From: Planctomyces sp.
GTDB taxonomy: Bacteria; Planctomycetota; Planctomycetia; Planctomycetales; Planctomycetaceae
NCBI GenBank assembly: GCA_005798445.1
Contig: SYJG01000340.1
Location: 1 to 44,928, forward strand
Reading direction: 5' to 3'
DNA length: 44,928 nucleotides
Made by a program: the position numbers and the translations under genes. This document shows, piece by piece, positions 1 to 44,928 of the stretch. The notes beneath the pieces were generated by a model. The model did not search any database and was not told where the DNA came from. It saw only the letters and a list, made by a program, of their open reading frames with translations. Each line of letters begins with the position of its first letter. Position 1 is the first letter of the stretch.

Positions 1-71
1 GTGAACCACATGACCACCCCAAGATCAAAACCATCGACTACAAGCCAAAAAACAAGCACCGCAAACAGTGA
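1..71 (+). CDS. possible C-terminal end of an interrupted gene
   Basis: The frame starting at base 3 is open from the window edge and ends at TGA 69-71, giving 22 codons rich in Lys, His and Arg (ending in NKHRKQ). A basic tail like this would fit the end of a nucleic-acid-binding protein or transposase, but it is too short to assign. The stop overlaps the first copy of a 23-bp direct repeat. It could be chance. Confidence 0.2.
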   Translation, partial: EPHDHPKIKTIDYKPKNKHRKQ

Positions 72-134
72 CTACCTTTGACTGACACTTTGTCACCACG
101 CAACGCCGCGGGTGACTACCTTTGACTGACACTT
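68..134. repeat. 23-bp direct repeat, two copies
   Basis: The 23-bp sequence beginning GTGACTACCTTTGACTGACA occurs at 68-90 and again at 112-134, the starts 44 bp apart, in the same orientation and without mismatch. No gene function is evident. It may be a duplicated end of a lost mobile element or a local duplication. Confidence 0.7.
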
Positions 135-153
135 GGCCCCTAATGGCTCAAAT

Positions 154-200
154 CCCAGGGCTTCGCCCTGGGCTGTCGAGTTCCGCCCCCTTCGGGGCTG
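154..200. repeat. two GC-rich hairpins upstream of the first gene
   Basis: CCCAGGG-CTTC-GCCCTGGG (154-172) is followed by a second GCCCC/GGGGC hairpin around TTC (about 184-198). Both look like REP-type palindromes. The frame can be read through here from 122, but the sequence has no protein-like character, so the downstream ATG at 254 is preferred as the gene start. Confidence 0.6.
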
Positions 201-253
201 AAAACAACGCAACTTCAAAACTGACGTTTCGGGTTAGTGGGACAACACACACC

Positions 254-1444
254 ATGTTTCATTGCAAACTCCAACGACTCGAAGACAACGACCAGTTGCA
301 AGCCGATTGGCGAGACCTGCTGGACCGCGTGCGGACGGAGTTGCGTCTGTTCGGCCCGGAGTGGTACTCGATTTGGAAGCGCACAATCGGCTCGCACGCT
401 CCGTGGACCGGTGACATGCAGTTCGCGACGGTCTACGACGAACAGAACCGGCTGTGCGGTGTGATGCCGATTGGACATCCGAAAGTTGGGCTGTTGCGCG
501 TCAACGCGATGGGTGGCTACTTCCAGCCGTGGCGTTTGGTGCTGGCTGAGCAGACTCACGAGTTCGCCGTTGGCCGTGCGTTGGGTTGGTTCCTGGTCGA
601 GATCGGTTGGAGCATTCTTCAGCTTGGCCCGTGGCCGATGTCACACGAGGCTCATCGCGGAGTCCTCTCAGCGCTCAACGAACTTGAGATGCCGATTCAG
701 CGGCAGAACTCGGATGAGCTGGCCATCGCCGATTTGCCCGCCACCTGGAACGAGTGCCAGGAGACAACGCTCGGCCGCAAGTTCCTCCGTAAAATCCGCA
801 ACTACGAGAACAAACTGGCGAGTGATCATCGCCTCGAATTGCTGCATCTCAGTCACCCGTCCGCGACCGAGACATCCGACCTTCTGGCCGCGCTCGCTCA
901 AGTCGAGCAGCGAAGTTGGTTGGCGAACGATCCGCGCGGCCGACTGCGATTCAGTGGCTCCACCGAACAGCGGTTTTGGTCCGAGCTGATTCAGAACTGG
1001 CTCGCGCCGCAGGATTTCTTCGACAGTTGGTTGTTGCTGGCCGACAACCGGCCGATCAGTTTCGTCGTCGCGGCAACCGTCGGCTCGACGCGGTACGTCA
1101 TCGCGAACAACTACGACGAAGGCTGGAGCAAATACCGCGTCGGCTCGCAGCTTTATCGCCAGATGTTTGAAGAGGGCTACTCGCGCGGCGTGACGCGGTA
1201 CGACTTTGGCACGAACGAACTGCACTACAAAAGTCGTTGGGGAGCCAAGTCCGCAGATCGCGTGGAGTCCTTCACCGTCTCGGTCAATCACATGGTCAGC
1301 GGCTTTTGGAATGCGGGTCTGAAACTTAAGAGCTTGTTTGACGGCGGCCTGCGAAGGCACTCAGCCTCGCATGAGCTTCTCGCTTCCGGCGAACCACGCC
1401 CTGAGCCCGTACCAGCACAACATGAGGAGTTGGTCGCCCGATGA
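254..1444 (+). CDS. FemAB/BioF2-like GNAT acyltransferase (first of three)
   Basis: A 396-residue protein of the BioF2-like acetyltransferase type (double GNAT fold, also called CelD-like or FemAB-like). The C-terminal half has the family's core pattern: a strand with 'LADNRPISFVVAAT', then 'YDEGWSKYRVGSQLYRQM' and 'RYDFGTNELHYKSRWG'. Relatives transfer acyl or aminoacyl groups during cell-wall, cellulose or exopolysaccharide synthesis. No signal peptide or membrane segment is seen, so it is probably cytoplasmic. ATG 254 was chosen because upstream in-frame sequence is hairpin repeat. It overlaps the next gene by ATGA, implying translational coupling. Substrate unknown. Confidence 0.8.
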   Translation: MFHCKLQRLEDNDQLQADWRDLLDRVRTELRLFGPEWYSIWKRTIGSHAPWTGDMQFATVYDEQNRLCGVMPIGHPKVGLLRVNAMGGYFQPWRLVLAEQTHEFAVGRALGWFLVEIGWSILQLGPWPMSHEAHRGVLSALNELEMPIQRQNSDELAIADLPATWNECQETTLGRKFLRKIRNYENKLASDHRLELLHLSHPSATETSDLLAALAQVEQRSWLANDPRGRLRFSGSTEQRFWSELIQNWLAPQDFFDSWLLLADNRPISFVVAATVGSTRYVIANNYDEGWSKYRVGSQLYRQMFEEGYSRGVTRYDFGTNELHYKSRWGAKSADRVESFTVSVNHMVSGFWNAGLKLKSLFDGGLRRHSASHELLASGEPRPEPVPAQHEELVAR

Positions 1445-2640
1445 GTTCATCCTTTTTCACGCTCGATGAGCTGGGCCTGCGATCGGATGAGGATTCGCAG
1501 TCGATCTGCTTGTGCGCGGAGGATGACGACGATCGCGGCTCACTTTCGGTGTTCGAGATCAACGACCTGGCGACTCTCGCGGAACTGCAACCGCTGTGGA
1601 GTGACCTGCTCCACAAGACGCTGCGTCCCGCATTCTGCCAGACGTGGGAATGGCTGCAGCTTTATTGGACTCATTTCGGCGAGCGACAACGGTTGCGAGT
1701 CTTCTGCGTGGAACGCAACGGTGACACGATCGGCCTGACGGTTCTGATCGAGCAACAAACACATGGCCGACGCGAACTGACTCTTCCAAACGTCGGAGTC
1801 GAAATGCTCTGGCCGCTCGGAGTGAATCCGTACTGGTCGTGGCTTGCCGTTGGAAATCAATTGCAAACAGAGCTGACGCGGAAGCACTCTCTTGATCTGC
1901 GTGGACTTCCTGACCCGCAGGACCGCACGTTGGTGGCGTTGAATGCCGCTGGATTGTCGGTTCGCTCGCAGTCGTGGACGAGCACAAGCTTGTTGCGATT
2001 GGACGGCGACTTTGCAGATTTATGGTCGCGAGTCGCTCCGCCGCTACGAAACGTGGTCGAACTCGGCGAGCAACGCCTGGCGACGCTCGGCCCGACCAAC
2101 TTCGTGCGCTTCCGACCCCAAACGACCAGCCACACGCATCCACAGTTTCCAGACGAGCTTTACCAAGACTGTCTGACCATCGCCCTCAACGATGAGCAGC
2201 AATTGGCGCGAGCCGACTCCGTGCTGAACGCTCCCGAACGGCATCAGTTCTTGCGCGATCTGCTTCCGTGGGCGTGGCAACACGCGGCTGCCGACCTGTG
2301 CCTATTGCTCGTTGGATCGCGACCCGTCGCGTTCCGTTTCCACACGTTGGTGCGCGGACATTTGCGAACCGTCTGGACCGGAGTCGATGCCGAATTCCGG
2401 CAACTCCCGCTGGCCACTCTGTTGCTGCATCGCACGCTGCGCGACAGCGCGCAACGCGGCGACGTGGAACTCGATCTCGGCCCGACGCACGCCGATGTCG
2501 CCCGCGATTGGAACGGCACACAGCTTCCGCTGCGACACATCGTCGCCGGAGCCGGCTCAACCTGTAGCCCGACCCCTTGTGGGTCGGATGACTCTCACTG
2601 TGCTCCGAATCTCCCAAGCCACAAGGGCCTGGGCTACTGA
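1441..2640 (+). CDS. FemAB/BioF2-like GNAT acyltransferase (second of three)
   Basis: A 399-residue protein coupled to the preceding gene by an ATGA overlap. It has the two-lobed BioF2-like layout: an N-terminal lobe containing 'RPAFCQTWEWLQLYWTHFGE' and a C-terminal lobe with 'LLLVGSRPVAFRFHTLVRG' and 'DVELDLGPTHADVARDWNG'. It is more divergent than its two neighbours. The last 26 codons are not protein-like: they are translated from a palindromic element (2563-2637) that ends directly at the stop codon, so the natural C-terminus was probably near 'HIVAGAGS'. Likely a partner in a surface-polymer modification operon; substrate unknown. Confidence 0.75.
   Translation: MSSSFFTLDELGLRSDEDSQSICLCAEDDDDRGSLSVFEINDLATLAELQPLWSDLLHKTLRPAFCQTWEWLQLYWTHFGERQRLRVFCVERNGDTIGLTVLIEQQTHGRRELTLPNVGVEMLWPLGVNPYWSWLAVGNQLQTELTRKHSLDLRGLPDPQDRTLVALNAAGLSVRSQSWTSTSLLRLDGDFADLWSRVAPPLRNVVELGEQRLATLGPTNFVRFRPQTTSHTHPQFPDELYQDCLTIALNDEQQLARADSVLNAPERHQFLRDLLPWAWQHAAADLCLLLVGSRPVAFRFHTLVRGHLRTVWTGVDAEFRQLPLATLLLHRTLRDSAQRGDVELDLGPTHADVARDWNGTQLPLRHIVAGAGSTCSPTPCGSDDSHCAPNLPSHKGLGY
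2563..2637. repeat. palindromic element A, copy 1 (inside CDS end)
   Basis: Left arm GTAGCCCGACCCCTTGTGGG and right arm CCACAAGGGCCTGGGCTAC pair imperfectly around about 35 bp. The element is translated as the C-terminal tail of the second acyltransferase and abuts its TGA (2638-2640). A near-identical copy lies at 2722-2797 in the same orientation. Confidence 0.85.
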
Positions 2641-2670
2641 CTGCTCAACAACCCGAAGAATCGATCCTTT

Positions 2671-3990
2671 ATGACCACTGATTTTCCGGTGCTCACCTCC
2701 GACACGAACAGCGCGTCCTCCTGTCGCCCGACCCCTTGTGGGTCGGTCGATCCCACATTGGATCAATCCTCCAGGCCACAAGGGCCTGGGCGACAGGCTG
2801 TCGAGCTCACGTTTCACGTTGTCGATGAAGCCGATCGCCTGCACTTGTCGCAGACCTATTGGCGCTGGTGTGAGCTGTTCGATCGTGACCTCACTTCGCG
2901 TCCGTCGCAACATCCCGATCTTCTGTTCGCGGAGTCGATCGCCGACGTCGTTTTATGTCAGGCCTCTCAAGCGGGCCAAGTGCTCGCGCTTGGCATCCTC
3001 GCTCCGAAGGCGATGTCGCTGCGACAGGCTGGCGGCTTCAGCCTCAAGACGTCTCTGCACGGCTTTCGGCTCGTCGGCAATCGGCTGCTTGGCAACACCG
3101 ACGAAGCGCTGACGCGGCGGATGCTGGCCGCATGCGCGACGTTCGCACGCGAGCATCACGCGACATTTTTGCTGGTCGAAGACGTCGAACGCCACGATCC
3201 GCTCGTTGCCTCGGCCGAATCGCTGCGGGAAAACGGATTCCGCCTGTTCAGTCCGACGGGAATCCAAGAACGGCTGAAGATCGAATTCCCGCCGATTCCG
3301 ACCGACTATTGGACGAAATTCTCGTCGAAGACTCGCAACACGTTCAAACGCAAGCAAAAGAAGATCGGCACAACTCGGCTCGTCCGCATCTCCGAGCCTG
3401 CTCAAATCGCTGAGTTTCTGGAACTGGCGCACACGATCTCGCAACGGACATGGCAGTCGGAAAAGCTCGGACTGCGGATTCACAACAACGACGCGGAACT
3501 GCGGTTCTTCACGGTCCTGGCGACTCAGCAATCGCTGCGTTCCTATCTGCTGTTCGTGGACGACAAACCGGCGGCGTTTTTGATCGGCACACAACACAAG
3601 GGGCAATTCAACTATGAAGAGGTCGGCTACGACCGCGACTTCTCCGACCGCTCTCCTGGCCAAGTGCTGCTGTTGCAGGTGCTCGAAGATTTGTTGAGCG
3701 ACAATCCGCCGCACGTGTTCGACTTCGGCGGCGGTTCGGCCGACTACAAGCAACTGTTCGCGACGACCAAATCGACGAGCGGCACGATCTGGCTGGTCCC
3801 ACCTGGAGTTTGGCCACAACTTTGCCTTGCGTACCTCCGTGGTTGCCGCTTGTTGGATCGCACCGTTCGTATCGTCGCGAAGAAACTCGGAGCGACGACG
3901 CTGCTGCGGCAATTGATTCGAGGCAAACTGGCATACTCGTCGATCGCAGGCAGAAGCGCCGATCTGGCCGAGGATGGAGGTGACGCGTGA
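2671..3990 (+). CDS. FemAB/BioF2-like GNAT acyltransferase (third of three)
   Basis: A 439-residue protein and the clearest family member of the three. It has 'WTKFSSKTRNTFKRKQKKI' at the junction between lobes, 'FVDDKPAAFLIGTQHKGQFN', then 'YDRDFSDRSPGQVLLLQVLE' and 'VFDFGGGSADYKQLFATT', the pattern of the second GNAT-like lobe. Residues about 18-43 are encoded by palindromic element A copy 2, an apparent in-frame insertion near the N-terminus ahead of the conserved fold ('VELTFHVVDEADRLHLSQ'). ATG 2671 lies 30 bp after the previous stop with a weak ribosome site. The end overlaps the deacetylase start by GTGA. Probably transfers an acyl or amino-acid group to a surface glycan or its lipid carrier. 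Confidence 0.8.
   Translation: MTTDFPVLTSDTNSASSCRPTPCGSVDPTLDQSSRPQGPGRQAVELTFHVVDEADRLHLSQTYWRWCELFDRDLTSRPSQHPDLLFAESIADVVLCQASQAGQVLALGILAPKAMSLRQAGGFSLKTSLHGFRLVGNRLLGNTDEALTRRMLAACATFAREHHATFLLVEDVERHDPLVASAESLRENGFRLFSPTGIQERLKIEFPPIPTDYWTKFSSKTRNTFKRKQKKIGTTRLVRISEPAQIAEFLELAHTISQRTWQSEKLGLRIHNNDAELRFFTVLATQQSLRSYLLFVDDKPAAFLIGTQHKGQFNYEEVGYDRDFSDRSPGQVLLLQVLEDLLSDNPPHVFDFGGGSADYKQLFATTKSTSGTIWLVPPGVWPQLCLAYLRGCRLLDRTVRIVAKKLGATTLLRQLIRGKLAYSSIAGRSADLAEDGGDA
2722..2797. repeat. palindromic element A, copy 2 (inside CDS)
   Basis: Left arm TGTCGCCCGACCCCTTGTGG and right arm CCACAAGGGCCTGGGCGACA flank about 35 bp. It differs from copy 1 mainly in the spacer and in compensating arm bases (GTAG/CTAC versus GTCG/CGAC), as expected for a conserved stem. 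It is translated in the N-terminal region of the third acyltransferase. Confidence 0.88.
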
Positions 3991-4694
3991 GTCAACTGCG
4001 ACAACTCCTGAAATCCGCATTCACCGTCGTGTTGCCGAAGTCGCTGCTGCTGACTCGAGGTCCGCGCCTCGCGATTGCCGACGAGCCAATCGAGATCGCG
4101 CTGACGTTCGACGACGGCCCGCATCCCGAACACACGCCGCGGCTGCTCGATGTCCTTGCCAATGCTGGCGTTCGTGGGACGTTTTTCGTCATCGGCGAGC
4201 GCGCCGAGCAACATCCGGAGCTCATCCGCCGCATTGCGGACGACGGACACGAACTCGGCAATCACACCTGGACTCACAGCGAGCCGTCGCTGACTTCTGC
4301 CGTTCGGTTTCTCGGCGAGGTCGCGCTGACGCGACGCCTGATTCAAGACCTCACCGGCCGCGACTGCCGGCTGACACGACCACCCAAAGGGGCATTGACG
4401 ATCGGCAAATCTCTCGGCCTGTGGCGGCAACAGCAAACAGTCGTCTTGTGGAACATCGACCCGAAAGACTTCACGATGCCCGATACCGACGCGATGTCGC
4501 AGTGGATCAGGGGCTATCGCCCGCAATCCGGCGACATCGTGTTGTTGCACGACAATCATTCGCGAGCCGTTATCGCGGTCGAGCAACTTGTCGAGGATCA
4601 TGCATTGCGATTCGCCACATTGTCGAATTGGCTCCGGCCGACCGAATCACCACCCTTTCCCGTGCGAGAACTAGAGGTGGCCGATGTTCGGTGA
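3987..4694 (+). CDS. NodB-type polysaccharide deacetylase (carbohydrate esterase 4)
   Basis: A 235-residue protein consisting of one NodB homology domain, which hydrolyses N-acetyl (or O-acetyl) groups from polysaccharides with a bound metal. Motif 1 is [13 protein letters not shown] (base Asp and metal Asp), motif 2 is [10 protein letters not shown] (metal-binding HxxxH), and RPPKGAL stands for motif 3. There is no clear signal peptide. The start is GTG 3987, overlapping the previous stop and preceded by AGGATGGAGG at 3971-3980. It sits in an acyltransferase operon, which fits modification of an exopolysaccharide or its lipid-linked precursor. Confidence 0.9.
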
Positions 4695-5967
4695 TTGGTC
4701 AACTCTGATTGGGATCGGTGTCGTGGCCCTCGCCGGCTTTGTCGGACTGCTGTGGCTCGCAATTCAGCAGCGGCACATGCAGCGCTGGTTGCCGAGCTAT
4801 CTCTGGCCACGTCTGGAGGAGAAAGCGGCGCGACGTGAGGCCGCGCGTCGAGTTCAATCCGCCTTGAGCGGCACGGCGCTAGCCGCAGGTCAGCCAAAAG
4901 GACCGACAGCGAGCGCCCTGCCGCTCAACGCCGCCGAGCCGGTCGATGTCTTTCTCGCGATCTGCGACCACTACGAACCACGTTGCTACGGCGCGAGCCA
5001 CGAGACGGCGATCGCTCGCGTCGATCGATGGTGTGCCGAGTATCCCCAATTGTTCAGCCGGTTCCGCGACAGTTCCGGCCGACCGCCACAACACACATTT
5101 TTCTTTCCGCAGGACGAGTATCACCCCGAATACCTCGATCGGCTCGCCGGTCTCTGTGCCGACGGTTGGGGAGATGTCGATATTCACCTGCATCACGACA
5201 ACGACACCGCCGACTCGCTGCGCGAGAGGCTCGAATCCTTTCGCGACACGTTGTTTCATCGGCATGGGTTGCTCCGTCGCGATCCGATCACTGGCGAGAT
5301 CACGTACGGGTTCATTCACGGCAACTGGGCGTTGTGCAACTGTCGTCCGGACGGCCGCTGGTGCGGAGTCGATCAAGAGTTGACGGTGCTCCGCGAGACC
5401 GGCTGCTACGCCGACTTCACGCTGCCATCCGCCCCGACCGACACACAGACACGCACGATCAACAGCATCTACTACGCCAACGACATTCCCGGTCAACGCA
5501 AGTCGCACGACGCCGGCCTGCGTGCTCGTGCCGGAAACGCCTCGCCGCGCGATCATCTGCTGATGATTCAAGGTCCGCTGGAACTCGATTGGTCGCGGCG
5601 CAAACTCGGCTTGATCCCGCGAATTGAAAACGCCGACATTCACGACGGTTTCGCTCCGTCCTGGCGACGCATGCAGTTGTGGTTGCGATCCGGAGTGCAG
5701 GTACTCGGCCAGCCGAATTGGCTGTTCGTCAAACTGCACACGCATGGTTGCAAGGACGGCAACATCGACACGTTACTCGGCCAACCGACGGTTCGATTCC
5801 ACGAAGACTTCGCCCGCGCCGCCGCCGAGCATCCAAACTTCCGATTGCACTACGTCACCGCCTGGGAGATGGCCCAACTCGTCCACGCCGCCGAACAAAA
5901 ACTGGATTGGCTGTCAGTGCTGTCTCCAACCGAAAGCCGAAAGTCAAAGGCCGCTGTATCACACTAG
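4684..5967 (+). CDS. membrane-anchored protein of unknown function, polysaccharide operon
   Basis: A 427-residue protein with one N-terminal transmembrane helix (residues about 7-27), a basic linker, then a conserved soluble domain. That domain has '[11 protein letters not shown]', '[19 protein letters not shown]', '[12 protein letters not shown]', 'GFIHGNWAL' and '[11 protein letters not shown]'. The His/Asp-rich strands recall metal-dependent deacetylases or TIM-barrel hydrolases acting on sugars, but no family was recognised with certainty. It overlaps the deacetylase gene by 11 bp, with GAGGTGG just upstream of its ATG, so it belongs to the same operon. Its TAG stop lies at the edge of a palindromic element. 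Confidence 0.75.
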
Positions 5968-6021
5968 CACGACGCGCAAGCGAGTGTTTTTTGTCGGGAC
6001 CACTCGCTTGCGCGTCGTGCT
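5966..6021. repeat. palindromic element B, copy 1 (supplies a stop codon)
   Basis: Perfect inverted repeat with 21-nt arms at 5966-5986 and 6001-6021 (left arm begins AGCACGACGCGCAAGCGAGT) and a 14-nt spacer containing a T run. The stop TAG at 5965-5967 overlaps its edge. A related element with 26-nt arms is at 16338-16408. It could act as a terminator, but the second copy inside a gene argues for a mobile REP-like sequence. Confidence 0.9.
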
Positions 6022-6061
6022 GGTCACAATCCACGAATCGTTCATCTCAGCACAACCTCCA

Positions 6062-7138
6062 ATGTCACCTCACTCCACGACAACACCGATGCAACGAACT
6101 CCGCGTCCTCCGCGCGCCGCTCGCTGGCTCCGTTGGCTGTCGGCGGCACATCTGATCGGTACGGTCGGAGCCTGGCTTCTGATTTGGGAAGTTTCCGAAA
6201 CGCACTGGCTCGGCAGCATCGCGACGTTTCTGCCTCGGTTGCCAGGGCTGTTGCCAGGGCTGCTGTTGCTGGCCGCTTCACTGCTGGCTCGTTCCCGAAC
6301 GTTCTGGCTGAATCTGGCAACGCTGTTGTTCGCATTGGTCACGATCACCGAGTTCAACGTGCCTTGGAACCGCTTGGCCGAATCCGAGTCGCCTGTCGCG
6401 AAAGACGAGCGGACGCTGCGCATCGTGAGTTGCAACGTGCAGAATTTTGCTCCCGACTTCAGTCTCGTGCTGCGCGAGGTGCAGCGGGCAAAACCGGACG
6501 TCGTCGCCTTCCAGGAAGCGATGCGACCTCCCCGTTTGCTGCTCGAACATTTTGAGGGCTGGCACCAGATTCATGTGCGCGGTCTCTGGGTCGGCTCAAA
6601 GTGGCCGCTGCGAATGCTGGGCGAATGTCAGACGGAACTGTTTTCCCACTTGTCGAGCGTGGCCGTCGAAGTCGATGCTCCGTTCGGCAAGTTTGTGCTG
6701 ACGGACCTGCATCTGATGACCGCTCGCAAGTCACTGGTCGAATTGCGTCCGTTGGAATTGCTCAGCGGTGACTCGCAACTGACTCTGGCCGGCGCGACCG
6801 TCGAACGTTCCGAGGAGGCTCGGCAGGTGCGAGCGTTCGTCACCGAGCACCAGTCCGAGTTGCCGCTGATCGTCGTCGGCGACTTCAACATGCCGACGTC
6901 GAGCAGCGTCTATCGCGAGTCGTTCGGCGATCTCACGAATGCCTTCGAGTCGGCCGCCTTCGGTTTCGGCTTTACCGCGCCGTGCAAACGCTTCCGGCAT
7001 TGGCCGAGCAACACGCCGTGGCAGCGCATCGACCACATTCTGGCGAACGACTCGTGGGAGGTTCGCGAATGTCACATCGGGGAGCACGACGGCTCCGACC
7101 ATCGGCTGATCGCCGCCACGCTGCGGCTCCGCAAGTAG
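6062..7138 (+). CDS. membrane-anchored endonuclease/exonuclease/phosphatase-fold protein
   Basis: A 358-residue protein with two to three N-terminal transmembrane helices (residues about 20-100) followed by an EEP domain. The catalytic series is present: 'RIVSCNVQNF' (Asn), 'DVVAFQEA' (Glu), 'LTDLHLMT', 'IVVGDFNMPT' (Asp/Asn) and 'GSDHRLIAA' (terminal Asp-His). The family covers DNases, phosphodiesterases and lipid phosphatases; the YafD-like layout of helices plus EEP suggests a periplasm-facing phosphodiesterase, but the substrate is unknown. ATG 6062 is preferred; ATG 6089 is an alternative. In-frame sequence further upstream is the shadow of the preceding gene and a palindrome. The TAG stop falls within another palindrome. 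Confidence 0.85.
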   Translation: MSPHSTTTPMQRTPRPPRAARWLRWLSAAHLIGTVGAWLLIWEVSETHWLGSIATFLPRLPGLLPGLLLLAASLLARSRTFWLNLATLLFALVTITEFNVPWNRLAESESPVAKDERTLRIVSCNVQNFAPDFSLVLREVQRAKPDVVAFQEAMRPPRLLLEHFEGWHQIHVRGLWVGSKWPLRMLGECQTELFSHLSSVAVEVDAPFGKFVLTDLHLMTARKSLVELRPLELLSGDSQLTLAGATVERSEEARQVRAFVTEHQSELPLIVVGDFNMPTSSSVYRESFGDLTNAFESAAFGFGFTAPCKRFRHWPSNTPWQRIDHILANDSWEVRECHIGEHDGSDHRLIAATLRLRK

Positions 7139-7233
7139 GGTGGGACAAAGCTTGCTTCGAGCGCTGGCCCACCAGGAATCGCCGAGAACATTTGTGGTGT
7201 GCCGGCGCTCGAAGCGAGCTTGTCCCACCCTAC
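7135..7233. repeat. palindromic element C (supplies a stop codon)
   Basis: A long imperfect inverted repeat: it opens GTAGGGTGGGACAAAGCTTG and closes with GAGCTTGTCCCACCCTAC, with GCTTCGAGCGC/GCGCTCGAAGC as an inner stem. The stop TAG of the upstream gene (7136-7138) is part of the left arm. It fills most of the gap before the oxidoreductase gene. The outer arm resembles that of the element at 43301-43380. Confidence 0.88.
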
Positions 7234-7267
7234 ATCCTGCTCGTGTTGCTTCCTAGAATCCGCCGCC

Positions 7268-8545
7268 ATGAGCACTACCCAGAAAAAGCAGCTTCGGGCC
7301 GGCATGGTCGGCATGGGCATGATCTTTGACGAGACGTATCGCCCGTTCTTTGAACGAGCACACGTCGCCGGCGTCTACGACCGGAAGTTCGGAGACGTCG
7401 ATGTGCCGCTGGCCGCCGTCGCCTCGCGAACCGGCAGCCGCGCCGAGAAATATCGAGCCGAAGCCGGCAACTCGATCGGGGCATTCCAGAATTTTTCAGG
7501 CAACGATTGCGTGACGAAGCTGCTCGCATCGGGAGTGGACTTCGCCTGTGTCGCGACTCCCGACAATCGGCACTTCGAGGGGGCCAAGCAAATCCTCGAA
7601 GCGGGAGTGCATCTGCTGATCGAGAAGCCGTCGGTGCTGACGCTGCAAGAACTCGACGAGCTGGTGGCGCTTGCGAAAAAGAAGAACGTGCTGGCGAAGG
7701 TCGTCTACCACAAGCTGCTCGACCCGGATCACAAGCGACTGCGGACGCTCGTCGCCGACAACGTTCTGCAACACGTCAACAACGGCTACTGCTCGCTGCT
7801 GGAACCGAAGTCGATCTCCGGCGGCCAATTCGCCGAGTGGATCAAAGGCCGCAACCCCGGAACGTACGTCGCGGTGCATTACATCAAACTGATCGACTTC
7901 AGCTTCGGCGGCCGATTGAAAACGATCACCGCCACCGGCCAGCGCGGCATCGTTGGACCCAAAGACGGCCCGACGTGGGACAGCAATCAGATGCGGATGG
8001 TCTACGAATACGCCGACGGTCGCGAGGCGGCGTTCGACATCCACACCTCCTGGGTCACGCCTGACAACTTCCCCGGCTACGTCGAGCAGGAAGTTCAGTT
8101 CCGATTCGACAACGGCGTCTGGAACGGCCACTCGCGCAAGCGCGGCATCGAACTGACCGTCGAAGGCAAAACGCCGATCGAACTGAAGACCACGATCAAC
8201 ACGCACTACAACGGCAAGTGTCTGGAACCGTGGGGCGAGCGTGCTCAACGCGGCTACGGTATTGAGGTCATCGAACGCTTCGTTCGAGAACTGGCCTACG
8301 TCGAACACGCCGGCGATCCGTCCGGTCGAGCCGCTCGATTGGCCGAGGTCCAAAAGCTCTCGTACAACGACCTCGCCTCCGACCGTCAAACCGTCGCGGC
8401 CGTGCAAGCCCTCGAAGCGATCCTCGCTCACGCCGCGAACGGCGAACCGGACTGCGTTGTGCGAGTCAACGACTCGAAAGGCGGCCTCGTGCTGTACAGT
8501 CCCGGCTGTGACGAACCCGATGTGTTGTACTCTCCCGCAGTCTGA
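7268..8545 (+). CDS. Gfo/Idh/MocA-family oxidoreductase
   Basis: A 425-residue NAD(P)-dependent oxidoreductase. The N-terminal Rossmann domain begins 'LRAGMVGMGMIFDETY' (a variant of the usual GxGxxG) and continues with 'DFACVATPDNRHFEGAK' and the family signature 'IEKPSVLT' (EKP). The C-terminal half is the substrate-binding domain. No signal peptide, so it is cytoplasmic, unlike the Tat-exported relative at 21727-23055. Such enzymes oxidise or epimerise sugars, inositols and related polyols; the substrate cannot be told from sequence. ATG 7268 directly precedes the conserved Rossmann start; upstream in-frame sequence is palindromic repeat. Confidence 0.9.
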   Translation: MSTTQKKQLRAGMVGMGMIFDETYRPFFERAHVAGVYDRKFGDVDVPLAAVASRTGSRAEKYRAEAGNSIGAFQNFSGNDCVTKLLASGVDFACVATPDNRHFEGAKQILEAGVHLLIEKPSVLTLQELDELVALAKKKNVLAKVVYHKLLDPDHKRLRTLVADNVLQHVNNGYCSLLEPKSISGGQFAEWIKGRNPGTYVAVHYIKLIDFSFGGRLKTITATGQRGIVGPKDGPTWDSNQMRMVYEYADGREAAFDIHTSWVTPDNFPGYVEQEVQFRFDNGVWNGHSRKRGIELTVEGKTPIELKTTINTHYNGKCLEPWGERAQRGYGIEVIERFVRELAYVEHAGDPSGRAARLAEVQKLSYNDLASDRQTVAAVQALEAILAHAANGEPDCVVRVNDSKGGLVLYSPGCDEPDVLYSPAV

Positions 8546-8546
8546 C

Positions 8547-8582
8547 CGGCCGATGGCTGATGGCCGAAAGCCGATGGCCGTT
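8547..8582. repeat. partial GGCCGATGGC-type repeat
   Basis: GGCCGATGGCTGATGGCCGA followed by AAGCCGATGGCCGTTA resembles one half of the inverted repeat at 23097-23193. It lies between the oxidoreductase stop and the small membrane protein, and its ATGs are in frame with the latter but are probably not used. Confidence 0.5.
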
Positions 8583-8612
8583 ATCACAAACACGTCTGGC
8601 AACGAGCTTGCA

Positions 8613-8849
8613 ATGCGAGAGCCTCCGCCAATCAGCGAGCATACGCTGGATGCCATCTACGGCCTGTTGTTGGGAGCAGTGATTGGTGCGTTGGCCGGAC
8701 TGGGCATTTGCGTTTGGTTGCTTGCCGAGACACTTTGGTTTCCGGGTGACACGATGGTTGCCGGAGCACTGATTTGTGGTTTTTGCGGCTACCGTTGGGG
8801 CGACGATTTCTTTGAGTGGATCAAAGACAACTGGTGGTGGTTCACTTGA
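8613..8849 (+). CDS. small two-helix membrane protein
   Basis: A 78-residue protein with two hydrophobic helices (residues about 15-37 and 47-60) and an aromatic C-terminus rich in Trp and Phe. No family was recognised. The ATG at 8613 was chosen because earlier in-frame ATGs (8553, 8574) lie in repeat sequence. It ends 9 bp before tsaD and runs in the same direction, so the two could share a transcript. Moderate confidence that it is expressed. Confidence 0.55.
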   Translation: MREPPPISEHTLDAIYGLLLGAVIGALAGLGICVWLLAETLWFPGDTMVAGALICGFCGYRWGDDFFEWIKDNWWWFT

Positions 8850-8858
8850 GGGGAGTTG

Positions 8859-9956
8859 ATGGTGTGCGCGACTGACCTGCTTTTGGCCATCGAGTCCTCG
8901 TGCGACGAGACCGGTGCGGCGGTGATTCGGCGAGACCTCTCCGTTTTGTCGAACGTCGTCGCCAGCCAGAATGAATTGCACGAGCGGTTCGGCGGCGTTG
9001 TGCCGGAGATCGCCTCGCGAGCACACGTCCGCTGTATCCTGCCGGTGATCGACGAGGCTTTGCGGAAGGCGAACGTGAAGCTCGACGATCTGTCGGCGAT
9101 CGCGGTCGTGACACAGCCGGGGTTGGTTGGCTCGCTGCTGGTGGGGCTGACGGCGGCGAAAACGCTCGCGCTGGCGACAAGCTTGCCGCTGGTGGCGGTC
9201 AATCACATCGAGGCGCATCTCTACGCCTGCCGGATGCAGGCGGGGCGCGACATCTTTCCGGCGATCGGGCTGGTCGTCAGTGGTGGGCACACGAACTTGT
9301 ACGACTGCCACGGGCCGACCGAATTCGAGTGGCTCGGAGCGACGATCGACGACGCCGCAGGTGAAGCGTTCGACAAGGTCGCGCAGATCCTCGGTCTGCC
9401 GTATCCCGGCGGCCCGGCGATTGAGCAGGCGGCGCTCAACGGTGATCCGAAGGCGTTCAACTTCCCGCGAGTGTTCCTCAAAGAGGAGCGGCTCGAATTC
9501 AGCTTCAGCGGGCTGAAGACTGCCGTGCTCTACAAAGCCAACGGCATCCCCGGCTCGCGCGAGCCGGTTCCCGAACTGACTCCGCAACGAGTCGCTGATC
9601 TCGCCGCGAGCTTTCAAGCGGCCGCGCTCGAAGTCCTCGTCGGCAAATGTCGGCAAGCTCTGCGGATGCGGGATCGGACTCGGCTGCTGGTTGGTGGCGG
9701 CGTGGCGGCCAACAGTGCATTTCGGCTGCGACTCGAAGAAATGTGTCGCCGCCAGCGGTCTGAACTTTTCATCGCTCCGCGCGAGATGTGTACCGACAAC
9801 GCCGCGATGGGAGCCATCGCCTGGGAACTGCTCGCTCAAGGCCACGTCGCGCCACTGGACCTCGACGTCACTCCCGGCTTGGTCCGAAAACCGAAACCGA
9901 GTTCGACAACAGCACGAATCTCAGGGGCCATAACACCCACCGACGCTGTCTCCTGA
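8859..9956 (+). CDS. tsaD: tRNA N6-adenosine threonylcarbamoyltransferase TsaD
   Basis: A 365-residue Kae1/TsaD protein, which transfers the threonylcarbamoyl group to A37 of tRNAs reading ANN codons, together with TsaB and TsaE. The sequence has '[17 protein letters not shown]' at the N-terminus, the metal-binding HxxxH in '[10 protein letters not shown]', 'VSGGHTNLY', '[20 protein letters not shown]' and the metal-ligand Asp in '[11 protein letters not shown]'. Length is normal apart from a short Ser/Thr-rich C-terminal tail. The strong GAGGGGAG at 8848-8855 lies only 3 bp before ATG 8859; TTG 8856 and GTG 8862 are possible alternatives. The tsaB and tsaE genes are not in the window. Confidence 0.96.
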
Positions 9957-10053
9957 CGATCGTTTTCGGGGGGAAAGGCTGAGTGCCATTCCGTGAGTCA
10001 TTCGATATCCTGGCGAAACATCAACGTGCATTACATGCGTCGACTGGAGCGCC

Positions 10054-12375
10054 ATGATGAATCGTCCCGCCCGTCCGGTGTCCGATGAATTGCTGATTGT
10101 CCATCTCAGCGATCTTCATTTTGGGAGTCCCGGAGCGGTGAAGTTCTGGCAAGAACACCTGCGACCCTACCTTGTGAACGAACTCAAGCCCGCGTTGATT
10201 CTGGTGTCAGGCGACCTTGTCGATACGCCTCGTGGCAGTGACTTTGAACGCGTTCGTCATGCCTTGGATAATCTGGATATCGAGTACTTTGTTTGTGCCG
10301 GGAACCATGATCGGTATTGGAAAGGGAATCGTCTATTTTCTCCGCGGCGATTTGGTCGCCGTTACGTCCTCTTGGCTTCCGCCATATTGGCCGTGGTGTT
10401 GTTCAGCAGTCTGGTTCATCGGTATTCGTGGGCTGTCGCGGCGTCGATCGCAGTTGCGACACCAGTTGTCCTGTGGATCGCGGTGCGGTTGCTGGTTTGG
10501 CTATTCACTCTGGCGGCCAAGGAGAACGGAGGTTTTGAAGCCGAGTTCCAGGAACGAATTCCCGGCACGCGTGGGATCGTTCGAACGATTGGAAACGGCT
10601 CAGCGGCATGGCGGGTGGGTTTGATTTCCGTAGACTCCAGCAAAGATGCGGATGTCTCCGCCCGCGGCTATGTCGATGAGAAGTTCTTCAATCCCATCGT
10701 TCAAGCCACGCGGAATCAAGCCTGCGACTTGAGCATCATGCTGGTGCATCATCACCTGCTGTCGATTCGCGAACTCGAATCGAAGTGGGAGCATGATCTG
10801 GGCCGGCTGCTCAATCTGACAACGCTGGTGAATTCCGGAAAGTTTTTGGAAACGCTCACCAAAGCGCACGTCGATCTGGTGTTGCATGGCCATGAACATG
10901 CCTGGAATGGCGCGGGGTACTCGTCGTTGAGCGCGGGACGCAGTGGGGTCAAAGTCGTCGGTGCCGGTTCCGTAACAGGAACGGAAACCGGCCAAGGAAC
11001 CAACCCCGACCACGCGAGCTTCAACGTCATTGTCCTGAAGAGTGATCGCTCGGTTCGATTGCGGAAAGTCGGACGACGTGACGGACAATGGGAGGACGAA
11101 AAGGAGTATCCACTGTGCGATCCCGTTTCGTTGCGACAGTCGCAACTCCGACGGCTGGGAACCCGGCTCACCTCCGGCCGGATCCAGAGCGAGATCGTCA
11201 AGATGGTGGAATTCACGCGCGAACGAGACGTTTGGGTGTATTGGAAATACACCGACTGGCGTCTGCATTTCAAAGAATTTGAGCAGCCGGTCCGAAATTC
11301 GGCGGGATTCATCGACTTCGCGGAGGCCACCGTGTATCCCCAAGATGGGACGGCTCCCAGGGACGTGGATGTGAGTTTTGAGCCGCATCCTCACAAGCCC
11401 AACACTTGGTGTCTGCGATGGAAGGTTCCGGAAGACCTGATCGACAAGATTGCCAACATCGACCTTTGTTATGTTTGGAGGTGTGGCGGTTTTCTTTCCG
11501 AGGAAGAGTTGCAAGCGGCTGGTCGAGTGGGAGCAACCTCGTCGCTGCGAATGCGCGGCTACGAGTCCGCCCTCTGCAAGCCGCCAGACACAGTCGCGGC
11601 CTTGGAGATGCATGTGACATTGCCTTCGGAATTCGCCCCCGAAGAGTCCCCAATCATTTGCATCGGCGATCCGCCGTCAGAGCGGTCTGAGGGTGTTGAA
11701 GAATTGCAGTCGCAATTGCGGGTGTTGGCTCCGGGTCAGTTTGCGATTCGGATCCCGTTTCCGCAGCCCGGCTGCGATTACTGCATTGCCTGGAAACCCG
11801 TCTCCGAATCGACGATTGCGGAACGAACCGATAATCAGAAGTTTCTCGACGAATTCGCCAGGATCGCTCGGGACCAAACCTACGGAAGCGAACTGCTCAA
11901 TCAGTTTCTGACAGCGTTCAGCGACGCAGCGTATTTCACCCAATTGACCGCTTCGTTGTATGTGAAGTTGCCGGGGACGCAACTGTTGGAGCGTGTCGCA
12001 GTCGCCCCTCAAGCCAACGCAGATTGTGCGAACCCCTGTCAGCCCCCCAGAATCTCGCTGGGGCAGTTACGAAATACCGTCGTTCAGGCTTGGTATGAGG
12101 TCGCCCGGTGTGTCGATCGTTCGGACTCGGAACAAGACGCCTTGGATGTTGGTTTTCTTCCCGGTGAGACCACGATAATGTGTGTGCCAGTCAGATTTAG
12201 TTTGAGTTGGAGTAACCCCTCACCTTGGGGTGTCGTTCGGCTGGCGGTGGGACTCTCCACGCAGAATGACCAATTTACGGAATTGGGAAATGTCGATAAG
12301 ACATCCGCCCGTTTGAATCTCGCGGCTGCGAGATTGCTGGCAACCGCTCTTTCGACGATGGGAAATTCACAATGA
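10054..12375 (+). CDS. metallophosphoesterase with internal transmembrane hairpin and GAF-like C-terminus
   Basis: A 773-residue protein. The calcineurin-like phosphoesterase motifs are complete: D19-x-H21 in 'HLSDLHFG', 'VSGDLVD' (D54), 'GNHDRYW' (84-87), 'LVHHHLL' (about 232-234) and 'LHGHEH' (279-282). Two hydrophobic helices (residues about 104-125 and 127-150) lie between the third and fourth motifs, so the catalytic domain is split by a membrane hairpin. The region about 380-600 looks beta-rich with two similar units, each ending in a Cys/Tyr/Trp strand ('LCYVWRC', 'CDYCIAWKP'). The last about 170 residues have a GAF-like pattern ('PWGVVRLAVGLSTQ'); this is inference. GGAG precedes the ATG. 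Its 3' end overlaps the next ORF by ATGA. Codon use appears less GC-rich than in neighbours, suggesting acquisition. Confidence 0.8.
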   Translation: MMNRPARPVSDELLIVHLSDLHFGSPGAVKFWQEHLRPYLVNELKPALILVSGDLVDTPRGSDFERVRHALDNLDIEYFVCAGNHDRYWKGNRLFSPRRFGRRYVLLASAILAVVLFSSLVHRYSWAVAASIAVATPVVLWIAVRLLVWLFTLAAKENGGFEAEFQERIPGTRGIVRTIGNGSAAWRVGLISVDSSKDADVSARGYVDEKFFNPIVQATRNQACDLSIMLVHHHLLSIRELESKWEHDLGRLLNLTTLVNSGKFLETLTKAHVDLVLHGHEHAWNGAGYSSLSAGRSGVKVVGAGSVTGTETGQGTNPDHASFNVIVLKSDRSVRLRKVGRRDGQWEDEKEYPLCDPVSLRQSQLRRLGTRLTSGRIQSEIVKMVEFTRERDVWVYWKYTDWRLHFKEFEQPVRNSAGFIDFAEATVYPQDGTAPRDVDVSFEPHPHKPNTWCLRWKVPEDLIDKIANIDLCYVWRCGGFLSEEELQAAGRVGATSSLRMRGYESALCKPPDTVAALEMHVTLPSEFAPEESPIICIGDPPSERSEGVEELQSQLRVLAPGQFAIRIPFPQPGCDYCIAWKPVSESTIAERTDNQKFLDEFARIARDQTYGSELLNQFLTAFSDAAYFTQLTASLYVKLPGTQLLERVAVAPQANADCANPCQPPRISLGQLRNTVVQAWYEVARCVDRSDSEQDALDVGFLPGETTIMCVPVRFSLSWSNPSPWGVVRLAVGLSTQNDQFTELGNVDKTSARLNLAAARLLATALSTMGNSQ

Positions 12376-12575
12376 CGCCGCAGTACCAGAGTAATCAAAG
12401 GCGAGTTTTAGGACCGGGATTGACTCTTCGGGCGTATGTGCCAGCGCGTTCTGCACCGGCAACTTCCACGGCGGTCCCAGCGTCCAAACCCAAGTCAACG
12501 GTCACCGTGAGCAGCCAGAGTGTTCCTGATCGGGGCATTGGCATGCCGAATGTCGAGCGTTACGGCGATACCTAA
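12372..12575 (+). CDS. small Ser/Thr/Pro-rich protein coupled to the metallophosphoesterase
   Basis: A 67-residue ORF whose ATG overlaps the stop of the metallophosphoesterase gene (ATGA), the usual sign of translational coupling. The protein is rich in Ser, Thr, Pro and Val, probably unstructured, and ends 'GMPNVERYGDT'. No domain or membrane segment is visible. It could be a small partner of the phosphoesterase, a linear interaction peptide, or a gene remnant. The 78 bp between it and the DUF58 gene show nothing recognisable. Confidence 0.5.
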   Translation: MTPQYQSNQRRVLGPGLTLRAYVPARSAPATSTAVPASKPKSTVTVSSQSVPDRGIGMPNVERYGDT

Positions 12576-12653
12576 CGTCTCCGAAGAAACTTCGATTCGA
12601 GCCGGCATCAACTGCCCAGCATTGGTGTCGAGGAGTCGGCCGTCGAGCGACTC

Positions 12654-13586
12654 ATGCAATCCACTTTCGGAAAAAATGCTGGCGACGATGTGCCGCTGTC
12701 GGACCCAACCGCGCTGGCGAAGTTCGGCAAGCTAGAGGTCGTCGCGAAGTTGGTCGTCGAAGGCTACTTGATCGGGCAGCACAAGAGTCCGTTCAAAGGG
12801 GCCAGCATCGAATTCGTCGAGCATCGGCAGTACTACCCCGGCGACGAGATCCGGCACATCGACTGGCGAGCGTTCGGCAAGACCGGCAAGTACTATATCA
12901 AGGAATACGAAGACGAGACCAACCTGCGGGCGTACTTGCTAGTCGATGCTTCAGGCAGCATGAACTACTCGGGCAAGACACTGAGCAAGTGGCATTACGC
13001 TCGGCAGGTGGCGGCGGCGATGGGCTATCTGTTGCTGTCACAACGCGACGCGGTCGGGATGATGACGTTCGATACGGCGGTGCGTGACATCGCGGAACCA
13101 TCAACGGCGGCTCACAGCTTTGAACGGATCGCGACAATGCTCGGTGAACGCGAACCGGGCGGCGAAACAAGTCTCGGCGATGTCCTGGCTGGAATCGTGC
13201 CGACGCTCAAACGGCGCAGCTTGGTGTTTGTCGTCAGCGATTTGTTTGACGAGGTCGAGAAGGTGCTGGCGGCGATGAAGGAGTTGCGACACTCACGACA
13301 CGAAGTCGTACTGCTGCACGTCGTCGCACCGGAAGAGGAAGAGTTTCCGTTCGCTCGGCCGACGAAGTTCCGCAATCTTGAACGGCTTTCGAATCACGTC
13401 TTGGTGGACCCACATCGATTGCGAAAGCACTACCTCGAAAACTACCGTTGCTTCTGCAAAGAGTTGGCGGCTGGTTGCGGAGCGCTCGGTTGCGACTACT
13501 TCAAATTACGGACGACCGATCCGTACGATCGCGCGTTGGGCGAGTACCTCGACACGCGATCTCGTGGCCGACGCGGAGGTCGGTGA
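12654..13586 (+). CDS. DUF58 domain protein (vWA-like)
   Basis: A 310-residue DUF58 protein. The family signature is clear: 'EFVEHRQYYPGDEIRHIDWR' (about residues 52-71) followed by 'GKYYIKEYEDETN', then a von Willebrand A-like fold with the MIDAS motif 'LVDASGSMNYSG' and 'VFVVSDLFDEVE'. DUF58 proteins normally work beside a MoxR AAA+ ATPase, often with membrane vWA proteins, as metal-dependent assembly factors. No MoxR gene is present here, so the partner must be elsewhere. The protein has a basic C-terminal tail (RSRGRRGGR) and no membrane segment. ATG 12654 gives a normal-length protein. Confidence 0.92.
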   Translation: MQSTFGKNAGDDVPLSDPTALAKFGKLEVVAKLVVEGYLIGQHKSPFKGASIEFVEHRQYYPGDEIRHIDWRAFGKTGKYYIKEYEDETNLRAYLLVDASGSMNYSGKTLSKWHYARQVAAAMGYLLLSQRDAVGMMTFDTAVRDIAEPSTAAHSFERIATMLGEREPGGETSLGDVLAGIVPTLKRRSLVFVVSDLFDEVEKVLAAMKELRHSRHEVVLLHVVAPEEEEFPFARPTKFRNLERLSNHVLVDPHRLRKHYLENYRCFCKELAAGCGALGCDYFKLRTTDPYDRALGEYLDTRSRGRRGGR

Positions 13587-13619
13587 GCGTTTGCGAGGCA
13601 GCGCCAGCGGTTGCTAAAA

Positions 13620-13701
13620 GTAGGTCAGCCTTTCCAGGCTGACCCGATTCACGGTTGTCGTCGTTTTGCCAATTTAGGTCAGGCTGGAAAGCCTGACCTA
13701 C
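13620..13701. repeat. palindromic element D
   Basis: Inverted repeat: GTAGGTCAGCCTTTCCAGGC at the left and GCTGGAAAGCCTGACCTAC at the right, about 35 bp apart. It lies between the DUF58 stop and the ribosome site of the 59-residue protein. Confidence 0.88.
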
Positions 13702-13725
13702 GGGACATTTTGAAAGGAGCACTCA

Positions 13726-13905
13726 ATGACGGGCTACACGGTTCACTCCGGCACAACGATCAAGTTTTCAGAAAGCTGGGACCGCATCTTTCAAGAGGGT
13801 GCCGCGAAATCCATCAAGGCCAAAAAGTCGCCGAGGAAGAAACCAGCAAGCACAACCGCGAAGGCAAAAGTTCGCGTGCAACGTCCCGTGAAAAAGAAAC
13901 GTTGA
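13726..13905 (+). CDS. small basic protein (59 residues)
   Basis: An ORF with a good ribosome site (AAAGGAG, 13713-13719, 6 bp before ATG) that encodes a protein starting MTGYTVHSGTTIKFSESWDR and ending in a Lys/Arg/Ala-rich tail (final residues RPVKKKR). The N-terminal 25 residues look folded and conserved in style; the tail resembles histone-like or nucleic-acid-binding tails. I believe similar short proteins occur in other planctomycetes, but cannot verify it here. It is convergent with the FHA-protein gene, with 11 bp between the stops. Confidence 0.7.
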   Translation: MTGYTVHSGTTIKFSESWDRIFQEGAAKSIKAKKSPRKKPASTTAKAKVRVQRPVKKKR

Positions 13906-13916
13906 GCAAACGCGAC

Positions 13917-16730
13917 TCACGACTTCGCTTTGACGGATGGCTTTTTGCGTCCGGTCAATTTGGAGGCCCGAACGTGGGCCTGGCGGATGGCCAGAAGTAG
14001 GTCCAGCCACGTCACGACTCCGAGGCCCGACGCCAAGATGCCGAGAATCAGGAATTCAGGCCGATAGTGATAACCCCAGAACAGCAAGCCCGCACTGAGC
14101 ACGAATGAAAGCGCCGCGAGTGCCAGTTTGGTTTTGATCGACCGCCTGATCTGTTTCCAGTTCGCAGCTTCGACGTTTTTGACGGTCTGCTGGTTGGCCA
14201 CCTGTCGCATTTGCTCGGTGGCGGCACGGAGAGCGTCTCTGTCCTGCCGATGGATGGGCACCTGCTGTGACGGAATCGAGTCGTCCGACGACAGGCTGTC
14301 CGATGCCGGCGGAGACAATTCCGGGCTGATTCCACTGGTGACAGCAGGCTCATTTGGATTCCATCCGTCTGCCGTCGTCTTCTTGTCGAATGGTTTTGCC
14401 ACCGCCGCAACGACTGTGGAAGACTTCCCGGTTGGTACGGGAACGTAACGGTCACGGTCGTCATCCACGGGGTTCTGCGATCGCGCCAGGAGATGCTGCA
14501 TGTAGCGCGACACCGAATCATCGACGTCTTCGTCATCCGCGAACGCCATCGACTCCAAAATGCTGACCACCGGACCAACTGTGGGAACGATCGTCACCTC
14601 TTCGGCGCTGGAATTGTTCACAGTCTCGTGAGTCGTGGTGAACTCAGAGACGTCTTGCGACGGATCTGACGAATCACTCTCCGCTCGATGATCAGGCAGC
14701 GCCGGCGGATCAGAGTCAAACATGTCTTCCGGATTTGTGTTGCTCGCTGGTACGGATTCGGTTGGCGTTTCCCAGGCGTCACCGAGTTGTGGCGGACTGT
14801 CGGGCTCGATGGGGGACTCCGCGACTCGTTCGACCACGCAACTTTCTCGTGGCGCGGTCAAATCGACACCGATGTTCCAGTCATCTGTCATCGCCGCTTC
14901 GGCCGAAACGGAATCCGCGATCGGCGTCAGGGATGGGGCTGCCGGATTGTTCTTCCAATTGTCGTCGGCAGCATCACGGTCACTGCCACGCCACGAGCCT
15001 TGTTCGACTTCCCAGGCCGGCAGGTCTTGAGCGGTGACGACCTCGTCAGCCTCCACAGTTTGTCGCTCGTGTTCGAAGTCAGCGGCACGAGCAACCAACT
15101 CGGCACACAACTCCTGCGCTTGAGTCCGTTCATCATGGAGTGCTTGTTGCTGTGCGTGCAGTTCGACACAAGCGGCCTCCCACTCTTCGTCGCGCGTTCG
15201 GCGTTCGGTCTCGAATTGCTCTCGCTGCGAGGCACATGCCGCCTGCTCGACTCGAAGTTGTTGCCACTCGGCCGCGAGTACTTCGCGGTCAGCGGAAAGT
15301 TGCTGCGTGGCGGCGTGCTGCGCGTGCCAGAGTTCGCAACTCTTCGCAAATTCCTCACGCTCGCGTTGAAGTTGCTCGCGTTCCGCGACCCCACTTTCGC
15401 GTTCGACTTGCCACTGGGCTCGCTGCTGCTGCCATGCCTCTTTTTCTTCGATGAGCTTTCGCCGATCAGATTGCAGCCAATTCCACGAATGTTCCAGAGT
15501 CTGTTGTTCGCGAGAAAAGTTGGCCTGCTGCTGCTCAAAGTCCGCCAAGCGCCGCGAGAGATCTTCAACTTTCGCTGAACCCTGCGCCGCCTGTTGCTCG
15601 ACGCGCTGATGCTCTTCGGTCAATGCGGCGACTGCCTGCGCCCGTTCGTTGAGCTCGCCTTGCAGCGTTTGGCGATCGGCTTCGAGTTTTTGAATCGCTT
15701 CTTCGTGATTCCGCATTTCATCTTGCCATCGACCGCGTTCGTCCTCGCGAGCGGACTGCTGAAGTTGCCAATCTGCTCGAAGCTGTTCGCATTCCGATTT
15801 CCAGCGCGTCACCTCGTCGAGCGTCTCGGACTGACGTTGTTCGAATTCTGTCGCCAGTTGTTGCCGCGCGGTCGCCGACGAGACCAATTCTTCCTGCCAT
15901 TGGTCGCGCTCGGCAGACCACTCGGCGGCTTGCTGTTCCCAAGCCTGGGATCGCTGATCGGCTTCGGTTCGAAGTAGTTCCCGTTCGCGGCACAACTCGG
16001 CCACTTCCTGCTGCGCGACTTCCAACGCAGGGCGCAAGTCGTCGGCGACTTGTCGCAGTTCGGCCTCGTGTCGTGCCTGTTCCTCGCGATCGGCCGCAAG
16101 CTTCTGTTGCGCGTGTTCCGCAAGTCTACGAGCCTCGGCGACCGACTCCTCCAACTCAGTGACTCGCGCGGAAGACTTGGCAACTTCATCGTCGTTGAGC
16201 GAGATCGGGATGGTGGCGGTTCGGCGAGTCACTCGCTGCGACAATTCGTCTCGCAATTCTTGGATTTGCCCGCGCAGCAGCTCCAGATCCCAGCCATCAG
16301 GCCGAGTGTCCGAGTTCTTACCGGAAGCCGTTTCCTTACCAGCACGACGCGCCAGCGAGTGGTCGGAGACACCAAGATCAGAACCACTCGCTGGCGCGTC
16401 GTGCTGGTGATTGATTCGAGAATTGTCCGACGGAGTCGCCAGTTCGTCGGACGAATCTGGAGATTGGACGGAAAACTCCACCGAGCCAATGGTCACAATG
16501 TCGCCGGGGTGCAGTCGCACTTCACCCCGCACAGGATGGCCGTTGTGCCAAGTCTTCGAGTCCCACGCCTTCAGGACACTGGCCTGTCCTCCGCACAGCA
16601 CAAGAGCATGACGCGGCCGCACACCATCACCGGCAATCCGGTAGCTGCATGTCGCGGCCGAGCCGACGGTCCAGCGACCGGGCTTCAACATCAGCTTCGG
16701 CAGTGACGATGTCCGTGGAGCCAAGACCAT
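13917..16730 (-). CDS. FHA-domain, coiled-coil membrane protein
   Basis: A 937-residue protein if started at ATG 16730. Residues about 10-85 form an FHA domain, which binds phosphothreonine peptides: 'GRWTVGSAATCSYRI', 'VRPRHALVLCG' (Arg/His) and 'WHNGHPV' (Asn-Gly) match the usual motif series. From about 150 to 560 there is a long Glu/Gln/Arg-rich coiled coil, then an acidic disordered stretch, then two C-terminal transmembrane helices (about 868-918) and a basic tail. It may be a membrane-tethered scaffold in Ser/Thr-kinase signalling, a system planctomycetes have in abundance. Residues about 108-131 are translated from a perfect palindrome. The frame stays open to 17156, but the upstream part overlaps the divergent gene and lacks protein character. 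Confidence 0.82.
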   Translation of the reverse strand: MVLAPRTSSLPKLMLKPGRWTVGSAATCSYRIAGDGVRPRHALVLCGGQASVLKAWDSKTWHNGHPVRGEVRLHPGDIVTIGSVEFSVQSPDSSDELATPSDNSRINHQHDAPASGSDLGVSDHSLARRAGKETASGKNSDTRPDGWDLELLRGQIQELRDELSQRVTRRTATIPISLNDDEVAKSSARVTELEESVAEARRLAEHAQQKLAADREEQARHEAELRQVADDLRPALEVAQQEVAELCRERELLRTEADQRSQAWEQQAAEWSAERDQWQEELVSSATARQQLATEFEQRQSETLDEVTRWKSECEQLRADWQLQQSAREDERGRWQDEMRNHEEAIQKLEADRQTLQGELNERAQAVAALTEEHQRVEQQAAQGSAKVEDLSRRLADFEQQQANFSREQQTLEHSWNWLQSDRRKLIEEKEAWQQQRAQWQVERESGVAEREQLQREREEFAKSCELWHAQHAATQQLSADREVLAAEWQQLRVEQAACASQREQFETERRTRDEEWEAACVELHAQQQALHDERTQAQELCAELVARAADFEHERQTVEADEVVTAQDLPAWEVEQGSWRGSDRDAADDNWKNNPAAPSLTPIADSVSAEAAMTDDWNIGVDLTAPRESCVVERVAESPIEPDSPPQLGDAWETPTESVPASNTNPEDMFDSDPPALPDHRAESDSSDPSQDVSEFTTTHETVNNSSAEEVTIVPTVGPVVSILESMAFADDEDVDDSVSRYMQHLLARSQNPVDDDRDRYVPVPTGKSSTVVAAVAKPFDKKTTADGWNPNEPAVTSGISPELSPPASDSLSSDDSIPSQQVPIHRQDRDALRAATEQMRQVANQQTVKNVEAANWKQIRRSIKTKLALAALSFVLSAGLLFWGYHYRPEFLILGILASGLGVVTWLDLLLAIRQAHVRASKLTGRKKPSVKAKS
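16338..16408. repeat. palindromic element B, copy 2 (inside the FHA gene)
   Basis: Perfect inverted repeat with 26-nt arms at 16338-16363 and 16383-16408 (left arm begins ACCAGCACGACGCGCCAGCG) and a 19-nt spacer. It matches element B copy 1 except for C in place of A in the CAAGCG core, changed in both arms. It is translated just after the FHA domain as a linker. Confidence 0.93.
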
Positions 16731-16937
16731 GAAGTTTCCAACGATGCAAGTCGCAGCGCTTGATAGAATCCGTCCGGTAATCGGGAATACGCGGACTGCC
16801 TGATCCGAGCCGCTTGGTGCGATCAGACAAATCCTGCCGACTGGGAGACGGCCGACCTTGTTGACCGGTCGATTTCGACTCTCCCATAATCGGTCGTCGG
16901 GGAATGTGGACTCTTGGCTGAAGTGGAGACGAACGCC

Positions 16938-18110
16938 ATGTCGGGGTGGCTCTCGCGAGCGAAAGGAGCTTTGAGCGGTCGTGAGGCCGAAGTCGCTCTC
17001 GAACCGATGAAGTTCGCTTGCCCATGCGGCCACAAAGTCGAAGCCACACGCCGCTCGGAGTTTCAGCGAGTCCTCTGCTCGGACTGCGGCGAACGATTTT
17101 TTCTGTTGCCGATCGATGTTTACCCGCGCCCGGTGATGAAGATCCGCAAGGTCCAATCGCCAAAATCGGCGGAGACGACAAAGACGAAATCCCCCAGCAA
17201 GTTATCCACGCCGACGGAAGTCGCTCCCGCACGACCGGGGATCGACCTTCAGGCCGAACTGACGACCGCCCTCACAAAGGTTCGCTCGCGGTTCACCCCT
17301 TTGCGGCTGATCGTGTTGAGCTTGCTGACGGTCATCGGTCTGACCGGCTGGTGGCAATGGAACCGCGCGGCTCGATCATCGGCGGAGGCCGATTTCAAAT
17401 CGGCCACGGAATCAGGAATGGCGGCCTTACAGAAGGCTGATTATGTCGAGGCCGCACAACATTTCAGCCGTGCCGCAGCCGCCGCCGATCTGCTGCATCG
17501 TACGGACGTCTCCGCCGAGCAAGCTCGGCAGATGCACCGGCAACTGACCGCGCTCAACTCGTTGCTGACTCGCTCGCTCATCGAATTGATCGAGGCCGCA
17601 CGAGCGACTCGGTTGCGCGAAAACGTGCTCGCCGCCGAATCGGAATTCACAAACCTCCATGCCGGCCGGTGGCTCGTCATGCAAAGCGAGATCGCGCCGC
17701 CGGAAGCTTCCACGACACCAGCAGATGTCCAATGGGAACAGCGAATCCAGATCTTCGACGAACCGTTGGTCCTGACCGCCAACCTGCCGGCCTTCGCGAA
17801 GATCCAAGCGACCTCCCCAGTGTCGCCCGTTACCCCCGCCTCCGCCTCCGCCGATCCTCCGCCGGCCGGCGCATCCGCGCTGAATGATCTCGGACAACGC
17901 GAAGTCGTGTTTGCCGCGCAAGTCGAATCGCTCAAATGGAACTCCGAGCAATCGGCCTGGGTGCTGACACTCAAGGCCTCTTCAGGTTTCCTGTGGACCG
18001 ATTACGGCCTGTTACTCGCGGCGGGACTGCCGCCCGATGAACTGCACACGGAACCTCGACTGCGTGCGATGTTGACCGAACAAAGCGGCTGGATCGGAGC
18101 CATCGAATGA
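16938..18110 (+). CDS. zinc-ribbon, single-pass membrane protein
   Basis: A 390-residue protein. Residues about 27-55 form a zinc ribbon (CPCGHKVEATRRSEFQRVLC, then SDCG), followed by a disordered Lys/Thr/Ser-rich stretch, a transmembrane helix near residues 120-138 ('LRLIVLSLLTVIGLTGWW'), and a helical region with a TPR-like start ('AALQKADYVEAAQHFSRAAA'). The C-terminal domain ('REVVFAAQVESLKWNSEQSA') is unassigned. GGAG precedes ATG 16938; TTG 16914 is a less likely start. It is coupled to the next gene by ATGA and divergent from the FHA gene, with about 200 bp between the two starts for promoters. Confidence 0.75.
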   Translation: MSGWLSRAKGALSGREAEVALEPMKFACPCGHKVEATRRSEFQRVLCSDCGERFFLLPIDVYPRPVMKIRKVQSPKSAETTKTKSPSKLSTPTEVAPARPGIDLQAELTTALTKVRSRFTPLRLIVLSLLTVIGLTGWWQWNRAARSSAEADFKSATESGMAALQKADYVEAAQHFSRAAAAADLLHRTDVSAEQARQMHRQLTALNSLLTRSLIELIEAARATRLRENVLAAESEFTNLHAGRWLVMQSEIAPPEASTTPADVQWEQRIQIFDEPLVLTANLPAFAKIQATSPVSPVTPASASADPPPAGASALNDLGQREVVFAAQVESLKWNSEQSAWVLTLKASSGFLWTDYGLLLAAGLPPDELHTEPRLRAMLTEQSGWIGAIE

Positions 18111-19849
18111 GACGGGCTGCAAGATTGCAAATTGCAAATTGCAAATTGCAAATCGCAATTTGGGGACAGCAAGAGGCATCCGATCGAAGTGCTGGATTGG
18201 AACGCCCAACCCCAGACACTCGTCAAGCTGGCGGATTCGTCCCTCCACAATTCACAATTTGCAATTTGCAATTTGCAATTTGCAATTTCTTTCTCCCCGT
18301 CATCCTCTTGCTGCTCGCACCCACCACAGTCTCCGCGGCCGGCGGCGCGCAGTCACTGCAAAGTTTCCTGGAGCTCAAGCCACAATGGCCGGATCTCGTT
18401 GGCTCGTCGTTTCGCATCGAGGGGCATTACGCAATTCTCGTTCGCGACTCGTTGAGGATGAAGAATTGCGATCTGCCATTCAAAGCGGCGCAACCGATCA
18501 AACTAGTGGGCAATTCCAAAGTCATCGAGGTCTCTGGCCGACTGGCGAAAGAGACGACCGGCGGCAAGTTGTATTTCGAGGTTGAGCAAGTCCGTCAATT
18601 GCCGACCGACCTGCAGACAATGGCGGAGCGCGAACGTGCAATCACACGAGGCACCTCGAAGCAGTGGTACGAATTGGCCGAGTGGGCTGGCCCTCGCGGT
18701 AAGTTTTACAGCGACGAGGAACTCCTGGAACGAGCGAAACTTGCCAACCGCAAAGGTTTGAACCTCGAACGGCAAGAACTGAAAGAACTCACACCCACAA
18801 GTTTGCGCACGTTGACTTCCCGCATCTCCGATTTGGGCCTGGAAGATTCGCTGCGGCTCGACTGGCTGCACGAGTCCTACTGGCTGGAGTGGGAAGCGTT
18901 GAGGAAGTCTGCACCGCAGGTCGATCTCACAGTCGAGGACATCGACCTGACGAAAGACCCGGTGTTTCAGTTTCTCAGTCGGCTCGACAGAGACTTGCCC
19001 GGCGCGAAGGCCCGTGTCGCGGATGTCCTGCCGCTGCTGGCCAACGAGTACCGCCGAAACTCCGTGCTGACGTACCACAACGCTTCCGAGGTCAAACGCC
19101 GCACGCTCGAACGCTTGTTCCACACGGAAGTCGCGACCGCGACGATTGCTCGCGTCACGAAACCGGACGACAGCAACGGCAGCGAGATCGCCAATCGCAT
19201 TGACGAGCTGATCCCCGAACAACACGAACTCGCCGAGAAACACCGTGATGCGGAACTCCAATTCCTGGTGAAGAACTCGGCGACGTTGAGCCGCAACCAA
19301 CTTGGCGACCTCGTTGAGCGTTGCCGTGACCGCAAACAACCGAATCTCGCCAAAGAGGCGATCACGCGTTGGCTGGCTCGGCGCGAACAGTCACTCCGCA
19401 AAGATGGAGTGACCGGATTGATCCAGCTCTCGGACGAACGCCTCGCGCTATTGCAAGACCAGCCTGGTGCGGGAGCCTTGCTGCTCGAGGCGTTGCCACT
19501 CGCGCCGAAGAATGAAGACATTCTTGAACGGCTGAAGAAGCTCGGCTATCAAGAAGTCAACGGTCAGTGGGTTGCGCCACAGTTGAATCCGGCGGCACCA
19601 AACACCCCAATGCCGGTCGTGAACGAGACGGAACTCGAACGATTCATCCGCCTCGGAGTCCCGAAGATCGGCATGACCCCCGCTCAACTGCTGAAGTGCC
19701 TGGGTTCACCACAGTCTCTGACGCGCGTTGCGACGTCCGGCCGAGTCACAGAGACCTGGACCTACCGCGACGGTACGACCGTGCGCTACAGCGTCACGGT
19801 TGAGCGCCGTCCCAGCCGCGGCACAGCCGAGGTTGTGGCCGTGCAGTGA
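18107..19849 (+). CDS. exported protein with BamE-like C-terminal domain; signal peptide interrupted by a repeat
   Basis: A 580-residue protein coupled to the preceding gene. Residues 1-6 (MRRAAR) are a typical signal-peptide n-region and residues 61-77 (FFLPVILLLLAPTTVSA) a typical h-region and cleavage site, but 54 residues translated from a repeat element separate them. Joining the two sides gives a normal signal peptide. The mature part is helical and charged, and ends (about 525-580) with a SmpA/OmlA/BamE-like unit: 'KIGMTPAQLLKCLGSPQSL' then 'VTETWTYRDGTTVRY'. TTG 18266, inside the repeat, could restart translation just ahead of the h-region. Function unknown; probably an envelope protein. 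Confidence 0.72.
   Translation: MRRAARLQIANCKLQIAIWGQQEASDRSAGLERPTPDTRQAGGFVPPQFTICNLQFAICNFFLPVILLLLAPTTVSAAGGAQSLQSFLELKPQWPDLVGSSFRIEGHYAILVRDSLRMKNCDLPFKAAQPIKLVGNSKVIEVSGRLAKETTGGKLYFEVEQVRQLPTDLQTMAERERAITRGTSKQWYELAEWAGPRGKFYSDEELLERAKLANRKGLNLERQELKELTPTSLRTLTSRISDLGLEDSLRLDWLHESYWLEWEALRKSAPQVDLTVEDIDLTKDPVFQFLSRLDRDLPGAKARVADVLPLLANEYRRNSVLTYHNASEVKRRTLERLFHTEVATATIARVTKPDDSNGSEIANRIDELIPEQHELAEKHRDAELQFLVKNSATLSRNQLGDLVERCRDRKQPNLAKEAITRWLARREQSLRKDGVTGLIQLSDERLALLQDQPGAGALLLEALPLAPKNEDILERLKKLGYQEVNGQWVAPQLNPAAPNTPMPVVNETELERFIRLGVPKIGMTPAQLLKCLGSPQSLTRVATSGRVTETWTYRDGTTVRYSVTVERRPSRGTAEVVAVQ
18124..18289. repeat. heptamer-array inverted repeat (element I) inside a CDS
   Basis: The left end carries about four tandem copies of a 7-mer (ATTGCAA) and the right end about four copies of its complement (TTGCAAT). 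Between them lies about 90 bp of unrelated sequence. The whole fits a large hairpin of about 166 bp. It keeps the reading frame and encodes QIANCKLQIA- and NLQFAICN-type stretches. Confidence 0.9.
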
Positions 19850-19862
19850 GACCCTTTGGAGC

Positions 19863-19880
19863 GCGGCGACTTGACGCCGC
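19863..19880. repeat. small GCGGCG hairpin
   Basis: GCGGCG-ACTTGA-CGCCGC is a perfect 6-bp stem between the BamE-like gene and the amidohydrolase ATG. It lies in the open frame upstream of ATG 19912, which supports starting the amidohydrolase at 19912. Confidence 0.5.
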
Positions 19881-19911
19881 CTTGGAATTCACCAACTCGG
19901 AAAGCCAATCG

Positions 19912-21627
19912 ATGTCCCCACTGACCGCTGCATTTTTTCTCACACTTCTGGCCGCTGATCCAGCCGACCTCATCGTCCATCACGCGAAGGTCGTGACAGT
20001 CGATCCGCAGTTTCGCATCGTCGAGGCCATCGCCGTTCGTGGCGACCGGATTGTCGCGGCTGGCAAAGACGAAGACATCCTCAAGCACTCCGGCCCGAAG
20101 ACAAAGGTAATCGACCTCGAAGGCCGCACCGTGCTGCCGGGACTGATGGATTCGCACACGCATCCGACCGGAGCAGCGATGTACGAGTACGATCATCCCG
20201 TCCCGGACATGGAGACGATCGCCGAGGTTTTGAAATACATCGAACAACGGGCCAAACTTGCGGAGGAAGGGGACTGGATCACAATCTCGCAGGTCTTCAT
20301 CACGCGACTGCGCGACCAGCGGTTTCCCAATCGGAACGAGCTGGATCAAGTCGCCCCGAAGAACCCCGTGCTGTTCGCGACCGGCCCGGACGGAGCGGTC
20401 AACTCGCTGGCGTTGAAGCTCAGCGGCATCGACAAGGATTTCAAAATCACCGACGGGCAGCCCGGCTACCTCGAACGCGACCCGAAGACCGGCGAGCTGA
20501 CCGGTATCCTGCGAAGCTGCACGCGGCTGGTGAAAACGAAATCCAAGTCGAAGTCGGCGACTCCGGCCGAGCAACTCGATCGGCTCAAGCAAATGCTCTC
20601 GGCCTACAACGCCGTGGGACTGACAAGCATCTCCGACCGCAATTGCGGCGACGGAGCCGTCGATCAGTACGACAAGCTACTGAAGGACGACGCCTTGACG
20701 TGCCGGATTTTCTGCTCGTATGCCGTCAACGCTCAGGATTCGCTCGACAAGATCGAGCAGCGATTGAAGAAAGCGGCCGAGCATCCGCGACACGCGAAAA
20801 ACGATTGGCTCTGGCTGCGCGGCGTGAAGTGCTTCCTCGACGGCGGCATGTTGACCGGCAGCGCGTACATGCGCGAACCGTGGGGCGTGAGCACGATCTA
20901 TGGCATCACCGATGCCGAGTACCGTGGCCTGCAATACATCCCGGCCGACAAGCTGAAGGCAATCGCCCGGCTGTCGTTCGACAACGGCTTTCAATTCACC
21001 GCGCACTCGGTCGGCGACGGCGCGGTCCACGCTCTGATCGAAGCCTACGAGTCGATCAACCGCGACCTACCGCTGCGCGAACATCGGCCGTGCATCACGC
21101 ACTGCAACTTCATGAGCCGCGACGCGATCGACCGGATGAAAGCAGTCGGCATCGTCGCCGATTTGCAACCAGCCTGGCTACGGCTCGATGGAGCCACACT
21201 GCTCAAGCAATTCGGCGAGCGACGCACCGAGTACTTCCAGCCGTACAAGTCGGCGTTCGACAGCGGAGTTGTGATCGGCGGCGGCTCAGACCACATGCAG
21301 AAGTTCGGCAGCTTGCGTTCGATCAATCCGTACAACCCGTTCCTCGGAATGTGGATCGCGCTGACTCGCCAACCCCGCTGGGCCAAACAACCGCTGCACC
21401 CCGAGCAGCGCATCACTCGCGAGCAAGCCTTGCAGCTCTACACGATCAACAACGCCTTCGTGATGTTCGCCGAGAAGGACAAAGGCTCGCTGGAAGCCGG
21501 CAAGCTGGCCGACTTCATCGTCCTCGACCGGGACTACATGACTTGCCCGGTGGCCGAGGTCGCCGACATCGAAGTACGGCAGGCGTTCGTTGGCGGGCGG
21601 GCGGTTTACGATTCAACGGCAAAGTGA
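19912..21627 (+). CDS. exported amidohydrolase, YtcJ-like (amidohydrolase 3)
   Basis: A 571-residue metal-dependent hydrolase. Metal-binding motifs are present: 'VLPGLMDSHTHPTG' (HxH), the His of 'FTAHSVGDGAVH', 'CITHCNFMS' and the Asp of 'GGGSDHMQKFGSL'. The C-terminus returns to the beta-sandwich ('LEAGKLADFIVLDRDYM'). The layout fits YtcJ/amidohydrolase-3 proteins that cleave N-acyl or amide bonds; the substrate is unknown. A short hydrophobic N-terminus (MSPLTAAFFLTLLAADPA) may be a signal peptide. ATG 19912 was chosen over GTG 19846 because the extension lacks protein character and contains a small hairpin. It is convergent with the next gene across a long hairpin. Confidence 0.88.
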   Translation: MSPLTAAFFLTLLAADPADLIVHHAKVVTVDPQFRIVEAIAVRGDRIVAAGKDEDILKHSGPKTKVIDLEGRTVLPGLMDSHTHPTGAAMYEYDHPVPDMETIAEVLKYIEQRAKLAEEGDWITISQVFITRLRDQRFPNRNELDQVAPKNPVLFATGPDGAVNSLALKLSGIDKDFKITDGQPGYLERDPKTGELTGILRSCTRLVKTKSKSKSATPAEQLDRLKQMLSAYNAVGLTSISDRNCGDGAVDQYDKLLKDDALTCRIFCSYAVNAQDSLDKIEQRLKKAAEHPRHAKNDWLWLRGVKCFLDGGMLTGSAYMREPWGVSTIYGITDAEYRGLQYIPADKLKAIARLSFDNGFQFTAHSVGDGAVHALIEAYESINRDLPLREHRPCITHCNFMSRDAIDRMKAVGIVADLQPAWLRLDGATLLKQFGERRTEYFQPYKSAFDSGVVIGGGSDHMQKFGSLRSINPYNPFLGMWIALTRQPRWAKQPLHPEQRITREQALQLYTINNAFVMFAEKDKGSLEAGKLADFIVLDRDYMTCPVAEVADIEVRQAFVGGRAVYDSTAK

Positions 21628-21646
21628 TTCTGCAAAAATGGCAAAA

Positions 21647-21718
21647 GGGGTACGACGAATTGAGGGAGACGACGAATGAGACTGCCCATTCGTCGTCTCC
21701 CTCAATTCGTCGTACCCT
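21647..21718. terminator. long hairpin between convergent genes
   Basis: Inverted repeat with arms of about 31 nt (left arm begins GGGGTACGACGAATTGAGGG, right arm ends CAATTCGTCGTACCCT) and an 8-nt loop. It fills the space between the amidohydrolase stop (21627) and the convergent oxidoreductase stop (21727). It could end transcription from both sides, though it lacks strong T runs and looks like the REP-type elements elsewhere. Confidence 0.7.
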
Positions 21719-21726
21719 CTCCTTTT

Positions 21727-23055
21727 CTAGACCGGCCTTGCCCAATGGTCGCGATACTCGCGAGTCAGCAACATCGCCGCTTCGCTGTCGCCGGTGATCT
21801 GCTCTTTGACTGGATCGAATTGGATGACTCGACCGGCGCGTGTCGCAATGTTGCCGAGGTGACAGAGCGCCGTCGAAAGGTGATTGATTTCGATGTCAGC
21901 GTTCGGTCGTGCTCCGGTGCGGATACACTCCAGGAAGTTGGCGTGATGCGCGGCGAGGTCCGGCGCGTTGCCGCTCGATTCTTCGATCAGCTTGTTCTTC
22001 GGGCCGTAGATCGCGTACCGACCGGCCTTGCCGAAGATCATCATTCCTTCGGTGCCGTAGTAGGCGTTGCCGTTTTCGAAGCCTTCTTGGACGTACGGGG
22101 ACCAGATGCGTTGTTCGAAGATCAGTTGCTTCGGCTTGCCGGCTTTCGTCGCGGCGGCGTACTCGTAAACGATGTACTGCGTGTCGGCGTGCTGCATGTC
22201 GTCGTCGAAGAAACTCTTGCCGCCGAGCGCGGCGATGCGATTCGGATGGGTTTTCATGCCCAAGCCCCACAGGGCCACGTCGATGTCATGCACGCCGTCG
22301 TTGCCGATGTCGCCGCAGCCGAAGTCGTACCACCAGCGCCAAATGCCGTGCAGGAAGTTCGACTGGTACGGCCGATGCGTCACCGGCCCCAGCCACAAGT
22401 CGTAGTCGAGATGCTTCGGCGGCTCGGACGGCTGTTGTTTGCCGATCGTGCCGCGACGCTGACTGTTCCACGCCTTCGCGACCAGGATTTCGCCGATGAC
22501 GCCGGTCTTGAGTTTCTCCATCCCCTTGATCGCGTGAGCCGTACTGCGAGTCTGCGTGCCGACCTGCATGACGACTTTGTTCTTGCGAGCCGCTTCGATC
22601 ATCAGCCGCCCTTCGCGCAGGTTGTGCGAGCAGGGTTTCTCGACATAAACGTGCTTGCCGGCGTTCGCCGCCAGGATCGCGGCCGGAGCGTGCCAGTGAT
22701 CCGGCGTCGCGATCCAGACCGCCTTCACTTCCTTGTCATCGAACACCTGCCGCATGTCTTTGACAATCTTCGGAGCCTGCCCCGATCCCTTCGTGATCGT
22801 CTCCGCCGCGCGAGCCGCGCGCTGCTCATCAACATCGCAAACATAAGCCACGCGCACCGCCGAATTCGTCGCGAGCTGATTCGTATGAGCCATCCCCATC
22901 CCGCCAGGGCCGATCACCGCGACTGTCAAACGGTTCGGATCGCTCTTTGCCTTGTCGTCGGCGCTGGTCTCCGACGAGTACAGCCATGCGGCTGAAGCGG
23001 TGGCTGCTGCAATGGTCGAAGACTGTTCGAGAAATTCGCGGCGCGTGTTGGACAT
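21727..23055 (-). CDS. Tat-exported Gfo/Idh/MocA-family oxidoreductase
   Basis: A 442-residue protein with a Tat signal ('NTRREFLEQSSTIAAATASA'). The Rossmann domain follows ('RLTVAVIGPGGMGMAHTNQL', GxGGxG type), then 'VWIATPDHWHAPAA' and the signature 'VYVEKPCSHN' (EKP). The second half has the substrate-binding domain with 'WWYDFGCGDIGNDGVHDID'. Tat export implies folding with bound NAD(P) before transport, as for glucose-fructose oxidoreductase. Planctomycetes have large families of these, probably acting on sugars in the periplasm. ATG 23055 is preceded by GGAGA at good spacing; the in-frame TTG 23067 is less likely. Confidence 0.92.
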   Translation of the reverse strand: MSNTRREFLEQSSTIAAATASAAWLYSSETSADDKAKSDPNRLTVAVIGPGGMGMAHTNQLATNSAVRVAYVCDVDEQRAARAAETITKGSGQAPKIVKDMRQVFDDKEVKAVWIATPDHWHAPAAILAANAGKHVYVEKPCSHNLREGRLMIEAARKNKVVMQVGTQTRSTAHAIKGMEKLKTGVIGEILVAKAWNSQRRGTIGKQQPSEPPKHLDYDLWLGPVTHRPYQSNFLHGIWRWWYDFGCGDIGNDGVHDIDVALWGLGMKTHPNRIAALGGKSFFDDDMQHADTQYIVYEYAAATKAGKPKQLIFEQRIWSPYVQEGFENGNAYYGTEGMMIFGKAGRYAIYGPKNKLIEESSGNAPDLAAHHANFLECIRTGARPNADIEINHLSTALCHLGNIATRAGRVIQFDPVKEQITGDSEAAMLLTREYRDHWARPV

Positions 23056-23096
23056 GGCGATCTCCAAAAAATGTTTCGTTGCGATGTTGATTGTCC

Positions 23097-23193
23097 GGCC
23101 GAAAGCTGTGAGCCGATGGCCGAATGCCGTTATTCCAAACTCATCGGAGGAAAAGCATACCGGCCAACGGCCATCGACTCACAGCCATCGGCC
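23097..23193. repeat. palindromic element H
   Basis: GGCCGAAAGCTGTGAGCCGA at the left and CGACTCACAGCCATCGGCC at the right pair imperfectly over about 33 nt around a 31-bp spacer. It lies just upstream of the Tat-oxidoreductase gene and may overlap its promoter region. Confidence 0.8.
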
Positions 23194-23211
23194 GAACAAC
23201 GATCGATCGCG

Positions 23212-23700
23212 TCAAGGAACCTTCATGCCCCATGGGTCATCATCCGGTCCAACGGTCTCAATCTCTTCGTGCATTCTCGCTTTGAAACGTTGGTACTTGG
23301 CACCGTGAGGGCTGAGATGCGCGTATTCATTCCAAATCCAGTCGATCGTCGCCATGTCCACATTCCCGTCGAGCCGATCCTTCAGTCGCTGTTCGAAAGC
23401 CGCGATGGTCGGCCCATCCACCTCGAACATCAGTAGGCTGTTGCCGTGGAGATTCCACGTCCATGCGACCGCGCTTGCCCATTGTCCGCGAGTGACATTC
23501 GGCGGACGCCTTTGAGCCAATGATCCGATCAATCGTTCGACCGTTTTGTCGTGGCGTCGCGGTGCAAGGTATTTTCGATCAAACCATCCGCATGCGGAGA
23601 CGATCAGGCCAAGAACGACAATCACCGCGACCAACCACTTCCGAAGTCGTGTCGGCTGCGCCGCAGATCGAGAGACAGGCCCGGACATGACGCCGCCCAT
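23212..23700 (-). CDS. small putative lipoprotein of unknown function
   Basis: A 162-residue protein with a basic n-region ('RLRKW'), a hydrophobic helix ('LVAVIVVLGLIVSAC') and a lipobox-like VSAC, suggesting a lipoprotein; it could instead be anchored by the helix. The soluble part ('RGQWASAVAWTWNLHGNSLL', 'WIWNEYAHLSPHGAKY') was not assigned. ATG 23700 or ATG 23688 may be the start. It is 27 bp downstream of the Uma2 gene on the same strand. Confidence 0.62.
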   Translation of the reverse strand: MGGVMSGPVSRSAAQPTRLRKWLVAVIVVLGLIVSACGWFDRKYLAPRRHDKTVERLIGSLAQRRPPNVTRGQWASAVAWTWNLHGNSLLMFEVDGPTIAAFEQRLKDRLDGNVDMATIDWIWNEYAHLSPHGAKYQRFKARMHEEIETVGPDDDPWGMKVP

Positions 23701-23727
23701 TATCGAATGGCTGGCTCATCGGATCGG

Positions 23728-24423
23728 TCACAGTTGCGACCGCACCCAATCGCGGAAGGCATCGACGACACCATTGCCGTCCATCTGTTTTCGGAGTTCC
23801 AAAAAACGGGCGAGTTCCGCCATCGGAATGTCTGGGAAGAATCGGCTTACGTCTTTGACGACGTATATGCCGTCGCCCCCCAATTCATTGACGGTTAGTT
23901 TCGAGCCGTCATAGCGCCAGACTTCGGGAACTCCCAGCCCGGCATAAACACTCATCCGGTCTTTTGCGGCTGGCGACAATTCGACTTCGATGGCCAAATC
24001 GGGAACCGGGTCCACGGCGAGGTCGATGTCGTCCTTGCCTCGCATCCGTGGTTCATTTTCCAAGTAGTAGCACTCGTCCGGCTCCAAGGCGCGCAAGGCA
24101 CTCTCTTTGGCACAGGTCATGTCTCCGCAGCTCAAGATTGGAATGCCGAACTCCCTCGTCAGCACATTGACGAACCGCCCCAGCAACCGACTCAGGATCC
24201 CATGCCGTCCTGATGTGGACATGAATTCGAGCCTCCCGTCTTCATAGGTTGTGCGGACATGACGTCCTTCCAAAGCCTTCGCGATCAGTTGATACGATTT
24301 CCAACTGACATCCCACAGGACGAAGCGTTGTTCCGCACTCGCGTCGGCGGTTTCTATTGCGCGAAGTCCGCCAGATCGCACGGGCGGTGGAAGCGATCGG
24401 ACAGGAGTAACGAGACGTGTCAT
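23728..24423 (-). CDS. Uma2-family endonuclease (DUF820)
   Basis: A 231-residue protein with the Uma2 fold, a restriction-endonuclease-like PD-(D/E)xK domain. Visible marks are 'SWKSYQLIAKAL', 'RLEFMSTSGRHGILSRLLGR', 'PDLAIEVELSPAAKDR' (active-site strand with Asp and Glu) and 'YAGLGVPEVWRYDG'. Uma2 proteins are expanded in planctomycetes and cyanobacteria, and their role is not established. A 40-residue N-terminal extension precedes the domain. GGAGAA lies at good distance before ATG 24423. Confidence 0.9.
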   Translation of the reverse strand: MTRLVTPVRSLPPPVRSGGLRAIETADASAEQRFVLWDVSWKSYQLIAKALEGRHVRTTYEDGRLEFMSTSGRHGILSRLLGRFVNVLTREFGIPILSCGDMTCAKESALRALEPDECYYLENEPRMRGKDDIDLAVDPVPDLAIEVELSPAAKDRMSVYAGLGVPEVWRYDGSKLTVNELGGDGIYVVKDVSRFFPDIPMAELARFLELRKQMDGNGVVDAFRDWVRSQL

Positions 24424-24461
24424 GATTGTTCTCCAATCAACTTGCCATCGTTGGCGGGAAG

Positions 24462-25856
24462 TTACGCCAGCAGTGTATCGACGACGTCTCCCGTTGGTAC
24501 GAGGCGGAACGGGCGGTTGGTGGCGTCGTGGATTTCGCGGTCGTGGCGCAGGCCGAGGCAGTGGTACATCGTGGAGACGATGTCGCCGGGGATCAGTGGG
24601 TCGGAGGCGGGGAAGGCTCCGGTCTTGTCGCTGCTGCCGTAGATCAAGCCTTGTTTGAAGCCGCCGCCGAGCAACATCAGGCTGTAGCAGTAGTTCCAGT
24701 GGTCTCGGCCGGCGTCGTTGGCGTTGATCTTGGGAGTCCGTCCGAAGTCGCCGAACACCGCGACGATCGTGCGATCGAGCAACCCGCGATCGGACAGATC
24801 AGTCAGCAAGCTCGAACACGCGGCATCGAGTTGCGGCAGCAGCGTCCCCTTCAGCTTCTTGAAGTTGCCGCCGTGCGTGTCCCACGTCGCGTTCGCATCG
24901 GGTGCCCACGACAGCGTGACGAGCCGCGTCCCCGCTTCGATCAAGCGCCGAGCCAGCAGCGTACTCTGGCCGTAGATGTTCCGGCCGTAGGTATCGCGCA
25001 CGGCGTCCGGTTCTTCCGAGAGCCGAAACGCTCGCTGCGTGTTTTCGGAGGTGAGCAGTTGCAACGCTCGCTGCTGAAAGCCGGTCATCGAGTCGGCCGC
25101 GTTGACCCCGGCTTGTTCGCGCAGTTGCGAATCGACCGTCTCGAACAACCGCCGCCGCAGCGCGAGCCGTTCGGTCGAGACATCGGCCAGCAGCGTCAGT
25201 TCGGGAATCGCGAACTCCGGCGAGTTCGGATCGCGGAGCACAAACAGCGGATCGCGCGAGCGGCCGAGGATGCCCGCGAAGAATCCCGGCTGAGGCGGAC
25301 CGCCTGCACCTTCGGCGGTGATGTACGGCAGATGAACTTGCGGGACGATGGCGCGTTCTGGCGGTCGGACCATCGAGAGTACGCAACCGGGAGACGGGTA
25401 ATCGGTCGGGCGTGTGCCGCCGCCGATCTCGCCGCGATCGTGGCCGGTCATTGCGGCGTACACGGCGGCGGCATGAGCGTTGTTGACTCCGTGGTGCATC
25501 GAACGGACGACCGTCGCTCGGTGCATGTGCCGTGCGAGCTTCGGCATTTGATCGCTGACGAAGTAGCCGGGGAGCGAGGTCGGGATCGGCTGGAACTCAC
25601 CCCGAATGCCGTCGGCCGCGTCGGGTTTCATGTCCCACATGTCGAGATGGCTCGGCCCTCCGTTCAAGAACAGGATGACGCAATGATCGGCCTTCGGAGC
25701 GAGCGTCTGCGCTCGGCGCGGGTCTCCCGCCCCCGCCGCCTCGCGAGCCGCGAGCATCTTCGGCAACGACAAGCCCATCAGCCCCAACCCGCCGACTTGC
25801 AACAGATGGCGGCGGGAGAGTTCTCGGATTCGATTTGAGTCTGTGAGATTCAGCAT
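24462..25856 (-). CDS. Tat-exported DUF1501 protein
   Basis: A 464-residue DUF1501 protein with a twin-arginine-like start ('ELSRRHLLQVGGLGLMGLS'). The family resembles the alkaline phosphatase/sulfatase fold: 'CVILFLNGGPSHLDMWDMKP' opens the domain, and 'VAVFGDFGRTPKINANDAGR' with 'DHWNYCYSLMLLGGG' carry the metal-site-like residues. The exact activity of DUF1501 is unknown. These proteins are usually encoded beside DUF1549/DUF1553 cytochrome-type proteins, which are absent here. The stretch 'AGAGDPRRAQTLAP' is translated from half of a palindrome (25715-25729). Confidence 0.92.
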   Translation of the reverse strand: MLNLTDSNRIRELSRRHLLQVGGLGLMGLSLPKMLAAREAAGAGDPRRAQTLAPKADHCVILFLNGGPSHLDMWDMKPDAADGIRGEFQPIPTSLPGYFVSDQMPKLARHMHRATVVRSMHHGVNNAHAAAVYAAMTGHDRGEIGGGTRPTDYPSPGCVLSMVRPPERAIVPQVHLPYITAEGAGGPPQPGFFAGILGRSRDPLFVLRDPNSPEFAIPELTLLADVSTERLALRRRLFETVDSQLREQAGVNAADSMTGFQQRALQLLTSENTQRAFRLSEEPDAVRDTYGRNIYGQSTLLARRLIEAGTRLVTLSWAPDANATWDTHGGNFKKLKGTLLPQLDAACSSLLTDLSDRGLLDRTIVAVFGDFGRTPKINANDAGRDHWNYCYSLMLLGGGFKQGLIYGSSDKTGAFPASDPLIPGDIVSTMYHCLGLRHDREIHDATNRPFRLVPTGDVVDTLLA

Positions 25857-25863
25857 GTGTCAG

Positions 25864-26058
25864 TCAGTCCCGAAGGGACGTCGGAGTAAAGCCGGGGGCG
25901 TCAGCCCCCGGTCCACGATGTTATGAAAATGCAGCCCTGAAGGGGCGACGCAGCGAATCACTTTTCCGTCGCCCTTTCAGGGCTTCCCAAACATTGGTCT
26001 CATTTCCGGGGGCTGTCGCCCCCGGCTGTATTCTGTCGCCGCTTCGCGGCTCAACTCA
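25864..26058. repeat. cluster of GC-rich short palindromes
   Basis: Successive hairpin units: GTCCCGAAGGGAC, GCCGGGGGCGTCAGCCCCCGG, GCCCTGAAGGGGC, a matching GCCCTTTCAGGGC, then CCGGGGGCTGTCGCCCCCGG and CGCCGCTTCGCGGC. The last units mirror the first, so the block may fold into one large structure. It occupies the gap between the small membrane protein gene and the start of the DUF1501 gene. Confidence 0.8.
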
Positions 26059-26085
26059 ATTTCAAAGTCTTGATTCTGGACTCAG

Positions 26086-26589
26086 CTATTCCTCACCGTG
26101 AGTTAGGGCTTGGATGTCCTTCAAACGCTCCAAATGTTCTTTACTCGGATGAAACGGATCGAAACCTTCAAGCTGAGCTGCAATCACCGGAAAACAAAGA
26201 GCGAGGTTGAAAATTCCGGCCTTGCGTTGGCAGACGTCACCGGAATGGAGTTGGCTAAAGACATAGACTCGCAGACTTTCAGCAGGCTCACCGCGTTCCA
26301 GGAGTATGGAAATCACCAAACTGGATATGTCAGTGGAATCGATACCAGGTTCATACAACACATCTCGAAGACTGGCCGTCGTCTTTCGTCTGTACCATCG
26401 TTCCGTCCCGCGATTCGTGATCGTCGACGCCAGACAACCCATGAGGAGCCCTAACGCTCCGCCGACCAAAGCGCCGATTACTTTTACTTTTCCGGGTAGT
26501 CCATACCACTTAAATCCTGATTCTGCTCCGATCATGCCGCTGAAGATAATTGCAATGATATGCAGTAGGGTGAAGAGGTTTGGCCGCAT
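26086..26589 (-). CDS. small two-helix membrane protein of unknown function
   Basis: A 167-residue protein from ATG 26589. Two hydrophobic helices (about residues 4-24 and 35-60, the latter rich in Gly: 'GALVGGALGLLMGCLAS') are followed by a soluble part ('LVISILLERGEPAESLRVYV') of unknown type. Its DNA is more AT-rich than neighbouring genes, which may point to separate origin. The frame continues upstream to 26772, but that part overlaps the WD40-like gene and is Gln/Arg low complexity, so the later ATG is chosen. Confidence 0.6.
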   Translation of the reverse strand: MRPNLFTLLHIIAIIFSGMIGAESGFKWYGLPGKVKVIGALVGGALGLLMGCLASTITNRGTERWYRRKTTASLRDVLYEPGIDSTDISSLVISILLERGEPAESLRVYVFSQLHSGDVCQRKAGIFNLALCFPVIAAQLEGFDPFHPSKEHLERLKDIQALTHGEE

Positions 26590-26645
26590 GATACTCGCGT
26601 TGCCGTCCCGGTTTGTGGAAATCGTGACGACGTCCAAAATTTGGA

Positions 26646-27773
26646 TTACATGTTGGCATCCGGGAACGTCATCACGACCAGCGGCGACGAGTTGCCTTTG
26701 TAGCTGCCGTCCTTGTCCACGACTTTGCCGTTGCCGTTGCTGTTGGCGTTGGTCGTCAGCAGCGCGAGCCACTTGCCGGACGGATGTTGCCGCACGGCGT
26801 GACAGTTCGAGAGCTTCGTTTCGGAAAGCGGCTGCTCATCCTCGACGCGCCAGCAGAGGAATTTGCCTTGGCCCGGATTGCCGCTGGTCGAGATCAGCCA
26901 GCAGCCGTCGGGATGCCACGCGAAATCGGTGACGTACACGTCGCCGGTTGCTCCGAGTTCCGCTTTCTTTTTGAGTTCGCCGGTCGCGACGTCAAACGCG
27001 AGCACAGTAGGCTTCCCCTGCACGTTTCCTCCGTTGACCGGCTGAGTCCCGCCGACCAGCAACAACGCTCCGTCGGGGCTGACGGCCATCGCTCGGATGC
27101 CGCCGACCAATTGCAGGCGATCGGGCTTGAAGAGCAGCGCGGCATCGAACTCGCGGACTTTCGTCGGCGGGGTCGGGAGACCCGCGCCGAGCGCTGGGCG
27201 CGGGTCTCCCGACCCGGCCAACTCCCATTGCGAGAGTTTCGCTTCGAGCGAACCGACGAAGATTGACTTGCTGTCCGGAGCGAATCGCAACTCTGACAGG
27301 TCGCCGCCGACTTTGATCTCCGATTGTTGCTTGCCGTCCGTTGACCAGAACAGGACTCGGCCATCACGGCCACACGTCGCGATCTTTTGGCCATCGGGAG
27401 AGACCATCACGCAGCGAATCCAGCCGTCGTGAGCGTTCGCAACCTTCCACACTGGATCAACGCCGTCGTCGCAGTACGACCAGCAGGCGAGATTGCCGAA
27501 CGAGTCTGCCGCGACTGCGAGTTTGCCGTCGGGCAAGCACGCGCACGCACTGACCCACGACGTCAGACCGGTCAGAGGCGACTTCTCGGTCAGTTCCGGT
27601 TCGGGCTTGTCGAGCACCACGTTCCAGCGACCAACGGTCCCTTCCATGCTGCCGGCCAGCAGGAACACGCCGGTCGGGCTGAAGCAGGCCGAGACAAACT
27701 GCTGCGGCAGTTCGAGCGGCTTCTTCGCGGCTTTCGGAGTGAACTTGGCTTTGAGTAGGGCGGGGTCGTTCAT
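26646..27773 (-). CDS. WD40-like beta-propeller protein
   Basis: A 375-residue protein with about six WD40-like blades, for example 'VSACFSPTGVFLLAGSMEGT', 'IRCVMVSPDGQKIATCGRDG', 'LRFAPDSKSIFVGSLEA' and 'AMAVSPDGALLLVGGT'. It has no signal peptide and is probably an interaction scaffold. In planctomycetes such genes often neighbour DUF1501 genes, as here, though two small genes now separate them. The stretch 'GSGDPRPALGAGLPTPPT' between blades is translated from a perfect palindrome (27171-27214). GAGG lies 7 bp before the ATG. Confidence 0.85.
   Translation of the reverse strand: MNDPALLKAKFTPKAAKKPLELPQQFVSACFSPTGVFLLAGSMEGTVGRWNVVLDKPEPELTEKSPLTGLTSWVSACACLPDGKLAVAADSFGNLACWSYCDDGVDPVWKVANAHDGWIRCVMVSPDGQKIATCGRDGRVLFWSTDGKQQSEIKVGGDLSELRFAPDSKSIFVGSLEAKLSQWELAGSGDPRPALGAGLPTPPTKVREFDAALLFKPDRLQLVGGIRAMAVSPDGALLLVGGTQPVNGGNVQGKPTVLAFDVATGELKKKAELGATGDVYVTDFAWHPDGCWLISTSGNPGQGKFLCWRVEDEQPLSETKLSNCHAVRQHPSGKWLALLTTNANSNGNGKVVDKDGSYKGNSSPLVVMTFPDANM
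27171..27214. repeat. perfect palindrome inside the WD40-like gene
   Basis: 18-nt arms at 27171-27188 (GGTCGGGAGACCCGCGCC) and 27197-27214 around an 8-nt loop. The right-arm sequence GGCGCGGGTCTCCCG recurs at 25715-25729 inside the DUF1501 gene as an unpaired half. Confidence 0.92.
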
Positions 27774-27788
27774 TGAGATGCCTCAAGA

Positions 27789-27998
27789 TTAGGTGCTAGC
27801 GGGAACAGACGTCTTTTGGAGGTGCTCCTGAATCTGAGCAACAATCTCGTCGTCTTCGACATTCCAAACCGACTCCGGCGTCGGGTCCGACCACGCGGCC
27901 ACGTTGCAGAGCAGTTGGCCCAACCGCCAATCTGGATAAAGCCGCCAAAGCTCTTCGACCTGAGCCAAAACCTCAGTGATCCGTTCGGGGTCCCGCAT
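27789..27998 (-). CDS. small acidic protein, partner of the ParB-like gene
   Basis: A 69-residue acidic protein: 'RITEVLAQVEELWRLYPDWR' then 'LGQLLCNVAAWSD' and 'VWNVEDDEIVAQIQEHL'. The 'YPDxRLGQL' pattern is one I associate with short conserved bacterial proteins of unknown function. It lies 27 bp downstream of the ParB-like gene on the same strand and 15 bp before the WD40-like start, so the three may be co-transcribed. It may act with the ParB-like protein; nothing in the sequence shows how. Confidence 0.65.
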   Translation of the reverse strand: MRDPERITEVLAQVEELWRLYPDWRLGQLLCNVAAWSDPTPESVWNVEDDEIVAQIQEHLQKTSVPAST

Positions 27999-28025
27999 GA
28001 TTTGATTCCTGACGTTTCGTTTCGG

Positions 28026-28322
28026 TCACGGGCAATCGCGCACTTTTCGCAGACGGGAAAAGTCGGCTTGCGGCCGGGTTTCGATGATTTCCACAATGAC
28101 CAGTTTTCCGGGCACCTGTCGGTAAACGCGAACCGCTCGCGTGGCACCGTTGTTGATCATCAACTCTCCATTTTTACCTTCGGTCACCAGGATGGGAGGC
28201 ATGGATTCGGTCTCACCGCCAAATTCCCTGATCTGTTCTTGAAGCCGCCAGAGGTCCGGCCCCGACTGCCGTCCCGGTGGCAACCTCAACTCTCCGGGAT
28301 CGACCAAGCGAAGGCTTGCCAT
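28026..28322 (-). CDS. small ParB-like domain protein
   Basis: A 98-residue protein. The central part 'PPILVTEGKNGELMINNGAT' followed by 'RAVRVYRQVPGKLVIVEII' resembles the ParB N-terminal/sulfiredoxin-like fold, in which the 'NGxTRA' loop takes the place of the nucleotide-binding GxxR. There is no helix-turn-helix, so it is not a full ParB partition protein; a small CTPase-, nuclease- or regulator-like role is possible. ATG 28322 is used; the codon before it is TTG. It forms a two-gene cassette with the 69-residue protein. Confidence 0.62.
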   Translation of the reverse strand: MASLRLVDPGELRLPPGRQSGPDLWRLQEQIREFGGETESMPPILVTEGKNGELMINNGATRAVRVYRQVPGKLVIVEIIETRPQADFSRLRKVRDCP

Positions 28323-28359
28323 CAATGACTCCTTGACGACTCGGTCATCGTCACAGGAC

Positions 28360-29640
28360 TCATGCCAGCACCTCCTTCACAGCGTGCATCTCGTCGTGAG
28401 CGATCGGCAGCGGCTGGCCGTGGTTGTCGAACTGCGTTTTGTCCGAGTCGATGCCGAGCGCCGAGAACCAAGTGTGAAACATGTGGCCGATGTCGTAGGC
28501 GTCTCCTTCGACGGCCGTTCCTTTCGTGTTTGTCTTGCCGACCGTGAGGCCGCGTTTGACGCCTCGGCCTGACATCGCCAGCGACCACGCTTCGGGGAAG
28601 TGATCGCGGCCGACATGTCCGTTGATGCGCGGCGTGCGGCCGAACTCGGACATCGTGATGACCAGCACGTTGTCGAGCATCCCGCGCTGTTGCAGGTCTT
28701 CGACGATCGACGCGAACGCCTGATCGTAGCGCGGCATCAGCGAGGCGTGGCCGTTGAAGTTGTCGCCGTGCGTGTCCCAGCCATAGCTGGTAACTTTCAC
28801 GAACGTGATCCCGGTCTCCAGCATTCGCCGAGCCAGCAGCATGTGCCGGCCGAACTCGTGATCGCCGTAACGCTCGCGGTCGCGCGGATCGACCTTCGAT
28901 AAATCGAACAACGACTGTTGCCGCATCAGCTCGCGAGCCGACTCGAAGACGTACCCGTTCGCCTCGGCCGAGCCAGGACGACGTCGCAGCCGGTAGCGTT
29001 CATCTGCTTTGACTCGCAACGACTGCCGCAACTCTTCGTCCGCCTCGCTGACCGATTCGGGGCGAGTCATGTTCTCCGGCGGCTTGCCGTCGCCGAACGC
29101 GACCGCTCCGAACTGCGGGCCGAGGAACCCGGCATCCTGATAGATGAACCCGCTGCTCCCCGGTTTGACCGAAACGTAAGCCGGCAGCCCCGTCCCTTGA
29201 TTGCCGATCAGCTTCGCGACTGACGAGCCGAAGAACGGATACGTCACGCCTCGGTTCTTCGGATCGCCTCGCTGAATGCGGGGCACACCGGCCGAGTGCG
29301 AGTTGTCCTGAGTACACATCCCGCGCACGACGCACAGATGCTGCATGATCTTCGCCGTGCGCGGCATCAGTTCGCAGACTTCGATGCCGGGCACGGTCGT
29401 CTGAATCGGCCGAAACGGTCCACCGAACTGCGAGTTCGGTTTCGGATCCCAGCTCTCGTACTGGCTCATCCCGCCGTCGATCCAAACGAAGAGCACCTGC
29501 TTCTTCTGCTTGGCCAGTCCGTCGCCGAGAGCCGCTTCAAAGGGGAGACCACTTGCGGCGGCGGCTCCGGCGGCAGACATCCCGCCCAGCCAGGCTCGGC
29601 GCGACAGACGATGCTCCCAGGGTTTGCAGAGGTTTTGCAT
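28360..29640 (-). CDS. Tat-exported DUF1501 protein
   Basis: A 426-residue DUF1501 protein with a twin-arginine signal ('HRLSRRAWLGGMSAAGAAAA'). Family marks: 'VLFVWIDGGMSQYESWDPKP', 'VTSYGWDTHGDNFNGH', 'VLVITMSEFGRTPRINGHVG' and 'RDHFPEAWSLAMSGRG'. It belongs to the alkaline phosphatase-like superfamily; the reaction is unknown. It is the most upstream gene of a minus-strand run with the ParB-like cassette and the WD40-like gene. Confidence 0.92.
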   Translation of the reverse strand: MQNLCKPWEHRLSRRAWLGGMSAAGAAAASGLPFEAALGDGLAKQKKQVLFVWIDGGMSQYESWDPKPNSQFGGPFRPIQTTVPGIEVCELMPRTAKIMQHLCVVRGMCTQDNSHSAGVPRIQRGDPKNRGVTYPFFGSSVAKLIGNQGTGLPAYVSVKPGSSGFIYQDAGFLGPQFGAVAFGDGKPPENMTRPESVSEADEELRQSLRVKADERYRLRRRPGSAEANGYVFESARELMRQQSLFDLSKVDPRDRERYGDHEFGRHMLLARRMLETGITFVKVTSYGWDTHGDNFNGHASLMPRYDQAFASIVEDLQQRGMLDNVLVITMSEFGRTPRINGHVGRDHFPEAWSLAMSGRGVKRGLTVGKTNTKGTAVEGDAYDIGHMFHTWFSALGIDSDKTQFDNHGQPLPIAHDEMHAVKEVLA

Positions 29641-29697
29641 TGGGCTGCGGCCTCCTCGCTTGTGGTTCGGAAAAGCTGGGAAAGTCTAGGGTTCGAC

Positions 29698-31107
29698 TCA
29701 GTGGATCACCACCATTTTTTCTTCGGTCATCTCGCGGATGGCGTAGCGGGGGCCTTCTTTGCCGGTGCCGCTGTCTTTCAGGCCGCCGTAAGGCATGAAG
29801 TCGGCTCGCCATTGCGTCCCCCAGTTGATGTGCAGGTTGCCGGCATCGACCTCGCGAGCGAATCGCAACGCGCGGTCGAGGTCGCGCGTGAAGATGCTGG
29901 CCGACAGCCCGTAGTTCGTGCCGTTGGCGAGCGTGAGCGCCTCGTCGAAATCGGTGAACGGCGTGACGGCGACCGCCGGGCCAAACAGTTCGTCGCAACT
30001 GATCCGCTGGCTCGGCGAGACGTTGGCGAGGATCGTCGGCGCATGCAGCGTCCCTCGCCGAGTGCCGCCGGTGACGAGCGTTGCGCCGGCGGACGTCGCT
30101 TCGTGAATCCAATTCTCAACGCGAGCGGCGTCCGATTCGCGGATCATCGGCCCCATCTTGGTGGACTCGTCGAGCGGATTGCCGGTCGTCAGCGCTTCGA
30201 CGCGCGGCTTGAGCGCATCAAGGAAATCGGCCGTCCGAGTTCGCGGCGTCAGAATCCGCTGAGCCGAGATGCAGACCTGCCCCGCGTTCGCGAACCCGGA
30301 CATGGAGACGAGCTGCGCGGCGCGATCAAGATCGGCGTCGTCCATCACGATCACCGGGCTGTTGCTGCCGAGTTCCATCGTGACTCGTTTGACTCCGGCC
30401 ATGCGACAGATCGCCGTGCCGACTTCGTAGCTGCCAGTGAAGCTGATCTTGCGAACTCGCCGATCCGTGCAGATCGCCGCGCCGAGTTCGCTGCCCGGCC
30501 CCGTGAGACATGCGATCGCTTGCGGCGGGAGTCCCGCTTCGAGCAAACATTCGACGAGCTTCAACGCCGTCAGCGGCGTGTCCCCCGCCGGCTTGATGAG
30601 CACCGCGTTGCCCGCCGCAATCGCGGGCCCAACTTTGTGAGTCACCAAGTTCAGCGGAAAGTTGAACGGCGTGATCGCCGCGACGATGCCGCACGGTACT
30701 CGCAGCGTGAATCCAAACTTGCCCGCTCCGCCGGGAGCAGCATCCAGTGGCAAGACCTCGCCGGTGATCCGCTTGGCCTCTTCGGCTGAGACTTCGAGCG
30801 TCTCGCAACCTCGGCTGACTTCGAGCCGACTCTCGGCCAGAATTTTTCCCTCTTCGAGCGTGATCGTCTTCGCGAACTCTTCGGAGCGTTTCTGAATCAG
30901 TTCGACGGTCTTTCGCAAGATGCGACAGCGATCGGAACTGGGCATCTTCCGCATCAACTTCGCCCCTTCGACCAGCGTGCCGATCGCGGCATCAACGTCG
31001 GCGGCCGTGCCGCGCGGGACGGTGTCGATGACCTCGCCGTTGAACGGGTTCGTGACGTTGATCCGGTCTGCTCGGTCGTGCCATTCGGCGGCGAAGAACA
31101 TGCGCAT
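29698..31107 (-). CDS. NAD(P)-dependent aldehyde dehydrogenase
   Basis: A 469-residue ALDH-superfamily enzyme oxidising an aldehyde to the acid. It has the cofactor segment 'AITPFNFPLNLVTHKVGPA', 'KISFTGSYEVGTAI', the catalytic Glu region 'VTMELGSNSPVIVMDDADL', the catalytic Cys in 'NAGQVCISAQRI' and the C-terminal 'PYGGLKDSGTGKEGPRYAI'. The form resembles lactaldehyde or non-phosphorylating glyceraldehyde-3-phosphate dehydrogenases, but the substrate cannot be fixed. The start ATG 31107 follows an AGGA; a longer frame to 31161 has no support. Confidence 0.93.
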   Translation of the reverse strand: MRMFFAAEWHDRADRINVTNPFNGEVIDTVPRGTAADVDAAIGTLVEGAKLMRKMPSSDRCRILRKTVELIQKRSEEFAKTITLEEGKILAESRLEVSRGCETLEVSAEEAKRITGEVLPLDAAPGGAGKFGFTLRVPCGIVAAITPFNFPLNLVTHKVGPAIAAGNAVLIKPAGDTPLTALKLVECLLEAGLPPQAIACLTGPGSELGAAICTDRRVRKISFTGSYEVGTAICRMAGVKRVTMELGSNSPVIVMDDADLDRAAQLVSMSGFANAGQVCISAQRILTPRTRTADFLDALKPRVEALTTGNPLDESTKMGPMIRESDAARVENWIHEATSAGATLVTGGTRRGTLHAPTILANVSPSQRISCDELFGPAVAVTPFTDFDEALTLANGTNYGLSASIFTRDLDRALRFAREVDAGNLHINWGTQWRADFMPYGGLKDSGTGKEGPRYAIREMTEEKMVVIH

Positions 31108-31221
31108 GGGAATGATCCTGGTGTTCCGAAGTCTCAAAAGACTTCGGAAGTTTGTCGGCAATCAAACCGCCTGCCAACCGTTCGGCGGTGAGCGGTCTAT
31201 CCTCGGCGTTGTCTCAAGCGT

Positions 31222-31680
31222 CGTGTGAACGTCACCGCTGTTCCGCACTCGCCGAAGACGATCTACCCGCACAACCCGGAGCCGGGGAGTCACGGCTATC
31301 TGGTCTTCGAGAACCCACTGGCGGCCACGAACACACGGCTGGCCGGTGCCGGTGATCTTCGAGTCCTTCCCGATCCGGCTGTTTCCTCCCAAGGAGCAGC
31401 GGCCGAAGCTGAAGCTGCAAGTGAGCAGTTCGCGAGCGGTCTCGGGGGCATCGCTCGACCCGTTGTTGCCGAAGCCGCCGGACGTCGGCTTCTTCGGCCG
31501 CGACGAAACGCTGCTGGAACTGGACCGCTCGTTCGACACGCAATCGGTGGTGCTGCTGCACGCCTTCGCCGGCAGCGGCAAGACGTCGGTCGCCGCCGAG
31601 TTCGCTCGCTGGTACGCGCTGACCGGCGGAGTCGATGGCCCGGTGCTGTTCACGTCGTCCGAGACCCACCGCCCCGCTCG
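31222..31680 (+). pseudogene. remnant of a CHAT-STAND type conflict effector
   Basis: Two adjacent frames carry pieces of one protein. Frame 1 (31222 to about 31340) reads 'TIYPHNPEPGSHGYLVFENP' and 'TNTRLAG', like the middle of a CHAT (caspase-like) protease domain. Frame 2 (from about 31343) reads 'VPVIFESFPIRLFPP', then 'DVGFFGRDETLLELDRSFD' and a Walker A 'LLHAFAGSGKTSVAAEF', the usual start of a STAND NTPase. The expected catalytic Cys segment is missing at the junction, and the NTPase ends soon after the P-loop at 'VLFTSSETHRP'. So it is a deleted, frameshifted fragment of a larger gene, with no rest of it in the window. Confidence 0.65.
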
Positions 31681-31766
31681 CCTGTCTCATTCCGGCCCAC
31701 GTGAGGTACCTCTCGGCCGCGACGTTCCACGTCGGAGCACGGATCGAGCGTTTCTCGATCGTGCTA

Positions 31767-31814
31767 TGAAAACAAAAAGGGCCGCCGCGAACTCCCGCCA
31801 TCCGCGACGGCCCC
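31767..31814 (-). terminator. rho-independent terminator of the secretin gene
   Basis: On the minus strand, GGGCCGTCGCG and CGCGGCGGCCC form an 11-bp stem (one G-T pair) directly followed by TTTTTGTTTT, about 55 bp after the secretin stop. A second hairpin (CCCTGAG/CTCAGGG, 31818-31850) lies between stop and terminator. Confidence 0.85.
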
Positions 31815-31869
31815 GGACCCTGAGCGACAATGAGACAGTTGGCCTCAGGGTTGTGGAATTTTCTCTGAA

Positions 31870-34800
31870 TTAGTCGTTCAGAATGCCTAGCAGCGTTTCC
31901 TCTTCTTCGAGGATCACGATGCGGGGCGTGACCATCATCATCAAACTTTGGGTTTCGCGACCAACGCCGGTGTTCTTGAACAGTCGGCTGAGGTACGGAA
32001 TCTTGTTGAGGATCGGCACGCCAGCCATGTTGCGGCTTTCGCTCAACCGTTTGACGCCGCCGAGCAGCACAGTGCCACCATCCGGCACGGCCACAGTCGT
32101 CAAGATGTTTGTCTGAGCGATGATCGGCTGCTGCACCGTAATTTCACCAGCACCGGCCGCTTGAAAATTCCCGCCGCCTTGACCGCCGCCTTGACCACCG
32201 CCGCCTTGACCGCCGCCTTGACCACCGCCGCCTTGTCCGCCACCGCCACCGATGCCGCCGAATCCGGACTGCGCGGCCATCGCGAGATCGGTTCGATCAC
32301 CCATCGCTTGGCCGAACAGGCCGTGGTTGTAGACGCCGCCATACTCCATGCCGGCACCACCGCCGATTCCGCCAAAACCACCTTGTCCGCCGCCGCCACC
32401 TTGTCCTCCGCCACCTTGTCCACCTTGACCACCGCCTCGTTGGCCACCGCCGCCACCGGCGGAGACGAATGTGAAAGCGGTCACTTCGCGGATGGTCGAG
32501 AAGGTTGGCGTCACCGCCAGACGGACGTAACGACGATCCGCCGAAATCACGGCCTGCACCGTCATGCCGACACCCTCAAAGACCTGAGTGATGATAGGCT
32601 GATAGCCGACGGCGAACGCACCCACGACCGGAATCAACGAGGTCACGAATGGACGCTGTGCTCCGTCAAAGACAGTTCCGGTTCCGCCGTTGAACATCGT
32701 GACCTTGGGAGCGCTCATGATGTTGTTGCGGCGATCTCCTTGAGCGGCATTGATGAAGAAGAATGTTTCGATGTCGCTGAGGATCGCGAAACCGATATTC
32801 ACACCGGCGTTGGCATCGAACCGTCCGAAGTCCGGCACACCGATGCCGAACGACCCTTGCCGAAATGCGATGTCCATGTCTTGTGTAAACGAGTTCGCGC
32901 TTCCCAAGCCGACGACCTGGCCTCTGCCGTAGTTGTCGCGATCCGTCAATTCTCGCTGAGGTCCTTGTGTGAAAAAGGTTCCGGCTTGGCCGCCTTGCTG
33001 TTGCTGGCCTTGCTGGCCCCCTTGCTGGCCCCCTTGACCTTGCTGCTGTTGTTGGCTCGGCAGCAGTGAGCCGAACGGCGGGATTGGAATCAAACCACCT
33101 TGTTGCTGACCCTGTTGTTGACCACCACCACCGCCCCCACCACCTTGTTGCTGACCCTGTTGCTGACCGCTGTACAGATTCGGTCCACCCAGGCTGTCTT
33201 GCAGGTCGAAGTCGAAGTCGACGCCGATTCGCTCGAAGAAGTTATCGGAAACCGAAACGAACCGGACTTCGATCGTCACTTGCAGGTCTTGCAAGCGACG
33301 CAGTTGTTCCAGCAGATCCTTAATTTCTTCGTGAACCTTCTGAGTTTGCCGGATGACGAGGCTCAACGTAGTCTCGTTCCCTTTGATGTGACCATTGCCA
33401 GCCACTTCTTCCCACGAGTTGGGTTCGCAGGTCGAAGTAATCAGATCGATCAAGCTTTGGAAGTCGTGTCCCGCCGCTGCTCCGGCACCATTGAGTTGCC
33501 ACTGCTGATTATTGTTGGACATCCACGGGCTTGAGGCAGGCGTGCTTCCCACCTGGAATTGTCCGCCTTGCAAGCCGCCGACGGACGGCACGCTCATTTG
33601 ACCTCCGACATTGCCGGGAACGTTACCCGTACCGGCGAAGTTGATCGGATTGGCTTGGCCGGGCTGGATGTTCACAACCAAGTCCGCCACTGAGTAAGTC
33701 ACCACGACCGCTTGGCCTTGCAGGCGTTGCTCGCTGGTGATCTTGAGGACTTCATTTTTGATCGTGTAGCCCAAGTTGAGCGGTTCGAGCAGCAGCACCA
33801 AGGCATTCTTCAGTTGGATGCCAGAGACATCGATCGACACCGGAGTCGTTTTCGAGTGGCTTTCATCCGCCAGGCCGGTCTCATCGAGCACGACGTTGAC
33901 GTCGGCCATGGCTCCGATGTGTGCAATCACTTTGATGAGCGGTTCGTTTTCAAATCTCAGCGTGATCGGCCGGGAAAGACTGCTTTCAATCCGTTGCTCT
34001 TCCGGTGTGCGGACGCGCACGTCGGTGTTGTACTTGCCTCGGCGTCGGTCGGTGATGTCCTTCCAATCCTTGCCGAACTCGACGGAGATGCGATCGTCAA
34101 ACGGAGTGGCAGCGTGTTCGACACTGTCGAGCGCGCCCCAGAAGCCCCGCTCTTTCGAATCTTTCAACTTCTCATTGCTATCGACGCGGCGGGCGAGGAC
34201 CGATTTCAAGATCAGTGTCTCCGAAACCGGATTGTCCGGAGCGAGTTCCTTCGCTTGCTTGGCGAGGATTTCGGCCTCGGAGTACCGCTTCTGATCCATC
34301 AGATCGTTGTATTCCTTGACGAGGTTGGCGAACTCGCGCTCGACGCGCACCTTCGTGATGCGACCTCGGTCGATGGCCTCTTTGACCTCGTCATTGCGCT
34401 TGGACTGCACGAGATTGGGCTCCATCTGTTTCTGGAAGCTCTCGATCTCGGTGCGTGTCTTTCGGAGTGTCGTGGCCAGCGAAGCCGTGACCTGTTTCTC
34501 GAGCGGAGCGCTTTCGACGTTGGCCAATGCCTGGTCGAGAATTTCGATGGCCTTGGCCGGGTCTCTTTCACGCAGTCGGTCGGCGCGGAAGACGGCGTTG
34601 AGCACTTCGCTGCGAAGCCGGTCAACTTGCACCTTTTGCCGCTCGGCCGCGATGTCGATTGGACGTTGTGGATCGAGCGGGCGTGGTTCGGCGCTTTCGT
34701 CCGTGGTGTCGCCATCGGCCAGTTGCCCCGCCTGACCGCTCGTCAGTTGAATCGGCTTGCGGCGCGGACTCAGCTCTCGCAGATACTCTTGCAATTGCTG

Positions 34801-37104
34801 GCTGTGTCGGCCGTCGAGTTTTTGGCCGGACTGATAGGCTCGGACGAACGCTTGATGCGCGGCAGCCCTGTTCCCGCTTTGCAAATGAATCTGTCCTTCG
34901 CGGAAGAGTTGCTCGGCGGACGGCCCTTCCGGATGAATCACGGCAACATTGCTCGGTTCCGAGTCCTCTTCGGCAGCCGGAACCGGCAGTACGTCGAATT
35001 TGGATTTGTTCGCGACGTTCGTCGAAGGATTCGAAGACAATTCCGATTCCGCGTCGGGAGGCACCGCCGCCTTGTCCGTGTTGCGAGTTGCTCGCTGAAT
35101 CGCCGCGAGTACGGATTCCGGGCGATCGTCAAACATGTCGAAAGCGACATTCATTCCAGAGGCCTGGGTGGCTTTTTCCTGAGCCTCCGAGACTCGGCCC
35201 GCTGCCAGATCGGCACGAGCTTGCTTCAACAAGGCCAAGGCTTGGACCTTCGAGTCGCTGGGCTCCGATTTCCTTTCCGCAGCCGGCTTCTGGGATGCGG
35301 CAATGCGGTTGATCTCTTCCAGCAGCGCTTCGGGTCGATCATCCCACAGTCCGAAAGTGGTATTGAGCTTTTGTGCGGCGAGCACCTTCTGACGAGCGGC
35401 CTCAATCCGCCCCGCCTGCAATTCTTGGCGAGCTTGCTGGAGTGCCATCATCGCTTGTTGGCGAACCTTTGCCGTGGATTGGTCGTCGGCCTCTTTGGCT
35501 TTGTTGGCAAGATTCGAGATGCCCTTGCCGGCCGCAGCGATGCGAGCTGCTCCTTGAGCGGACTCTTCGGCAATCTCCTCTTCGAGTGATTTTAACGGGG
35601 TGGCCTCGCGACGGATCGTCCCTGTCGCTTGGTTCTTTGCCGAGTTGGCGGCTGTCTTGGCGTTGTCAGCAAACGATGACTTCGTCGTTGGCACGTCCTC
35701 TTCATCAAGAGGAGATTCGACCAAGCTTGACGGCTGCTTCTTGGTTGGCGCTACGGAGTCTGACAACTCTTTCGCAGCAGACTTCGCCTTCAAGTTTCCC
35801 TTCGTGATCGTCACGTTATTCGACGCGCGATCGACTTGAGCCAACACTTGTTCCGGACGCAAGTCGAACAAGCTGTATGTGACATCCAGCTCTTTGGCTT
35901 CCAGCGCCAGCGATCGCGCTTGCTCCAAGTCTCCGTTGGTAGCGGCGATCTGAGCCTGTTTCAACAAGTGCTGGGCCATTTCCTTGTCGTTGTTGATGGG
36001 CGGCAATTCCGCCGTCGCGGCGGGTTGCTTCGGTTCGGGAAAGTCCTCATCCGTGGAACTTTCCTCGGCGAAGGGCGAGGCAGCCGGTTTCTTCGTCGTC
36101 ACCGCTACGGACTTTTTCACCGGCAGCGGTTCTTCGTCATCAAACTCTGGGTCCGTGAACGACGATTTGGTCGCGGCGGGCTTGGTCGGCGCGGCCGATT
36201 CTTGAGTCTGTGCGAGGCTCTGAGTGCGCGGCGCGCCTTCACCAATGTTATTGGCTTGTCGGTCGATTTCCTCCAGGAGGTGATCCGGACGTTCATCGAA
36301 GACGGAATAGGCCACGTCGATCTCAGCGGCTTTTTCAACTTTGTCACGAGCCTCCGCAATGTCTCCGTTCACGAGGTCTCGGCGAGCTTGTTGCATCAAC
36401 GACTTGACCATCGCAACTTTATCGGCAGAACTTGGAACAGCCGGACGTTTCGATTTCGGAGCAGATGCCTCGGCATTCGGCTCGTCGATTTCTTGTTCCT
36501 GTTTGACTTGTTTGATCTGCTCGTCGTTGATGGCGTTTTCAATCGGAGATTGTGTCGGCTGAGGCTTGGACGGCTTTGAGACGACATCTTCCAGATTGGT
36601 TGGGCCACTGGCGGTCGACTTGCGTGTGGAAGCCGCGGAGGCAGCTTTCGAGGACGCGCCTGGTTTGGTGCTTGGTTTCACGCTTGGCTTTGTCACCGTC
36701 GCCGTCACTGGTGCACGGTTCATGATGCTGGCGTCTAATTGCTCAATGAACTTTTCCGGCGAACGATCCTTTGGACCCCATTCGACCGGGAACGACTGCG
36801 CCCGCTCGGCCAATTGGCGAGCACCGGCGATATTGCCTCGAAGCGCCAACGCTTGGGCTTCCTTGAGTAGCTTTTCAGCCTCCTGGCGATACGCGGCGTC
36901 GCTCTCCTTGCCGGTCGTCGATTTGTTCGATCGCGACCGAGAGAACGGATTGATGCGGCCCAGCGACGAGCCACGCTCCGCAACGGGAGACGTGGACGTC
37001 GGCTGATCAGCCGACACGGGTCGCGTGGTCCCTCCGGGAAGAGTGGCCCACAGGCCGGATGCGGCCAACGACGTCCAGGCGAGAAGTCCGAGTGCCTTAC
37101 GCAA
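31870..37104 (-). CDS. giant secretin-like outer-membrane protein
   Basis: A 1,744-residue protein. After a signal peptide (to about VSADQ) come five degenerate repeats (near 75-128, 232-283, 375-427, 549-600, 620-672) of the form 'ALLKQARADLAAGRVSEAQE' ending in 'FDDRPESVLAAI', separated by disordered Lys/Ser/Pro linkers, then further TPR-like helices. A secretin N-domain follows ('LIKVIAHIGAMADVNVVLDE', near 1055), then 'VTIEVRFVSVSDNFFERIGV' and the C-terminal beta domain ('VPDGGTVLLGG', 'VPILNKIPYLSRLFKNT', 'MVTPRIVILEEEE'). Two long low-complexity inserts, one Gly/Gln-rich (about 1300-1370) and one Gly-rich (about 1550-1640), interrupt the secretin part. Secretins form multimeric outer-membrane pores for type II secretion, pili or similar. 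No other secretion gene is nearby. Confidence 0.93.
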   Translation of the reverse strand: MRKALGLLAWTSLAASGLWATLPGGTTRPVSADQPTSTSPVAERGSSLGRINPFSRSRSNKSTTGKESDAAYRQEAEKLLKEAQALALRGNIAGARQLAERAQSFPVEWGPKDRSPEKFIEQLDASIMNRAPVTATVTKPSVKPSTKPGASSKAASAASTRKSTASGPTNLEDVVSKPSKPQPTQSPIENAINDEQIKQVKQEQEIDEPNAEASAPKSKRPAVPSSADKVAMVKSLMQQARRDLVNGDIAEARDKVEKAAEIDVAYSVFDERPDHLLEEIDRQANNIGEGAPRTQSLAQTQESAAPTKPAATKSSFTDPEFDDEEPLPVKKSVAVTTKKPAASPFAEESSTDEDFPEPKQPAATAELPPINNDKEMAQHLLKQAQIAATNGDLEQARSLALEAKELDVTYSLFDLRPEQVLAQVDRASNNVTITKGNLKAKSAAKELSDSVAPTKKQPSSLVESPLDEEDVPTTKSSFADNAKTAANSAKNQATGTIRREATPLKSLEEEIAEESAQGAARIAAAGKGISNLANKAKEADDQSTAKVRQQAMMALQQARQELQAGRIEAARQKVLAAQKLNTTFGLWDDRPEALLEEINRIAASQKPAAERKSEPSDSKVQALALLKQARADLAAGRVSEAQEKATQASGMNVAFDMFDDRPESVLAAIQRATRNTDKAAVPPDAESELSSNPSTNVANKSKFDVLPVPAAEEDSEPSNVAVIHPEGPSAEQLFREGQIHLQSGNRAAAHQAFVRAYQSGQKLDGRHSQQLQEYLRELSPRRKPIQLTSGQAGQLADGDTTDESAEPRPLDPQRPIDIAAERQKVQVDRLRSEVLNAVFRADRLRERDPAKAIEILDQALANVESAPLEKQVTASLATTLRKTRTEIESFQKQMEPNLVQSKRNDEVKEAIDRGRITKVRVEREFANLVKEYNDLMDQKRYSEAEILAKQAKELAPDNPVSETLILKSVLARRVDSNEKLKDSKERGFWGALDSVEHAATPFDDRISVEFGKDWKDITDRRRGKYNTDVRVRTPEEQRIESSLSRPITLRFENEPLIKVIAHIGAMADVNVVLDETGLADESHSKTTPVSIDVSGIQLKNALVLLLEPLNLGYTIKNEVLKITSEQRLQGQAVVVTYSVADLVVNIQPGQANPINFAGTGNVPGNVGGQMSVPSVGGLQGGQFQVGSTPASSPWMSNNNQQWQLNGAGAAAGHDFQSLIDLITSTCEPNSWEEVAGNGHIKGNETTLSLVIRQTQKVHEEIKDLLEQLRRLQDLQVTIEVRFVSVSDNFFERIGVDFDFDLQDSLGGPNLYSGQQQGQQQGGGGGGGGQQQGQQQGGLIPIPPFGSLLPSQQQQQGQGGQQGGQQGQQQQGGQAGTFFTQGPQRELTDRDNYGRGQVVGLGSANSFTQDMDIAFRQGSFGIGVPDFGRFDANAGVNIGFAILSDIETFFFINAAQGDRRNNIMSAPKVTMFNGGTGTVFDGAQRPFVTSLIPVVGAFAVGYQPIITQVFEGVGMTVQAVISADRRYVRLAVTPTFSTIREVTAFTFVSAGGGGGQRGGGQGGQGGGGQGGGGGQGGFGGIGGGAGMEYGGVYNHGLFGQAMGDRTDLAMAAQSGFGGIGGGGGQGGGGQGGGQGGGGQGGGQGGGNFQAAGAGEITVQQPIIAQTNILTTVAVPDGGTVLLGGVKRLSESRNMAGVPILNKIPYLSRLFKNTGVGRETQSLMMMVTPRIVILEEEETLLGILND

Positions 37105-37119
37105 AGTAAGTTCCTCCTT
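37102..37119 (-). promoter_or_regulatory. perfect Shine-Dalgarno fixing a TTG start
   Basis: On the minus strand AAGGAGGA (37119-37112) stands 7 bp before TTG (37104-37102), which opens the signal peptide MRKALGLLAWTS. No ATG or GTG fits as well, so the giant secretin appears to start at TTG. Confidence 0.85.
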
Positions 37120-37418
37120 GAAACCAACTGGCGGGAGAGATCAGCGACGCTTGGGCATCGACGGTCAACGAAGACAGTCTCAGGGTGTGCGTGATGCCGG
37201 CGAGTCGCCGCGGGTGGGAGAGGTACAGTGGGGACAGGACAGGAAGGGAATTGATCGACAAGAAACCGTGGCGCGAGCCGGAAGCCCGTGCCGGAGAGAT
37301 GTGGGCGGGAACCTATGACATCCTCACGAAGAGGGTCAACGGGTCTTGTTCCACTTTCTGACGAGTTTTTTTCAGATTCGCAAAAACGCCAAGTTCACGG
37401 CAAATGTTGCCGGAGAAA
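37120..37418. other. leader region upstream of the secretin gene
   Basis: About 300 bp without a credible reading frame. It presumably holds the secretin promoter and leader on the minus strand. No certain -10/-35 pair or riboswitch was recognised. Confidence 0.4.
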
Positions 37419-37610
37419 AAATCCCAAGCTCCAAAACCCAATGTCTAAGGAATGACCAAATCCAAAATCCTAAGAACCAAAAACGTGTCTGCGACGCGTG
37501 CGAATTCCCAACGATCCTCAATGAATGCCGCACATCGTACTGCAAGTTTGGGATTTGAAATTTGATCCTTGGGATTTCCTTGGACATTGGGTTTTGGAAA
37601 TTGGGATTTC
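37419..37610. repeat. imperfect AT-rich inverted repeat (element J)
   Basis: The left side (AAATCCCAAGCTCCAAAACC then CAATGTCTAAGGAA) and right side (TTCCTTGGACATTG then GGTTTTGGAAATTGGGATTT) are reverse complements with scattered mismatches, about 60 nt each around a 65-bp centre. It ends 2 bp from the sialidase stop. It is clearly more AT-rich than its surroundings. Confidence 0.85.
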
Positions 37611-37611
37611 C

Positions 37612-38793
37612 TCACACCATTCGCCAGCGTGCTTGACGCAACTGCGCATTCGGCGAACCCGCCAGCAACTCGTACCACACCGTCACGAGCGTGCCGTCAT
37701 CGCACTCCACCGTCGAGGGATATCCCATGTCGCCAGAGATCGCGTCGTCGCTGATCGTCAGCGGCTCGCTCCAACGGCGACCGTTGTCGTCACTGACGCG
37801 TGCAAGATTTCCGAACGGCTTGCGTCGATGACCATAGCTCATCAGCAGGCGACCATCACGCAGCCGCAGCAAATGAGAAGGCAAGCCCCACACACCGATC
37901 GAATGCGGCACCGACCAAGTTCGTCCGCCATCCGTCGATTCCGATTGCAGAGTCTCGCGCTCATTTGGCGAGTTGTGATTGCGAATGTGCCCGAGCAACG
38001 TGCCATCCGATGCTTCGACCGCGTGCAGTTCGTGATAATTTTTCATCGGATCGTCACCTGGCCGAGCGGGGATCGTCGCCAACCACTCCCACGTCACGCC
38101 ATCGTCCTTCGATTCGCACACGCCGATGCGGTCATCCTTCCACAACGCTTTGCCCGCGTAAATCAGCCGCCCATCGCGCAGCACTGTCGGCCCATGCGGA
38201 CTGTTGAGCGGCACCGCGTACCGCGCCGACCATGTTACGCCACCGTCGGTCGAACGGATCATCCAGGTTCCGACTTCCTTCTGCCGTTGCTCCGCCGTGA
38301 TGCGGCCATGAGCCGCACGCCACTCCAACAGCAACAGGTCGTGTTCCAGTTTTTCTTTGCCGGGAGGCAGGGACTTCTTTTCCATCCTCTGCATCTCGGC
38401 TTCGTAAGCCAGTGACGTGAACGTCGTCACCAGAAGCGAACCCTTCGCCGTCTCCACGACGCCCGCGTCACGATCATCAATCGGCCCATCAATCAACACC
38501 TGTGGCCAACCCCACGACTTGCCGTCATCGTGCGACCGCATCATCTCGACGCGACCAAACGGACAGACGTGCTTCTCACGTCCGCCGGAGAACACCAGCA
38601 GCAACTCCCCATTCTTCCGCCGAGCCAACGTCGGCCACCCGTGATACAGCGGCGGCTTCCAACTGATGACCCGCCGTTCCAGCACCTCGATCTTCGGGGT
38701 GGCGGCTTGTGCGATGCCGCAAGGAAGAATCACACCGCCAACTGCGACGGCGCTCGCCGTCAGAAACTCGCGTCTGGTCTGCCGAATCGACAT
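37612..38793 (-). CDS. Tat-exported sialidase-like (BNR/Asp-box) protein
   Basis: A 393-residue protein with a Tat signal ('RQTRREFLTASAVAVGG') and five Asp-boxes (SxDxGxxW type): 'SHDDGKSWG', 'STDGGVTWS', 'SKDDGVTWE', 'STDGGRTWS' and 'SDDNGRRWS'. This indicates the six-bladed sialidase beta-propeller. Sialidase-fold proteins in planctomycetes are often of unknown specificity and may act on other acidic sugars or none; the catalytic Arg triad cannot be placed with certainty. AGAGGAA precedes ATG 38793; a longer frame to 38835 is not supported. It is divergent from the M28 peptidase gene with only 79 bp between starts. Confidence 0.88.
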   Translation of the reverse strand: MSIRQTRREFLTASAVAVGGVILPCGIAQAATPKIEVLERRVISWKPPLYHGWPTLARRKNGELLLVFSGGREKHVCPFGRVEMMRSHDDGKSWGWPQVLIDGPIDDRDAGVVETAKGSLLVTTFTSLAYEAEMQRMEKKSLPPGKEKLEHDLLLLEWRAAHGRITAEQRQKEVGTWMIRSTDGGVTWSARYAVPLNSPHGPTVLRDGRLIYAGKALWKDDRIGVCESKDDGVTWEWLATIPARPGDDPMKNYHELHAVEASDGTLLGHIRNHNSPNERETLQSESTDGGRTWSVPHSIGVWGLPSHLLRLRDGRLLMSYGHRRKPFGNLARVSDDNGRRWSEPLTISDDAISGDMGYPSTVECDDGTLVTVWYELLAGSPNAQLRQARWRMV

Positions 38794-38872
38794 GGCTGGT
38801 TCCTCTGAATCATGCGGGAGGACGCATCGTACCAATTGACCCGTCGAAACTCAGTCCGCCAGAATCGCCCGC

Positions 38873-39814
38873 ATGACACCAAAATCATTCCCGTGTGTTC
38901 TCGCAGTGCTCATGTTTCTCGTCACCCGACTCGCATCGGCTGACGACAAGCCCGCCATCAGTCTCGATCCGCAACGTGCGTTCGGGTACCTCGAAGACAT
39001 CTGCAAGTTGGGACCGCGTCCGAGTGCTTCAGTCGGCATGACGAAGCAACAGGAGTTGCTCGACACCCACTTCACGAAGCTGGGTGGTCAAGTCAGCTTG
39101 CAGGAGTTTGACACGCCGCATCCACAAAAAGGAACTCCGGTGCGGATGAAGAATGTGATCGTGTCGTGGCACCCGCAGGCGAAAGAGCGAGTGCTGCTGT
39201 GTTGCCACTACGACACGCGGCCGTTTCCCGATCGCGACAAGTCGAATCCACAAGGCATTTTCCTCGGCGCAAACGATGGGGCAAGCGGCGTGGCTCTCTA
39301 CATGGAAATGGCACACATGATCCCCACGCTGAAGACAACGTACGGCGTGGACATGGTGTTTTTTGACGGCGAAGAATTCATCTTTCAACGTGATGGCGGC
39401 AAGTATTTTTTGGGGAGCGAGTATTTTTCGGAGCAATATCGAGACCGGCCGCCACAGTATCGGTATCTCTGCGGAGTACTTGTGGACATGATCGGCGACA
39501 AGAAGCTCACCATTCGGCGTGAATCGAATAGTCTGAAGTACGCCCCCAAAGTGAATCGCAGCCTGTTCGACACCGCTAAGAGACTCGGAATCACCGAGTT
39601 CGTCCCGCTGCCGATGAAACAAGAGATCAACGACGACCACATTTCGCTCAACGTGATCGCCCGAATCCCCACAGTGGATCTGATCGACTTTGACTATCCC
39701 GCTTGGCACACGACGAAAGACACGCCGAGTCAGTGCAGCGGCGCAAGCCTCGTCAAAGTCGGTCGCGTGCTGCTGGAATGGTTGCAGCACGTCCCGGAAG
39801 ACGTCGGCCGTTGA
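38873..39814 (+). CDS. exported M28-family peptidase / glutaminyl cyclase-like protein
   Basis: A 313-residue protein with a signal peptide (MTPKSFPCVLAVLMFLVTRL then ASA). The zinc-peptidase motifs are 'LLCCHYDTRPFPD' (HxD), 'GANDGASGVALYME' (metal Asp), 'MVFFDGEEF' (catalytic and metal Glu), 'LVDMIGD' and 'AWHTTKDTPSQCS' (metal His). The 'WHTxxDT' ending and overall size fit the glutaminyl-peptide cyclotransferase-like branch of M28, so it may be an aminopeptidase or form N-terminal pyroglutamate. Probably periplasmic. Confidence 0.9.
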   Translation: MTPKSFPCVLAVLMFLVTRLASADDKPAISLDPQRAFGYLEDICKLGPRPSASVGMTKQQELLDTHFTKLGGQVSLQEFDTPHPQKGTPVRMKNVIVSWHPQAKERVLLCCHYDTRPFPDRDKSNPQGIFLGANDGASGVALYMEMAHMIPTLKTTYGVDMVFFDGEEFIFQRDGGKYFLGSEYFSEQYRDRPPQYRYLCGVLVDMIGDKKLTIRRESNSLKYAPKVNRSLFDTAKRLGITEFVPLPMKQEINDDHISLNVIARIPTVDLIDFDYPAWHTTKDTPSQCSGASLVKVGRVLLEWLQHVPEDVGR

Positions 39815-39836
39815 TGCGAGAGTTGCTCCCATCACG

Positions 39837-39957
39837 CCCCTTCTCCCCTTGGGAGAAGGTGGCCGAAGGCCGGATGAGGGATTCATGGGGCATTGAAAGT
39901 TTCAATACTGATCGGCTCCCTCACCCCAACCCTCTCCCAAAGAGAGAGGGAGAAAGG
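39837..39957. repeat. palindromic element K
   Basis: CCCTTCTCCCCTTGGGAGAA with GGCCGAAGGCCGGATGAGGG at the left, and CCCTCACCCCAACCCTCTCC with a GAGAGGGAG end at the right. It is a composite of two hairpins whose outer parts also pair loosely. It lies between two convergent genes. Confidence 0.8.
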
Positions 39958-39982
39958 CGATGCATCCGCCGCAATACCTCGC

Positions 39983-41707
39983 TTACCGGAAAAAGCTGCG
40001 GTCGCGGCGCGACTCGAAGTCGATTGGAGCACGCAGTCTCGGCGGCGAAACCGGCACTGGCTCGGATCGAATCTGCTCGACCGGCACATATTCTTCCGGC
40101 ACCGGCTGACGAAGTTGCGGCTCGCGAACGGGCTGAGCCGCCGCACCGATCGCCAGCGAAAGCGTCAGCCAGCCGGACGAGGCATCCGAGCTGGCGAGTC
40201 GCAATTCCGACAATCGTTGATTCGGTGAAATCCTCGGCAGCGGGAACGCCTCGGGAAAAGTGATCTCCGGGATCGCGGCTGCCAACTGAGTGCGCGCCAT
40301 CGTCTCGACCATGCCGACCAGCGACACGCCGGTGTCAGCCTTCGCGAATTCCAATTTGCCAGGAGTGAGTCGCCACTCACCACGTTCCAGCTTCGACGAC
40401 CACGGCAATGTGATTTCGTCCTGAGCCAGCACCGTTTGACCGGCGACTTCGATGCCAGCCAGGACGATCAACCGCAACTCGCCGTCAGCAATCGTGACTC
40501 GCACGGGGTCTTTGTCGCCAAGCCGAATCAGCGGAGCGGTCCCCGGCAGAGGCTGCGCCGCGAGTTTCTTGTCGCGCGGCAGCACGCGACCGCCGAGCTT
40601 TGCGACGAACGATTCCAAAGTCTCGCGCAGTTGCGATTCTGTCATCGTCTTGCCGGCCAGATCGAGCTTTCGCAGCCACGCATTCACGACCGACTCGTGC
40701 AGCCAGACCGTGACGGCATCGCTATTGGAGACTTGCTGATTCGACGAATTTGTTTTGCCGACCTCTTGCCAGTTCATTTCCGGCGCATCCGCCCATGCGG
40801 CGGACAGCACCAGTTCCGAATCGGTCGAGCGGGCGGTCAGGCGTTGCGGCCAAAGATCGCCGAATTGCGACCGCATGCCGTCTCGCCATTCGCGATTGAA
40901 CTGCGCGAGCTGCCGATCGGCATCGCGATTGAACTGCGGACCGAGTTGAGCCGCGAGATGCTCGGCGGTTTCGGCATCGACCTGTTTCTTCTGCTTGTTC
41001 GCCGTCTTGAGCGCCGTGCTGCGAGCCATCCCGCCGAACAGCGTCCCGTCGAACGCGGTCGTCGCATCGACGTGTTCGTTGTGGACATCGACCCACACCT
41101 GCGGCCGCTTGGTCGTGATTTGATAGCCGTCGAACATCACCGGCTTCACCGCCAGCACGTCATGGCGGCCGAGCGTGCTCACCGCCGCCTGCGACGTCCG
41201 GCCAATCGTGGTGCTGTGAACGGCTCCGGTCAGCACGAGGTGCAGTTCAGCGTCATCGGAACTCGGCTTGAGATCAACGACGACTCGCGTCGAGGTCATT
41301 TGCCGGCCAGTCACATCCGCCTTCGCGATGACGTCTCGCACAGGGGCGATTTCCGAACGCTCATCGGTCAACAGTTGGTTGAGTAACCCCTCCGGCAAGC
41401 GAATTTGCAGCGGAGCACAACCCGCAACGGCTCGCACAGGTGTCGGCTCGAAGTGCTCGACGCGCGCGACCGAATGTGTCGTGACCGGCGTACGCACGTT
41501 GCGCGATGTCGAAAAATACGGATCGACGCTGATCGGCGTCTGTCCACGGATTGTCGGCGAAAAGAACCTCGCTTCCGGCGAAGCGAATCGCAGCGAGTGG
41601 TCTGCACCGCAGGGACACTTCGGACCATGCGGCACACTCGATTGCCCGAACGACATCGAAGCCGACAACAAACTGAGTCCACCAACGAGAACCGAATACC
41701 ATTTCAT
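39983..41707 (-). CDS. exported protein of unknown function
   Basis: A 574-residue protein with a signal peptide (MKWYSVLVGGLSLLSASMSF then GQS) and, just after it, a Cys-rich 'GPKCPCGADHSLRFASPEAR'. The rest has alternating beta-rich parts, for example 'TRVVVDLKPSSDDAELHLVL', 'VTVWLHESVVNAWLRKLDLA' and 'DPVRVTIADGELRLIVLAGI'. The layout suggests two related lipid- or ligand-binding-like beta domains, but no family was recognised. The C-terminus is Pro/Arg-rich and probably disordered. ATG 41707 was chosen because it opens the signal peptide; 143 bp separate it from the divergent DUF1501 start. Confidence 0.75.
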   Translation of the reverse strand: MKWYSVLVGGLSLLSASMSFGQSSVPHGPKCPCGADHSLRFASPEARFFSPTIRGQTPISVDPYFSTSRNVRTPVTTHSVARVEHFEPTPVRAVAGCAPLQIRLPEGLLNQLLTDERSEIAPVRDVIAKADVTGRQMTSTRVVVDLKPSSDDAELHLVLTGAVHSTTIGRTSQAAVSTLGRHDVLAVKPVMFDGYQITTKRPQVWVDVHNEHVDATTAFDGTLFGGMARSTALKTANKQKKQVDAETAEHLAAQLGPQFNRDADRQLAQFNREWRDGMRSQFGDLWPQRLTARSTDSELVLSAAWADAPEMNWQEVGKTNSSNQQVSNSDAVTVWLHESVVNAWLRKLDLAGKTMTESQLRETLESFVAKLGGRVLPRDKKLAAQPLPGTAPLIRLGDKDPVRVTIADGELRLIVLAGIEVAGQTVLAQDEITLPWSSKLERGEWRLTPGKLEFAKADTGVSLVGMVETMARTQLAAAIPEITFPEAFPLPRISPNQRLSELRLASSDASSGWLTLSLAIGAAAQPVREPQLRQPVPEEYVPVEQIRSEPVPVSPPRLRAPIDFESRRDRSFFR

Positions 41708-41850
41708 CGAGTCATCTCCCTTGGCCCTTGGGGAAGGCCGAGGCATTCTGACAACCGAGTTGGCCGGCAGGAATCGTCGGCGCAAAAAACTTTCGGAGTT
41801 CACCCTTCTTCGGCTCGTCACGCGGAGCGGTGACGGCTACTTTGTTCGGC

Positions 41851-43305
41851 ATGTTGCCGATTCGCCACGAATTGCTGAGCACGTCACGCCGCGAGTTTCT
41901 TGCGACGACCGGCGGCGGTTTCGGAGCACTCGCGCTCTCCAGTCTGCTGGCTGCGGACGAATCGTCACCGCGAAACATTCGGCCAACGCCCAAGCCGGAG
42001 TTCAACGGCGGGCTGCATCACAAGGCCAAGGTCAAGCGAGTCATTCAGCTCTTCATGAATGGCGGCGCGAGTCCGATGGACACGTTCGACTACAAGCCGG
42101 AGCTCATCAAAAAGCACGGCGAGAAGGTGGACTTCGGCCTGAAGGCGGCGGCGACCAGCGTCCCTGGTGCGGTGATGAAATCGCCGTTCGAGTGGAAGCA
42201 GCACGGCGAATCCGGCCGCTGGGTCACGAGTGTTTTTCCGCAGATGGCGACGATCGTCGATGAGCTGGCCTTTCTGATGGCGATGACCACGAAGACCAAC
42301 GTCCACGGCCCGGCCAGCTACATGCAGAACACCGGCTTCACGCAGCCGGGATTTCCGTGTCTCGGCGCGTGGATGTCCTACGGCCTCGGCCGGCTGACCG
42401 ACAATTTGCCGATGTTCGTCGTGCTGCCGGACGCTCGCGGACTGCCGTACAACAACACCGGGAATTTTTCCTCCGCATTCCTGCCGATGGAATTCCAAGG
42501 GACAATCATCAAGGCCAACGCACCGACACCGATCAACGACTTGTTCGCGCCGAAGTCGGCATCGTTCATCACACACGACAGCGAAGTTGCCGGACTCCGA
42601 GTGCTCGAAGAACTCAATCGCGAGCATCAGAAGACTCGGCCGGGAGACTCGCGGCTGGACGCTCGCATCGCGAGCTACGAACTCGCTGCGAAGATGCAGC
42701 TCGCCGCGCCGGAGGCGCTCGATCTCGCGATGGAGTCCGAAGAGACGCACAAGGCTTACGGGACGGCCACGGCACCGACGGCCGACTTCGCCAAGAGTTG
42801 CCTGACCGCGCGACGGCTCATCGAACGCGGCGTGCGATTCGTCCAACTCTGGAGTGGCGCAGGGGGAGCCTCTGGCAACTGGGACAACCACACGAACATC
42901 GACAAGGAGTTGCCGTCCATCGCCGGCCAAGTCGATCAACCGATCACCGCGCTGATCCGCGACCTCAAGCAGCGCGGTCTGTTCGAGGACACGCTCGTGA
43001 TTTGGACGTCCGAGTTCGGCCGGATGCCGTTCACTCAAGGCGCAACCGGCCGCGATCACAACGGCGGCACGTTCGTGACCTGGCTCGCCGGAGTCGGCAT
43101 CAAGGCGGGAGCAACTCACGGCGAGAGCGACGAGTTCGCGTACAAAACCGCGAAAGACGAAACCTGGAGCTACGACCTGCACGCGACGGTGTTGCACCTG
43201 ATGGGGATCGACCACACGAAGCTGACCGTTCGCCAAAACGGCATCGACCGCCGCATCACCGACGTGCATGGCCATGTCATCGAGGATGTGCTGGCGTCGC
43301 CGTAG
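41851..43305 (+). CDS. Tat-exported DUF1501 protein
   Basis: A 484-residue DUF1501 protein with a Tat signal ('STSRREFLATTGGGFGALAL'). Family marks: 'RVIQLFMNGGASPMDTFDYK', 'HGPASYMQNTGFTQPGFPCL', 'VQLWSGAGGASGNWDNHTNI', 'LVIWTSEFGRMPFTQGATGR' and 'DHNGGTFVTWLAGVGIKAG'. It keeps the standard long form usually paired with a DUF1553 protein, which is not next to it here. GTG 41830 is an alternative start. The stop TAG lies within the palindrome at 43301-43380. Confidence 0.92.
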   Translation: MLPIRHELLSTSRREFLATTGGGFGALALSSLLAADESSPRNIRPTPKPEFNGGLHHKAKVKRVIQLFMNGGASPMDTFDYKPELIKKHGEKVDFGLKAAATSVPGAVMKSPFEWKQHGESGRWVTSVFPQMATIVDELAFLMAMTTKTNVHGPASYMQNTGFTQPGFPCLGAWMSYGLGRLTDNLPMFVVLPDARGLPYNNTGNFSSAFLPMEFQGTIIKANAPTPINDLFAPKSASFITHDSEVAGLRVLEELNREHQKTRPGDSRLDARIASYELAAKMQLAAPEALDLAMESEETHKAYGTATAPTADFAKSCLTARRLIERGVRFVQLWSGAGGASGNWDNHTNIDKELPSIAGQVDQPITALIRDLKQRGLFEDTLVIWTSEFGRMPFTQGATGRDHNGGTFVTWLAGVGIKAGATHGESDEFAYKTAKDETWSYDLHATVLHLMGIDHTKLTVRQNGIDRRITDVHGHVIEDVLASP

Positions 43306-43380
43306 GGTGGGTCGAGTCATCGAGACCCACCATGAACCGTCGAAAAGCTGGTGGGTATCGATGACTCGACCCACCCTACG
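43301..43380. repeat. palindromic element E (supplies a stop codon)
   Basis: Arms of about 31 nt (43301-43331 and 43350-43380), the left beginning CGTAGGGTGGGTCGAGTCAT, with one or two mismatches, around 18 bp. The DUF1501 stop TAG 43303-43305 lies in the left arm. It fills the whole gap between the convergent DUF1501 and glycosyltransferase genes, so it may also serve as terminator. Confidence 0.92.
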
Positions 43381-43384
43381 TTGC

Positions 43385-44509
43385 TCATTGTCCTAGCACT
43401 TCTCGATACAGCCGCGCGTGCGCCGCGACCATGTTCTCGATGCTGAAGTGCTCTCGCATCCGTTCGCGGCCGGCGTCTCCGAGTCGTCGAGCCAACTCCA
43501 GATCGGCCAAGATCCGATCGGCGAATTGTTGGAATCCCGCTCGGTCACCGACGCGGACCAAAAAGCCGGTCTCGCCATCGACGACCAACTCGCGATTCGG
43601 CGGGATGTCAGTCGCGATCACCGGTAGTCCGGCAGCCATCGCCTCCATGATCGAGTTCGATTGCCCCTCGAAATCACTGGCGATCCAGAACAGGTCCATG
43701 ATGCGGAGCAGCTTCGCGGCGTCGGCTCGATGACCGGTGAACCGCGTGTGGCTGTCGATGTTGATGTCGCGAGCGAACTTCATCAGCTTGTCCCGCTCCG
43801 GGCCGTCGCCGACAAGCAACATGTGAGCATCAGGCCGCAGGATCGCTACCAACGCCATCGCGAAGACCAGATCATCAACTCGCTTTTGCCTAGCCATCCG
43901 TCCGACGAAGCCGATCACGGGAACGCCGCGCGGGATTTCGAGTTCGGCCAGAAGCGCGTCGCGGTCGAACGGAGTTGGCTCCGGAACGTCGATGCCGTTC
44001 GGTATGACGGTAATCCGATCAGTCGGATAGCCGATCGACTTGTAGAAGTCGGCGACGGCAATCGAGTTTCCGATCAACCGATCCGTTCGACCGATTAGTT
44101 TTTGGTCGAGCCAAAGTTGCCAGCCCGCCTTCCAGACATCAACGCAGCGTTCCGACACGATCAGCTTCGGCCGCGTCTTCATGCGACGTCCAACCATCAG
44201 CCGACCGTAGGCGTTCGCTGTGAACAACCATGTGTGAACGATGTCGGGCTGCTCAGCCTTGATCAGCCGCCGCAATCGCCACATCGCCACTGGATCGAAC
44301 TTCCAACGCTTGCCAAGCACCGTCAGCCGCGCGCCCTGCTGAGTCAGTTCGTCAGCGAACGCTCCGCCGCGAGTCAACGCGACGACATGCACGTCGAACT
44401 CGTCACGCGGCAGCTGAGTCGCGAGCAGCGTCAATTGCTTCTCGGCCCCCGACTGGTCGAGCGTCGGCACCAGCAGCATCAGTTTCGTGCGTCGCGCGGC
44501 GAGTGGCAT
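43385..44509 (-). CDS. GT4-family glycosyltransferase
   Basis: A 374-residue GT-B glycosyltransferase of family 4. The N-terminal acceptor domain opens 'LMLLVPTLDQSGAEKQLTLL'. The C-terminal donor domain has 'VIGFVGRMARQKRVDDLVFA', 'DAHMLLVGDGPERDKLMKFA' and the EX7E motif in 'DFEGQSNSIMEAMAAGLPVI'. It adds a sugar from a nucleotide-sugar donor to a cell-envelope or exopolysaccharide acceptor and is probably membrane-associated at the cytoplasmic face. The specific sugar is unknown. Confidence 0.92.
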   Translation of the reverse strand: MPLAARRTKLMLLVPTLDQSGAEKQLTLLATQLPRDEFDVHVVALTRGGAFADELTQQGARLTVLGKRWKFDPVAMWRLRRLIKAEQPDIVHTWLFTANAYGRLMVGRRMKTRPKLIVSERCVDVWKAGWQLWLDQKLIGRTDRLIGNSIAVADFYKSIGYPTDRITVIPNGIDVPEPTPFDRDALLAELEIPRGVPVIGFVGRMARQKRVDDLVFAMALVAILRPDAHMLLVGDGPERDKLMKFARDINIDSHTRFTGHRADAAKLLRIMDLFWIASDFEGQSNSIMEAMAAGLPVIATDIPPNRELVVDGETGFLVRVGDRAGFQQFADRILADLELARRLGDAGRERMREHFSIENMVAAHARLYREVLGQ

Positions 44510-44517
44510 GAAAACTC

Positions 44518-44608
44518 GTAACCCGAAGCGTTAGCGAGGGCGAACGCTTCGGTGACCGTGGAATTGAAGTCGCTTGGAGCGCCCGCCCTCGCTGACGCTT
44601 CGGGTTAC
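44518..44608. repeat. palindromic element F
   Basis: Arms of about 25 nt: GTAACCCGAAGCGTTAGCGA then GGGCG at the left (44518-44542) and CGCCCTCGCTGACGCTTCGG then GTTAC at the right (44584-44608). One mismatch, about 41-bp spacer. It fills the space between queC and the co-directional glycosyltransferase gene. Confidence 0.92.
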
Positions 44609-44611
44609 AAG

Positions 44612-44928
44612 TCAGCTCTGATACCTCAGTGGATCGACGAGTCCTGCCTCGGCAAAGCCCTTCAACCGGAGTTGGCACGAGTCGCAGTGTCCACACGGCC
44701 GCCCGGTCGCGTCGGGGTCGTAGCAACTGGTTGTGAGGCCGTAATCGACCTCCAACGCAACGCCACGGCGGATGATGTCCGCCTTGCTCAGCGAGATCAG
44801 CGGCGAGTGAACGACGAAGCGTCCGGTGCGTTCGACTCCCGCCTTCGTGGCCAGCCGAGCCAACTCGGCGAACTGTTTGATGAACTCCGGACGGCCGTCG
44901 GGGTAGCCGCTGTAGTCCACCGCGTTGA
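44612..44928 (-). CDS. queC: 7-cyano-7-deazaguanine synthase QueC, C-terminal part
   Basis: The last about 105 residues of QueC, cut by the window edge (the frame is open to base 928 of the last kilobase, reading '[15 protein letters not shown]'). QueC converts 7-carboxy-7-deazaguanine to preQ0 with ATP and ammonia in queuosine synthesis. The substrate-site '[12 protein letters not shown]', the '[16 protein letters not shown]' region and the zinc-binding Cys set in '[18 protein letters not shown]' (four Cys) are all present. The true start is outside the window. Confidence 0.95.

Follow-up and report, generated by a model that had tools for sequence, protein, structure and literature searches.

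An inverted heptamer array, probably translated, in the predicted signal peptide of a Planctomyces gene, at a site where arrays vary across the genus

How can 54 codons of an inverted repeat lie between the start of a gene and the hydrophobic core of its predicted signal peptide? The question is raised by a 44,928-nt stretch of Planctomyces sp. DNA (contig SYJG01000340.1; hereafter the window), in which the ORF at 18107–19849 (+) translates as MRRAAR, 54 residues, FFLPVILLLLAPTTVSA and AGG. The initial annotation described a repeat element lying in frame between the n-region and h-region, and the sequence, the ORF and the complementarity of the arms bear this out: an inverted array of heptamers (TTGCAAA on the left, TTTGCAA on the right), open in frame, separates the start at 18107 from hydrophobic residues 61–77. 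The features are as follows.

16914–18110, + strand: upstream ORF, without a Pfam family, whose stop lies in the ATGA overlap
18107–18109, + strand: ATG start codon, sharing the ATGA with the stop of the upstream gene
18107–18124, + strand: codons 1–6, MRRAAR, found in this species only
18124–18166, + strand: A-rich left arm, (TTGCAAA)n, with translation LQIANCKLQIA
18167–18243, + strand: loop, open in the frame of the gene, without an S23p ORF
18244–18288, + strand: T-rich right arm, (TTTGCAA)n, with translation QFTICNLQFAICN, adjoining the hydrophobic core
18287–18337, + strand: hydrophobic core and cleavage-like motif FFLPVILLLLAPTTVSA, residues 61–77, assigned by visual inspection together with a crude hydropathy rule
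18338–19849, + strand: host gene body

By sequence and this hydropathy rule, used here instead of SignalP, the N-terminus has a positive n-region, a hydrophobic core and small residues at −3/−1, as in a Sec signal peptide, and the protein is predicted to be exported via an array-bearing signal peptide. Pfam and NCBIfam profile searches assigned neither the host gene nor the upstream ORF to a family, all NCBIfam matches of the latter being below cut-off, while positions 18290–19846 of the host gene find a counterpart in 161 of the 170 genomes of the family. The two arms (18124–18166 and 18244–18286) are 88% complementary over 43 nt, with 77 nt between them, and TRF places the heptamers at 18118–18162 and 18255–18288. 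Both arrays are imperfect, the left arm holding about six units with degenerate ends and the right about five plus a degenerate outer unit. We take the insert to be an element of inverted heptamer arrays, with an A-rich arm, a loop and a T-rich arm complementary to the first, that is translated within the signal peptide, with a probability of about 0.7.

The notion that one element had moved into one gene does not survive comparison within the genus, since arrays or reduced remnants occupy the same site in 8 of the 10 other genus orthologues, built from GTGCAAA, TTGGAAA or TTGCAAA, mostly with a heptamer other than that of the window. A single insert shared by all orthologues, or an unrelated N-terminus, had been named beforehand as evidence against an insertion; the array words differ between orthologues, and an unrelated N-terminus occurs in 1 of the 10. 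Orthologues lacking the element were expected to read from a MRRAAR-like start directly into the hydrophobic stretch, and the array-free orthologue L001 (genome G114), with MTRHQSQLSVFNGLLSLFLLLLAPATLCA, does run directly into that stretch, but MRRAAR is not a kept flank: close relatives have MTRNQSRLSVF or similar in its place, which argues against a preserved ancestral sequence. In the genus, this site thus keeps its start, frame and hydrophobic core while array word, length and loop change. A further genome, G108, had no match to the host protein and no heptamer pattern match. In the tree, the window copy lies within a GTGCAAA group, where it probably arose secondarily in place of another array, and the array-free gene of G114 may represent a deletion. 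Among family-level homologues, read by eye with nine minus-strand loci set aside and L030 ambiguous, ordinary short N-termini were found in L021, L023, L024, L031, L035, L036 and L039, and another array in L028.

The distance from ATG to the anchor in the 10 alignable loci takes nine values (90, 93, 117, 132, 138, 177, 177, 198, 201 and 240 nt), all multiples of 3, so that the frame is kept in 10/10, with 0 stops in frame vs 18 and 3 in the other two frames. The upstream frame that ends in the ATGA is open for at least 405 codons in every one of the 11 genus loci. These observations bear on the three outcomes proposed by the initial annotation, namely export with a long translated n-region, restart within the repeat, or loss of export. 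The in-frame TTG that it noted at 18266, inside the array, is present, 24 residues before VSA, and translation from there or from another internal start would reduce the array to a leader and the signal peptide to a short one. Many arrays elsewhere may indeed be untranslated leaders, given an ATG or GTG within 25 codons past the arm in 87 of 129 gene-outward sides. Against this stand the overlapping start and the frame kept across nine lengths, as well as the frame kept in two other orthologous gene sets (6/6 members of set1 with five lengths, 5/5 of set4 with four). Moreover, no internal start codon is conserved among the window-gene orthologues; L001 and L008 offer no other ATG, GTG or TTG in frame, and L005 has just a second ATG adjoining the first. 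We therefore regard a downstream start as quite unlikely; on the kept frame and the lack of a conserved internal start, a translated long n-region fits best, and neither restart at TTG 18266 nor loss of export is favoured by the sequence.

The predicted RNA fold of the element reaches −82.1 kcal/mol (z = −6.19; 0 of 200 shuffles equally stable), and the folds of L002, L006 and L019 stay stems despite their differing words. So stable a stem could point to arrays kept for a role in RNA, such as RNase III cutting or control of translational coupling, with coding as a by-product, and IVS stems in rRNA are reported to be cut by RNase III (PMC4990558). Such a role would not require a kept frame, however, and the gene persists in L001, L003 and L008, among which the array is absent, collapsed or halved; we find this account unlikely. 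An origin by simple slippage at a local repeat, or as an assembly artefact of metagenome bins, appears very improbable. The named genomes are MAGs, and one contig is common to G000 and G105 at 100%, but separately labelled isolates (name dates 2015 and 2019) bear arrays at the same site, and slippage alone makes no matching second arm.

Arrays at predicted signal peptides are not confined to this gene, and in several other orthologous sets they precede or form signal-peptide-like cores. Set2 and set3 comprise five and four members, and in sets 5–7 the array makes up most of the hydrophobic core (hydropathy threshold 2.0 for gene-set cores). For set1, a start overlapping a stop codon was considered and rejected, with just 26 open codons before it (73 in L109). 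Across the 38 sides without an ATG or GTG within 25 codons past the arm, 32 were signal-peptide-like with arm residues counted (threshold 1.8; gene calls judged doubtful by eye at L084, L179, L221 twice, L223 and L234 minus), and 18 when only residues beyond the arm were counted (threshold 2.0). A strong preference of the elements for signal-peptide genes was dropped: under a liberal rule (threshold 2.0) and with orthologues not collapsed, 60 of 128 outward sides, including frames opening after the element, were signal-peptide-like vs 35 of 105 control genes (p = 0.044), so that the preference is weak.

The pattern TTTNCANTTTNCANTTTNCA had 64 matches in the genome of the window vs 0 for its reversed-pattern control, which also gave 0 in the other 11 genus genomes except G105 (2) and G110 (51). 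By our own grouping, these 64 matches fall in about 24 dispersed places. A census of ten genomes, with G110 (98 pattern matches) and parts of G105, G106, G107 and G104 set aside, yielded 144 elements, including 65 long two-armed pairs and 52 with a short arm, for which one unit lying within 260 nt sufficed, so that chance partners may be among them. All 65 long pairs run from an A-rich to a T-rich arm, a constancy that speaks against plain slippage, and in 50 the arm words match (permutation mean 22.2, maximum 32 in 1000), with 15 mismatched. Arms of two-armed elements in this word family hence tend to share their word, with the A-rich arm always first. This fixed polarity is limited to the TTTNCAN family: in L114, an S23p element with another word, the T-rich arm comes first. 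The words TTGCAAA, GTGCAAA and TTGGAAA are stop-free in any frame and, because the A-rich arm precedes the T-rich one, a translated copy reads as a Lys-bearing and then hydrophobic peptide.

Dispersed copies, along with one subfamily in which six sites from two species agree in the order of their right-arm words, are also what an ordinary MITE would produce, i.e., a miniature element mobilised by a transposase, bounded by terminal inverted repeats and flanked by a duplicated target. We compared 18 hand-delimited loops from four sites, and no whole-element sequence common to the sites was found among them. Between sites, 5% of 119 loop pairs reached z ≥ 3 forward and 9% in reverse. Within sites, loops could be alike though the words differ, as for G000 and G112 in set4 (z = 15.6) and G000 and G113 in set2 (z = 9.7), while the G113 loops of set1 matched no other set1 loop. 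At the window gene, the G105 loop resembles those of G110 (z = 10.1), G106 (6.9) and G112 (5.5) when these are reverse-complemented, and the window loop reached a best forward z of 3.1 in comparisons with five other loops of this gene. Since loops are not common to the four sites, movement as a whole unit is disfavoured; words also differ between orthologous sites, and occupation of the same sites in several species suggests persistence with turnover. An ordinary MITE is thus improbable. Heptamer-array elements presumably move in some way. We also asked whether the window loop might be a piece of S23p or a repeat dispersed elsewhere; in the 12 genus genomes, the best non-self match (E 0.0033 over 35 nt) was not convincing.

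A link to S23p, the 23S rRNA IVS protein, emerged from elements with an ORF between their arms. Two TTGCAAA arrays in the bin of the window enclose an S23p ORF (C119 and C455, the latter possibly cross-binned), and some genus S23p copies use the words of ORF-less arrays. Inverted stems flanked 23 of the 32 genus PF05635 loci covered, from 36 matches, vs 0 of 24 controls, with stems in 1 of the eight weakest matches. Across the phylum, where the single best-scoring match per genome was taken rather than a random sample and 3 of 29 loci were dropped at contig ends, stems flanked 26/26 loci vs 0/26 controls (L269, L272 and L281 lying exactly at our own threshold of 12), and 16/26 had a clear period of 7 (own threshold 10). 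Stems thus bracket S23p genes throughout the phylum, often with this period, and offer a handle on the function of proteins that are described as without a known one (PMC4990558). A whole-genome PF05635 search gave no match at the place of the window element. The ORF-less arrays, including the window copy, may be relatives or remains of S23p/IVS-like elements, and because that copy has no S23p ORF and a loop unlike the others, its S23p descent is argued from the arms. Our best reading is that it is related to IVS-like elements but lacks S23p, and that it is translated as the n-region and part of the h-region.

Known systems share parts of this arrangement. Like the 23S rRNA IVS with its S23p ORF (PF05635), as described in PMC4990558, the window element has complementary arms forming a stem-loop, sibling copies have an S23p ORF in their loops, and the Coxiella IVS is reported there to have heptameric repeats towards its 5′ end. 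Unlike an IVS, window-type arrays lie in protein genes and intergenic DNA rather than rRNA, their arms are long heptamer arrays of variable word, and the 77-nt window loop has no ORF; Rfam gave one sub-threshold match only at 17800–18600 and no rRNA or intron family. Rickettsia RPE and Yersinia YPAL/RU-2 and ERIC/RU-1 (PMC2759123, PMC2229807) are likewise palindromic repeats translated in frame in host genes, and the present elements share with them and with MITEs multiple dispersed copies with inverted repeats. Those are described as being of fixed sequence, whereas the present elements occur in several gene sets, change their word while the site is kept, and have arms that lie in the n- and h-region. 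In the P6b hairpin of the cyanobacterial tRNA-Leu intron (PMC3488679, PMC4476775), heptanucleotide repeats also pair, and one word class repeatedly replaces another at the same site; that system, as excerpted, is a non-coding intron with two word classes and no reported S23p or signal-peptide link, and the window element lies in a coding frame rather than a group I intron. Nematomorph mitochondrial palindromes (PMC6649704) are long inverted repeats in translated genes too, with arms that encode conserved protein regions; heptamer units are not mentioned in the abstract. Heptamer satellites (PMC6749651) were considered and had no bearing on the window element.

Signal peptides are loose in sequence, and many Lys-bearing and then hydrophobic peptides serve as such, which is presumably why arrays are tolerated there. 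Whichever strand is read, a palindrome built from these words and running from A-rich to T-rich would encode a peptide of this kind. Words may change by slippage within an arm and by copying from one arm or array to another (template switching or gene conversion), and one loop looks inverted in place. Tentatively, and with more doubt than belief, heptamer hairpins could form a self-renewing, S23p/IVS-allied class acting as modular, exchangeable signal peptides: the palindrome would supply a Lys-bearing n-region and hydrophobic core in either orientation, host genes would acquire it repeatedly, copying from arm to arm or array to array would renew the word at its site, and S23p would serve the copying or movement of heptamer-armed elements. 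No recurring source rewriting signal peptides was found among the papers listed in searches of the open-access PMC literature. With nine N-terminal lengths in ten species, this one gene provides a natural test of the variation in n-region and core that export can bear.

The window gene encodes six residues, then 54 that span a looped inverted array of heptamers, and then FFLPVILLLLAPTTVSA; this uninterrupted reading frame bears out the initial annotation in placing the array in frame between the start and the hydrophobic core.

Window gene
18107-19849: open reading frame whose ATG start shares an ATGA with the stop codon of the preceding gene

The two arms of the array measure 43 nt each, are 88% complementary and lie 77 nt apart, with a predicted RNA fold at z = -6.19 relative to shuffled sequences (0 of 200 shuffles as stable). 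A search of the 8 Mb window genome found 64 matches to the heptamer pattern and none to the reversed control pattern; the control is likewise absent from the remaining 11 genomes of the genus (G104-G114), save G105 (2) and G110 (51). G110 is the only genome with 51 such matches, all on one strand, perhaps representing a separate long tandem array.

Orthologues were sampled by a scan of genome contigs, yielding 9 loci, and by a family search over 170 genomes, 161 of which contained a match. Within the genus, the gene was found in 11 of 12 genomes (none in G108); the N-termini are listed below by the heptamer unit, or word, that they carry.

N-termini of the window gene and its genus orthologues
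Window: TTGCAAA array
G105: TTGCAAA array
G111: mixed array with TTGCAAA-like units
G104, G106 and G112: GTGCAAA arrays
G109: collapsed GTGCAAA remnant without loop
G110: TTGGAAA array
G113: short right half only
G114: no array
G107: unrelated

As initially expected of orthologues without the element, G114 reads straight into the hydrophobic stretch; most of the other genus loci carry arrays, often of other words. Across the ten loci other than G107, the distance from start to anchor takes 9 values between 90 and 240 nt, all multiples of three, and this stretch contains no stop in frame vs 18 and 3 in the other two frames. In all 11 genus loci, ATGA closes an upstream frame with at least 405 open codons, which anchors the start irrespective of the array. 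Conserved further in-frame starts were sought in the orthologues and none was found; loci L001 and L008 have no further start at all, and the sole one in L005 is a second ATG adjoining the first. Judged from sequence, an array left untranslated would be hard to reconcile with this conservation of frame and start.

A tree built on the protein body joins the window gene to G114 and G106 (support 92/91), nested in a group with the GTGCAAA-bearing G104 as outer member (92/91); both supports are moderate, and a star marks only one inner branch out of eight. The window copy of the array is thus probably derived. The flank MT(R/E)NQ(S/T)RLS carried by the relatives is missing from the window gene, so MRRAAR is not the ancestral n-region. 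Flank, loop and word were probably all replaced by the event at the window site.

Loops were compared among 18 examples from four sites, delimited by hand. Orthologous loops are sometimes alike despite different array words, as in set4 (one of seven orthologous sets of other array-bearing genes) between the window genome (TTGCAAA) and G112 (GTGCAAA left arm; z = 15.6), and in set2 between the window genome and G113 (TTGGAAA; z = 9.7). In the window gene, the loop of G105 resembles those of G110, G106 and G112 once these are reverse-complemented (z = 10.1, 6.9 and 5.5), as expected if the G105 loop was inverted between its arms. Overall, z reached at least 3 in 15 of 34 within-site pairs forward and 5 of 34 reverse, and in 5% and 9%, respectively, of 119 between-site pairs, so that a lone z near 3 means little; the best forward value for the window loop is only 3.1, and the set1 loop of G113 showed no likeness to any other set1 loop.

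A census of 140 stretches around pattern matches in ten genomes, plus the window, yielded 144 parsed elements, of which 65 have both arms long, 52 pair one long arm with one or more units of the opposite arm, and 27 have a single arm. Neighbouring long arms run from A-rich to T-rich in 65 of 65 pairs, a polarity that applies to the TTTNCAN word family selected by the pattern; in L114, an element of another word associated with the 23S rRNA intervening sequence (IVS) protein, S23p, the T-rich arm comes first. Majority words match between arms in 50 of the 65 pairs (permutation mean 22.2, maximum 32, n = 1000). The most frequent words are TTGCAAA, TTGAAAA, GTGCAAA, ATGAAAA and TTGGAAA; read directly, TTGCAAA, GTGCAAA and TTGGAAA are free of stop triplets in all six frames, and TTGAAAA and ATGAAAA include TGA. 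Since 7 and 3 are coprime, the seven-residue cycle is identical in all frames; it is Lys-bearing when translated from the A-rich arm (CKLQIAN, CKVQSAK, WKLEIGN), and the T-rich arm yields a moderately hydrophobic one (FAICNLQ, FALCTLH, FPISNFQ). One subfamily (L175, L176, L178, L190, L218 and L251) shares its right-arm word order across six sites in G112 and G111; its short loops differ between sites, and left arms fit fully only in some (L175, L176), with L178, L190 and L251 deviating.

Arrays are fused to a signal-peptide-like core, by a crude hydropathy rule, in set1 (six species), set2 (five), set3 (four) and set4 (five), and by eye constitute most of the core in set5, set6 and set7 (four, three and three species; MQIANWGAAIILQFAFCILHFAIPHSANAQ in L104). 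In set1, 6/6 members keep the frame from a conserved ATG context (5 lengths), and the frame is also kept in 5/5 set4 members (4 lengths). Four of the five set4 starts lie in a GTGA that ends an upstream frame with 219 or more codons, whereas the fifth (L188) is an ATG adjoining an upstream stop; such an overlap was looked for in set1 and none was found, hence the set1 start is inferred. In the set4 member L248 (G111), the loop of about 162 nt harbours a long inverted repeat of its own (AGGTGTTCTGATTTCTGTTTTGGC with its complement), nested within the array, with the reading frame still kept.

Signal-peptide-like sequences occurred at 60 of 128 outward element sides vs 35 of 105 control genes (Fisher p = 0.044, counting orthologues separately); these statistics are modest, and a preference of arrays for signal-peptide genes is not proven. 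When arm residues were counted, they occurred at 32/38 sides without an ATG or GTG within 25 codons past the arm (a handful of these 32 being doubtful gene calls) and 43/87 sides with one, compared to 18/38 and 32/87 from post-arm residues alone, indicating that the arms supply part of the core. The same gene in another genus (L028, 32% identity) has an inverted GGAAACC-like array inside a longer stem, an independent case unrelated to the genus arrays.

Array in L028
1388-1507: between frame opening and hydrophobic core; -64 kcal/mol

Previous reports describe RPE and RU elements as palindromes translated within genes, one predicted signal peptide being built partly from RU-2 (PMC2759123, PMC2229807), and Nostoc P6b as heptamer hairpins whose word class was repeatedly replaced at one site (PMC4476775, PMC3488679). 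The open-access literature searched showed neither an element class whose words turn over while its coding sites persist nor S23p loci framed by heptamer arrays. For the Coxiella IVS, one report describes heptameric repeats preceding the S23p ORF as well as excision by RNase III (PMC4990558).

TTGCAAA arrays enclose an S23p gene (PF05635, 23S_rRNA_IVP) on two contigs of the window's bin, C119 and C455. Among 36 PF05635 hits in the genus, an inverted stem surrounds the gene in 23 of 32 examined (controls 0/24), namely 22/24 at E below 1e-10 and 1/8 among weaker hits. Across the phylum, sampled as best hits with one per genome, stems were detected in 26/26 (three exactly at threshold; controls 0/26); period-7 runs pass in 16 of these 26, vs none for periods 5 and 6, six for period 8 and one for period 9, and the stem words vary widely. 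TTGCAAA and GTGCAAA are common to ORF-less arrays and some genus S23p copies, and these shared words suggest that the two may have a common origin. A flank comparison of S23p-bearing and ORF-less elements found no site with the ORF in one species and without it in another, flank matches outside the arrays being those of S23p loci with one another, with their own overlapping stretches and with one other locus. L157 (G105, contig C243) and L112 (window genome, C455) show 100% identity along 850 nt of either flank, unlike the host protein, which is 72% identical between these genomes; this contig may be cross-binned in one of the two MAGs. Finally, the window contains at 37420-37615 a further inverted repeat array, made of words from a different family (AATCCCAA, CCAATGTC / GGACATTGGG, TTGGAAATTGGGATT); similar words flank an S23p gene in L116.
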